This document shows positions 1 through 64,000 of a DNA stretch of 64,000 bases, piece by piece. Numbering within the stretch: the first letter of the stretch is position 1; every line of letters begins with the position of its first letter. The stretch spans positions 5,660,583 through 5,724,582 of the forward strand of contig CM063258.1 in assembly GCA_032158295.1 (NCBI GenBank), in the 5' to 3' direction. The position numbers and the translations under genes are program-made. The stretch is from Pycnopodia helianthoides. Taxonomy: Eukaryota; Echinodermata; Asteroidea; Forcipulatida; Asteriidae. Under the pieces are notes generated by a model. That model had not been told where the DNA came from, ran no database searches, and worked only from the letters and a program-made list of their open reading frames with translations.

Positions 1-199
1 ACTGAGCATTCAAATCTAACTGCATATGGCTTATTGAGTTCTGCTTGCTTGAATACCAGTAGTAGTCAATGTCAATTGATTATTATTATTATTACTATAT
101 ACTTCTGGTGATGAAACCAAGGATACCTCAGAAGTGAAATTATTCACTGCACATGTACCTCCCAAGTCAAACAATGGTGCTTTCTATGTGAACCCCAAA

Positions 200-432
200 C
201 ACCAGGGTTAACCCCTAGTCTCTTCCGCGATAAGTGTTCTGTTTTTTTTTACATGCACTACCAATCCTAGTACACTGAGAGCTTAGTGTCCCATCCGATT
301 CCGAAGGACAAAGCAATTATGGTAAAGTATCTTGATTAAAGACACAAGTGCCACAACCGGGACTCAAACCCCATTGATCAGAAACACCAGAGCTTGAGTC
401 TAATGCTCTTAACCGATCGGCCACAACATGCC
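200..432 (-). repeat. tRNA-headed SINE, copy 1
   Basis: Read on the minus strand, this begins with a tRNA-like head: an A-box-like GTGGCCGATCGG, the words GACTCAAGCTCTGGTGTTTC, then a B-box-like GGTTTGAGTCCC. The tail reads CACTTGTGTCTTTAATCAAG and a CCTTCGG motif. The same order of words occurs at 3092-3380, 14387-14810 and 24960-25172. It is a Pol III-derived retroposon, not a working tRNA gene, because the stems do not close into a cloverleaf. Confidence 0.75.
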
Positions 433-1058
433 ACAACAATTTTGCCGTTTCCTTAAAAGCAATAACTACTATTAAAATGTTTCGCCATATTTTTCTGAAT
501 TTTTTGGATGGATGGATTCAGATGATATACTTTATACATTTCCTGGGGGAAAAAAATGCACTAGAATTCTTGTACGCCTTTAATATTATGTTCCCCTTCC
601 AGATTTCTGAAAACATAACAAGGCCACCGAGTACCAAAAGTACTTAGCCAGTGTTATTCCAGAATGGTTCGACAACTGAAACTATAAACCAAACATCCTT
701 AACGCTCAAGGTCGAGAAATATATTTTTAGATAAAAAAAAAACTTGGGGGGGGGAGGACAAAAACTGATACCATCTGCAAGGTCATGTAAGTAAGCAAGG
801 ATGAATGCCTATTACTCCATTAAAGGGCCACATTGCCTTCAAATCTCTCAACATGTTGCTGTTTGGAATTGCTGCTTATCCTTTCCAAGAGTTGTTCATG
901 CACAAAAACACCTAGATTGTGTTGTAATATTACTGAGTAGTGATAACGAAAAACACAAATTTACTTCTGGAAATACAACCAGTGGAGCGCACGGTCCACC
1001 TTCTTGTGGAGTCAAAGATTTGGTTCTACAAAAATAGCAAAATGTGTACTCTCATCAT
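433..1058. other. no gene seen
   Basis: AT-rich sequence with short homopolymer runs. The short open frames at 801-1230 have no splice context or recognisable domain. Confidence 0.5.
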
Positions 1059-1566
1059 GCAGGCCTGGAATTTCGCCACGCACCACAGCACCACAGCACC
1101 ACAGCAATTGCTGTGGGTGCCCTTAAAAACCTTCAATACAAATTCAGATTTTCCTCATTGGGTGCCCTTCATTTTGGGGAAATTGCCGTGCCCTTTTGAA
1201 AACGAAATTCGAGGCATGCTCATGAAATAACACAAAAACACACAATTTCACAAGATATTTGTGTGAGTCGTTATATTATACTTTAAACATACCTTTCCAA
1301 CCCAAATAAATGCTTTTTATAGCTCAAAGCACCCAATCCGAAGGCAAGGAGGCCCGTTAATAAAAATGTGCACACAATGCTGACCACATTGCCCAAAAAG
1401 GTCTGGAATCACACGGTGGCCATGGCCTCTGTTGCCTTAGTTTTTGGCCTTGGTGCCCCTTGAAAAAAGTTTCAATAGACTTCAATATGATTTTCCTATG
1501 AAAGTGCCCTTTACAAAATGCAAATGGCCTTGCCCTCTTCTAAGATGAAATTCCAGGCCTGCCCAT
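1059..1566. repeat. foldback repeat of the GCCTGGAATTTC family
   Basis: It starts with GCAGGCCTGGAATTTC and ends with GAAATTCCAGGCCTGCC, so it has inverted ends. The inside is full of GTGCCC/GGGCAC words. Shorter relatives lie at 8346-8492, 29996-30160 and 31763-31870. Confidence 0.6.
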
Positions 1567-1938
1567 ACCTGTGTGCAATGCTCAGATTTTCATGCACGGA
1601 GTGATCTCTAGGATTTTAAATCATATTGTATCATCTAATTCAAATTAATAATCCCTCTTACAATATTTATCTATTTATTATTTATTTTCTTACTAGCATT
1701 GCACATAAAACATAACTGGTTAATTTATTTATAATTATTTATTTTTTTTGCATAAGTTTTTATTTACTTTCTTTTTAATCTGAATGCATATTATACATGC
1801 AATGCTTTTATAGTACATGTAGTATTTGAAACTTTCCATGGTGGGAATGGAATCTAGCGAGGTTTGCAGTAATACAACGTAACAATCTCTCCTGAAGAGG
1901 ATCAGAACATACTGATTGAAATGTCGGGGGTTAACCCA

Positions 1939-2166
1939 ATAGATAGGTTGCAGTATGACGTAAATCGGCCATCTTTACGGGCAGTTTAGAACAAACAGTC
2001 GTGCGTTTCGTGTGAGAACGGCGTGCAACACGCGCGCATTTCACAAAACTCATTGCAGGATTGGTTAGTGAACAGCGCGGCTGCGTTAATAAGTTGAGCG
2101 TTTGACGCACCTGCAAGCCAAAATGCATTTTGCCCGTAAAGATGGCGTCTGCTGGGAACTATCTAT
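1939..2166. mobile_element. 228-bp TIR MITE (ATAGATAG family), copy 1
   Basis: The ends are ATAGATAGGTTGCAG and, reversed, ATAGATAGTTCCCAG, with GCCATCTTTACGGGCA about 25 bases inside each end. The flanks suggest a TA target duplication. A second copy of the same length lies at 43087-43314. It has no coding capacity, so it is non-autonomous. The open frame at 1931-2128 is only this element. Confidence 0.8.
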
Positions 2167-2709
2167 AATCTTTTCAGAACCACTAACTCATAAGAGATCA
2201 CAGTGGTATACTTTGCATTTCTGATTAATCCACATCTCTCCTTTCTGGTAACTGTATATTGCCTTCCTAATTTATGACTCTAAATTAATGGCAATAAAAA
2301 TAACTAGAATACGATTCAATTACTTTTAAACTTTACTACTTATAAATAACACCAAATTGATCTAAAACTCTAAAAGAATATGTAATAATTCGCTAGTTTC
2401 GTTTAAGGCCACAATGTACACATTATTGGTAATGACTCATGAAAACACAATCAGTAGGCTCCAATTACCAATCATGTACTGTTCTTTAAAGCTCAGAGTT
2501 CTCTATTTTTTTTTTTTTTTTGCCACGTTGCAGTCACTTGCAGTCCTCCAATTTAAATCAACACAAACTAAACAGAGGCTGTAGGGGCATAATAGTCTGA
2601 CCCCTAAGGGCATAATGAGAATTAGTCATCTTATTGTTACTACAAACAGGGAACAAGACGAAGTAGTTGGCAGCAAATAAAGGTCTGTAGTAAAGCAACT
2701 TTGACTTAC

Positions 2710-5700
2710 TGATCGCTTGCATCTGTTATGCCACCTGCTGCACCATTGCTCCACCCAGCTGAGGCAGCGATCTCTTCTGTTGAGCTTTGAGATGCAATGC
2801 TGTTACAACTTCGCAATGACGTCGGTGACGTCTCAGTTGAATCTGTGAATGAAGTCAACGTCCTTTAAGCTGGGCCCGATTTCATGAGCTGCTTAAGCAG
2901 AAAATATTGCTTTACATTTTTCTGCTAAGCAAAACTAAGCAGGGTACCACTTACGTTTTGTATGTAAAATGATATTTCAACTGGCTAACCCTGTTCTGGT
3001 AAGCATAATTTTGTTGTACTTATCAACTTGTTATGCTTAAGCAGCTCCATGAAATACGGCCCTGGTGTTCAAGTTTATTTTGCTTAGATTTGTGGTGCGT
3101 CATGGCCGAGCGGCCAAGCCCACCAGACTCGAGCTCTGGTGTCTCCGATAAGCAGAGTGTGGGTTTGTGTCCCAGTCTTGACACTTGTGTCCTTCAAGCA
3201 AGACATTTAATCATTAATCTTCGTCCTTCGGATGGGAGGTGAAGCCGTAGGGTCCGTGTGTTGTTTAATGCACGTAAAAGAACCCAGTTGCACTTCTCAT
3301 TAAGAGGAGGGATTCGTAGGAAAAAGTATGAAAGTAAAAGTGTGAAAAGCGCTCTATAAGAACTGCGTATTATTATTATTAAGATGCAGAGAAGTGTGTT
3401 CAGCCTCGGTTCGAACAAAAAATTAATTGATTGTAAAGTAGACTAGAGCTGAATCAAATAAGTGGCCCAAAGACGAGGTAGTATCGCGATTTTTATGTCA
3501 GGGAAAAAACAAAATAATCGCCTTGTGTTGTGCTTTTGATATGGCATCATGCCTGTGCATTGAGAAAAATTAAAAAAATAACTGACGGAAACTCACCACC
3601 GGCAAAGCTTGTCTTGGAATTAGGCAGCGAGAGTGTCTCACTGAGATTCTTCCGAATGGTTGCATAACCGTCACTGGAATCTAACGAAGTTGAAAATGAG
3701 GCTGGGAGTTCGGAAATCTGTTTACTCCGTGCGCGGAACTTCTCTGAATGATGGCGCCTCAAGGACGGTAAAGGACTGCTTGCGAGGCCCTTGGTTGGCG
3801 ACGACTGCTGCAAAGAGTCCATCAAAATGATAAAACAATTGGCTTGTCATAAAGATATTGTTACTATCGGTAATGACACCAAGAGACCCTTAAAAGCGAC
3901 TAGCATTGTGACCCGTCCACCGTGGGAGAAAAACCCCCATTAGGAGAAGAAAAAAAACGCAATCAGGTAGGGACTGAAACCTAATCCACATATATAAGGC
4001 TCTGGTCAGGGATTCGAACCAGGGTCCAAGGAGGGGAAAGCCGGGTAGAAACCACTGAGCCAGCCTGAATGCCGCAGCATCAAGTAATTATATTGGGTTT
4101 ACGATTTCAGAGATCTCACTTTTACAAGGTTTGGGGTAGTTTAAATCACACAGTCTTTGAGTGACATTGAGGAAGTTATTATAATAACTGCATAATTTAC
4201 AAAAAAGCTTAAAGGTCTTAAGACTCTGTGGTGCAGACATCTCTATTTTTCGGTCACGTTATATTTTATCACAGTTCTTGTTGGAGGCCAAGAGGAGTGG
4301 GGGAACATTTTCTTACGCTGCTCCATTTCTTTGGAATAGTCTTCCTGTGCATATTCGCCAGGCTAGCTCTTTACATTGTTTTAAGTCTCTGTTAAAAACT
4401 CATTTGTTTGAAAGTGCTTTTTTGTAATCTGCTTACTTGTTATGTTTCTTTCACTTATTGTATATTTTATTGTTCTCTTTATGCTCTTAGAGGCTTTTGC
4501 ATTAGGCGCTTTACAAATGTCTTTATTATTATTGTTATTATTTTAATGTAGAGCCTTTGTTTAGGGGTTTAAAGTTAAGAGAATTTCCACCCCCGACAAA
4601 TTTTAAGAACCCATAAACTAACCCTCTATTGAATCAACGAGCAATCTCCACAACCCCCCCCCCCCCCAGCGAGGAACAGCAGAGTGGATTGATGCGGTTA
4701 TGTGTGCCCTCATGGACAGCCAGCCATATTCTGGATGACCGTTAGTGAGAACACACATAGTAAACATCAACTCACTAAAGTGGCTTTTCTCATCCGATTC
4801 TTTCAGATTTATGATTCTAATGTAACAATAGACACAATCGGCGACCATAGCCACGTGACTCATAGTGGGTATAGAATGTAAACAAACCAAGCAAGCAACA
4901 TGCAGTGTGTATGGAAAAGCATGGCTGCTTCCTACCTTCTGGCAGAAGCACTCGGGCGCAGCCATGCTTTTCTATGCACACTGTTACATTTTATACCCAC
5001 TATGACTATGGGTCAAGTGACTACAGTCGCCGATTGTGTCTATAGTATGAAGTGATAAGTGTTACAATAACATTCTACATTTTCAGCATGTATGAAATTT
5101 CTTAAATACTCACTCCCCCTCCCCCCTCCCCCCCCTCCTCCCCCTCCCCCTCCCCCCCCTCCCCCCCCCCCCGATATACAGAAATAATCTTACTGTTAAT
5201 GGCTTATAGGTAGATGTCTTTGAAAATTTAACTTGGCTTCGGTGACTTTTCACACAGGAAAAGAAGTCGCGTACTTCCTGTAAATTTAAAGGGGAAAAAA
5301 TACACTTCAATAACAAGCATAAGTTAACATTGTTTTCTCATAATAAAATATAATGTAAGCCCAAGGCAATGTTTATGATTACATTGAAAAAAAGTTGATT
5401 TTTTTTCTTTTCTTTTTAAAATGATAAAGATGATTCATGAATACCCCCAGATCTAGTTTAATCAATTCTACTGGTTGAAAAGCATTCTACTGATCAGGCC
5501 TTTAACAGCCGATAAAGATACGAGGGATTCGGGTATACCACCATAATCAGAGTCCAGCGGTTTGGGTGTTGAGTCACCGTATGGTGTTGGGTTTTGTTGG
5601 AGTGAGGAAGGATCCTTGTAAATCATACAACAGAGTTAGGGTTCAATATTATTTATATCGTAGCTAAAATATACTGTTTTCTTCAAAGGCCTGTACACTA

Positions 5701-8700
5701 TTGGTAAGAACGAAAAACACAAATGTTCACAGATTCACACATAACTTACATGATTTCAAGTTAGTAATGGTAGAAAGGGTTCCTTAAAATATTTCTGCCT
5801 AAAATGCTATCGTTTCTGAGAAATGAGTAAAACAATAGTTTTTATCATGCGTGATAAAAACTTGATGTTTAAAAAACAGAAAACCCATAAGGTCTCTCTT
5901 CACTATTTTCTTGTGACCTCGATGACCAATTGAGCTCAAACTTTCACAGGTTTGTTTGTTCATGCATATGTTGAATCACACAAAATGTGGACACTGATTT
6001 TGAGCTGTTACCAAAAGTGTACAATACCTTCAACAAAACTGTTACTAAATGAACTTATGAAGTAAGGAGTTTATAAATCCACATTTTACAAAGCCAATGA
6101 CAAAGTTACATGCAGCTGAACCAATGACGCGACCCAGTTCTACAACGTTTCAATACCACAGCTAATTACCGGCAACAACAACAAACTGCAGCATGCACGG
6201 CTGGAACGATTGTTCAATAAAACAGGACACCCAAGACCAAAACAAAACGATATTAAACGACAATGATGGACGTTAATTAAGTGTAACCTTGGTTACCGTG
6301 ACAACCTACCTGTAGATTCTGGAGCCACTGCATCATGGCCCGATGGGTCTCTGCTATTAAGATGTGCTCCTTTCCACCGCACCTAAAAATCAGAACCAAA
6401 GACCCTTGAGTTTAAATTCGATATAGATGTGATTAACTAAGACCTTCCTTCCTTCCCAGTTGGATTCAACATACAAAAGAGGAAGTTCAACTGGGAATGA
6501 GACTCGGATCAGGTTTTGCGTGTACCAAAACCGAAATAAAAAAATCTACCATAAAGAGGGTTTTGCTTTCATTTCAAGTATGATTTATATAATTTTTCAC
6601 AAATGAACCTGATTACGACACACACACGAGTTGTAATGGGAAATTATGTGTGCATACCAAGAAACAGTTTCGATAATGTAGTTGTATGTAACTCACACAC
6701 CATACATATTACTCACAATACACAACCGTAGAATGTGGGACTTTTGGATGCTAGGTGGCAGCAGACAGTAATTTTCCCATTGCTTACATAATTCTGAGCA
6801 CGCGCAACACTTTCCAAGAACAATGGATTTCCCTGGTAAGTCTGCTGCCACCTAGTGTCCCCAAAAGTCTCCCATTCTGTTCAAAATTTGTCAACAACAA
6901 TGAGATACATTGACATCATAATACAGTACACAAACATTAATACATGCAAATAAAAAAATAGTACGTATGTACATACATGTACAGTTTAACCCTTCTCAGT
7001 ACAAAGGGAAAATGCATGTAGCAAGTGCATTAGTGCATTACAAATCATAATACAATAAACAGCTTCCTTCCTGCCCCATTGCATGATGAGCGTTTTTTTT
7101 TTTTTTTTTAAACCTGAACTGTTCTTTTCCTATACCTACTGATTACTGCAGTATACCTCCCCCCCCCCAAAAAAAGGAAATAAACAAATAAACCAATGAA
7201 ATGTTATGGATCTACATTTTGTAGAAATACACCTACAAATTAACACTTGCAAATGTACTTGCAAACTACATGTAAATCACAGTGTTACAGAAAAATCCAT
7301 GTTAAAATTGTCATTAGGCCAAACAAAAAAAGGGCTCTGTTTCCGATTACATGTCATTTAAAAATAGGGTCGGTAGGTCGGAAAGTTTTTTTATTTTGCG
7401 TTTTTTTTTTTATTCCAATACGATTGACGATACGTCCACGATCGTTTATGTGTTGAGCGCAATCGACGGATTTGCACAGCGAATTAGGCAAAATTGTGCG
7501 CAATCTTCAGTTTGCGCTCTATAGATAGGCAGTTTAAGCAGCCGATTTTGCACAAATGTGGAATGCGCTTCACACAGCGCCGTGTACACACGTGCGCGAT
7601 CCGCATTGCATTGTGGGTATTTTTCGCTCGTACTCGTATATCGGTAAATTCTTCTTGATATGTTCTGGTTTTTATATCAAATGTTGCCTAAAACATGGTA
7701 AATTGGTAAAAGTCAGACATTTTCGTCCAGGTGAAATAGGTTTTTGTTCTAGTTTTTTCATTTTTTCCCCGTTTTATCCCGTTTCCCCCCGTTTTTTTTA
7801 AAGGCCGAATAAAAAGTTTAGGGTCGCGGCATAAAAACTAGGGTCGGTCGAGGAACCGGAAACACAACCTTTTTTTTTTTGGCCTTATCAAATACAGGCC
7901 TTAATCTAGCACTTTGTTCTTCATGTTCTTGTGTTGTAAAGGGTAGGCAGTTTTCTTTGGTACAAGGGAAACTCAACTGAAACATTTCAAGGGGCACCAA
8001 GGCAATGACCAGGAGGCATGGACGTGATTGCATCTGTTGCCTCTATATCCATGGTATCAGGTTGGCAAACGCACACAACTCCTTCCCTTGTAAATAAGCA
8101 CGAGCACGGTACAGCACAGTACAAGTTGAGCACGGTACAAGTTGAGCACGGTACAAGTTGAGCACGGTACAGTGGGTACTCAAAAACAGTCAGTTAGACG
8201 CCTGATACTTCACCAATGCAACTGGCTCCATGCCCCTGGTCATTGTGTCTTAAATCACCCAAGAAGAAATTAAAATTTCAATCAAAAGAGTTACCCTTTA
8301 CAACGGGATAACTGCCTTTCCCCTCTCGGAATGAAGCAACAGATAGGCCTGGAATTTCATTATTGAGGGGGCAAGGCCATTTTTGCAAAGGGCAGTACCT
8401 TTTGAAAATCTTTAAGTCGATGGGAAATTTTTTGAAGAGGGCACAGAGGCCAAGACCAGGGCAACAGAGACCCTGCCCTCCGTGGTCTCTGTGTAATAGA
8501 CACAGTCAGCGACCGTAATCATGCGACTCATAGTGGAGGTATACATGTACAATGTAAACAAACCAAGCAAGCATCGCGCAATGTGCATGAAAAAGTAGGC
8601 CGCTTCCGAGTGCTTCAGCTGTAACGTGGGAAGCGGCCACGCTTTTCCATGCACACTGCGCGTCGCTTGCTTGGTTTGTTTACATGTACATTGTACACCC

Positions 8701-11700
8701 ACTATGAGTCACATGACGATCGCCGAGTGTGTCTACTCCAGACCTGGAAGTTAGAACTTAAGTACGGAAAGACTAACCTGCAGTGTTTACCAACAAACTA
8801 CCGTAAATGCAGTAAAGTGCGCACATCAAGATAACATTTCTGATGCTTCAACATACTACAACCTCAACCTTTGATCCACCATAAGGACTCATCTACACTA
8901 TAACTTTGTACATATATAATGTCCATTTCGTTCCAAGCAGCTCTACATTAGGTTGAACCTCATGGGTTCTGACATTTCATTTATGCTGCTTGACATGAGG
9001 TCGTTTCCTGCTACGCATCCCATGCATAAATACCTATTTCTGTAACATCCCCTACCTAGCAAGAGTACATACTTTACGTCATACGCTAAATCCAGAAATA
9101 CAACCACATTATCAGATTCCGTAAATACCGATACGATTTCCTTCATCGCCTCATGACGTTTCTAATTTCCCTCCATTGAAAAAAAAAAAGGCAGTTGGGT
9201 AGAATTTCCGAAGCAGGTGCGAGGCACCCCCATGCATGTTATTTGTTTTGCTATCATTGCCCCTATCACTTAGTGACTTTCTTCAGGATAGTTTTCATGA
9301 AAAAAAATCTAAGGAATATTTGGCTTAAAGGCCCTGTACACTATTGGTAAGATCGAAAAAACACAAATGTTCACAGATTCACACATAACTTACATTGATT
9401 TAATAATGTAAATTAATATAAGTAGAAAGGGGTTCCTTAAAATATTTCTGCCTAAAATGCTATCGTTTCTGAGAAATGAATAAAACAATAGTTTTTTATC
9501 ACGCGCGATAATAAACTCGATGTTTGAAAAACAGAAAACACATAAGGTCTCTTTTCACTATTTTCTCGTGACCTCGATGACCAATTGAGCTCAAATTTTT
9601 CACAGTTTGGTATTTCATGTATATGGTTAATCACACAAAACATGAACTGTGTTTGCGACTGTTTTGTCAGCTCTACCAATCCTGTATAATACCTTTAAGT
9701 ACTTGAAACTCGCCGACTTCTAAATAGTTGGACTATTGGCTGAAGTTAGTCAGCTTTAGTCAATCATGCAATTTTAAGTAAACATATAAAAAGACATATA
9801 AGTATAAGCTATTATAAAAGTATAGAGCAATTATAAGTATAGAGCAATTATAAAAGTTAGACTATTATAAAGTAAAGCATATAGTTAGAGCATATTAAAA
9901 GTATAAGCATTTATAACATTACAAAAGAGTGACCTTGCTTGTACATTCCAGGGGCATTTCTTGGCAGGCGAGATACTACACTGGCTATATTGGGAATTTT
10001 ACAATAGGACTTTAATTTCCTCAGAGATTAAAGAGTTACAAAAAAATAACAGCTGTAGAAGTTTGGAAATGTGCCCTTTCTTCATATAGAACATTGATAA
10101 AAGTTGTACTGCGCGCTCTCCATAAAATATAAGACTATGTTTCAGATTTTATGTTTCTTTCCATTGAGCTGTGTACAAAATTGTGCCAGCATGAGGTCCG
10201 GCTTCTGTGGCTTTTTTGTAAACATGTGATGTCACAGGTTACACGGTCTGTATATAATATGCAGAAACTTGAGACAGACAACAGTACAGGACATAAATGC
10301 TTTCCTTCCTTGATCCTCAATGAGTATTGAAACACACAATACTGCGAACAACATTGGTATCATTTTGGGGGCCAAAGACCAGTATCTGCACTTTATGTGA
10401 CCCAACATATACATGAAATGACAAACCTGTAAAGTTTAAGTCAGCCGGTCATCCGAATCACAAGAAAATATATATACATTTTCACCGTTTACAAATGTCA
10501 GGTTTTGGACAAGCGAGATCAAAACTGGTTGTTTTACTAATTTCTCAAAAACCTTAATATCAAAAAATGTTTCAAGACAAGTTTTCCCACCATGACCTTT
10601 ATACCATGTAAGTTATTGTACAACTCTGTGAACATTGAATCTATCTACAAATGTTGTGCACACCCTTTAATATAGCAAAACAACTTATGTTGCAAGAGAC
10701 GAACCTTTGGGAAGGAAGTGTGATTAAAGCAGTGACTTGTAAAAACTGCCACTTGATCTGAATTCACTCCGTAAGAAATGGCATTGCTGCAACAGAGTCA
10801 AAGTAAACAATTCGATGCCATCACCGGTGTGTGACTGCCAGCACACTGCTCATTACTTTAAACAGGGATGATGTCCCACTCAACAGTCAAATGTAAACAC
10901 AGTTGCTTCTTGAACCCGACCTCAGGGTGCGACACAGGCAATTTCTGTCCTGCTCCAAGCCCTGAACCGTCAGGAAATGTTGGTTTGTTTTGCAACCAGA
11001 GCTACATGTAATTGACACATTGCCAAGCCTAAATGAATTGCTATAAACGTAACCGCAAGTAGTATATGAAGCAATTTCAACTCCTATCTAGCCGTTCCCC
11101 CAATACATCGACTCAATTCACTACCACATGACTCATGAGCTTAATAACGCAGCACCATGTGTAAAAGTCAAAGGTGGATGAATGGGTAAATTGGAGATTT
11201 AGGGTGCAAAGCGCCTTTAAAAAGCCTACTTTGCATTGCCACTCTTACTAGGACGGGAGTCCTGATGGGAATAGCCTGCTGAGTAATGGGCTTTTTTTTA
11301 TTTATTACTACCATGGATTAAAAGATGGCCCCAGTCAACTCATCAAGGAGCTTTTCATTCTAAAAAAAGAAACAGTTTGTAATCCTGTAGGCCACGCACA
11401 ATCAGGTTTGAGGTCAAGTTTTTGCGCGTGTTATTCATTTAGTTATTTTTCTGAGAAATACAAAAACATTAAGGCCTACCATTATTTCACAGGGAAAAAA
11501 GTTGAAAGAAAAAAATGTAAGCCGTTTTTGGTTTGAGTAACATTGGAGAAAATCATCACCTGCCTGCAACTCTTGTTGCTGCTGTAGTGTTAGTCATGAG
11601 TATGCATACAGACAGTCCTGTATACAGGCATACATGTTTGTTGTCCAAACCAAACTGCTTTCCAGTAATTGACATGTTGTTAGTTATTTGCAGGTATGAT

Positions 11701-14700
11701 ATTTGGTCCTTGGAAAAAAAGTAGGACCATTTTATTTTGTGGACTTTTCAGGCTATTCAATCAAAAAAAATCTGATTTTTCCAGTGTGCACTAAAAATCG
11801 GAAATCATAAAAAGTAGGAAGAATATGATGCATGTTATTTGTTCATTATCGTTTTATTTTAACTAATTAATTATCAACCTGGCCTTCCCTCTGAGCTAAT
11901 TTAGGAAACAGTTAATCACATAAGCCAGGTAACATTTGTTTTAGATAGTTGAATGGATGGCTTTGGCAGTGGCTATGGCTGGAAAGCCAAAGAGAGTCCC
12001 ATTTTTTCAACAGTGCCGCTGCTGCCACTAGCCGAAGCCATTGCTGAAGTCGCCCGAGTCCTGCACAGCCCAACACTCCACATACATGTATGACTATTAT
12101 ATTATTATTATTGTTGGTTTATTTTGGAAATAAAAGCTATGCACAGCCTTGAGGAGGCTGAATTGGGTATTATTTCTACAATAATAAGAAGAGCAAAGAT
12201 CATTTAAAAATAGACAAAAGTCAGAGATTTAAGAAATTGTACACCAAAATACAATGATAAATATATATCATCTGTAATGTTCAGTATATAACATGGTTTG
12301 AGGGTGGACAGTTGATATTAGCTCCCCGAGGTATTGGAAGTTGACAAACTCGCCAAGGGAACTGGTTTGAACTCTTAGGGCACAGTTCCACACTTGTTTC
12401 ATAAGTGCAGTCCACTACGCATGCGTGTGTTCACCCTGTGCGTGAATACTCGCACGCGTGCTTGGTAAACAGTCAAAATAAGCATCTGGCACGTTGGTAA
12501 ACGGATCAAATTCAACTCTCAATCAAGAACTTGTATGAGGTATAGGAACACAACTAGTCTCGTTCTTAACAAGGAAATAGTGATATCAAACCAGTGAGTG
12601 TTCCGTCATCCTCGCGCTTGTCGCCTAATGATTGAGCATGAAAGATGGTAATTTCCTTGTGGCAAATAATACGTGTGTCGAAAAAGATTATGCAACAAGA
12701 CCATGACAAAACAAAATATTGAACTTACGCAACAAGAATGTGATTGGTGTGATCTGGCAGAATGGATATGCAGGCGTCTCGAATATCTACAGCTCCTAAC
12801 ACGTGACATAGCTCAGTCTGAGATTTGTACAATCGTAGCTGACATGTTACCTCATCCAACTGAAACCAGTATCGCTTCTTCTTCCATCGACCAAGAGCTG
12901 TGATGAAGAGTTACAAAACGTATATTTAAAGAAATTACAGGAAGTGGTCACTGGATATTTTATTTTATTCTGATATTTCATCTGGCACAACATCAAAAAT
13001 ATTGAGGCCTCTCTCTTGATGCAGCTGATGAGAACAAGGAAAAACAATACACAAAGCCACACAGGGGTTGTAGCTCCAAAATTATTACTGCCCCCCCCCA
13101 AAAAAAATAATAATAATAATGATAATAAAAATAAAATAAATATATATATAATGTGCAAAGCCACAATCATGGGTACACATTTTTTTCGTGTCCATGTTAT
13201 GAACAACACTTTGAAAACCAGTGATGTAACAGTCATTTCAATGTTTTTTGTAAATTAACTAACCAGGGCTGTGTGAATGAAGAGTAGAAAGTACTTGAGT
13301 TTGTCGAATACAAGATCTGCAAAGAGTTACTCAATATTTACGTGTTGTTCATTTGGTGTCTTTGTAACAAAAAGTGTACCCATGATTGTGGCTGTGCACA
13401 TATACAAATAAGCACAACAACTAGGCCAGAGCAATACAAAAGAAATAATTTTCCCCTCACTGACTTCAGCGGAAGGGGGATTTTTTCACTGGGTGTTACT
13501 AAAAACAAGCACTGTGTGGAAACATACAAAAGGCTGCAGGGCTTGTTTGGTCATGACTTACATGTAACTTGCCAAGGACAAAATCCACACAGCCAAAGAG
13601 GGATAGTGCTCAGTTTGTTCAAGCCATTGTTCCTAGTGAAAAGAGCTGGTAACCATTGTGACAGAGACATTGTCGGTAAGGGTACAGATCAAAGTAATGT
13701 TCAGGGCTCAATTTCATGCCAAGAACACAATGTGCATTACAAAGGTAACTTTGGCTGAGCAGTAAATTATGCTGTTTTCTACTTAAAGACACTGGACACC
13801 TTTGGTAATTGTCAAAGACCAGTCTTCTCACTTGGTGTACATGTATCTCAACATATTGATAAAATAACAAACCTGTAAAAACTTGAGCTCAATTGGTCGT
13901 CGAAGTTGCGAGATAACTATGAAAGAAAACACACGAAGTTGTGTGCTTTCAGATGGTTGATTTCGAGACCTCAAATTCTAATTCTGAGGTCTCAAATCAA
14001 ATTCGTGGAAAATTACTTCTTTCTCAAAAACTATGTCACTTCAGAGGGAGCCGTTTCTCACAATGTTTTATACTGTCAACCTCTCCCCATTACTCGTTAC
14101 CAAGTAAGGTTTTATGCTAATAATTATTTTGAGTAATTACCAATAGTGTCCACTGCCTTTAAAAGCTTTTAAACATTTGGGCGTATATGTAGTGTAAAAG
14201 AAGCTATGGGTTGAGTATGTAATTTTTAAGTTAGATTTGAATAATGTCTGGTACAATGAGTTGAGTGGGTAACGGCAGAGCTCCAAACAGGGAAAGTTTG
14301 TACAATAATCAAGGAGATATTTGGAATTACATTCAAAACAATAGGGGAAATTTTCTATAATCTGGGATAATTTCAAATTTGTTCATCAGGGGTGGCGTGG
14401 CCGAGCGGATAAGAACACCGGACTCAAGCTCTGGTGTTTCTGTTCAGCAGAGTGTGGGTTCGAGTCCCGGTCGTGACACTTGTGTCCTTAAGCAAGACAT
14501 TTAACCATTATTGCTGCGTCCTTCGGATGGGACGTAAAGCCGTTGGTCCCGTGTGTTGTGTAATGCACGTAAAAGAACCCAGTGCACTTATCGAAAAGAG
14601 AAGGGGTTCGCCCTCGGTGTTCCTGGTTGGATTTACAGCATATTGCGCCACGGCACCTTGTAAACCATTACATGGTGCTATGTAAAGGAATAGGTCTAAT

Positions 14701-15406
14701 ACTTCAAAACGTACAGCTCCACAATACCTTGCAGGAAAATACTGAATGTTAAGCGCTTAGAGGCTGGTTTGCAGTAGGCGCTATACTATAAGTACGTTAT
14801 ATTTTTATCAGAACATGGAAAGATTTGTTTATTTTCAAGGAACTTTCTGCAGAATCAGTGAGAGTTGGCAGCTCTGGTAATGGTCACAACTCACAAGTGA
14901 CCGCTTAAATTTGAATTCCTCAGACTGGAATGCACAACTCTGAATAAACATGTATGGCACAATGGCACCAGGCCTTGCCCATCTGGAGGTTGCTATACAA
15001 AATGTCTGTCCCAAGCCATGTACCGAGAGTAACACTGTCTTTAGTCTGGGGAATCCCTTTGAGTGTTCCCTTATGATCAATCAAATCATTGTACCAGACA
15101 TTTTATAACTGAAAATCTCTCGCAAATGGCTCATTGATATTCATGAAATTCAAGGTCTACATGTGAATGTTCATATTTGAAAATCGGAATTTGTACTACC
15201 ATAGAGCAAAGACTAAATTGGAAGTTGCACGTCAAGAACCCAATAGAGCACTATTTGAAAATCGAAATTTGTACTACCATAGAGCAAGGACTAAATTGGA
15301 AGTTGCCCGTCAAGAACCCAACAGAGCATTACAGTTTACATATTTCTTTACCTCCTCCTGGTCGATGGAGCAAGTAGCCAGCATGGACTACTTTGTCTTC
15401 TGTCAT
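2710..15406 (-). CDS. PH-domain protein, TBC1D2-like (5' part of gene; one PH exon not located)
   Basis: Coding exons on the minus strand: 15406-15352 (start ATG), 12897-12851, one missing, 6382-6310, 3807-3597 and 2842-2710. The gene continues past the last donor (CA|GTAAGT). The first two exons join in phase 1 to give AGYLLHRPGGALGRWKKKRY and then WFQLDE, which are strands 1-2 of a PH domain. Exon 6382-6310 gives HILIAETHRAMMQWLQNLQ, the C-terminal PH helix with its conserved Trp. It joins 3807 in phase 0, and 3597 joins 2842 in phase 1. The tail exons are Ser/Thr-rich and unstructured (for example SSDGYATIRKN). The order WFxxxDE, then AxxxAMxxWLQxLQ, is closest to TBC1D2-type PH domains, which bind phosphoinositides. 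A TBC domain would lie outside the window, so the family call is inference. About 40 PH residues that should be encoded between 12851 and 6382 were not found. Confidence 0.7.
2870..3066. mobile_element. palindromic MITE of the TTCAT(A)GAGC family, copy 1
   Basis: The left end reads GGGCCCGATTTCATGAGCTG and the right end CAGCTCCATGAAATACGGCC, so the element is a near-palindrome rich in TGCTTAAGCA words. Relatives are at 29497-29698, 50999-51232, 59682-60333 and 61949-62350. Confidence 0.7.
3092..3380 (+). repeat. tRNA-headed SINE, copy 2
   Basis: The A-box-like TGGCCGAGCGG and B-box-like GGTTTGTGTCCC are followed by the shared tail (CACTTGTGTCCTTCAAGCAAG, CCTTCGGATGGG, ACGTAAAAGAACCCAG). It ends in GCGCTCTATAAGAACTGCG and a TATTATTATTATT run, as expected for a LINE-mobilised SINE. 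Confidence 0.8.
4005..4075 (-). repeat. tRNA-like SINE head (second type)
   Basis: The minus strand reads GGCTCAGTGGTTTC, resembling an A box, and GGTTCGAATCC, a perfect B box. No clean cloverleaf forms. A weaker relative begins near 51979 on the plus strand. Confidence 0.45.
4284..4540 (+). pseudogene. LINE reverse-transcriptase C-terminal remnant
   Basis: The frame from 4284 to the TAA at 4425-4427 encodes FLWNSLPVHIRQASSLHCFK and then SLLKTHLF, the typical end of CR1/L2-class RT proteins. It is followed by a short 3' UTR, GGCGCTTTACAAATG, and a TTATTATTG tail. Everything upstream is missing, so this is a 5'-truncated dead insertion. Confidence 0.75.
4828..5044. mobile_element. foldback MITE (TAGACACA family), copy 1
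   Basis: The ends are TAGACACAATCGGCGAC and GTCGCCGATTGTGTCTA. The arms continue through CTCATAGTGGGTAT and GGAAAAGCATGGCTGC. A second copy is at 8497-8735. Confidence 0.75.
5110..5173. repeat. CT-rich low-complexity run
   Basis: About 60 bases of C-runs broken by single T, with no As or Gs until GATATACAG. On the minus strand this gives a spurious Gly/Arg-rich frame. Confidence 0.9.
5682..6032 (+). mobile_element. TTAA-type MITE, subfamily B copy 1
   Basis: It starts AAGGCCTGTACACTATTGGT and ends AAAAGTGTACAATACCTT. The core TGACCAATTGAGCTCAAAC and the AAAATATTTCTGCCTAAAATG block are shared by all B copies. The TTAA ends are mutated here. It lies in an intron of the PH-protein gene. Confidence 0.8.
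6738..6878. repeat. foldback repeat, about 45-bp arms
   Basis: GGGACTTTTGGATGCTAGGT at the left is mirrored by ACCTAGTGTCCCCAAAAGTC at the right. GGCAGCAGAC and GTCTGCTGCC lie further in. Confidence 0.7.
7314..7904. mobile_element. large foldback element (GGCC ends)
   Basis: The left end TTAGGCCAAACAAAAAAAGG pairs with a right end reading CCTTTTTTTTTTGGCCTTA. AGGGTCGGTAGGTCGG inside the left arm matches the two AGGGTCG blocks on the right. TTA may be the target duplication. No transposase frame was seen. Confidence 0.6.
8100..8172. repeat. 16-bp tandem repeat
   Basis: GAGCACGGTACAAGTT is repeated about three times, with degenerate partial copies on both sides. Confidence 0.85.
8346..8492 (+). 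repeat. GCCTGGAATTTC-family repeat, truncated copy
   Basis: It shares AGGCCTGGAATTTCATTATT, the GGCAAGGCCATTTT block and GGCAACAGAG with the copies at 29996 and 31763. It directly abuts the foldback MITE at 8497. Confidence 0.6.
8497..8735. mobile_element. foldback MITE (TAGACACA family), copy 2
   Basis: Arms of about 100 bp: TAGACACAGTCAGCGACCGT on the left and CGATCGCCGAGTGTGTCTA on the right, with AAACAAACCAAGCAAGC mirrored inside. It generates overlapping frames on both strands that are not genes. Confidence 0.8.
9325..9698 (+). mobile_element. TTAA-type MITE, subfamily B copy 2
   Basis: TTAA-AGGCCCTGTACACTATTG at the left and ATACCT-TTAA at the right, so the TTAA duplication is intact. 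The centre has the near-palindrome TATCACGCGCGATA. Confidence 0.85.
10340..10671 (-). mobile_element. TTAA-type MITE, divergent subfamily D
   Basis: It carries the superfamily words ACAAACCTGTAAAGTTTAAG, GGTCATCCGAATCAC, TTTCTCAAAAAC and TTGTGCACACCCTTTAA, but the end sequences differ from A, B and C. Its left border is uncertain. Confidence 0.5.
10672..12110. other. intron of the PH-protein gene, no exon recognised
   Basis: Stretches open on the minus strand (for example 11090-10870) lack matching splice sites or PH-like residues. A foldback lies at about 11950-12055, where GGCTTTGGCAGTGGCTATGG is mirrored. The missing PH exon should be between 6383 and 12850. Confidence 0.4.
13783..14162 (-). 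mobile_element. TTAA-type MITE, subfamily C copy 1
   Basis: TTAA-AGACACTGGACACCTTTGG at the left and CCAATAGTGTCCACTGCCT-TTAA at the right. The inside has CTCAATTGGTCGTCGAAGTT, the superfamily core, and a small palindrome around GAGACCTCAAATTC. Confidence 0.85.
14387..14810 (+). repeat. tRNA-headed SINE, copy 3 (best preserved)
   Basis: A box TGGCCGAGCGG and perfect B box GGTTCGAGTCCC, separated by a long arm with CAAGCTCTGGTGTTTC, as in class II (Leu/Ser-like) tRNAs. The tail contains CACTTGTGTCCTTAAGCAAG, CCTTCGGATGGGACGTAAAG and GTAATGCACGTAAAAG, and ends in AAGCGCTTAGAGGCTGG. It has the most intact promoter of the four copies. Confidence 0.85.
15172..15335. repeat. about 82-bp direct duplication
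   Basis: Two tandem copies start TTTGAAAATCG and include TTTGTACTACCATAGAGCAA, TAAATTGGAAGTTGC and GTCAAGAACCCAA. They differ at only a few positions, so the duplication is recent. It ends just before the donor of the PH-protein start exon at 15352. Confidence 0.9.
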
Positions 15407-15582
15407 TGTGTCTCACATAACTTCAAACCATATAATTCCTGATAATTCTCTCACAAAAGTACCTGAATACAAGAAAGATCAAATATCATTAGCTGCATAA
15501 ATGCTGATAAGTTTCTCACCACAAACCTCAATACATGTCATACATTGTAAACCTGGGCTTAAAAGTGCTATGAAATTGGCCC

Positions 15583-15705
15583 TGGAGCCTGGGGCCTATC
15601 GAACACTAGTGCCAAGGGCCTACAGAACACTGGTGCTTAGAGCCTATAGATGGAACACTGGTGCCTAGAGCCTACAGAATACTGGTGACTGGGGCCTAGC
15701 AGAAG
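15583..15705. repeat. degenerate 26-32 bp tandem repeat
   Basis: About four copies of a unit like GCCTACAGAACACTGGTGC, with variable length and substitutions. Confidence 0.7.
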
Positions 15706-16790
15706 ACTTAATCTGGCCAAGGGGCTGGGATGGTCAGTTTCCAAAAAGAAAGAGCCGACAGAAAAGAAGTTTACACAAATTTATAGACCTAGATCGATAC
15801 ATGAAGCCTTTATTTATTTTAAGTGGAGCTTTTAGTTTTTATATTTTTTTACAACAGGCTGCAGAAGTTTTAATTCTGCTGACCTTGCTATATTTACAAC
15901 CAACCATTACTACAGACACTATGGGGGTACCATCTCAGTCGCCCTTAATTGACAGGCGCAGGTGGTCATGCCAGGTACCCCCCAAGAGGGCCAACCTGCT
16001 TCCTACCTCATCAGATGAACGTACACAAAAAAAAGCTTGAAACAAGACTAATGCACACTGCATGTATTACTGCTAGTGGTATATTGTTCACCAGCCATCA
16101 TCCTTGAAATGATGGCTGTACTATTCAAATCATAACCTTATTTTAAAACATGATTAGAGTAGGCCTATGTTGCTGTTGGTCTTTTCATTATCGAACAAGT
16201 TGCCTAATCCGACCTTTTCACTATGACCTCCAGAACATAATCACGACTGGGTAAACAAGATGCCACTTATGTTTAAAATGAATGAAAACGTGGAGGTCGG
16301 ATTTGGTATTTTGTTCCCTATGAAGCTATACAAAGTATACAGAACGGCAGGGCTTGTAGGTCAAAATGTTTATTGGACCAGATTTCTTTTTTACAAGACC
16401 AGAATTGAAATAAGAAAACAAATACCAACACAGTTTAAAATTATTTTGAACAAGCACTAAGACTAAGAGAAGGGGCAAGTATTCTTGATACTCAACAGAA
16501 TTGAACAATATTTATCAGACTGAAGTAAACATTTGAACAAAAACACAAGACTGCTGGACTTGTCTTGTCATGTGTTTACCGGCCTGAGGCTAAAATCACC
16601 GACCTCAGGCCTGCGGTCCAGTGTAAATTTTGAGGCCCGACCATACACTAACTACAATTGCTTTGAAATGACACAATATTTATTATTAGTATAATAATCA
16701 AAATATATTCAAATAAAAATCTATATTATTGGACCACTCCTCTGGTCATGCTGCTTGTGTCTGATGTCAAAATCTGTGGAAAGATACTGA
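15706..16790. other. no gene seen
   Basis: Open frames at 15801-16040 and 16260-16508 have neither conserved-looking motifs nor a splice context. The sequence is mixed AT-rich DNA. Confidence 0.45.
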
Positions 16791-16824
16791 AACCGACAGC
16801 CACTTTTTTTCACATAAAACCATT

Positions 16825-17605
16825 GCCCCATAAATAGGGCCAATCCACTTGTATCCTTGGCCCTAGTAGTACCAATGCAGTCTTCCCTTTGCCGGTGTAA
16901 TTTTTTGATCCGCTTCATTCTTGATCCAGAAACTTACCGATAGAATGCTACTACTGTTACTTGTAGGTAGCCAGACTGCTGGAATTTGTTGTAAAAATGT
17001 CACACATTTTTAGGGAAAACGCTTTTTGAGTTGCAAGTGTGAATTAGTGTTCACATATAAAATTGCTTGAAAACCATACTTTGTCCAGATAAGTCTCTCC
17101 AATAAGCAAGCCGTGCGCTGGTAATCAATGGTATGCTACGCGCAACGCTGGTTCACATTAACCAACAGTTAATGTTTTTATACACGAAAGCAGCAACTTC
17201 CGTGTATAAAAACATGGACCGTGGATCAGCGTTGCGTCGGGGGGGGGGGGGTGCAGCATACCATTGATTACTAATGGAAGCAGCCATATTTGTTCGGCAA
17301 TGCCGATTAAGGATTCTGATGGTATGAATTTATCGTTTTTTGCAACTTTTTTTTAGCGGAATTTTTTTAGCGGAATTTTTTTGGACCCACGCCAAGCTCA
17401 CTGTTGGAACAAAGAACACAGAAAGTGCATAAATGTGAAAGGCAAAAAGTTTTGAATAGGATTTTTACAAGATAACATGAGGTTCATCGAAACGATAATG
17501 GAACAAACCTCATGTCATAGTTCTAGGAGCAGGAACTAGGAGTAGGGCCAAGGATAAGAAGCAGATTGGCCCTATTTTAATTATGGGGCTAACAAAACCA
17601 TATCC
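16825..17605. repeat. long-spaced inverted repeat with a nested foldback
   Basis: ATAGGGCCAATCCACTTGTA with CTTGGCCCTAGTAGTA at 16837-16880 is mirrored by AGTAGGGCCAAGGATAAG and GATTGGCCCTAT at 17540-17578. A separate foldback sits between them at 17112-17275 (GGTAATCAATGGTATGCT against GCATACCATTGATTAC). The same outer family recurs at 36777-37156. Confidence 0.6.
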
Positions 17606-18281
17606 AGAACTGCATTAGGTAAACACAGAATAATTACTTCATTACTTACGTCATAACTATGAATGAAAATGTGACTGTCACACTTTTCCTGAATATGCAC
17701 CATATAGCCTCTTATTATTAGTTTACTATTACTAATAATACTAGTCTATTCTTTAAGTTTTGTTAATAGTATAAATAAAATTTTAAAATTTCATTTGTAT
17801 AAATATGATTGCAACAAAAATTGTATTAAAATTAAATCCTTCAAGTCATCACTAGTCATTAGGAACAATTTATGAGACAATATCAAAACATCTACCCCCC
17901 CCCCCGCCTTCCATCAACAACCGTCAACTAATTTTACACCATGAATGCACTGACAGAGACGATGAAGAAAAAAAAACAATCTAAAAAACAACATAGCAAA
18001 AGAGCTAGGCCTAAAATAATTCGTCACGTCAAAACTGCAATTCAATAAATAAAAACAAGTTATAAAAAAAACAATAAATGAAAAGTATTCACTATACTAC
18101 AACAAGTTTCAAAATCCTTAGGAAAACAAACCATTTTAAATACCTTCAGATTTGAAGAAGATAAATCCTGCTTTGTTAAACTTTTACAGAGTCAAAGTTG
18201 AGCCTGACGTCCAATGTTTCCACCTCTCTCAGTCTCAAGCACGGTACCGGAATACTCCACACAGTACACGGGTCAACTCAC

Positions 18282-18420
18282 CGCAGCAGGATCTGCCGAC
18301 GACGACCACGTAGCAGTCTAGTCGTTTTTTCACGTACTTGTCAAGTGTGGGCGGCGGGAATCCGACTAAGAGATTTAATAAAAAATAATGTCCAAAAATA
18401 GTCTGGACAACGCAAAACCA
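18282..18420 (-). promoter_or_regulatory. candidate non-coding first exon of the PH-protein gene
   Basis: On the minus strand the sequence ends in CAGATCCTGCTGCG followed by GTGAGT, a strong donor. There is no ATG before it, and it is GC-richer than its surroundings. It lies upstream of the PH-protein start exon on the same strand. No transcript data support it, and the right border is arbitrary. Confidence 0.25.
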
Positions 18421-18445
18421 TTCCGTTCTGGATGGATGGTGGCGC

Positions 18446-18790
18446 TGTAACTAAAACGGCTTTCTACCTTTTTAGGGAGGTGCCAAAAAATGGCTTGACC
18501 TTGACAAAATTGCAACAGAAATGATTTTTTTTGCAAGTGTCTTTTGAAACCCTCCCAAACAACATATCAAAAAAGTAGAAAAAAGGAAGTTGGGGAAATA
18601 TGCCTAATTTGCAAAAATTAAAAATTGCCGTTTTTTGCCTCTATTTTCTAGTAATATATAATGTAAAAAACTTATTTTTCCACACGATATTTTTCATAGA
18701 TAGTCACTGCATATTCTCCAAACACTATTTCTGTTGCAATTTTGTCTAGGTCAAATCATTGACTAGACAAAAGCCGTTTTCGAACCCACA
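18446..18790. repeat. foldback repeat, about 60-bp arms
   Basis: AAACGGCTTTCTACC and GACAAAATTGCAACAGAAAT at the left are mirrored by ATTTCTGTTGCAATTTTGTC and AAAAGCCGTTTTCG at the right, with several mismatches. Confidence 0.65.
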
Positions 18791-18814
18791 GCTTCGGTAA
18801 GGGGGTTCCCCCTA

Positions 18815-19212
18815 TTAAAGGAACATTACAGAATTGGTAAGAAAAAAACTTGTAAAATATACTTTTTGATCACAGTCTAGATTTACATAAAATTTACACG
18901 GTCTAATGATGATGATAGTAGAAAACTTCCCTTGAAATATTTCTGTCTGAAATGCCATAATTGATGAGTAATGAATAAACTAATTTTCCGATTGGAGTTT
19001 ATCGCTCAGTGAGCGTTTTATTCATTTTTTGAATCTATATGATTTCATGCAAATGTGTAATCGGTTTTTCAATATTTTCTCGTGACACAGATGGCCGATC
19101 GATCTCAAACTTCTACAGGATTGTCAGTTTATGTATATGGTGGATTACATAAAGTGCTTACACTGCCAGCAACTGTTTTGATAGCAAAAACCAATCCTGT
19201 AATGCTCCTATA
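18815..19212 (+). mobile_element. TTAA-type MITE, subfamily A copy 1
   Basis: TTAA-AGGAACATTACAGAATTGG at the left. The right end ATCCTGTAATGCTCCT has lost its TTAA. The inside has ATCGCTCAGTGAGCG and AGATGGCCGATCGATCTC, as in all A copies. Confidence 0.85.
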
Positions 19213-19229
19213 GGGAGAAAACAGAGCGA

Positions 19230-20290
19230 CGGCCTCATAAATATTTTGTAGGCCCAGAAAATATTCTATTTAGACAGATTTGAGAGCCTAAAAGGGTTAC
19301 AGTGTCAAAATGTTTGCCAAATTGTGACCTGGGGTTGTTGACTTCCAACTTGAGGTACTTTGGATGACAATGGCCCTGAAGAAAAAAAAATTGTCCTAAT
19401 TATTTGCCCAGCAGTATAGGGACATTTGAGATTTGATGCTTTGAGGTTTGGAAATTTACACAGGGGTAGGGGTGTTTTAATTTGGAGGGAGGGAGAAAAC
19501 TTTGACGGGCCTTGGAACTCCCCATATCAAATTGAGCAGATGATAAAAGTTCTAGAGTCAATGGATAATTTTCCCTTTACTGTAAAAAGCTGTGAGACTT
19601 CTAAGTATTTTTTATTATATTTTTGAATATTTAGCATTTTGCATCGGATGGGATTTTGTAGTGGGGTGCACCCGGGGGGACGCTGCAGCGCCCATAAGCC
19701 GCCCGGTAAAGTTACTATTAATCAAACCCTATGGACAACGATAATAATACATGGTTTCCTTATCAAAATTATCTCACTTTTTCAATTTTCCTATTAGATT
19801 TGTTTCATTATAGCTATTATTAGTCCCTAATCTCTTTTGCACACCAAGGAACATAATTATACACAGTCAGCGGGGTGCACCACACTAAGCTTTTCACTCA
19901 TAGCAACCAATGCTAAATATTCAAAAATACTCAAATAAATATTTAGAAGTCTCCCGGCCTTTCCAAAACAAATCAAATAAATATTTTCTGACAACAAAAC
20001 CTTATTTTTTTCCCTTTCAATTTTCAGCAGTTCAGCCGTTTAGCTTTCGAGCTAAGCTCCAAAAATAAAAACCACCCCTGAACGCGTAAACAAAATGACA
20101 AAATTACCCTGCACTCTTCAGCAAAATTATTAAGAGTAAGTGTACCCAAAACGCTCCAGGTTGAAAAAATCAACAACCCCTATAAGGGCACAAGTGGACC
20201 ATTTCTCAACAATCCATAAAAGCCACGACCTTCAAATCTTTTACTTACAGACAAATTTGAGGGTTTACATTAATTTTTGTTAATGAGGCT
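19230..20290. repeat. about 1-kb imperfect foldback element
   Basis: Several blocks are mirrored: GGGGTTGTTGACTTCC at 19333 with a reversed match near 20170, GGGGTAGGGGTGTTTT near 19463 with one near 20070, and TTTTGAATATTTAGCATT at 19621 with one at 19910. The turn is GC-rich (GGTGCACCCGGGGGGACG). No coding capacity was seen. Confidence 0.5.
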
Positions 20291-20317
20291 TGGCACATGA
20301 TTTTCTCTCTATGTAGT

Positions 20318-20572
20318 GAAGTGCACCCAGCAAAAAATAATAACACTTTTCGGTGTTACTAGAGGACTACACCAATTTGGTGTAATTTTAACACTTTTGG
20401 TGTTATTATTTACACCCATATGGGTGTGTCAGTACACCATGAGTGTAAAGAATAACACCAATATGTTAAAATAACACCCGCAATTTTAACACCGGTGAAA
20501 ATTCTTGGCGTGGTCATCTATTAACACCGGGGTTGTTAAATTTAACACCCAGTTTTTGCTGTGTACGTATGT
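20318..20572. mobile_element. MITE built of AACACC/GGTGTT palindromes
   Basis: The ends are CCAGCAAAAAATAATAACAC and, reversed, ACAGCAAAAACTGGGTGTTA. Between them lie more than ten alternating AACACC and GGTGTT words, so the strand can fold in many ways. Confidence 0.7.
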
Positions 20573-20929
20573 ATGTTGTGATGACTAGAAAGGCCTAACC
20601 CCCCCACCCACCCCCACTGGAAGTTTTGAACCACTTTATTAGAGTCAAAAATAATATACAACAAATTATGTTGTTTAGGGCCAACACCAACGCACATGGG
20701 AATATTCGCAGAATTTACAAGAACAATTTCTGTTTGGGTCCATGGGAGTTATGATTTGATTTGATGTTTAGGTATTTTTTTAAATCTTTGATATAGTGTA
20801 ACTTGATACCTAATGACATCATGATAGCGTAAGTTGTTTTAGAGACTAGGTTAAGCTATAAGTTTCAATGTGTCATTATTTTGTCTCTTTCTGAAACAAT
20901 GCTGAGATCTTGGTAAGTAAGGGCAAAGT

Positions 20930-21313
20930 TTAAAGGGACATTACAGAATTGGTTTTTTCTAACAAAACAGTTGCTGGCAGTGTAAGCACTTTATGTAATC
21001 CACCATATACATAAACTGACAAACCTGTAGAAGTTTGAGATCGATCGACCATCTGGGTCACGAGAAAATAGTGAAAAACCGATTACACATTTGCATGAAA
21101 TCATATAGGTTCAACAAAAGAATAAAACATTCACTGAGGGATAAACTCCAATCGGAGAATTAGTTTGTTCATTTCTCATCAACTATGGCATTTCAGACAG
21201 TAATATTTCAAGGGATGTTTTCTACTATCACCATCATTAGACCGTGTAAGTTTTATGTAAATCTGTGATCAAAAGTATATTTTACAATTACCAATTCTGT
21301 AATGTTCCTTTAA
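20930..21313 (-). mobile_element. TTAA-type MITE, subfamily A copy 2
   Basis: The TTAA duplication is intact at both ends. Relative to copy 1 it is reversed (CACTTTATGTAATCCACCAT first, TTTACATAAAACTTAC-like words last). Confidence 0.85.
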
Positions 21314-21581
21314 TCATTCAATTTTTTTCTGCACTGAACTTTGACTTTGTCAGGCCATATTATTATCTGCAACAAGTATTCTCTTTTACAGCAATTTTGT
21401 TTCATTGTTGACCCCTTGACCAACGCCCTGCGCACCTAAACGCGCCTATCCTGCCCGCCATGTTGGGAGTTAAAAATGTACACAAAGGAATTGACTCCCA
21501 AAATGGTGGAAATGGTAAACGCGAATTGCGCGGAGGTAGGTGCGTTCCGCGCATAGAGTTATATATAACTCTATGGTTCCG

Positions 21582-21821
21582 CGTAGTCTTGATTGGCGAC
21601 GCTGTTTTTTGTATTAGCCACCGGTAGAGGGCGCTACATTGACTGTTTGGGAGCTTGACTCAGAAGGACTGGGCAAGTCTATAAATCTGGATCGAAACTT
21701 TGATCCAGATGTTCGTGTGATACAGATATCTCTTCTCCAGTAATTCGTATTGCGGACAGTAATTCGTGTTGCGATATCGCACTACCTTTTAACAAAATGA
21801 ACGTCGCCAATCAAGACTACG
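21582..21821. repeat. foldback element with 18-bp ends
   Basis: CGTAGTCTTGATTGGCGAC at the left and GTCGCCAATCAAGACTACG at the right. Related words (GTAGTCTTGAT and GTCAATCAAGACT) bound 22641-22862, a second diverged member. Confidence 0.65.
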
Positions 21822-21829
21822 TTCCGCGT

Positions 21830-22635
21830 GGTGCAAGGGGGTCAGTATGGGAGTTTTCCCGCTTAAATCCGTGTAGAACACTGGCATTGTGAACGGGTCG
21901 AAAACTACACGTGTAACCCACAGAGCAGATTTGAACCGTGTCGAATTGTTACCGAGCCAACACGGATCGAGTTGACCCGAGTAGATTGCGACACTGATCG
22001 GACGTCAATAGTGTGAAAAGTCCTCAACATTTCAACACGGTGTTGACGTAAAGCAGCTAAATTACTAAGTCAGAACAGCTGTTAATAAAAATCTCTTATC
22101 GAAAACCAAACATACGACTGATGGATATCGGGGCAGCCAATAATACAACAAACATCACAAGAATCTGTCTACATTGGCCTTCTTATTCTCTTTATTTCTC
22201 AACAAAGCCGTTTCTGTATCTTACTGTTACGTAACTACAAAGTACAGTTTGAGGGCAAAGATTGGCTCTTTTGATTATCACAATAATAAAGCGCCATAAT
22301 ACCTTCTTGGAAGAAAGTCTCCGAGGCCTCAACAACGGTAACTGAACACTGAATGAAAATCTGTAAAGAAGACTTGAACAAGTAGAGTCTTCAACTGTGG
22401 GTGGTCCTGAAAGATGGGTGTTATTATTCTGTAACTGAGGCTATCAGCAAAAAAAAACAAACATACATTCTCTATTTGTTGTAGAGATTCTGCGTTAACG
22501 AGAATAATGTTAATCATTTACATATAGGTGTGACACCCCGCCCACCCCAATTTTCTCATCTTGTACATTTAGAGCATCGTCGTTCTGCAATGAATAAAGC
22601 ACTTATCAAGTAGAACACGGGCAGCCAGTCTGGGT
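21830..22635. other. no gene seen
   Basis: Moderate-GC sequence followed by AT-rich DNA. There is no convincing exon, and it lies downstream of the secreted-peptide gene. Confidence 0.4.
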
Positions 22636-23044
22636 AATCTGTAGTCTTGATAGACGGATTGCGCACGACGTCATTGACCACCATCTTTGATGAAAAACAA
22701 TGGAGACGTGCGCGCGTGTACGCGCTGCCTGCGCACAACTCTCGGCCAATGACAGCCGTGTCACGCGTACACCTTTCACCAACAAGGGGTCTTATTGGTG
22801 ACGCTGGTTTTTGTATTACTCTCTGGTTATTCGTGTATCGGCAAACTTTCGTCAATCAAGACTGGGTAGGTAATCTGCGGTCTGTGAGTCGAGCCAGACT
22901 GTGGCAGTTCATTATAGTTTGTATTATTAATTAATGTTAAATGTCGAGTACGAGGTTGCTACAACTACAATATCGAAGGCTTCTTTCCAAGAATTCTTCA
23001 CATCTCTGGAAAGTCCTTGCTGTCGGTACTGTTGGTGCCAGTTC

Positions 23045-23378
23045 CTAGGCTCCTCTGCGCCCAGGAGCCGCTCTTCTTGCCATTCGCAGTTTCTTTGCTA
23101 ACTGCGCTTCATCTCCGTCGCAGCCGTCTAAATCTGGACAGTCTTCTTTAATATCACCGGGAGTCGGAGAGTGTACTTCCTGTATTGCAAATACAGATAA
23201 CAGATTGGATTTTTGTGTCGACAACCTTGAACAACGATTTAGTGTCCTATTTATTTATTTGTTATTTATTTATTATTACTACTATTATTTCATCTTATCA
23301 CAGCATGCAAAAGAAAGATTACATTTTCATTTGTGCCGGTTACTCCCATTATTATTATTAGTAGTAGTAGTATTAGTA

Positions 23379-23419
<41 letters not shown>

Positions 23420-25346
23420 GTATATATATATATTGGAGTTTTTTGCGGGGGAGCTACACCCATCAGTCTTTCAACTATAGATGTACAAAACGGTGTTCTA
23501 GTGTCGTTTATCCACGACTCGACTACGTATCGTGTAAGATTGTTATCCCAAGTTTAAATAAAAAACAAAAAGTTGATCAATGTTTTTTTTTAAATTATTA
23601 TTAGGGAGGGGGGCTACTCCCGTCAGTCTTTCAACTAGATGTTCAAAACGGTATTCTAGATCGTTTATCCACGACTTGACTGTGTAAGCTATCGTTTACA
23701 TTTGTTATGGCAAGTTTAAATAACTGAAACAAAACGTTAATAAATAATGGTGTTTTTTTAATGGTATATGCCTATTGGCAATTACGAGCCGAGGGCACCT
23801 TATTAATGTCAACGTGTTTATGAATTGAGGTAAATGTGAAACGTCAGTGACTTTCCCCAAAGAAAATAGGGGAAAAGAGACAAAACATAGAGTTCCACGA
23901 AAACTACATCACATTATCAAGTAGCAACTGCATGGTCATGTTGACAACGATACAAGTGCGTTCTCTTCCATTCCTTCTTGTAGATATTTTTATCATTAGG
24001 AAATGTGTCAAACCGTTAAAGGAACATTACAAAATTGGTAAGAACAAAACTTGTAAAATATACTTTTTGATCACAGATTTACATACAACTTACACGGTCT
24101 AATGATGATGATAGTCGAAATCATCCCTTGAAATATTTCTGTCTGAAATGCTTTTTTTGATGAGAAATGAATAAACTAATTTTCCGATTGGAGTTTATCG
24201 CTCAGTGAGCGTTTTATTCATTTGTTGAGGCTATATGATTTCGTGCAAAATGTGTAATCGGTTTTTCACTATTTTCTCGTGACCCAGATGGCCGATCGAT
24301 CTCAAACTTCTACAGGTTTGTCAGTTTATGTATATGGTGGATAACATAAAGTGCTCACACTGCCAGCAACTGTTTTGCTAGCAAAAACCAATTCTGTAAT
24401 GTTCCTTTAAGATTTAAAATAACCACAACCCCCTTCCTTCCAGTATAACCAAATAATTCCAAAGTTGAAAAAAGAAAGAAAACGCACGAAATAACGGATT
24501 TTCTTTTTTCGTCTATGTAACTATGACCCGTGTGTTGGCATATCAAAAAGGGGTATAAAAAAGAAGAGAAAGGTGAAGTCTGTCCCGAGCCAAATTGGCT
24601 CATCAGGCCGGTTGCATTGGCCATTAAACGACTGAAACTTTTTTTTTATGGATGAGATTGTATGAACATTAAACATCCTGAATATTTGATAAACATTTCT
24701 TCTTGGTGTGGAAATGAAGCCCCCCCCCCCCCCCACAACATACAGAATGTTACATTGTAGAGGTTTACAGACTGTCTACATCATTTCAAATAGATATCTG
24801 AAGGTCTGGTCATAACAAAGGGGTTATAACAAAGGCATGTCTTCTCAACTGTGAAGACAAGTTTTCCTCTTTCAAGACGAAGGTGCAGGGAGCTAAGTTA
24901 AAAAATAAACCGATACCAGGAAAATCCTGACAAGTCACATGCTTGATTTCTATACCCCCTGTACTGGATGCCAGTGCAGGTTACCCCCAGCTCTCGCAAG
25001 TATACCATTTGTACTCCTGGGTGGGCAAAAGCAATTATGATAAAGTGCCTTGCTCAAGGACACAAGTGTTGCCGCTGATCAGACCAGGATTCGAACCCAC
25101 ATTATGTAAATTACAGAACTTGAGTCCACCACCCTAGACCTAGACCCCTCGGCCACGCCATCACACTATGGCCAGAGGTAATGACCGAACAATTTGGAAA
25201 AAAAGGCGACGAAATATCCGTTTGCAAGTTTTACTTTGACAAATATTATAATGGTAACTCACCTTTTTTAGTCCATGTTTTTCCGCAGAAGTCACCAAAG
25301 CACACCCGACAAGAATCACCAGCATCAGAACCACAGCAGACCTCAT
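23045..25346 (-). CDS. small secreted peptide precursor, 72 aa, two coding exons
   Basis: Exon 1 is 25346-25263: ATG to AAG, then donor GTGAGT. It encodes a signal peptide, MRSAVVLMLVILVGCALVTS, then AEKHGLKK. Exon 2 is 23179-23045: acceptor TTGCAATACAG, phase 0, stop TAG. It encodes EVHSPTPGDIK, the acidic segment EDCPDLDGCDGDEAQLA and the basic tail KKLRMARRAAPGRRGA. The two Cys are five residues apart and could form a small loop. Three dibasic sites (KK, RR, RR) follow, plus KK before EVH, so prohormone-type cleavage is possible. An acidic pro-segment before a cationic tail also fits some antimicrobial peptide precursors. I do not recognise the family. A TATA box lies about 125 bases upstream. 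The frame and signals are seen directly; the function is unknown. Confidence 0.7.
23363..23433. repeat. TTA/TAT microsatellite
   Basis: A run of TTA/ATT units followed by TATATATGTATATATATA. It lies in the intron of the secreted-peptide gene and causes the poly-Ile/Leu frames here. Confidence 0.95.
24016..24410 (+). mobile_element. TTAA-type MITE, subfamily A copy 3
   Basis: TTAA is intact at both ends, with AGGAACATTACAAAATTGGT at the left and AATTCTGTAATGTTCCT at the right. It lies in the intron of the secreted-peptide gene, opposite to its transcription. Confidence 0.9.
24960..25172 (-). repeat. tRNA-headed SINE, copy 4
   Basis: The minus strand reads GATGGCGTGGCCGAGGGG, GGACTCAAGTTCTG, B box GGTTCGAATCC and CACTTGTGTCCTTGAGCAAG. 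It sits about 90 bases inside the intron from exon 1 of the secreted-peptide gene. Confidence 0.8.
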
Positions 25347-25470
25347 CCTGAATGTTAGATTTAGCTACGGTATCAGATAGAGAGTAGATCGAGATTTGTT
25401 TCGATCAAATATATTTCTCTTTCTCACTTGTGTCGGGTTTGGGGAATGTGGTATAAAAAGCGACCAAACA

Positions 25471-25480
25471 CTTTTATATA
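25471..25480 (-). promoter_or_regulatory. TATA box of the secreted-peptide gene
   Basis: The minus strand reads TATATAAAAG. A start about 30 bases downstream would give a 5' UTR of roughly 95 bases before the ATG at 25346. A second TATAAAA, on the plus strand, is at 25452-25458. Confidence 0.55.
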
Positions 25481-25499
25481 CATCTCCCTTGCAGAGGGG

Positions 25500-26468
25500 A
25501 CACAACCCTATCAAGTTGTTGCTGCGTGTATTTCCTTGTTGCGCCTCTTTTCCTTGTTAACCTTGGAAAAGGGCCAAACAATAAGAAATGAAATAGGATG
25601 GGATCCCCCATTGACATCGTTGTTTTGAAAAGGTAACAATGGAACAGTGAATAACACATGTCCATGGTCATAACACAAAATTCGAGCTAATTAAAAAAAA
25701 TCTTCGCATTAATTACGGTGGTTGATTGACAAAGAATTCATTAAATACCTCAAACCATTTCAAACAATGAACCGAACTAATTGACAATAGAAATTGTTAG
25801 TGTCCGGCATTTCAAGGTTTTATTTCTCGTCATTTCCGTTCCCAATGCTTATTAAAAACCTTGGACATGGAAAATAATAAGCTTTACGTACATACAAACC
25901 AATTAACTACTTTAATTATCTTTGAATCAACTACAAAGAACTAAAGAAACAAGATATTACAGAGAAGTTGTCAACAGATTTCTCATAAAGACTGTATCAT
26001 TATTTCAATATATTTACTCAATTCTTTTGCAATTAACTGTTCACCAACAAAACAAAACAATACACATGGCTGTTGCCAATTAAGCTTTGTGTTTTATACT
26101 TATATAAGCAACACATAAAAACCCCAAAACAAAACACAACTTATTGCTAACATTTATGATAAATAGCAAGGTCCAGGAAAACAAAGCAATGTGGGTTTAT
26201 AATTTTTTATGCTAAAATATTCAAATATTTTCTCCATGAACCTAGAAACATCTTTGATTAACTTTGTAAGTCTACGGCTACGCTGCAGCAAATACAATAT
26301 ACCTAAGCAATGTATCCCATCACACTCTAAACTATTTCATAGGTGAACTGCAGCAAGTTTTGATTTTGTATTTTTGTTTAAATCAAAATAGAGTTCGCTT
26401 CAATCTGAAAGCTTACTGATTATAAAGTTCACACCAGCACAATCATCCAGTGAAATATATAATACTGT
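25500..26468. other. no gene seen
   Basis: AT-rich sequence upstream of the secreted-peptide gene. No exon, tandem array or clear foldback was recognised. Confidence 0.5.
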
Positions 26469-26819
26469 TTAAAGGAACATTACAGAATTTGTTTTTGCTA
26501 ACAAAACAGTCGCTGGCAGTGTAAGCACTTTATGTAATCCACCATATACGAGAAAATAGTGAAAAACCGATTACACATTTGCGTGAAATCATATAGGTTC
26601 AACAAATGAATAAAACGCTCACTGAGCGATAAAATCCAATCGGAAAACTAGTTTATTCATTTCTCATCAAATATGGCATTTCAGACAGAAATATTTCTAG
26701 GGATGTTTTCTACTATCATCATCATTAGACCGTGTAAGTTTGTGTAAATCTGTGATCAAAAAGTATATTCTACAAGTTTGTTCTTACCAATTCTGTAATG
26801 TTCCTTTAAGAAGTGGAAC
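26469..26819 (-). mobile_element. TTAA-type MITE, subfamily A copy 4
   Basis: TTAA is intact at both ends. An internal deletion after CCACCATATACG removes the block that usually has CTTCTACAGG. Confidence 0.88.
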
Positions 26820-27683
26820 GAGGAACGGAACACAATGCAAATCACTGTTGCTTATTTTGACCCATCATTTTGGGGTAATTTTTTTTTCACTACAAAATTA
26901 TAGATTTTTATAAAATTTTCAAAGCTTGGTTGTATGGACAAATGAAATGTGGGAATTCATTTATTCTTCAATAAAAAATAATGCACATAAAACCTGTGCA
27001 AATTCTATGAATTGTAAATAACTACATGTGAAAAGGGTCGAGTTTCTTGTGATATTTTTCAAAAGGAATTCCTGTCAGAAAACTACAGAATATTTCTGAA
27101 AGTTTTTTTGTCAGTTAAACTAAGGTCTCTTGCATGAAATCAATTTGAATTTTTCAACACAGAGAGTTTTATCTTTAACATTTGTAACAAGAATTATAAA
27201 GACTAATTTTATTGCTACTTTTCAGCGGAGATTTGCATTGCTGAATGTTGATGTACCAAAAGAACTTATCCCCACGTACAAAAATAACTGGGATAGAGAT
27301 AGCTGTGTTAGTCTGACAGAAGGTAGTGGTAGCACTTAAGAACTAACTAATTGCGTTAAAAAAAAATGCATGAGCTTTGGTAGCAACAACTTTTTCATCA
27401 GATGTCATTTATGTCAACTTAATTTTCTAAAATATTTTGCTACTTTATGGATTAGGAGGTTCGTTTTTTCAAACCAATTAAAGGGGAACTGTCGTTGTGA
27501 TCCTAGTCTGCTTGTGGCTGGACATGGAAACATTAGTTCTCACCTAGTTGACCTTCACATCACAAACAAAAGCTTTAAAGGGCGCCGTCATTATTATCGC
27601 GCGTGTGTGTGCAGTTACTTGGTGGGAGTTCAGAATTTCATGTCTGGCCACTGACTCGCTGTGATCACGACAACAGTGTCCCT
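26820..27683. other. no gene seen
   Basis: AT-rich. The frames at 27130-27339 and 27370-27654 show no domain and no paired splice sites. Confidence 0.45.
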
Positions 27684-27962
27684 TTAAAGGTATTGTACAC
27701 TTACAGCTCAAAATCAGGGTCCACATTTTGTGTGATTCAACAGATGCATGAACAAACAAACCTGTGAAAGTTTGAGCTCAATTGGTCATCGAGGTCACAA
27801 GAAAACTATTGGTTTACTAATTTCTCAGAAACGATAGCATTTCAGGCAGAAATATTTTAAGGAACCCATTCTACCATTACTTACTTTAAATCATGTAAGT
27901 TATGTGTGAATCTGTGAACATTTGTGTTTTTCGATCTTACCAATAGTGTACAGGGCCTTTAA
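27684..27962 (-). mobile_element. TTAA-type MITE, subfamily B copy 3
   Basis: Reversed B element: TTAA-AGGTATTGTACACTT at the left and TACAGGGCCT-TTAA at the right. The central CGCGCG block is deleted. Confidence 0.85.
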
Positions 27963-28165
27963 TTGTAGATGCTACCTACAATATATTTTAGTTACATTTC
28001 ACTCCTAAGCCAGGAGCTCTGTCAGACAAGGGGCGTACAAGCTCAGAAACATTTTAACCAACTATAATATTAAGCAGTCGAGCATTGGACATGGCTGCCA
28101 GTCTGATGAAGCTCCTAGCTTAGGAGTAAAACACAACCAAAATAATACACGACATCTACGATTAA
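27963..28165. repeat. foldback element between two B-type MITEs
   Basis: TGTAGATG and ACTCCTAAGCCAGGAGCTC at the left are mirrored by GAAGCTCCTAGCTTAGGAGT and CATCTACGA at the right. Confidence 0.65.
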
Positions 28166-28171
28166 TTGGGT

Positions 28172-28511
28172 TTAAAGGCCCTGTCACTATTGGTAAGATC
28201 GAAAAACACAATGTTCACAGATTCACACATAACTGACATGATTTAAAGTAAGTACTGGTAGAAAGGGTTCCTTAAAATATTTCTGCCTAAAATGCTATCG
28301 TTTCTGAGAAACGAGTAAAACAATAGTAATTATCGCGCGCGATAATTTGAAAAAACAGAAAACACATAAGATCTCTTTCACTATTTTCTCGTGACCTCGA
28401 TGACCAATTGAGCTTAAACTTTCACAGGTTTGTTTGTTCACGCATATGTTTAATCACACAAAATATGGACACTGATTTTGAGCTGTTACCAAAAGTGTAC
28501 AATACCTTTAA
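28172..28511 (+). mobile_element. TTAA-type MITE, subfamily B copy 4
   Basis: TTAA-AGGCCCTGTCACTATTGG at the left and AATACCT-TTAA at the right, with ATTATCGCGCGCGATAAT in the centre. It begins only 58 bases past the stop codon of the secreted SOUL gene and so may be part of its 3' UTR. Confidence 0.88.
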
Positions 28512-28569
28512 AAAAAAAACAGACCTCCTAATCCAAGCTGCCTGCCTCTGTTTATACCACTACTGGAGG

Positions 28570-31500
28570 TCACTCATCAGAATTTGTTGCAAAGAACCAA
28601 ATTTCATTGTGTCTGTTCCTGAAGACAAATGGACTGTCATACCCAGCAGTATAGTACATAGTTGTATTGTATGTCTGAGTGCTGTTCAAAGCGGCTGCCA
28701 GTGCTGCTGCCTCCTTTGGAAACACAGTTTCGTTGGAAAAACCCTTGTATTCTCTGTAAGACAAAATACATTGAAATTTTTTTTAAAGTAATATGCAAGT
28801 CTTTTTTTAAATAAAACCCCTAAACACAGCACAGATATCTTGTATTTAACTTCTTCTTTTTTGCAAAAAGAAAAGTTAATGACCTCACGTTTCGACCCTA
28901 GTTGGGTCTCTAAACTGTACAAGACAAAGATATTAACACAATTTTAGGATTCCTGACAGCATTAACATTAAAACTGTGGCGCATCTATGACAAAAATAAA
29001 CAGATAATTGGAATAATTGAAATAAGGCAAAACATATGCTCAATTGAAATTAAACCTTTTTGATATTGTGACATGTGAGAAATGTATGGTTTGATTATAT
29101 CTACTTTTAAAGGTATTGTACACTTTTGGGTACACTCAAAATCAGTGTCCACATTTTGTGTGATTAAACAAAATGCATTAACAAACCAACCTGTGAAAGT
29201 TTGAGCTCAATTGGTCATCGAGGTCACGAGAAAATAGTGAAAAGAGATCTTATGTGTTTTCTGTTTTTTACAAATTATCGCGCGCGATATTACTATTGTT
29301 TTACTCGTTTCTCAGAAACGATAGCATTTTAGGCAGAAATATTTTAAGGAACCCTTTCTACCATTACTTACTTTAAATCATGTAAGTTATGTGTGAATCT
29401 GTGAACATTGTGTTTTTCGATCTTACCAATAGTGTACAGGGCCTTTAAGTAAATCAAAAGGTTATTGTTCCTTGTGGTTTGTACCATGGAAGTAGACATT
29501 TGCCCATTTTCATAGAGCTGCTTAAGCTGAAAATATTACTTGAAAATTAACAGCTAAGCAAAAATTTTGCAGAAAACCAGTCACCAATGGTACATATGAA
29601 ATAGTGTTTTGGCTGGTAACCTTTTAGTGGTAAGCAAAACTGTTGCATGCTTAGCTTAAATTTGTGCTGAAGCAGCTCAATGAAATTGGACCCGGGGTCT
29701 TGATCTTGGATTTCGATTACATACCTGACATACACTTTATGCGCCTCAAGTGTGGTTAGGGTGATTTCAGGGTTTGTTGGTTTGGGCGTGTCTTGCTGGA
29801 ACGCGAAAGGGATCATGAAGGAGAAAGTGAAGTCACTGGCACAGACAGGTCCTGCACCTGGCTTGATGCTGCATATGACTGGCACAGTCATAGGTATTTT
29901 AGTTTCTGTGTGAAAAAAAAGGACAGGTAATTAAATAATTGAACTATTGGTAATTCACAGAAGCCAACAAAGAGACACTGACTTACAGGGCCCGGAAGTT
30001 TACTTTTGAGAGGGCGGGCCATTTTCACTTTGCAAAGAGCACTTCCATTGGAAGATCTTTAAGTCTACGGGAACTTTTGAAGGGGCACGGAAGGCCAAAG
30101 ACCAGGGGCAACAGAGGCCATTGCCTCCATGGCCTTTTTCGTAATTTTAGGCCTGGACCTAGCTTAAATTGTTTTGTCCCTTGACAATATCACCAAATAA
30201 ATTTCAGTTTTCAAATGGAAGTGCACATTTACTTTCTCATAAACAATTGGCCCTGTCTTTCCAAGATGAATGAAGTAAACATAGACCCTTCGTTGGCATA
30301 TTTGTGGGAAGCATTAGTATTGGGGTGAGCACATGTAACTCTATGTTAACACAGCTCTACCATTAAAGTAAGTTGTTTTAGCTAGATTGGACGCCCGGAA
30401 CAGCCCCCCATATATAACAGAGCTGAGAGTCACTGCTGACCAAAAGATCTAAAACTAGGATCTAAATGTTAGGAGGTGTGTTAAAATGATGGCATTTCCA
30501 TCTTTTGGTGGTAACCCCTGGAGTTACAGATTTCAAGGAGCTTTTGGGAGCAGTATCCTCAGTGCAGTGCGGGGGAAAAGTACAGATCAAAGAGCATTTT
30601 AAAGGAACATTACAGAATTGGTTTTTGCTAACAAAACAGTTGCTGGCCGTGTAAGCACTTTATGTAATCCAACATATACATAAACTGACAAACCTGTAGA
30701 AGTTTGAGATCGATCGGCCATCTGGGTCACGAGAAAATAGTGAAAAACCGATTACATGTACACATTTGCATGAAATCATATAGATTCAACAAATGAATAA
30801 AACGCTCACTGAGCGATAAACTCCAATCGGAAAATTAGATTATTCATTTTTCATCAAATATGGCATTTCGGACAGAAATATTTCAAGGGATGTTTTCTAC
30901 TATCATCATCATTAGACCGTGTAAGTTTTATGTAAATCTGTGATCAAAAAGTATATTTTACAAGTTTTTTTCTCACCAATTCTGTAATGTTCCTTTAAAG
31001 ATTCAATTGGATATTTTATACTACAAATCAAAAACACTTTCGTCAATTCTCAAAAAAAAAATGCAAAATAAGTTTGAGACAGTGCTCTGGTTCTCTGAAC
31101 AATTGATTTTCACATTCATGTCAGCCATTTATTCATCGACCGCTTTTTTGAGACGATGGCCTGTCCGGCGTAAACTGTAAAGAGCCCATTGTATTGTGTA
31201 TCGCCCGTTATTGCGACAAACACAAACAATTTTCATGCTGTTTTAATCATTTTCTTGTTCAAGTGTTAACGTCCTTAGGTTATTTCCCTTACTGTTTTCG
31301 TTCTCTCCCTGGATGTAAGAGAATAACTTAGCGAATGCCTCCTTTCCAGCGTCATCATTGTCCAGCCCTGTGATTCTTGTACTAGCCCACGCAGATGGCT
31401 CATACTGACGAATGGAGTACTCCTGGAACACACACAAATGTTGTAACCTTTTGTAAGAGGTTTGAATGGATTCCTGTATTCTGGGGGACAGGTCACACAA

Positions 31501-34500
31501 GGCAGTTTCCTGGCAAGCATAGTGTTCGCCAGAGGGGGTGTCTGGGTGTCTTCTGGACACACTGTTCTAAATTTGGACACCCTGTTTTATCTGTCATTTT
31601 TGTCATTTGTATAAGTGAACAATTTGGACATCCAGTTTTCAAATTTCAAGCAAAATTGGACACCCTTTTACCAAATCCTGGCTAAGACCTTGCTGGTAAC
31701 CCGTTGCAGACAATCTCCGAGAAGGAAAAGAATTCACACATCAATTTTCACCTCATTTTCCAGGCCTGGAACTTCATCTTTGAAAGGGCAAGGCCATTTT
31801 CAGTTTGAAAGTGCACTTCCATTTGGAAATCTTAATGTCTATGGGAAGTTAAGTTGAGGTAGTTGCCTCAAATTTGCCTTTAAAAGATGGCCTTAAAAGT
31901 TTAAGATACAAAAGATAACCTTTAAAGAATTGTACAGCACAATAATAAAATATGTCTCAGCAAGTTGTCACAAAGAGGTTTACATGCTTATTTCAATACC
32001 AGATGTTGAACCAAAGTGTTGTCTCTTTGAAAAGAATACACAGTAGTGTAGTAATGAACCACAAGGGAAACTGACTGGGTTACTTTAAATATAATTTTGG
32101 GTTGAACAAAAACAAATTAAAATTGACTAGAGCGGGATTTGAGCCTCCAACCTCCAGATAAATGTGCCGCCACTCTACCAACTGAGCCATTAAGCCCTAA
32201 TGTTGACAGTCTCCCTCTTTTGTCACTACATGTATATCTTTGTTATGGGTGCCTGTCAGAAACCATTCAACCTGTAACTGCCGTATAACAATGGGATCAC
32301 AAGTACTGAGTATACAGTGCTATCACACATCGGTGTATGGGTAAAAACAAAAACTAATATTCTTTATCCCCGATGCAAAATTTAACATCTATATCGTTGC
32401 GGTACCCGCTGCCAAAACATAGGATTCGAACTGCCTCTAGCTACCGGGCAATCTCGGTAGTCTAGTTGGTAAGACACTGCTCTAGTATTGCAAGGGTCGT
32501 GGGTTCGAATCCCACCCGAGTAACATGCCTGTGATATTTTTTCACAGGACTCGGGAAAGTACTGAGTATACAGTGCTAACACACATCGGTGTATGGGTAA
32601 AAACAAAAATTAATAATGGGATCACAGTTTCACACCCAAGTTTACGATACAATCTGGGAAGCATCAGGAGAGTGATCACCTTAAATTAAGAGGATGCAAC
32701 TTTAAACATAAAGTAAACTAACTAAGTCAATTTTAACTACCGGTTGAACAAAGACTAATTGACTGGAGTGGGATTTGAACCTGCGACATGCGGATTAATG
32801 TACCGGATTAATGTACCGGCACTATACCAACTAGTGCAAGTCAGAAGCCATTCAACCTCTTCTCTCTTTGAAGAGAACTTACATGTTGGAATGCACAAAC
32901 CAACTTTATCAGTTTTAGAAGAAAGTATTGAATATGTTAACTGATAAACCCTGACCAACATCAGGTGTTTTCTACAGACACACAGTTGAAATGAAAACCC
33001 TACCAACTAAATGCATCAAAATGCAACAGCAGGTTCTGTTGCTTTGTGGAGCGAACAGTTAGGACTAGGTGTTTCCACCGCCTTGTACAATTAGAAATAG
33101 CCTAGATTGAGGTTGTAACTATGCTGGTACTACAATCCCGGCCATATCTCGTTGGGCCCCCCTGCCCCCTTTCAATGTTGAATCACATTGTTGCACGGTC
33201 TTCTGCGTTCCAGACAACATTGAGCGGGGGGACAGGGGACGGGGGAGAGAATGTTTATTGTGAGACAGGGAATGGTTATTGTATGGTTATTGTAACGTTA
33301 TAGGAACGGGTGGCCCAAGCATTTTGGCCGGGATTGTAGCTAGGTAAATTGCTTTACTATCTTGTGCAATGTGCCATTAAAGGGAACAGTGAAGCAATAT
33401 TCCTATCAACGACCGACAATTTGTTCTCCACTGTGATGTCTACTTTTTTAACTGTGCCAATATCAGTGTAATAATGTTGGATGATAGATGGCAACAGATC
33501 ATCTTTAGCAACCCATTATCATGGAACGAAACAACTGTTGCACACTGTGATGGGGTCCATGGGTTTTGTACACATTAACCTACATTGACCTACATAATGT
33601 TACACAAGGATCTCTTTTTATTGTCTTTAAATTCGTTTTGTAAGAAAGGATCCAGCGACAACGACAACAATGCCGAGCTTGCTTTCCCTTGCACATGCCC
33701 GGAAAGAAACAGTTAAATAACTTGCATAACTACAGTAGTACTTTGAAATTTGTTTTGTAAGCAAGGATTCTGTGACCATGACCTTTTAACCTTCACCGTA
33801 CTTGACCTACACAATGTTACACAAGGATTTTGTTACCATGACATTGCCGAGTTTGCTTCCCTTTACACATGCGCATAAAGTAAGGGTTGAATAACTTTTC
33901 CAAATTGCTACCAGTAACATTTTGAAATGTGTTTTGTAAGAAAATACAGTTTTAAAAAAGAGGAATTGTTGGTTCAAGTGCTGCCAAGTTTGAGATTAGA
34001 AACAGAATGATTATCAGCTCCCTTGCACCAACATACATGTACTTGGTAAAAATGCTTACAAAAATATGTGTAAAGAAAATTCCAAGTACAGTATTTTAAC
34101 TTCAGTGTCCTGGCCACCTGAATTGTGGCAGTCCAGTAGAGAGCAATGATGATTGATGAATGACTATGAGGAATGGCCAGATGGCAAGAGCGAAATCACA
34201 TTTGATTTTTTTTCCCCAAAAGGTTCAAATTCTCGAGTTGCCATAAGCTTGTATTTGTAGCTCTCTTAATTCAACACCTTTCTTAAAATGCATAACTCTC
34301 AGTTGTTTTTTTATTCCTTTTCTTGAGATTATATTTTTACTACAAGAATTTGTGTGAACTTAACTCTGCCATAGAACTTTAAGGGAACTCAAAATCAACC
34401 TCTTCAAAAACTGTGTAGAGAAACTACAAGTACTTTTAAAACTTGATCAACTCCATTGGCGAAACCAGGGGGCAGGGAGGGCGATAGTGATCATGTTCTG

Positions 34501-35008
34501 CCGAAATGCATTTAATATTTGTTTTGCACACAGATCCTGGTCACAGATAGATCCTGTTATTTGAATTTTTGTTCTTGTCCACACCACTCAGATTTTTAAA
34601 CCTCTAAACAACGTGGATGACTCCATGCATAGTGCATACACCGTGGTTTTTTGCCCGCAGTGACAACCTTGTCCGCCATTTGGACAAATGGGCGAGAAAC
34701 CTGCGAAGCTCCTACATTCAATTTCAAAAGCATTGCGGCATTATACGTGTAGATTACAAAATAAAGGGTGACACGTGACGCATGTTCCACCAACTAAGTG
34801 ATAAGGATCTCTGTGTATGGTTTACATAATGAATGTTTACCTCTGATGTGAAGGTCTCAGTAAACTTTGGGCAATCCAATCCTTTGCAGAAGTCTGGCGG
34901 AGATTGGCCGGCCTTCTTCATCCACATTTCCTTCATGTTCAAATGGTAACATGAGCAAAATCCGGTGAGAGTGACAACAAACACCAACGATCTCAGAATG
35001 CTCCCCAT
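28570..35008 (-). CDS. secreted SOUL/HEBP2-like haem-binding-family protein, 220 aa
   Basis: Four coding exons: 35008-34841, 31422-31293, 29905-29725 and 28753-28570. Phases 0, 1 and 2 match at every junction, and the total is 663 nt including the stop. Residues 1 to about 20 are a signal peptide (MGSILRSLVFVVTLTGFCSC). The SOUL fold follows: DCPKF, EYSIRQYEPSAWASTRI, AFAKLFSYIQGENE, KIPMTVPV, PGAGPVC, FTFSFMIPFAFQQDTPKP, HKVYVREYKGFS, and the C-terminal YTAGYDSPFVFRNRHNEIWF. The length is normal for HEBP2-like proteins, which bind tetrapyrroles or act in stress and cell death. The signal peptide places this one outside the cell or in the secretory route. The extra Cys (CKGLDC, PVICS, PVCAS) fit disulfides. 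The acceptor TTTATGGTAG lies a few bases before the ATG, so a non-coding 5' exon is likely. Haem binding is inferred from the family only. Confidence 0.93.
29107..29448 (-). mobile_element. TTAA-type MITE, subfamily B copy 5
   Basis: Reversed B element with TTAA at both ends and TTATCGCGCGCGATA in the centre. It lies in the last intron of the secreted SOUL gene. Confidence 0.88.
29497..29698. mobile_element. palindromic MITE of the TTCATAGAGC family, copy 2
   Basis: Left CATTTTCATAGAGCTGCTTA, right GAAGCAGCTCAATGAAATTG. It ends about 25 bases from the donor of exon 3 (29725) of the secreted SOUL gene. Confidence 0.7.
29996..30160 (+). repeat. GCCTGGAATTTC-family repeat, copy 3
   Basis: It contains GGGCGGGCCATTTTCACTTT, GGAAGATCTTTAAGTCTACG and GGGGCAACAGAGGCC, shared with 8346 and 31763. 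It is in intron 2 of the secreted SOUL gene. Confidence 0.6.
30599..30998 (-). mobile_element. TTAA-type MITE, subfamily A copy 5
   Basis: Full-length (about 400 bp) with TTAA at both ends, in intron 2 of the secreted SOUL gene. It is one of the most complete A copies. Confidence 0.9.
31763..31870 (+). repeat. GCCTGGAATTTC-family repeat, copy 4 (partial)
   Basis: GGCCTGGAACTTCATCTTTG, then AAGGGCAAGGCCATTTTCAG and the GGAAATCTTAATGTCTATGG block. Confidence 0.55.
32110..32205 (-). repeat. tRNA-like SINE head (third type), copy 1
   Basis: The minus strand reads TGGCTCAGTTGGTAGAGTGG, a good A box, then GGCTCAAATCCCGCTC, a B-box-like stretch. Flanking words (GGTTGAACAAA and GTCAATTTTAA types) match 32700-32860, so it is a repeated unit rather than a single-copy tRNA gene. 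Confidence 0.55.
32390..32615 (+). repeat. tRNA-headed SINE (fourth type), copy 1
   Basis: The tRNA-like core at 32450-32520 has TAGTCTAGTTGGTAAGAC as A box and GTGGGTTCGAATCCCACCC as a perfect T arm. The tail TACAGTGCTAACACACATCG and GTATGGGTAAAAACAAAAA occurs again just upstream at 32311-32360, so a second, truncated copy lies in tandem. A relative is at 61600-61800. A true tRNA gene is unlikely because the anticodon arm does not pair. Confidence 0.7.
32755..32850 (-). repeat. tRNA-like SINE head (third type), copy 2
   Basis: The minus strand reads CTAGTTGGTATAGTG, an anticodon-side insertion made by a direct duplication of ACCGGATTAATGT, then GGTTCAAATCCCACTCC as B box. Confidence 0.5.
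33129..33340. repeat. foldback element, about 35-bp ends
   Basis: CTACAATCCCGGCCATATCT and GTTGGGCCCCCC at the left are mirrored by GGGTGGCCCAAGC and TTGGCCGGGATTGTAG at the right. Confidence 0.75.
33580..33945. repeat. about 190-bp direct duplication, diverged
   Basis: GACCTACATAATGTTACACA, AATGCCGAGCTTGCTT and TTTTGTAAGAAAGGATCC recur as GACCTACACAATGTTACACA, TTGCCGAGTTTGCTTCC and GTTTTGTAAGCAAGG. It is in intron 1 of the secreted SOUL gene. Confidence 0.7.
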
Positions 35009-35839
35009 TGTATCTACCATAAATGAGGAAAAAAATGCATTAGTTGTAGCTTGATTAATCAAAAAAAATGACACTATTTTTGTTTGCCAAGAAAATGTCT
35101 GCTTACTTTTAGCATGCTTTTAGTAATGAGTCTCATATTTTTCCTCTGCACAAATTACACAAAAATTGGGGGAAACACACCTTCATAAATAAATTATGTT
35201 CATAAGCAAAACTACAGAAATATATTGTTAATAAACGTGCATTAATACACATTAGTTGTCAGGCTCGTTGTGATAATTGTCGTAAGAATCCATCCTCCAA
35301 ACGGTTGCAGAGGAAGGATGGAGGGTTAGGAATAGGGCAACTATTGTCAGGCAAGATAATAATAATTATAACATTGCACATTTGTACAATAATATTTAAT
35401 AATTAGAGTAATTTATCACTGGCAAGTATTCTAGGCTTATTCTGACATTATGACCACTTCATTAGGGACCTATCTTATTATTTTTCGATCTTCAGTAAAA
35501 TATTCCCTTTGCAGCACTAAATAATATTAATGTTTTTTTAGCTTTTTTCTTTGTGTCAAATTTTGGACACTGTGCTGACTGTAGTGATAGTCTAGTTTCA
35601 TAGAGCCAACAGAGTCTGATTTAAATTTTAATTCTGAATTATTTAGTTGGCAAAGTATCCTAAAGTAAAGACCAGGAGGTAGAACTTGTTTTCAACCTCC
35701 ATGGTGGTAAATGGTAAAAAAAGAGAAAAAAGAAAGAAAGTGAAATGGTGAAAGCAATCCTTTATAAACATGAAAGGCAATCAAGAATCACGCAGTATTG
35801 GCCCTATAGCCCACCTTGTTGGGCTGTTATGGCTCTCTT

Positions 35840-36181
35840 TTAAAGGCCCTGTACACTATTGGTAAGATCGAAAAACAAAATGTTCACAGATTCACACATA
35901 ACTTACATGATTTAAAGTAAGCAATGGTAGAAAGGGTTCCTTAAAATATTTCTGCCTAAAATGCTATCGTTTCTGAGAAACGAGTAAAACATTAGTAATT
36001 ATCGCGCGCGATAATTTGATAAAACAGAAAACACATAAGATCTCTTTTCACTATTTTCTCGTGACCTCGATGACCAATTGAGCTCAAACTTTCACAGGTT
36101 TGTTTGTTCATGCATACGTTTAATCACACAAAATGTGGACACTGATTTTGAGCTGTTACCAAAAGTGTACAATACCTTTAA
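35840..36181 (+). mobile_element. TTAA-type MITE, subfamily B copy 6
   Basis: TTAA intact on both sides, ATTATCGCGCGCGATAAT in the centre. Flanking words (CCCACCTTGTTGGGCTG before, CCAACAAGGTGGGC after) are themselves inverted, so it appears to have landed in the loop of an older foldback. Confidence 0.88.
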
Positions 36182-36349
36182 CATCGGTACCATTACATAA
36201 ATACAAGTCTAGACCGATGCGATGTTAAATTAGAGAGCCATAAAGTCAGCCCAACAAGGTGGGCTATATTGACCCGTACTTTGTGAGTTGGCACTTCGTC
36301 TTAAATATTTAATACATAATGGAAACATTTGTTTAGTTGTTCTACGTAC

Positions 36350-36490
36350 CTCTTTATCAGACTGATATTGAGTGATAAGCGATAGCAGTTCCACCACAGA
36401 TTCAGTTATCTTTAATGTCAACTCTGGCGATGACTCTACACACGTCCACACGTCCAGGAACCACTGCGCACATGCTATTTGAAAGTTCAT
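36350..36490 (-). CDS. candidate single exon, 47 codons, helical, unknown
   Basis: The minus strand runs from ATG (MNFQIACAQWFLDVWTC) through LTLKITESVVELLSLITQ to SDKE and a strong donor, GAG|GTACGT, in phase 0. The pattern looks like a HEAT/ARM-type helix pair. No following exon was found: joining it to the acceptor before the SOUL start codon (phase 0) soon hits a stop, so it could instead be part of the 5' UTR of the secreted SOUL gene, with a 47-codon upstream frame. An alternative acceptor (TGTGCGCAG) inside it would make it internal. I do not recognise a family. Confidence 0.35.
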
Positions 36491-36776
36491 CGACCTTTGT
36501 TACACAACAGTTTTGTGCAGCGAAGCGTAATGTCAACAACATACAGCAAGCCTGACTGCCGGGATCCTTATGTAAGGTGACCACCCTCCCTCCCTCCCTC
36601 CATGCATTATCATTGTACTAGTTAGACGTCGTACCAAACGATCTTGTAGCTTGACGCTCCTATTTAGGTAAGTAAGTTTATGCATGTATGGGGCGAGCAC
36701 TTCGAGGTTCGAGCGATGTCCTTAGCTAGCAGTGAAGCCTAGGTCCTTCTTATACAATTCTAGGGCCAATCCACTG

Positions 36777-37156
36777 ACATTTCTACCTCGATGCTGCCCG
36801 TCAACAGCTAGCTAGCCCCATCCATGAATAGGGCCAATCCACTCCGTATCCTCGGTCCTAGCAAAAGCGTGGGTCCCCTGCCCCTCTAGCCGGGTGGTGT
36901 TATTCAAATGTTATTATTCTGATCTTTATTTATTCAAAAAATGCAACCATAATAAGTACAAACTGTATTCTTTTATGCCTTGAGATGAAATAAAGTAAAA
37001 GTAAACTAAACTAAAAACGTGTGATGTTTTCCAAACAAATGTACAAGTTTCACGATCTAGATCTTTGCAGATTAAAAAAAAATAGGGAGAAAGAATAGGT
37101 TTGCAGTGGTGCTAGGGCCAAGGATACGGAGTGGATTGGCCCTAATTATGGGGCTA
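36777..37156. repeat. long-spaced inverted repeat (GGGCCAATCCAC family)
   Basis: GAATAGGGCCAATCCACTCC with GTATCCTCGGTCCTAGC at the left is mirrored by GCTAGGGCCAAGGATACGGA and GTGGATTGGCCCTAATT at the right. It is the same family as 16825-17605. Confidence 0.65.
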
Positions 37157-37372
37157 GTCAACATTCAGAGCTGATCCAATTGCCAGTGGATTGGCAGTGC
37201 TACTGTAGTAGCTAGAGTAAAGTAGAAACTAGAGTAGAATGGGGCTAGGTCGAACCAGAAGTCATGCTATGATTAGAATATGATTATGTCATGACAGTAG
37301 CCCTAAAAGTAAAAGACTGATTTTGTGAAATTTGTTCCATGTAAAAAACATTAAGGAAGATAACTTTGTTTA

Positions 37373-37475
37373 AAACCTTTGAATGGAAATAGCAAGTTTA
37401 ATTTAAAATTGAAAAAATTTGTAGTGGTCGGAAACCAAAGTGGTGGTTGTGGGGAATCCTGAGTGCTGGGCGGGT
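37373..37475. repeat. dispersed repeat shared with 42375-42515
   Basis: AAACCTTTGAATGGAAAT, GTGGTCGGAAACCAAAG, GGGGAATCCTGAGTGCTGGG and CGGGTTTTCC occur in the same order in both places. Confidence 0.7.
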
Positions 37476-37717
37476 TTTCCTGATGTGTATATAATAGTAC
37501 TATTAAATAGTATACTAAAGAAAGTGCGGGAATCTGAGGCATTCAGTTGTAGTTTAACGTGTGACATGTAAAGCCGTCATATTGTTTATAACGCCTATAG
37601 ATAAGAAGCTAATGCTAGTTGCTATGGCTAACTGGTTGCTACAGGTATAGTACATATTTAAAGACATTATATCTCCTAGATTAAGTAGTTGACGCCTAGT
37701 TATGGATACACATGCTT

Positions 37718-39965
37718 GAGACAGTATTTATGGAGGAGCCATGCTTTAATCAAAGTGATCAACAGCGCCCTCTGTTGGCGGGTATAAACACAGATATTGT
37801 TACATCCTTCCCTTTTTAAACTTTGAGTGGGAAGTGGTAAATTTTTTGAGAAATGTTTCAAAAGAAAACTAATAAATTTAACTTTAAAATAAAGTCATAG
37901 TTTTCATGAATAAAGAAAATGTCCATAATGGAGAATATTTCAATAAAGTTGATGGCTGAAAATAAAATGATTTTAGTTAAGTTTGTTACCTTCAGTCATA
38001 CTTCATTTTTTTTTTTTTTTTTTTAAACAGAAGAAATGTGTGCACTTTTTTACAGAGTTAGGAACAGAATGGTGGTCCATTAGTCACTGATTATAATGAA
38101 GGTATTCCATATCTGCCAAAGTTGTGTTTTAGTTTGTTGATAACACTTTGGGCAGTGGTTTTGTGTAGTCGGTCCACCTCCCAAAAATTGGATTTGTAGC
38201 AGGATAAACAGTGATGAGGTACTCTTTCCCATTGAAATGAAGATCAATGCCTAGTTTTTCCCACGGTCTTTCAGGTATGTCAGGGGACATTAGTGGTAGT
38301 GGTGCCTGTGCAACTTCATTTGTCTCGGCATGTGTCACACTGTTCTATCCACTGTTTTTTTTTTCATTGTTCATTCCTGGCCAGAGAACATTTTTCTAGA
38401 GCGAAGACCACAGCTAGCATCTCTTTTTCAATTGCTGCATACCTCGTCTCTGTATCACTCGGGGCTCGACTGGCATAGGCAAGTGGTTTGCCATCTTGGA
38501 GCTCAGCTGCCCCAATGCCTCTATCGCTGGCATCAGTATGGATGACGAGATCTTTGTTAGCGTCAAAGTATTGACAGGACTGGAGCTTTAGTGATGAGTT
38601 GTTTGAGTTCATCAAAGGTTTTGTCATGGCAGGCATCCCATGACCATTGCACATCTTTCCGAGTTGGTGCATTTAGTGGCTCCATCACTTTTGAGAGATT
38701 GGGTAGGAACTTTGATAAGTAGTTTACCATACCTCTCAGTCTGTCTGCATCATCTTTTGTAGTCGGAGTTTTCATTTTCCGCACAGCTTCAATCTTTGAT
38801 GGAAGAGCCTTGAGTCCATCTTTAGAGATGATGTGACCAAGGAAAGTTAGTTCAGTTAAGGCAAAGGAGGACTTATCCTTATTTAGCACAATGCCTTTTT
38901 CCTTGCATCTTTGCAGCAGTGTGCGAACACGAGATCGTGCTCTTCATCATCTTTGCCCCATACGATGATGTCATCTGCTACGCAGCTCACTAGATCATCT
39001 AGTGCTTGGTGTAGTCTCTTCTGGAAAATCTCACTGCTCACCTTGAGACCAAACGGTAAACACTTCCATCGGTATCTACACCAGGGTGTAGCAAAGGTAG
39101 TCAGTTCACTGGATTCATCGTCTAGAGCACAGTGTAAGTATCCATCCTCCAAGTCACAGGAGGAGAAACGAGTTGCTTGGGCTAGTTCTGGTAGTATGTT
39201 GTTGAGAACAGGGAGTGAGTAATGTTCTCTTTTTTCAGTGCCTTGTTGAGAGGACCGGGGTCAATACAGATTCTGACACCTCCAGACTTCTTTTCTATAA
39301 CTGACATTTGGCTGACCCGGTCAGTCGGTTTGTCGATGACACTGATCACATCTTGCTCAACAAATTGATTAAGTTTGGCCTGCACTACCGGTTGAAGTGC
39401 TTCAAGAATATTTCTTGCAGGTCTGATCACAGGATCTGCATCTGGCATCACAGTGATGTGCACTGTCCTTCCAGGCAGCTGTGCCCATAATGACGAGTTG
39501 AATACTGTAGGGTATTCCATCACACAATTTGGCACTCGAGGACACACAGAGTGAACTGCAGCAAACTTATCATAGTTGATGGTAATGAGTCCCATCTTTT
39601 CAGCAGCTCGTCTGCCTATCAGTGGTGTGAGTGATTCCTCAACAATTACAAACTGGACTTTGTATTTCTTCTGAGTCACAGGATTTCTAATCTTCACTGC
39701 ACTTTTACCGAGAGCTGTCATGCAAGAGTTGTTCCACATCTTTAAACTGCACTCGCTCAGGTTGGATTTCAGTGACGTATTTTGAGGGTAGAAGATTCAC
39801 AGTTGCGCCACTATCAACTTGGAATTTAATGGATTGATCTTTGACCTTTGAGCTTCATACGTCTGTTTGGTTATATGCCTCGTATTTATGGAGAAGCCAT
39901 GCTTTAATCAAAGTGATTAACAGTGCCCTCTGTTGGCGGGTATAAACACAGATATTGTTACAGTA
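37718..39965 (-). mobile_element. broken Ty3/gypsy LTR retroelement
   Basis: Read on the minus strand: a protease tail (LIGRRAAEKMGLITI) and RT start (SGGVRICIDPGPLNKALKKE) at 39739-39182; the RT core (LEDGYLHCALDDES, TPWCRYRWKCLPFGLKVS, CVADDIIVWG with the catalytic DD) at 39152-38883; the thumb (KSSFALTELTFLGHIISKDG) at 38889-38563; RNase H (HTDASDRGIGAAE, EKEMLAVVFALEKC) at 38672-38364; and the start of the integrase core (ERPWEKLGIDLHFNGKEYLI) at 38338-38129. Frameshifts separate the blocks, and gag and most of the integrase are gone. The edges 39878-39965 and 37718-37805 are direct repeats beginning TGTAACAATATCTGTG on the minus strand, which I read as LTR parts. Confidence 0.85.
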
Positions 39966-40003
39966 CTTTGGGTTGTAAGTAAAAACATATGTTTTGTTTT
40001 CAG

Positions 40004-43000
40004 CATATAGAGCATTCAGTACATCACACAACGCAACAATGTTTGCAGCAATCAAAACTCTTTTTGCTGACCTTGAAACGCCCAAGTATGAAGTGGAACA
40101 GGGCTCCACAGAGGACAAACTGCTGCTAACAAAAAGAAAGTAAGAGCTTTAATTTGATAGCTGTAGGATTTTAGAATTTACTCTAGGGTCATTCCGTGTC
40201 AATTCAACACGCTTTTGGACCTGACCGTCACAGATTAAAATGAAATTTTGTGTGCTGATTGGACTCAATGAGAAACCCCAGAACCAAAATTTTTTGTCGT
40301 TCGGTTGATTATTTTTTGAGATATGGGTTAACGAACTTTTGACTAATTAGGTTCTTTACTTTTGGAGATATGAATGTCCAAACATAGCAGGTCATGCTAA
40401 TTAGTCAAAAGTTCGTTAACCCATATCTCAAAAAATAATCAACCGAACGACAAAAAATTTCGGTTCTGGGGGTTTCTCATTGAGTCCAATCAGCACACCA
40501 AATTTCATTTTAATCTGTGACGGTCAGGTCCAAAAGCGTGTTGAATTGACACGGAATGACCCTCTAGAAGAAACATGTGTCATAATTTTCTCAATCTGTA
40601 AAATATGTTTCATTGAAATATGTGTTTTGTTTTAGCAAAAACCAAAACAGCTATACATGTGTAGCTCTGTCATGTAATGGGTGTTTTGCTGAGATTTGCA
40701 AAAAAAATTGTTTACTAATATTATCTTGAAAGTATTGTTAGCCTTTCTGGATTCAATGCCTGCTGCTTCTGTTCTGTTGACAAGTTGGACCTTGGAGGCT
40801 GGTAGGGGCAGAATTTAACCTTAAAATTCAGGGCGTTACAGTATCTGTAAACTTACAAATACTGAACACCCTGAATTTGACGGCACTTGTGCCATCTTTA
40901 ACACAATTTTAAGTTTTGGAAATTACTTTTTTGCCAAAGGAGTATGAAGTCAGAAGATATGAAGAGGCAACAACTTGGGTGACTACATCGGTATCTTCTA
41001 TTGAGGGACCTTCAGAGGACCAAAAACAGAAAAAGAAGACCAGCGAAATGTTCTTCAAGCTTTTTAACTACATTTCAGGAAAAAATGATAAAAGTATGCA
41101 AACTAAATCCATGTCCAAAATTTATTTTGTAATTGATCTTAAATGGACCCAGTTTTGGTCAAATTATTTCAAAGGGATGAGCGGCTATTGCCTCACATCA
41201 TGATGTTTGAATTCATTTCAAGAGCAACCTCTAATAAGTTGTTAAAATTGAATTTGCTTTTTTAACCCATGGCAACTTAAGGTTATTGTCAGACTTTTTT
41301 TCTCTTGACTTGTTTCAAATGATATATGCCTGCAAATTGCTTCCAGAACAAAAAATTGAGATGACTGTGCCTGTGCTTAAAAAGATAACACCTGGAGCAG
41401 GTCCATTCTGTGAAACAACCAAAGACATGTCGTTCTACGTCACCAAGGAATTTCAGGGCAACCCCCCAACCCCGCTAGCTGAAGATGTTCATGTCACACA
41501 TCTGCCAGCTCAGCGAGTTGTTGCCAGGTAAGCTCAAGTGGCTGTCTTTATTTAGGGAGAAGGACCTTGCTTTAAACTTATATTCATAAATACCTCGGAG
41601 AGTTTGATCCATTCTGATTGGTGGAGAGCGTGTCACGTGGGGGTGTTTAAACAGATGATAATGCACGGCTAGAAGTGTTTAAACACACCTGTGGCGCGCA
41701 AGGTTACACGCAGGCGCTAATTTACGCGAAACGCAATCAAGACATATTGGTATTTAATCTAAAAACATGTTAGTGTTATGACGCGCGCGTACGCACAACT
41801 GTTGAGCATGGCTCGAGGACGTGACAGGAAATGAAAGTTAACAGAAAAGTTGAGATTTTTCCAACAATATTACGCTTTTAACAAAAAGGGCATTTATGAA
41901 TGGGAATAAAAGAGTAGTGACTTGGTCTTAACCGGCCGTTTAAAACCTTGCAGGGCCGTGGCCGTGCGATAAAGGACCTCGCCTTCAGCTTGGTCCTTTA
42001 TCACACGGCCACGAACCTGCTGGTTTTAAACGGCCGGTTAAGACCGCGTCACTACCCTTTTATTCCCTTAATCCAATTCAAGCGTACCTGTATAGTCCCC
42101 TATTGCCCATTGTCTGCCATTTTAAGAGTCAATTCGCACATAAAGATGAGGTGAGCGACTGAGCGTCTCACCACGCAAACGTTGCCTGAGATGCATGTAC
42201 CGCATAGTAACACAGGGTTCTGCCCAGGGTTTCTTGAGTGGCGGAAAATGTTTCCCTGAAAACCATTGCCAGATGGATCAGTTACACGGTTGATCATATA
42301 AATAGACTCCAACCAGAGAAATACTCAAAATTAATGGCTTTGGATACCATTTTTGTACTGGTTAAAACGCAATTTTACATTTTGTTGAAAACCTTTGAAA
42401 GGAAATTGCTAGTCTAGTTAAAAAAAATTGAAAATATGTGGTGGTCGGAAACGGAGAAAATTTGACCAGTGGTGGTTGGGGAATCCTGAGTGCCGGGCGG
42501 GTTTTCCGGCACCGACCACTGTGGGCAGAACCCTGGTAACACATGGGAATCTGACTCCAAAATTTCCCAACCAAGATTTATCGTGGGTGATGACGCCAGA
42601 TGAATTCGGGCAATATAATTATTTTTTTTTTACAAAATGGGAAGAATACCCAGATCCCAGAGTCTATAGAGCTTCTTGGGCATTAATACAAGCCCCATGT
42701 TGGGTACGGCAATCAAAATACTGGGATGCTGTAGCCTTGGTTTTTATGTTGTAAATTTTATATTGTAAATTTGCCTGGCTTAGAAAATAGCATGATTTGT
42801 TCTTTACAGAATTTTTGATGGTTACACAACGGAGGTTAAAGATCTAGAACAGGCCCGGATCCTGGCTGAGCTCACCACGGACAAGTACGAGCTGGAACAA
42901 GATTACTTCTTTACTGCCTCATACAATAGCCCATGGAGGGTGACAGGGCGTCGAAATGAGGTCTGGTTTGTGGTGAAAGGTGATAAGAAACCCAATGAGG

Positions 43001-43077
43001 CTACTGTCGAAACGACAACAGTTAAGGAAACTAAGGAAAGCTCCGCAGCCCCATCTGAAAGCACATCTGCTGAATAG
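40004..43077 (+). CDS. SOUL/HEBP2-like protein without signal peptide; first splice donor abnormal
   Basis: Exons: 40004-40113 (acceptor TTTTGTTTTCAG, ATG at 40039), 40940-41093, 41347-41527 and 42810-43077 (stop TAG). The last three join in phases 1 and 2 and make 200 residues. The protein starts MFAAIKTLFADLETPKYEV, like intracellular HEBP proteins. It continues with EYEVRRYEEATTWVTTSV, MFFKLFNYISGKNDK, KIEMTVPV, PGAGPFCE, MSFYVTKEFQGNPPTP, and SYNSPWRVTGRRNEVWFVV. A 32-residue Thr/Glu/Lys/Ser tail follows (TVETTTVKETKESS). By comparison with the minus-strand paralogue, exon 1 should end after GSTE, but the next bases are GACAAA, not GT. The strong GTAAGA at 40140 would shift the frame, and the weak GT at 40093 keeps it but drops seven residues. 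With the GA site the product is 225 residues. Either a rare GA-AG intron, an unseen exon or an inactive gene could explain this. Confidence 0.85.
40185..40563. mobile_element. foldback MITE with about 165-bp near-perfect arms
   Basis: AGGGTCATTCCGTGTCAATT at the left is mirrored by AATTGACACGGAATGACCCT at the right. The match runs inward to AGTCAAAAGTTCGTTAACCC. The few mismatches suggest recent origin. It occupies intron 1 of the plus-strand SOUL gene, about 70 bases after its first exon. Confidence 0.92.
41899..42068. repeat. foldback repeat, about 75-bp arms
   Basis: TGGGAATAAAAGAGTAGTGA and CGGCCGTTTAAAACC at the left, GGTTTTAAACGGCCGG and TCACTACCCTTTTATTCCC at the right. It lies in the last intron of the plus-strand SOUL gene. 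Confidence 0.85.
42375..42515. repeat. dispersed repeat shared with 37373-37475
   Basis: AAAACCTTTGAAAGGAAAT, GGTGGTCGGAAAC, GGGGAATCCTGAGTGCCGGG and CGGGTTTTCC. It is in the last intron of the plus-strand SOUL gene. Confidence 0.7.
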
Positions 43078-43086
43078 GATGCCAAT

Positions 43087-43314
43087 ATAGATAGGTTGCA
43101 GTATGCGTAAATCGGCCATCTTTACGGGCAGTTTAGAACAAACAGTCGTGCGTTTCGTGTGAGAACGGCGTGCAACACGCGCGCATTTCACGAAACTCAT
43201 TGCAGGATTGGTCAGTGAACAACGCGGCTGCGTTAATAAGTTGAGCGTTTGACGCACCTTCAAGCCAAAATGCAATTTGCCCGTAAAGATGGCGTCTACT
43301 GGGAACTATCTATA
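43087..43314. mobile_element. 228-bp TIR MITE (ATAGATAG family), copy 2
   Basis: Nearly identical to 1939-2166 (for example GGCGTGCAACACGCGCGCAT in both). It begins ten bases after the stop codon of the plus-strand SOUL gene, so it would be the start of that gene's 3' UTR. Confidence 0.85.
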
Positions 43315-43963
43315 GTAAACAATCGTGTATTCGTGGGTGGGGGTCAATACCTGTGGGATGTTTCCCCTTTTAAAATGCATCTATGTTTAGTCCAGCTTAC
43401 TACCAAGCTATTTAAACATTTCCTTAACAAATCATGAGAAAGGAATTTTGGGGCTCATGGAAGTGATGTATGATGATTCTGCCCACCCCCCCCCCCTTAT
43501 GAAATTATTTCTCCTCTGCTTCTTGTATCACTGTGCCACCGGTCAGTTTAATTGAAAAATCAATACATTCAAACGAAAGCTAGTTATGATGGAACTAGAT
43601 GTAAAGTCTTATGCAGCGGCATTGCTCTGAGTGTGGGGGCCGGGGGTACATTCCCCCACAATTTCCCAGTACCCCTCCCCAGGTGCCCCAAATAAAGTCC
43701 AGGTGGTGCCCTAAAAAAAAGGGTGGCCCCATGGCCCCACTGGAAAGCAATTACTAGACAGACCCCCCCCCCAACCCTCACCCCCAGCCAAAACAAATCC
43801 TGGTTATTTGCTGCTAACTGGATCTCACACAGTGAATACAGCAAAGGTATTAACAACTATGCATGATAAACGTCTGTATTCCCATATATTACAAGTAATG
43901 ATGGGAGCTCTAATACAATAACAGGGTATATGGGTTTTGAGGCATTGCATGGTGAGGTATCAG

Positions 43964-44250
43964 TATATATTCGGTTTGCGGTAACACCATGTGTAAAAAA
44001 TATCTACTTGCTGTGTAGATTTGTTCTTTAGAGAACTTGTCTTGCTATTTATTCAGGCCGATTTCCTACCTCCCGCCCAGGTAGTAGTTAATAAGCAGGA
44101 CAGTTCTTTTCAGAACTGAGAAGTCTCCCGAATTCCGAATAAACCTACTCCGCGGTAGTAGAATAAATAGCAAGACAAGTTCTCTAAAGAACAAATCTAC
44201 ACAGCAAGTAGATATTTTTTACACATGGTGTTACCGCAAACCGAATATAT
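43964..44250. mobile_element. foldback element with about 91-bp arms
   Basis: ATATATTCGGTTTGCGGTAA at the left is mirrored by TTACCGCAAACCGAATATAT at the right, continuing without visible mismatch to GTCTTGCTATTTATTC against GAATAAATAGCAAGAC. Confidence 0.9.
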
Positions 44251-45528
44251 AATAACTGGGTATTTGTATTTTTTTGTATTGTGGAGGAAGACTAATTAGC
44301 TGCTTATGATGTCATGTCGGTTTAGTTTATTTATGACAGAACCTTAGGCCATGATAAAGCTAAATCTCATTTAATTATCTCCTGATTTGTACTTATATAA
44401 TATTTAGAAGCAGCTTGTTCAGTAGTTTGAAATGTCTGCACATGTAAATGACAGGTGGCGTATTTATAGTAGAACAACAAAACTGCAAGTTGCACATAGT
44501 GTAACTGTGATTAATCAAAGCTCTTTGTCTTGTTCCTTTATAGACCTACAACTACATGATATCATTATGTAAAATGTCATTTTGTTTTATAGCAAAGCAA
44601 ATTTTTTCTTTTTTTTGCAAGAAGTACTTAGAGTTAGACCAATAAGTCAAACAATTCCACCGTGTATTTTGAGGCTAAAAAGGAATTTATGTTTTAAAAA
44701 ATCGACTCCACCATCTTTTTTTTTTTTGTCTCAACGAATTTTATTTAATTTGACTGAGCTATTTAAAAATTATCTTCCAGTATTGTATTTGTAACCGAGT
44801 GTTTGTTAAGTTACCTCAAATCTCAAATCAAGCATAGACTTTGATTCTTTTGTTGCCACAATATTTCATGTATGTTGTGTAACTGTAAAGAATGTAATAA
44901 ATACAATACAGGTTTTTGCTTAATTGTATTCACAAAATAGTTGTTTGTTTTTAAGGTCTGGAATAGGCCTCCTTTTATTAGGAATAACCAAATTACAGCC
45001 TACTCAATAGACCTTTCTTTTGCAATGTCACAACCCGAGTTTTTGCCAACCAAGGTTAAACAGCGAAAACAGATAGCCACAGTTGTAACAACAAATGAAC
45101 AATGTGGTTACACAAATATTCAAAAATACTGTTGAATTTGTTGGAAACAAAGCAACTAACTTGCTAACCATCCATGGGGTGTATATGTGTCAAATAACAA
45201 TTTGCAAAAGTGATGAATTTGGTCACATTGTCTGTTAACAGATTGAATGTTTAGCCAACATTCGGCTGTCCATGCCAACCAGCGCGGTTTGTTTATCAAC
45301 AATGGAAAGGTCTATAATGTACTCAGTAGACTAGACAAGTCTGGTACTGTAGTCATACTCCTAGAATTATGAGGTTCCATGAACCTCATAGAGGTCCATG
45401 TACAAACTACAATACAAAACTTTTTTTCATTTACGTTTCTGCACCTGGAGTTCTCATTTGAAATCGGATCTCGCCAAAATTAGGCTCTACGTGTTCCTTG
45501 GAATCTCATTGAGCGTTGCATGGGTCAA
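44251..45528. other. no gene seen; possible 3' UTR end of the SOUL gene
   Basis: AT-rich. An AATAAA at 44896-44901 on the plus strand could be a poly(A) signal for the plus-strand SOUL gene, but a 1.8-kb 3' UTR would be needed. The frames at 44582-45135 show no domain. Confidence 0.35.
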
Positions 45529-45836
45529 GAAAATCCACTCCGCAAATTTAAAATTGTTAAAAAGCAATAAATTCTTCCGGTCATTCCCAGTCCTCTTCAA
45601 ACAGTGTGAGTGTTATAACAAATATGGCGCTTGCTGCGCTCGCAAAGGTCTACCGAACAAACTGGTACTCCGCGCGCAGCAACGCTGGTCCCGGCAACTG
45701 TAGGTTGGTTTTGTACACACATCATGTGACTCCAGCGCCATATTTGTTATAACACTCACACTGTTTGAAGAGGACTGGGAATGACCGGAAGAATTTATTG
45801 CTTTTTAACAATTTTAAATTTGCGGAGTGGATTTTC
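45529..45836. mobile_element. foldback element with perfect 103-bp arms
   Basis: The left arm 45529-45631 and right arm 45734-45836 are exact reverse complements as far as I can check by eye (from GAAAATCCACTCCGCAAATT to AACAAATATGGCGCT). The loop is about 100 bases and GC-richer (CTGGTACTCCGCGCGCAGCA). Confidence 0.92.
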
Positions 45837-46489
45837 TGTGTCTTTTGTTGTCATTTTTTAGCCTTCAAAAAAGATGCTTGAAACATTAGGCCATAATTAA
45901 TAAACTATTTTTGTAGATAAAACCGTTTAAAAGAAAAACTTTCATTATAAATTAACATCATCAAAAGTAAGCTTAATCAGATCAGCCTTTAGAAAAAGAA
46001 AGAAAAACAAAATTTAACATGAAACAGAGCAACATATATAAACCTCAATATACAGATTTAGCTACCTAGCAAATCCATAACTTAAAAAAAAAAAAATTAT
46101 AATTAAAAGAATATTTTATTTTTTAATAACAATTAACATTAGTCACCCCCTGTACATTATACTTAGAATTAGTTGAAACATTAAAAAGGAACAATGTAGT
46201 CCCCTTCTTTTTCAATTAGAAACGTTTTAAAGCCCAACAAAATGTCCGCTAAAATTGTTGCACACAGCGTGTGCTTGCGGAAACCCTACCGGGGCTTCAC
46301 GCAGTGTGACGGCGGTGAGTTACACGGACCGCTTCGCTACATTCTGACCGCTTGTGCGCGAGTGTGCTCGTAAGCACACATAAAGTAACAAGTTTGATGG
46401 ACAGTTTGAACCTTAAAATAATCAATTTTCAGACTTAGTTTCACTTTGGTCGTGTATAAACATTTAAATTTCAAGAAAAAAATACTCAC

Positions 46490-46740
46490 CAATTTGTAGA
46501 CTCAACAATACAAAAGAAAAAATTGACGATTTCGATCGGAGTTTTCGTCGATGGTCGCTTGGCTTTGCTGCTTCACATGGATCGCTTGGGCACCCACTTT
46601 TACCCACAATTCTTTGCGGTACAAAGTTTTTTTGGCTAGCATGAAAAATGGTTGAGCTGAACCAAATTTTGTACAGTGTATCACGGCATGCGCAAAAGGG
46701 ATTCGCGGGGGTCCGTTTCGGTCCCTATATATAGGGCCTA
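46490..46740 (-). promoter_or_regulatory. candidate promoter and 5' exon
   Basis: The self-complementary TATA-like CCTATATATAGG is at 46728-46739, and on the minus strand a donor-like TTG|GTGAGT is near 46490. A frame open on the minus strand from 46879 to 46502 has a stop before this donor and no recognised domain. No downstream exon was matched, so this is weak. Confidence 0.2.
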
Positions 46741-46899
46741 CAGTTGGGTAGACTGTGTGTTTTCGTGTGTTCAATTTTAGTTCTGATGGTGACACATTTT
46801 TGCCTTTTTTTGCAACAGTTGTTGTAAAATTTGGAACAACAATCAATGCATTCTTCAAAAAGTTGCGTCCATACGCCATGCTATAGGCTGTTTCTCAAC

Positions 46900-47875
46900 A
46901 AGGCATGAAGAAAAGGAAAAAAATAATTATATAATTGTTGAGACACTATTTGACTAATTTTTCGGGCATATTATGGGGCCTACTCATATTTTTCACATTG
47001 TCAGTTTATGGTTTTATCAAGTAGAATTTATCTATGATAGCCTAACTAAAAAGATTTCTCAAAAAGACTGTTTATTGTCAGAAATGGTAAGATAAGTACG
47101 GAAGAAAAATCAAAATGATTTATGAAAACTCAACAATATTGATCATTAGACAAAATTTGAACACCTTATCATGAGGCATAAACAAAGGATATCAAATGTT
47201 TATGGTTTGTACAAGACGCTATGAAAAAGACATTTCTGCAAATCAATGTTGCTATTAATAGGAGTCTCTCTTTTTTTATTCGTTAAATCAAAATAACATT
47301 TCATCTTTTCTCAAATGTTTACCTTTATTTTGACCCCCAAAGTTGTTTTAGGCCTGATGTTCCAAATATATCTGAGTAAAACATTCAACTTTCAAATAAT
47401 TAGGATAGTGTTGTGAAATTACACGACACTTATTGTTTATTAGTTATTCTCAAGTTGTGTCTCCCACGAATTGAACTCACAACAATAGTAAATGATTGAA
47501 GACTTGCCAGCTTGGGTGATTTTACTCAAACTCTCGAAATTTGTTTTAAGTTTAGCATAATTATTTTGGTGATACGCATTCCCAATCGTCGGATAGCCCT
47601 GAGACTTCAAAGGAAATAATTTGGGGGTTCATCCCGAAATTGTTTAAAATTCACCCAGTCAGTTTCCCTTGTGGTTTATTAGTTGATACTTCTAAGAAAA
47701 TGCTTCAGTTTTAAGAATAAATGGCTTCCTGTTATACAGTAGAGGTAATTCTAAACATTGTTCACTTATAAAAAAAGAAAATGGAAACAGTATAAAAACT
47801 TAGTCGATTTTGTAATACTAAAAATCAACTTTCAAGTAATTTGTCAAATCTAACACCTTTACAGTCGTATATTTT
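46900..47875. other. 3' flank of the tandem SOUL gene
   Basis: AT-rich with no exon seen. The nearest minus-strand AATAAA after the stop codon is at 47680-47675 (plus TTTATT), about 200 bases downstream, and is a candidate poly(A) signal. Confidence 0.4.
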
Positions 47876-50800
47876 TTAGATGTCATAAGATATAGTGTCA
47901 GTCAGAGCTCCAACTTCGATGTGTTGTTGTCCATCCTCCGTCGGTAAGGTGTAACGAGCCACAAACACACGGCCCTGCAACAACATTCAAAACAAAAATG
48001 GATTACAGCTTGAACGGTCTCTCCATATAACCAGGCTTGGATCCAGGGGTCGAGTCCAGAGGGTTTGAACCTCTCCCTATACTCTGGACGACTTTCCCTC
48101 CCTTTTTTTAACCATCTTTTTCCTTGGTGTAAACCTTCACATAATAATAGCTCCTAATCTAGCTACAGACCTAAATTCCGGTTACTTTTTCGCGTTTGTT
48201 TGTTTGTTTGTTTGCTTAATAGGCCTATGTGTGTGTTTTTTTTGTGTGGGGGATTTTAGTTGGGTGGTTTTTTTTTTTGGGGGGGGGGTGGGTTGGGGGA
48301 CCTATCCCTGGTTAAGTCCCTGGCTCCACACCTGCTCTCTCACTGTAGCAACTGCTCTGTACTGTTTCTCTTTAACAGTACAAATATAATTTGAAATATT
48401 TATAGTTAGTCCGTTTGTTTATGACAAATGAACCGGCTAGTTTAAATGTTGAATGTACCAAACAATTGTCAACAAAAAGCACATTCAAATCCTCTATGAT
48501 TTGTTAAATATTTTTATAATCAAAATAATTTGGGCATTTCATTAAAAAGTTAGGATTTTATCTGAAGATGTTTGAGAGTTTTCTCCTTTTAAATTATTTA
48601 TACAATGAAGTAATTGTGTTAATTTAAATATTTTTGGGGGCGGACCTCATATTTTTAACTTACACTGTGGAACAAGTCGGCATCCATGATCTGTTGCAGC
48701 AGTGTTGTAACACTTGACTGGATGTTGGTGACTGTCGGTGGACCTTGCAGGGAGGCAACATAAGCTGCCTGCCACGGATGATCATCACTGGGAACACTCA
48801 CCAATGTCATCTAAAATGGTCACATCATCAACAAAATAACACAGCAAATATAAACACCACATCAATATGAAATACAATCGATTTTCAATACATTACAATC
48901 TTGGGCTCAGTTTCACAAAGAGCCAAGATTGTTGATCGTAACTGCTAAGGAAAGTGTGATGTCACAATACAAACCGCTATGGTAACACTGTCAACTCACC
49001 TAAGGATGAATCTATTTAGTGTAGTACTTTGTAAAATCGACCCCTGGGCTTAATTTCGAAGAGCCAGATTCATACGATAATAAGTACCAAAGGCTTAAAG
49101 GAACATTACAGAATTGGTTTTTGGCTAACAAATTTGGCTAACAAAACAGTTGCTGGCAGTGTAAGCACTTTATGTAATCCACCATATACATAAACTGACA
49201 AACCTGTAGAAGTTTGAGATCGATCGGCCATCTGGGTCACGAGAAAATAGTGAAAACCCGATTACACATTTGCATGAAATCATATAGATTCAACAAATGA
49301 ATAAAACGCTCACCGAGCGATAAACTCCAATCGGAAAATTAGTAAGTCACAAGCAACCACTTAAAAATACAGTCTTGAGAACACAATTTCTTTTTAGACT
49401 TCACACATGGGCATAATGGGACCGTTTGGTAAAGGAGGCAGAGGGGATGATTTGCCCAAAATAATTAAACAGAAAAAAAAACAATTTCTCTTATAGCCTA
49501 CCGTGTCAAAAGTCAAAATTTATTTTGATGTCAATTTTGTTCTTCTTTTTCTTGCTGTGCCCGAATTTCCCCTAACTGTTTTGCCCGATTTTGGGAGTGC
49601 AGTTACCCGCCCTGCTTTCCTGGGTCATAGGCCTATGACTTCACAGAATATGCAATACAAGTGTTGTTGCTTGATTGGCGGGAAGGGCATCAGAGTCTTC
49701 CGGGTCTTTTAAAAGTGGGTTGTTAAATATTACAGAGGAAGGGAAATGACCAATACAATTTTGTGATTCGCTCAATTTCCAATAGAGAGAGTCTTCTTAT
49801 GAGTAAGGAAAAAAATACAAGTTTCTAACCTCACGTTAAAATGGTGTAAATTGCCATTGTATTCAATACCCTTCCAGTGCAAAATGTGTCAACATCCAAA
49901 ACATCTGATGACATCATTCCGAGAAAAATGGGTCTCAACATTTTTGTACAGGGATGTTTTGATTCATAACTGACTTTTCAAGGATTTCAACAACTAATGG
50001 ATCTTTACACTCCATGGAGGAATTTTTTCGTCAGTCAAAAGGTCAAATTCAAGGCCGTTTTGATTGGATATTATCGAAAGTCAGGAATGAACCAAAACAT
50101 CCCCTTACAAAAATGGTAGAGACTTTTTTCCTCAGAATGATGTCATCAGATGTTTTGGATGTTGACAAATTTTGCACTGGAAGGGTATAAGAATACAATG
50201 GCAATTTACACCATTTTGTCGTGAGACTTGAAACTTTATCCCATTCTCACTTGAGGACTCTCTCTATATGAAATTGAGTGCATCACATTGAAATTGTAAT
50301 GGTCATTTTTTCCGTCTTCTTTATAATTTGACCTACATGACTAGGTGGGGTCAACAGGGGCAGTCTGAAAGCAGTTTCTGGTAGATAGGCACAGGTCTTA
50401 ATTTCCTTGTTGCACTCGGTGCTCAGTAAGTCAGCAATTCTCATCTGTAACGAAAAAACATGAATGAAATTTAAGTTTTTCTAATTGTCACATATTCATA
50501 CAAACATCTTTTGCTCCTGGAATGGTGGAGCTCAATTAATCTAATGCAAAAAAGTCAAATCATATTTGTTAAATATTTATAACATGCATTAACTGATTTT
50601 GCTTTACCAGTTGTATACTAGCCTCTCCCATAAAATATGCCAATTACATTCGAATCACACATAATTTGTCTAGTTCAGCACAAGTGATACACTGTGGCAT
50701 CCTCAAAGTCTACCATTTTGAAACAAAAGTTGTAGAGAATTAATGCAATCTGATACCATGTGGTGTATTTTCTTACATAGGAAATGATAGGTCTGGCTGT

Positions 50801-53800
50801 AGGATGAATTTCATAGCTGCCCCTGAAATAGTCGTACAGCGCCGAGACAGATTGGTTGAAGGCCTGCTCAACATTACAGCTCACCGTCTCCTTACAAATC
50901 CACATGCCTGGTAATTGAAAGCATGACAATGGGAAGTCAATCTATAGCTTGACAAAAATGTATTTGTAAAGTTATACAGTGATAAGTTACCTACGTATCT
51001 GGGCCCAATTTCATAGAGCTATGCTTAACAGCTGATTTTGTGCTTACTGTTGCTTACTGTGGGAGTTTCTATTTCATAGCGCTGCTAACCGTAAGCTAAC
51101 TGGCCGCCCAATTTTCTTGCTCACCTGTGAAATACGCTTAATCTTAAGCAAATTGTTAGCTGCTACAGTAAGCACGAAATTTTGCTTACCATTAAGCAGA
51201 GCTATGAAATTGGCCCCTGGGCCAAGTTTCATTAAGCTGATAAAGCGCAAACATTTGCATGGTATTTCTCCTCCTTACTTATCTGATTTACTCACATTGT
51301 ATCAACCAGGCAGAGTAGGACTCCGATCTTCTGACGATAAACTTCTTTTGTCTATTCCTACAGGTTCAAAATCTCTCGGAGATAGATCCTTTTCTATAGC
51401 TGGTCCCAAACTGTACGGAACTCTATCCCCATCAACATCAGGAATGATCCTTCTATCACCATTTTCCGGAGACGTCTCAAAACATTTTTGTTCTCGTAAC
51501 CCCTGTCTTTGTCTTTTTCTTTTTCGTCTTATTTTGTACAGCGCTTTGATCTTTTTTGTCAAGGCGCTTTATAAAAACATATTATTATTATTATTATTAA
51601 GCGCTGGAAAATCTGGCAGAGCAAAAGCAGGATGCCTACCACGCTGAGTATGTAATAAATTGCTAGGTTGTGTGAGCCTAGGTTTGAAACAATACTATGA
51701 AGGGATTCAAAGTTTCCACTATTAAAGGATGGACAGTTTTTGCATTAAAAAAAATGACAACTCACTCTCATCGTAGTTCCTCTCCTCAAATGTCCCATAG
51801 GATCGACCCTTCTCATAAGATGGACAGTTGACCCCTTCGCCGCATCCACTGTCCAGGATGGTGTAATAACCAGGACTTTGTACACTGCAAATACAAGACA
51901 AACCATATCGAGACTACTGAGCACAGTGACATGAAGAAAACATCAATTCCATGTTTAGATCTGGTATGGTGATCAGGTTCGCTCAGTGGTTTCTTCCCTG
52001 ACTTCCACCTCTGTGACCCTGCTTCCAATCTGCTGGGAATGGAGCCTTGCATTTGGGTTGGGTTTTCAGTCCCTCTGACTGTGTGGGTTTTCACCAGTTA
52101 GGGTTTGGCCAACCAAATATAAAGGTGTACTGGTCACAGTGCTCTGTAGCATAACTAAGGGTGGGGGAATGTGAGGGGAGGGGGGTGTACCCCCAATGCA
52201 TGTCCATGCCCCACAGGTGTCCCCCTATTTGAAATATGGACCTTTGAGATTAAAAATTACCTGAATAAAATAATAACATTTTAAGAGCTTGTACGTTGTA
52301 TTTTCAGTATTTTTTACAACTATTTTTTTAATTTTCACACAGACGATGTATTTGTATTTACCTCCACTGCAGATTAGCTTAGAACAAAAAAAAGTAATTG
52401 ACATAAAGACAGCGCTGAAAAGGGGTTTGTTTATAATTATAAAAATCAAACGAAAACTAGTTTTAATTGGCCAGAAAAATTGGTGCATCCCTTTGTTCCC
52501 CCTAAAATATACCCTATAGTTTCAGCACTGACAGTGCTAGGCGCTATTGAGGGTCCCTTGGTTTCATTACCAGAAAATTTTAATCATAATAATTACAGGT
52601 GAAATGCTTTGTAGTGGAAAATTTGGCTTTCCTTATCCATGATATTTAGATAATATAAAAATTCATCTCCAAATAACAGCCTTTGAAAAAGTTGTTTAAC
52701 ATAATACTGAGGGTTGAAAATGTCTAGCATTCAGAAGTTCGTCCGTGAAAACAGTTGCAGATCAAGTGGACACCTTTGGTAATTGTCAAAGACCAGTCTT
52801 CTCACTTGGTGTATCTCAACATATGCACAAAATAACAAACCTGTGAAAATTTGAACTCAACTGGTCGTCGAAGTTGCGAGATAATAACGGAAGAAAAAAC
52901 ACCCTTGTCACACGAAGTTGTGTGCTTTCAGATGCTTGATGATTTCGAGACCTCACGAGAGGGAGCTGTTTCTCAGAATGTTTTATACTGTCAACAGCTC
53001 TCCATTGCTCGTTACCAAGTAAGTTTTTATGCTAACAATTATTTGGAGTAATTACCAATAGTGTCCAGTGCCTTTAACCTTGATCAAACTCTACATATCT
53101 AGGAGGCATTCAGTTGCCATTTATGTCCTCCCATCCCTCTGTTGCTGTTATGTTTACTACCAATAATTGTTGTGCAGAGATTATGTTCTGGATGTAAATA
53201 TTGCAACAATGACAAACTTATACCAATTGCAACAATGAAACATCAAGGGGCTCTGGTCATAAGGTAATACATGCATTTCAAAATTGTTCCTTAAAAATAC
53301 AGCCTGCTGATTTAATTTTAAAGATAATGGTTGTTTTCAGCCCAAAGTACCACAGTCCTCTTACCTTGGTGTGGTGCACTCAATGGCTTCAGGGATCCAA
53401 ATCTCTTTGCGATGGGGCTCGGGTCTCCATGATGCATCATAGCCTTCCAAAAAACAAATAAATAATCAAAAGATATGATTTAAAGAAAAATAAAGAGAAG
53501 AAAACTTATAGCTTTGTCAGAACAAGAAACTTTATTTCCATCCTCTAAATTGAAAACTCAAACAAAGAATACAGTCGTGTGTATGACACACAATTTTGTT
53601 GCCTTAGTATCATTTCGTTTTTTCCAGAATTTAAACAAGAATTGTCTCTTTGGGGTTTTATTTCTGTAACAAATTTCCTGCACAAATTTAACATTTGGCA
53701 AGGACTTGATAGTGTTTGCATAAAGATGAATGACTTGAGTGGGATGACTTTCTGTGTGAATCTTATCTTGTACACCTACTTGCAAAGAAGAATTCACTGG

Positions 53801-56800
53801 TACTATAACAGAGTTCACGTTTGTCCAGTTCATTGCGTAGCTCGGTCTCCTTGGCAGCAAGTACTTGGTCAGTTGTTGCATCTGTAAAAGTGATGACAAA
53901 CGCTTCCTTGGCTTCTTGTTGGATGAGTTCAACGCCATCCTGAAAAAGTAGAATAAATAGGGCATTGACCCCTTGCACAACGCGGGACGCACCTCTGCAC
54001 AATGCGGGACGCACCTCTGCACAACGCGGGACGCACCTCTTGCACAACGCGGGACGCACCTCTGCACAACGCGGGACGCACCTCTGCACAACGCGGGACG
54101 CACCTCTGCACAACGCGGGACGCACCTCTTGCACAACGCAGGACGCACCTCTGCACAATGCGTGTCCACCATTTCCACCATATTGGGAGTCAACTGCTTT
54201 GTGTACATTTTGACTCCCAAAATGGCAGACAGGATAGGCGTGTGTAAGTGCGCTGCACGTTGTGCAATGGGTCAATACTAAACAACTCATCTAGAAGCCG
54301 ATTGGCCTATGAATCCGGATATAAACACCGGCCTGATGGGCCATATTGGCTCGGGACAGACCTACTGCACAATGTGCAGCGCACTTACTATCAGCATATG
54401 AGTGTTATAAACACATTTGTTGTCGTGCATTACTGAACATAAATGGCTGACAGGATTGGCGCATGATGCACTGCGCGTTGTGCAATGGGCCAATAATTAC
54501 TTATCTAGAAGCCGATTGGCCTATGAATCCGGATATAAACACCGGCCTGATGAGCCATATTGGCTCGGGACAGACCATGACCTTACTATCAGCCTATGAG
54601 TGTTATAAACACATTTGTTGTCATGCATTACTGAAGATAAATGGCTGACAGGATTGGCGCATGTAAGTGCGCTGCGCGTAGTGCAATGGGTCAATAATTA
54701 CTTATCTAAAAGCTGATTGGCTTATGAATCCGGATATAAACACCAGCCTGATGAGCCATATTGGCTCGGGACAGACCATACCCTTACTATCAGCCTATGA
54801 GTGTTATAAACACATTTGTTGTCGTGCATTACTGAACATAAATGGCTGACAGGATTGGCGCATGTAAGTGCGCTGCGCGTTGTGCAATGGGTCAATAGTT
54901 ACTTATCTAAAAGCTGATTGGCCTATGAACCCGGATATAAACACCAGCCTGATGAGCCATATTGGCTCGGGACAGACCATGACCTTTACTATTGACCTTT
55001 GAGTGTTATAAATAAAACCGTTGCCGTGCTTTACTGCACACTTTCACTTACCATTTTCTTTACCTGTGTGCTTTTAAGTGTTTACATTTTTATGGGGAGT
55101 TGCCCATCACAAGACCATCAAACAGGACACTCAATGTGAGGGCCAAAGAAGGGGGAAAGGGGATCAAAGCAGAGGAAATCAAAATGGAGAAAGCTGACCA
55201 TTACTATTGCGTTTGAACTGGGACAGGAAGCAGGATACAGGTAGTGAGTTCATAAGTAAGGCAGTACGTGGATAAGAAGCTTATTGAGTACCACTGAGTT
55301 TTAGCTTTAGAGACAGCTACACTATAAGGATGCAAATGGGCAACAAAATGTGTTGTGTCGCCAAAGGTATGGTTAGGTGGAACAACCAGTGAAAGTCAGT
55401 TTTAAGATATTAGCAAAAAAATTGAAAATGTTGAAGCTCAAAACACAGTGTGACCTGCTCAAACAAAAGTTTCGTGTAAATTTTCCCACAGAAGAGTAAC
55501 TTTCAAAAGTTCTCTTCAAAACTTAGATTGAATAAAATCTGTAAATGTGTAGCCGATAACAAAAAAGAAAATAACAATAATCTTTTTCTTATCTTAAAAG
55601 TGAAATTTTGTATAAACTTGTCTAACACTGGTACAGAACATGATCCAATACTGAGATGTAGAACAAAGAGCCATTCAAACAGCTTTATTCCACGTACTGC
55701 AACCCTTTGGAACACTTTGCCTGGTGCATGTTTTCCTCCATCCTACAATCTAGACTGTTTTAAGAGGAATATCAATTCCTACCTTCAGCTCCCTTAAGTT
55801 ATTTTCATCTTAAATATTTTTCTTCTTGTAGCCTTTTACCTAGAGTAGCTCTCAGCCTTGTTTGGGGCAAACTTGCATACAAGAAAAACAAATAACAATA
55901 CTTCCCAGACAATGCAAATGATTTATTCAACAAATTCTTTACCTAACTTTGGGGGTTAATTCTAGATAAGGCCAAGTAAAAAAAGAAACATGTTTAGCGT
56001 CCGGGTTTCTAAAAAAAAAGGAAGGAGGAGGGGCTTTTTATTTTTAATTTTTTAATTCAAGATGGTCGCAAATCTTTTTTAAATTTCAAACATCCATTGT
56101 TTTTTCTACTGTTCAAACACACAATACATTTAAGAAACATGTTGGACAAGACATTGAACATGTCCGGACTTTTTCAAAAAGAGGAGGAGACAGGGCTCTA
56201 CTATTTTACTATTTTTCCAATTTTTTTCCAAGATGGCCGCCATGCTAAATATGGCTGGCCAAGGTATACTTATTCACAGATTTTGTGCTTTTTTAGTGTA
56301 CTGATGCAATGTATGACAAAACAAATGATTTGTATCATTTAAGTCAAATTTTCCCCTTTTTTTTCTCTCTCTCTTTTTTTCTTTTCCTTTTTTTCCCTTT
56401 TTTTTTTAAATAGTAAAAAGTTTTTTAAAAGGAGGCGGCGGCCAAAGAGGAGGCGGGCGGGGACGCTAAACATGTTAATTTTTTTACTCGGCCTAATGTC
56501 TTGTTTTTATTTTACCTCAGTTGGTTCTGGAGCACTGAGCTGTCTGTCAGCGGGAAGGTAAAACAACAGACTGTAGGTGAAGTCACACCCCTTGGGTGGG
56601 TTGTCTGTTGATTTGTGGACCAGGATCACGTCCAGAGTGGTACGGTTCATAATCAATTGTTCGGTGTTTGCTCCTACATTTGCAAGAAAATTAAGGGTAT
56701 GGTTGGTCTTTATGCCATGTGCTCTAAAGAAATCAGATAGAACTGTATGATGGTCATTATAAAAAAAGGCAGTGTTTAATTCTTTGGTATAAGTTAAAGT

Positions 56801-59800
56801 TCAAATCACCCAACTCGGGTCAATCTGAATCGATCAGCTGTTCTTAAAGGAACATTACATAATTGGTAAGAACAAAACTTGTAAAATATACTTTTTGATC
56901 ACAGATTTACATAACACCTACACGGTCTAATGATGATGATAGTAGAAAACATCCCTTGAAATACTTCTGTCTGAAACGCCATATTTGATGAGAAATGAAT
57001 AAACTAACTTTCCGATTGGAGTTTATCGCTCAGTGAACGTTTTATTCATTTGTTTAATCTATATGATTTAATGCAAATGTGTAATGGCCGATCGATCTCA
57101 AACTTCTACAGGTTTGTCAGTTTATGTATATGATGGATTACATAAAGTGCTTACACTGCCAGCAACTGTTTTTCCTTTAAGTGGTACATTTTACTGAGGA
57201 AATCCATAATATCATCAGTCAACTCTGTTCAAAATTATTGGTATGGTAAATTCATTGGGGATGTTAATTCATTGTAAAGGAAATGGGTAACAGACAGGAA
57301 TCTTCTGATGTTTGTTTTGCTGTGACAGTTTCCCCAAAATAATTATTGCAGAGTTCTTATTTTATTATCTGCACTCACTTCACACGTACACATATTACAA
57401 AGTGAATAAAACAACATGACATGATGTACAAACATTATGCACACACTGCATGCAGACGATCGAAAGTGCAAGCTGACAAATTTCATCACGTCCGATCAAT
57501 CATAGCACAGATATGGAAAGCTTACGTCACTGCACGTTTATCAAATGAAATCATTGTATCCGATGAAATCATTGTATCCGATGAAATCATCGTATCCAAT
57601 GAAATCATCGTATCCAATGTAATCATCGTATCCAATGAAATCATTGTATCCGATGAAATCATCGTATCCGATGAAATCATTGTATCCAATAAAATCATTG
57701 TATCCAATGAAATCATTGCATCCAATGAAATCATTGTATCCCATGAAATCATTGTATCCCATGAAATCATTGTATCCCATGAAATCATTGTATCCCATGA
57801 AATCATTGTATCCCATGAAATCATTGTATCCCATGAAATCATTGTATCCCATGAAATCATTGTATCAAATGAAATCATTGTATCAAATGAAATCATTGGG
57901 TTTGTAGACCAGTACCTGTCTTTATCCAGAAGGATACAGACAGGGGACCAGTCAAAGGAAGTTTTACCTTTGAAGTAACGGTAAAGTGGCATATATGCGT
58001 CATCATAGGCCTGGCTCATGTTACAGGTTCGAGTCCTCTTCATGACATACTGGCTATCAGCTAAATGGCGATGCTCAATGTTATCCTTCAATGTCTCCAA
58101 AACTTGGTAATTGGGACACTCTCGATCTGTAAAAGTAAACAAACCAAGAGAAAATGTTCTCACCATTTGAATATTTGGCAGGAAAAGAACCACTCAAAAT
58201 ACTTCAACACTTAAAGGAACATTACAGAATTGGTAATTGTAAAATTTACTTTTGGTCACAGATTTACATAAAACTTACACGGTCTAATGATGATGATAGT
58301 AGAAAACATCCCTAGAAATATTTCTGTCTGAAATGCCATATTTGATGAGAAATAAATCAAACTAATTTCCGATTGGAGTTTATCGCTCATGAGCGTTTTA
58401 TTCATGCATTTTATAACACATGCAAATTTGTAATCGGTTTTGCACTATTTTCTCGTGACCTAGATGGCCGATTGATCTCAAACGTCTACAGGTTTGTCAG
58501 TTTATGTATATGGTGGATTACATAAAGTGATTACACTGCCAGCACTGTTTTGTTAGCAAAAACCAATTCTGTAACGTTCCTTTAATGACAATCCAGATCA
58601 AAAAGTACAGGCCGCAAAAAGTCAATTTATTGTTCTATTAAAATTGTACCCTTCTTTCTTAATTTGGAGGCATTCTCTTATTCACGAAAAAATTTACGAA
58701 CCAGAAGAAGAATATGAACGCAGTTTTATTTGCAAATAAATACACTTGAACTATTGCAAACATTCAGAGTAACTAATTCATGTAGCAACATGCAACATTT
58801 AAGTCATTGTTTTTTTTTGTGTGTGTGTGTGTATTTGTTGTTATACAGCAGGCAAACAAATCAGAAGAATGTAAGCATTACTTATTTTTGGAAAACAAAC
58901 TCTAAATGTGAGATCCAAAGCAGAGCCTACATTATTTCTTTAAGAAAACAAAACTTGTGTATTTTGTTTAATGCGATCACCTTTTTCTAGAAACTTGAGT
59001 TTCAATTCAATAACTTTTAAAGTTTTTACTTGTGAATAATCATATTGTTTTGTGCTCCGAAGAAGAGCGTAAGACTCTGTGCAATTCTTCCAAGCACACA
59101 AAGTACTTATTTCCAGTAATAGCGTAAGCAAAAAATGGCTCCTTACTAAAGAAATATGCATTACTGTTCCCCTTTTGCTGCTAGAATTACCCAAAAGACA
59201 CGTTTCCCCATTCCCATGCAGAATTTAACCTTCCTGCAAGGATTTATGGATGGCAGAAAACCACTGCAACTTCAACACTCAGTTTTCTTGAAACATAAAT
59301 TTTGAACATTAATTGCTTCTGCCCCTTTCTCCAGAACTTTTTGTTAGGTCCTTCTTCTTGGCACACAACAATATGTATATATATATATATATAGAAACTA
59401 AATTTCGGGCACACTGTTGATATAGATATATATATATATATATATTTATAAATTAATTTTACCTAAGACAAATATTTGTCATCAAAATAACTTAACCCGA
59501 TCAAAGTTCAAACACAAAAAATTAAAGTCCACATCCCTTAACCTTGTTTATCTTTAGCTAAACAACACAACAATCAAAACAATGGCAACAGATACAGGTC
59601 CAGGTTAACACACATCGTTGATTGATTAACTCCTATCAGCTGACCTCCTGGCCAGCATCTGAGAGTGAACAAACCGAGTCATGGGCCCAATTTCATAGAG
59701 ATGCTTAACGGCCAATTTTGTGCTTACTGTGCGAGTTTCCATTTCATAGCGGTGCTAACCATAAGCGAACGAAAAGGCATGCTAACCTTCCAGTGCTTAC

Positions 59801-62800
59801 TGTATGAAAATGAATGATGTAACAATGCAAATCCATGGTGAAAGCTCAGGCTGGCCGCCCACTTTTTTTACTAATCCTGTGAAATACGCTTACGCTTTAG
59901 CAAATTTTTCTGCCACAGTTAAAGGAACATTACAGAATTGGTAAGAAACAAACTTGTAAAATATACTTTTTGATCACAGATTTACATAAAACTTACACGG
60001 TCTAATGATAATGATAGTAGAAAACATCCCTTGAAATATTCCTGTCTGAAATGCCATATTTGATGAGAAATGAATAAACTAATTTTCCGATTAGAGTTTA
60101 TCGCTCAGTGAGCGTTTTATTTTTGTTGAATCTATATGGTTTCATGCAAATATGTAATCGGCTTTTCACTATTTTCTTGTGACCCAGATGGCCGATTAAC
60201 TGAAACTTCTACAGGTTTGTCAGTTTATGTATATGGTGGATTACATAAAGTGCTTACACTGCCAGCAACTGTTTTGTTAGCAAAAACTGATTCTGTAATG
60301 TTCCTTTCTGCAGCGCTATGAAATTGGGCCCTGATGTGTGATTAGAAAGAAGTATTCTTCATCCCCATAAAAAAATAGGCCTATTAGTAGGAAAGCATTT
60401 AAACAAAAGGATTCATTTTAAAGCTTTCAGTTTTGTTGATCTCATTCACCTGACGTGATCATCACACTAATATTGGTTGCACCATTCTAGGAGTCAATGT
60501 TATTGAGGGTTATACAATAATAATAATAATAATAATAATACACAGTTCTTTTATAGCACATAACACATTACAGGATAGCATGTCCCTATGCGCTTTACAT
60601 AGAGAGGAAAAAATTACAAGAAAAAGTAATGCAGATAAGAAAATCCACTTAGAAGCAAAAAAGTACATGTAGTGTTGGACACTGAGTTCATGGGTGTACA
60701 CTTTTAACATTGAATAAATATGTTTTAAGAGAAATCTTGAACTTGTTTAAATCATTGTGATTTCTCATGGAATCTGGAAGTGCATTCCATAAAACTGAGG
60801 AGGCGTGGGTAAAAGAACGCTCACCGTAAGTTTTAGTTGAGGTGGGAGGGACAATGAATAATGCTAGTGCGCACTTTAGGTGATGCAGGGTTTACACACT
60901 GTTGACCCCCACAATGTCAAACATGGCAGAAGTAACCCCTGGTGTGAATTAGGTGCAAGGGGATGGTAGGTATTAACATAAATATTATTCTTTATATAAC
61001 ACCCAAGCAGATCCTTGCCATTTGATTGGAGGATTGTCCGTCACGGATAGCAAATAAACGTACCATTGCACGCTACGTCATTCACCGTGCATCTTTCGTT
61101 TCATTCACCGTGCATTTTTCGTTCCATCCGATTTGTTATATTGCACGGTGCGTACCACATCATTGCGTGCGCGTGTCTTTGATAATGCAGCAGTACAGTT
61201 ATACTGCAAGGCATACTACAATACAGCGCCTGCGTGTCTCAAAATAGAAGTACAGAACGCACTTGGTCACTGGTGAATCCAAACAAGCCGAACCAAAAGA
61301 AATGGGTGTAATATCACAATTAAATACTGTACGCTTTGTTTGTTTTGAAAGTTGTATCCTCCAATCAAAATTACAAAGATCTACTTGGATGTTACATAAA
61401 ACAAATAATGAATGTTTTTCATTCGTGCAATAGTGAGAATATTTCATTCGTTGAAAGATGGAATGTTCCATTCAACTCGGACTCCGCCTCGTTGAATGGA
61501 ACATTCCACCTTTCAACTCATGAAAATATTCGCACCATTGCACTCATAAACATTCATTATTTGTATACTATACCAGAAGCAAATTAACATCTAATATATT
61601 GCTGCCGTATCGCTGCTAAAATATAGGATTTGAACTGCCTCTTCCTACCAGGCAAAATTGGTGGTCTAGAATGGCAGAGGTCGTGGGTTCGATTCCCACA
61701 CAAGAAATATGCCTGTGAATTTTTGTTCAACAGGACTTGGGTATACAGTGCTTTACACATTGGTATATGGGTAAAACATAAATATTATGGGTCAAAAGTT
61801 TTAAAACAAAACTTTCTTGCCCTAAACAATTAGTATCTTTACAATTATTTTTTAAAAGTACATGTAGCAATGTATTGAAACTCAAGGAACATGAAAACTA
61901 GTCAACAGTATTGCATTGATTTTTGTTTTCAAGGGAAAAAGACCTGCAGGGTCCAACTTCATTAAGCTGTTTAGCAGAAAATAGTGCTCAACTTATTTCT
62001 TTGCTAAGCGAAAAATGAGTGGGGTACCAGTCTCAACAATGTAAACTTTACAGAATGTTGGCTGGTAGCCAGTTTCTAGTAAGCAATATTTTTCTGTGCT
62101 TAGCAATTTTTCGTGCTTACAGGCTTTACTAAATTGGGCCCAGGGCCATATTTCATTAAGCTTGTAAGCACAACAAAATTGCTAAGCACAGAAAATCATG
62201 CTTAGCAGAAACAGGTTACCAGTCAAACTTACATAAAGTTTACACAATTGTGACTGGTGCCCAATTTTTTATTTACTTTTTTTTTTGCTTAGCAAAGAAA
62301 TTTGCTAAGCAGTGTTTTCTGCTCAACAGGTTTATAAAATTCGGCCCAGGACAAGACAAAACAGGAGAAGTTTACCTCTGTAAAGGCAGGGAGGAAAGGT
62401 TTTCTTAACACACTTGGGCTGCTTAGCACTTGGGTCCATGCGCACAAGCACCTCATTGTGACGATCCACAACCAGTGAAGATGGCCTACAAATAAATGAA
62501 AATAAATTCAACCAGAAAGGACAGGGAAATTGTTAACAGTATGGTACCTTAGGGAATAATTTCAGGAAAAAACAAACAGTTTATTTAATTTGTTTATTTA
62601 TATATTACTAATTACATTGTTTAAAAAAAAATTGGGGGGGGTTACTTAATTCAAACATTACAGAATTGGTAAGAAAAAAACTTGCAAAGTATACTTTTTG
62701 ATCACAGATTTACAAAAAACTTACACGGTCTAATGATGATAGTAGAAAACATCCTTTGAAATATTTCTGTCTGAAATGCCATATTTGATGAGAAATGAAT

Positions 62801-64000
62801 AAACTAATTTTCCGATTGGAGTTTATCGCTCAGTGAGCGTTTTATTCATTTGTTGAATCTATATGATTTCATGCAAATGTGTAATCGGTTTTTCACTATT
62901 TTCTAGTGACCCGGATGGCCGATCAATCTCAAACTTCTACAGGTTTGTCAGTTTATGTGTATGGTGGATAACATAAAGTGTTTACCCTGCCAGCAACTGT
63001 TTTGTTAGCAAAAACCAATTCTGTAATGTTCCTTTAAATACTCACACAAACCCAAATAAAGCAGTTTGAAAGTTTGGGCTACCCTATAGAGCAAAGGATG
63101 AAAAAAAAGTAAGCCAAATAAATGAATGAAGACAGTGGCTTGATTCGCTTGAACTCACTTATCATAAACCTCTATAGCAAAGGAATCTGTGGTCACGTAA
63201 TCCTCCTGTTCTTTATTCAAGTAAGATCTGAGCTCCTGAAGCTGTTGGACATTGAGGAAATCAAAGGTGTACCCACTGAACTTCATGGCAAAGAGAGTGG
63301 AGGCTGGCTCATCCACAACAACTACCTGCAGTTTATAAAAATGATCATTCAGAGGTGCAATGCAAGACATACAAAGATTTTTCAAACAGAGGAGGAGCTT
63401 TTATAAAGTGATTTCAGTGTTTAAGAAACTTTTTCTGTTTAAACCTTCACGGCAGATTATCTAATAAAAAGAAGCAAATAGTATAACAAGAGTGCTGAAA
63501 AGGGGCTTAAGAAAAACGCAAACGACTACAGTTTTAATTGGCCAGAAGTGCCCTCTAGAAAAAATTGGTGCACCCCCTGTGCCTCCTAAAATTGTAACCT
63601 TGTTTTCGATGCTGGGGGGGGGGTGCATAATCAGTTACAAAAAGCCTCCCCATATATATATTTAATAACACTCCCCTCATAAGTAGTACATGTTTTCCTG
63701 CAATGATTTTATGAATGTTATTGGAAACTTCAAATTACAATTTGGCATCAATCATTATTTTCCAAGTTAAAAACGAGGGCCTTCTCTGGAGAAACATTTC
63801 CAAAAAAGATGACTGGTGCTCTTGTATACTGACTTAACACAAATATAATCTTTCAGGATTGTGATATTGATAACAATTGGAAGAAAGGTAAATACAAATT
63901 TTACACTATGATTTAACATCTTCTTACATTATTATCCAAAGGCTGAGGGATGGTAGATTTGGGATCAAACGGTACAAAGTAGGAGAAGGTGTAGTCTTGA
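47876..64000 (-). CDS. tandem multi-SOUL-domain protein (3' part; at least three domains; 5' end outside window)
   Basis: Twelve minus-strand exons: 64000-63928 (partial), 63325-63159, 62485-62376, 58126-57968, 56673-56516, 53939-53780, 53443-53365, 51884-51766, 50907-50777, 50444-50337, 48810-48664 and 47974-47876 (stop TAA). All eleven junctions match in phase, leaving 502 codons without a stop. Residues 1-97 are the C-terminal part of domain 1 (DYTFSYFVPF, ELRSYLN, RHNEVLVRM). Residues about 120-297 are domain 2 (CPNYQVLET, YMPLYRYFKG, CDFTYSLLFYLPADRQ, ELRNELDK, RKEIWIPE). Residues about 320-502 are domain 3 (CPSYEKGRSYGTFEERNYDE, ALYDYFRGSY, CAYLPETAFRLPLLTPP, AAYVASLQGPPTVTNIQS). These line up block by block with the two neighbouring single SOUL proteins. 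Domains 2 and 3 have lost the MTxPV strand consensus, so haem binding is doubtful. Many Cys suggest secretion. The ends of the protein outside the window are unknown. Confidence 0.85.
49095..49342 (-). mobile_element. TTAA-type MITE, subfamily A copy 6, truncated
   Basis: Left TTAA-AGGAACATTACAGAATTGG is intact, but the element stops after CCAATCGGAAAATTAG, losing about 150 bases including the right end. A small duplication (TTTGGCTAACAAA) lies near its start. It is in an intron of the tandem SOUL gene. Confidence 0.85.
49735..50328. mobile_element. large foldback element, about 230-bp arms, against an exon
   Basis: TGACCAATACAATTTTGTGA, AATAGAGAGAGTC, AAATGGTGTAAATTGCCATT and CCAAAACATCTGATGACATC at the left are mirrored in reverse order at the right, ending AATTGTAATGGTCA. 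The right edge lies only a few bases beyond the donor of the exon ending at 50337. Confidence 0.85.
50999..51232. mobile_element. palindromic MITE of the TTCATAGAGC family, copy 3
   Basis: GGGCCCAATTTCATAGAGCT at the left, AGAGCTATGAAATTGGCCCC at the right. It abuts the LINE tail that follows. Confidence 0.8.
51246..51600 (+). pseudogene. LINE reverse-transcriptase C-terminal remnant
   Basis: HLHGISPPYLSDLLTLYQPG, then LRSSDDKLLLSIP and GDRSFSIAGPKLYGTL are the typical last part of CR1/L2-type RT. It ends in GCGCTTTATAAAAACATATT and a TTATTATTA tail. The 176-residue frame is just this fragment plus flanks. It lies in an intron of the tandem SOUL gene, in antisense. Confidence 0.85.
52764..53077 (-). 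mobile_element. TTAA-type MITE, subfamily C copy 2
   Basis: The right end CAATAGTGTCCAGTGCCT-TTAA is intact and the left end is trimmed to AAGTGGACACCTTTGG. The GAGACCTC palindrome of copy 1 is mostly deleted. Confidence 0.8.
53971..54165. repeat. 22/23-bp GC-rich minisatellite, about nine copies
   Basis: The unit is CACCTCTGCACAACGCGGGACG, with an extra T in some copies. It ends about 30 bases from the acceptor of the exon starting at 53939. It opens all frames and creates the 220- and 175-residue reading frames, which are not proteins. Confidence 0.95.
54221..55015. repeat. about 200-bp tandem repeat, four copies
   Basis: The unit contains AATGGCTGACAGGATTGGCG, GTAAGTGCGCTGCGCGTTGT, GAAGCCGATTGGCCTATGAA, GGATATAAACACCGGCCTGA and GAGTGTTATAAACACATTTG. 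Copies begin near 54221, 54440, 54641 and 54839. The AATGGCAGACAGGATAGGCG start joins directly to the minisatellite on the left. It is in an intron of the tandem SOUL gene. Confidence 0.9.
55528..55797 (+). pseudogene. non-LTR reverse-transcriptase C-terminal remnant
   Basis: KSHSNSFIPRTATLWNTLPG, then YNLDCFKRNINSYL and a stop is the end of a jockey/RTE-like RT (pattern SF-PRT--WN-LP). It differs from the CR1/L2-like tails elsewhere in the window. It lies in an intron of the tandem SOUL gene. Confidence 0.75.
56844..57180 (+). mobile_element. TTAA-type MITE, subfamily A copy 7
   Basis: TTAA at both ends. Two internal losses: the GGTTTTTCACTATTTTCTCG block, and the GTTAGCAAAAACC block near the right end. 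Confidence 0.85.
57541..57897. repeat. 18-bp minisatellite, about 20 copies
   Basis: The unit is GATGAAATCATTGTATCC with sub-variants (CCGAT, CCAAT, CCCAT, CAAAT) grouped in blocks, so copies spread locally. A length of 18 without stops opens several frames on both strands (for example NEIIVS repeats). It starts about 70 bases from the donor of the exon ending at 57968. Confidence 0.97.
58211..58585 (+). mobile_element. TTAA-type MITE, subfamily A copy 8
   Basis: TTAA-AGGAACATTACAGAATTGG at the left, AATTCTGTAACGTTCCT-TTAA at the right. It starts 85 bases upstream of the exon beginning at 58126, in the preceding intron. Confidence 0.88.
58586..59680. other. intron of the tandem SOUL gene, no other feature
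   Basis: AT-rich, with two TA microsatellites at 59370-59391 and 59424-59445. No exon or large foldback was recognised. Confidence 0.5.
59682..60333. mobile_element. palindromic MITE (TTCATAGAGC family) split by a nested A-type MITE
   Basis: The outer left end is GGGCCCAATTTCATAGAG and the outer right end GCGCTATGAAATTGGGCCC. The A-type element at 59919-60307 sits between them, after CCACAG, and interrupts the right arm. Confidence 0.8.
59919..60307 (+). mobile_element. TTAA-type MITE, subfamily A copy 9 (nested)
   Basis: TTAA-AGGAACATTACAGAATTGG at the left, ATTCTGTAATGTTCCTT at the right. It is inside an older palindromic MITE, which gives the order of insertion. Confidence 0.88.
60510..60849 (-). 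pseudogene. LINE reverse-transcriptase C-terminal remnant
   Basis: The minus strand, 60849 to the TGA at 60690-60688, encodes TKTYGERSFTHASSVLWNAL, then LNKFKISLKTYLFNV. The 3' tail includes AGCGCATAGGGACATGC and ends in a TTATTATTA run (60518-60541). It is the same class as the tails at 4284 and 51246. Confidence 0.8.
61396..61578. repeat. foldback element, about 75-bp arms
   Basis: AATGAATGTTTTTCATTCG and TGGAATGTTCCATTCAAC at the left are mirrored by GTTGAATGGAACATTCCA and AACATTCATTATTTG at the right, around a short loop (TCGGACTCCGCC). Confidence 0.8.
61600..61800 (+). repeat. tRNA-headed SINE (fourth type), copy 2, internally deleted
   Basis: It shares AGGATTTGAACTGCCTCT, GGTCGTGGGTTCGATTCCCA and GTATACAGTGCTTTACACAT with 32390-32615. 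About 25 bases of the A-box region are missing. Confidence 0.7.
61949..62350. mobile_element. two palindromic MITEs (TTCAT family) side by side
   Basis: The first is 61949-62143 (GGGTCCAACTTCATTAAGCT to TTACTAAATTGGGCCC). The second, 62143-62350, starts AGGGCCATATTTCATTAAGC and ends TTATAAAATTCGGCCC. Both are rich in TTGCTAAGCA words. The second ends about 25 bases beyond the donor of the exon ending at 62376. Confidence 0.7.
62650..63037 (+). mobile_element. TTAA-type MITE, subfamily A copy 10
   Basis: The left end is degraded (TTCAAACATTACAGAATTGG) and the right end is intact (AATTCTGTAATGTTCCT-TTAA). It is in the intron between the exons at 63159 and 62485 of the tandem SOUL gene. Confidence 0.85.

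Follow-up and report, generated by a model that had tools for sequence, protein, structure and literature searches.

Does the far end of this sea star locus hold a single gene encoding a chain of SOUL domains and, if so, what could such a protein do? The stretch analysed, referred to here as the window, comprises 64,000 nucleotides of the Pycnopodia helianthoides genome (C16:5660583-5724582; genome of 479 Mb in 742 contigs), and positions above 64000 continue its numbering into the flanking DNA of the same contig. Twelve minus-strand exons joining in phase had been predicted in the window, and the chain, hereafter gene A, was confirmed: all 11 acceptors have AG and all 11 donors GT, and the joined exons give 502 codons and a TAA, uninterrupted by any stop. 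The most upstream of these exons, D2b (64076-63928, with 64000..63928 inside the window), encodes the middle strands of the second domain (D2) and has a GT donor at phase 0; as it extends to position 64076, the gene does leave the window, as had been proposed. It is followed by D2c (63159..63325; AG/GT, phase 0 to 2), with the second half of D2 (Pfam E 4.9e-31), and by D3a (62376..62485; phase 2 to 1), with the last strand of D2 (RHNEVLVRMD) and a cysteine-bearing linker to D3. The third domain (E 1.5e-28) is distributed over D3a2 (57968..58126; start, phase 1 to 1), D3b (56516..56673; middle, phase 1 to 0), D3c (53780..53939; second half, phase 0 to 1) and D3c2 (53365..53443; last strands, HRKEIWIPEA, phase 1 to 2). 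The fourth (E 5e-12) follows with D4a (51766..51884; linker and domain start, phase 2 to 1), D4a2 (50777..50907; first helix, phase 1 to 0), D4b (50337..50444; middle, phase 0 to 0), D4c (48664..48810; second half, phase 0 to 0) and D4c2 (47876..47974), which carries the domain end and the TAA stop and is 93.75% identical to the end of the Asterias amurensis homologue P0002. Inside the window are the greater part of D2 and the complete D3 and D4; the first domain (D1) lies outside it. Minisatellites were also found in introns of the gene, at 57539-57898 (18 bp, 20 copies), 53974-54162 (22 bp, 8.5 copies) and 54384-55040 (201 bp, 3.3 copies).

Upstream of the window, the minus strand continues with exons D2a (65586-65309), D1c (66830-66667), D1b (68763-68615) and D1a (70572-70370), a linker exon (72019-71939) and a leader exon (73095-72904), the latter reading YRFLIVLALCGHLAHGTA. 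Joining the leader exon directly to D1a was rejected for a phase mismatch; the linker exon, revealed by the A. amurensis protein, lies between them. The leader exon of gene A has no in-frame ATG and the start exon was not found; by comparison with the A. amurensis protein, which begins MYRFLIV, the start codon is likely to lie in a further exon. With a start of the A. amurensis type, the protein model has 885 residues. The exon chain is not due to chance, because the 792-aa protein completed upstream matches two proteins over 100% of its length, with 85 and 80% identity, exon by exon.

In this 792-aa part, SOUL was the sole Pfam family at E values up to 10, with four stretches (E 5.7e-97). The SOUL assignment had been made by motif comparison, and the PF04832 search corroborated it: D1 to D4 scored 93.2, 108.5, 100.4 and 46.6 bits, respectively, all above the Pfam cut-off of 27. 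The original prediction of at least two and a half SOUL repeats was right as to the repetition and too low in the count, since part of the gene lies beyond the window edge; in full it has four domains. Its description of a lost core consensus was too strong, as even the weakest domain, D4, keeps 46.6 bits, while the extra cysteines that it pointed out are present (16 in the 792-aa part). In a sequence search of solved structures with D2 alone as query, HEBP2 (4ayz, E 3e-13) and HEBP1 (E 1.1e-4) were matched; D4 shares 15–19% identity with its three sister domains and with HEBP2. The predicted structure of the protein was of modest confidence (mean pLDDT of 61.7, pTM of 0.34) and is uninformative on domain packing. 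In this model D3 folds as a SOUL barrel according to VIA-align, and D1, D2 and D4 have the SOUL order of strands and helices. Among the 50 VIA-align matches listed, a list that one domain can fill, SOUL proteins aligned to D3 only and none to D1, D2 or D4, and GyrI-like rows aligned to D4. The successive blocks of the original prediction correspond to the greater part of D2, then D3 and D4. The model of the homologue from the crinoid Antedon mediterranea (mean pLDDT of 50.6) was too weak for use.

The homologue search yielded seven proteins, four of them named 'uncharacterized' and three nameless. P0001 (885 aa) and P0002 of A. amurensis (883 aa), with 85 and 80% identity over 100% of the 792-aa query, and P0003 of Patiria miniata (LOC119734374; 861 aa, 47%) have four SOUL domains. 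P0004, P0005 and P0006 (the last being Asterias rubens LOC117303083), of 676–691 aa and 60–62% identity over 74–75%, have three, as does P0007 of Antedon mediterranea (768 aa, 29% over 66%). P0001, P0004 and P0005 probably come from transcripts, since their source contigs measure 5,644, 2,229 and 4,064 bases against gene spans of about 11–25 kb here. Judged by the identities of this search, the genome analysed is likely nearer to Asterias than to Patiria. By domain, gene A shares 49% (D1), 39% (D2), 57% (D3) and 51% (D4) identity with Patiria and 24–31% with the crinoid. The A. amurensis, Patiria, A. rubens and Antedon proteins have in common with gene A a hydrophobic start, a chain of four or three SOUL domains and an almost identical cysteine scheme, A. 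rubens P0006 differing in having three domains instead of four. We name this group the echinoderm multi-SOUL family, defined by a leader, three or four SOUL domains and a 2/2/6(/6) cysteine scheme; gene A, with its likely leader, belongs to it and five of the seven homologues agree exactly. Searching with the alignment, in which about 8,000 candidates sharing most words were scored, returned five matches, none of them new, and did not return the query members P0003 and P0007; the crinoid protein, under the same scope of about 8,000 candidates, returned only itself. No sea urchin protein was among the matches of the three homologue searches, the alignment and crinoid queries having scored about 8,000 candidates each. 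The open-access literature searched gave no account of a multi-SOUL protein, and word counts of the accessible text of a starfish proteomics paper found neither 'SOUL' nor 'heme-binding' (PMC9630195). The background literature searched on SOUL and HEBP yielded no pocket residues for HEBP1.

Exon-by-exon tblastn identified three further genes of the three-SOUL type upstream on the same strand: copy B (105580-85493, minus), with a frame break in D1b; copy C (124135-112859, minus), of the three-SOUL kind; and copy D (143916-131341, minus), with frame breaks in D2b and D2c. Copies B and D may each be a pseudogene or reflect an assembly error. D4 gave no tblastn match in copies B to D, and no more matches were obtained beyond copy D in the DNA up to position 211818. 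A stretch of 169 bases, 98% identical, is common to introns of copies A (72306-72138) and C (123826-123658), with no flank match reported, and could be a mobile element or the result of gene conversion. A Pfam SOUL search of the sea star's own genome covered 30 candidates, and its 17 matches are a lower bound. At least five single-SOUL genes are present in the genome, two of them in the window: a HEBP2-like gene at about 28570-31420 on the minus strand, with three exons seen, a PDB match of E 2e-32 and the phase-2 intron that the single genes share, and a second, HEBP-like gene from 40039 to past 43070 on the plus strand, with exons read by eye and, in the first part, an insert rich in Lys and Glu. 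Two adjoining ones lie at C15:16399368-16411175 and another at C17:2971973-2974210. Between the two single-SOUL genes of the window, the minus strand at about 37980-39875 resembles, when read by eye, a broken Ty3/gypsy-type element, with a reading like that of its reverse transcriptase and RNase H.

The origin of the chain was addressed with a maximum-likelihood tree of 34 domain rows (support given as ultrafast bootstrap/SH-aLRT). D1 formed one group (97/98), as did sea star D2 (97/92), and D1 with D2 (99/99) and D3 with D4 (99/99) were sister pairs. The second crinoid domain grouped with D3 (92/83) and the third with D4 (86/67), the first falling outside D1 and D2. These groups survived the removal of the crinoid rows one at a time, with supports of 82–90/52–83 for the D3 and D4 placements that remained. 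Caution is nevertheless needed: the crinoid has long branches in D3 and D4 (1.4–1.5), and for D4 the program itself flags a join between long branches. Because of these groupings, a D(1/2)-D3-D4 chain is likely to be older than the split of crinoids and sea stars, and a duplication on the sea star lineage, earlier than the divergence of Patiria and Asterias, probably gave rise to D1 and D2. The introns agree in part with the tree. A phase-0 intron at alignment columns 129–132 is found in all four domains (at 129, beside a gap, in D3) and in none of the five single-SOUL genes, which instead have one at column 152, in phase 2. D1, D2, D3 and the one single gene examined for it share an intron in phase 1 (columns 72–78); D4 lacks it and has one at column 91, in phase 0. 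D3 and D4 also carry additional introns of their own. In this lineage the SOUL fold was likely moved to the outside of the cell, multiplied into a chain and furnished with cysteines, and according to the tree the arrangement has been kept since before the split of crinoids and sea stars.

The cysteines per domain are 2/2/6/6 in gene A, A. amurensis P0002 and P0001, 2/3/6/7 in Patiria P0003, 2/2/6 in the three sea-star-type proteins with three domains, and 4/6/6 in crinoid P0007, plus one before its first domain. Cysteines occupy column 18 in all 15 D1 and D2 rows, columns 11, 45 and 105 in all 13 D3 and D4 rows, columns 39 and 113 in all five D4 rows, and columns 180 and 214 in all eight D3 rows. 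The cysteine of column 105 also occurs in three of the five single-SOUL genes, so not every cysteine is specific to the chain. The register of columns 39-113 and 45-105 would fit two bonds between neighbouring antiparallel strands, and pairing within domains would give 1, 1, 3 and 3 bonds. N-glycosylation sequons are present in 7/7 homologues. The best 12-residue mean hydrophobicity of the leader is 2.1–2.4; over 19 residues, the hydrophobicity maximum of P0001 and P0002 falls within D1 rather than in the leader, and the starts of P0001 and P0005 differ (MFLSQYRF... and MFFYLLFPLLFLQYRF..., respectively). The leader, which is a predicted signal peptide, together with the cysteines and the sequons, makes secretion likely.

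As to function, the reading that we favour, with a little less than even confidence, is that of a secreted, disulfide-locked, multi-pocket carrier. Its ligands would be flat and hydrophobic, for example haem, porphyrins or comparable amphipaths; in relatives of solved structure, this fold binds hydrophobic molecules that are flat or bulky. The chain of four SOUL domains, preceded by a predicted signal peptide, would act outside cells and hold these ligands in its barrel pockets, several of them per chain, in the gut or in body fluid. Sequestration, as in nutritional immunity, would be the likeliest use, with haem or porphyrin the foremost candidate ligand. Taken as a whole, the original interpretation of a secreted scaffold or binding protein derived from a haem-binding fold is supported, its function being what we infer. 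HEBP1 binds haem without a His ligand. The position of His42, the haem ligand in mouse SOUL as described in the accessible part of PMC6321638, has His in 4 of 28 multi-SOUL rows (four of eight D3 rows and none in the other domains) and in 0/5 single-SOUL genes of the genome, so a haem site ligated by His, like that of mouse SOUL, is not conserved.

An alternative is a secreted scaffold with a structural or adhesive role, in which SOUL barrels would be rigid beads with lost pockets, stabilised by disulfides and glycans. It would suit the missing His42 in 24 of the 28 rows, the strong divergence of D4 and the fact that cysteines are the best-kept feature. We consider it unlikely, however: D1 to D3 remain near the SOUL profile (93–109 bits), no module besides SOUL is found in the 792-aa part, and His42 loss does not show pocket loss, given the mode of haem binding of HEBP1.

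More doubtful is an immune role in gut or coelomic fluid, as an effector or a recognition protein with SOUL surfaces that would bind microbes or other proteins rather than small molecules. Tandem arrays with copies of differing state are common in immune families, and the array described here is of this kind. Sea urchin soul1 is dependent on IL17 signalling, being lower in larvae given IL17R1 morpholinos, according to the accessible part of PMC5457136, and a review, as far as its accessible text goes, suggests iron limitation as a possible reason (PMC5660111). Yet microbe binding is without sequence support, D2 is less conserved with respect to Patiria than D3 and D4, and the link of soul1 to the multi-SOUL gene is not established. 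By analogy with soul1, an immune use may also be envisaged for a carrier: we regard as improbable a haemopexin-like echinoderm scavenger built from SOUL barrels, secreted, disulfide-locked, four-pocketed and in tandem copies, that would strip the gut or coelomic fluid of haem or porphyrins and so deny them to microbes.

That the protein acts inside cells as a haem chaperone, in the manner of HEBP1 and HEBP2, and merely gained domains is very unlikely, since the probable signal peptide, the even and conserved sets of cysteines and the sequons of all homologues speak against it, even if the best sequence matches of D2 among solved structures are precisely HEBP2 and HEBP1. A wrong join of separate single-domain genes, or an assembly artefact, for which the single-SOUL genes of the genome and the frame breaks in copies B and D could be adduced, is contradicted by exons in phase with no stop between domains, by the four-domain chain in three other records (two of them from named sea stars) and the three-domain one in a crinoid, and by the phase-0 intron common to the four domains and foreign to the single genes.

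SOUL proteins occur widely. Their cellular role is poorly understood, as the accessible part of PMC6321638 puts it, and the multi-SOUL lineage is a natural experiment on the purpose of the SOUL pocket; its gene is also a candidate behind the link between SOUL and gut immunity in sea urchin larvae.

Finally, gene A can be compared with known systems. HEBP2/SOUL is a single domain not known to have a leader, whereas gene A has four domains and a likely leader, and His42 of HEBP2/SOUL (PDB 3r8j, 4ayz) is not kept in D1, D2 and D4 of the gene family. HEBP1/p22HBP is also a single domain, with a haem-bound structure (PDB 7oon). It is described as cytosolic in the accessible part of PMC6321638, in contrast to the predicted secreted chain. 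The GyrI-like and BmrR-type effector-binding domains (1jyh, 1bow, 5kax) are bacterial; GyrI-like rows aligned to the D4 model among the 50 VIA-align matches listed, with no sequence similarity shown. Sea urchin soul1 is an echinoderm SOUL-domain gene tied to gut immunity. Nearest at hand, the two neighbouring SOUL genes encode one domain each, whereas gene A encodes four.
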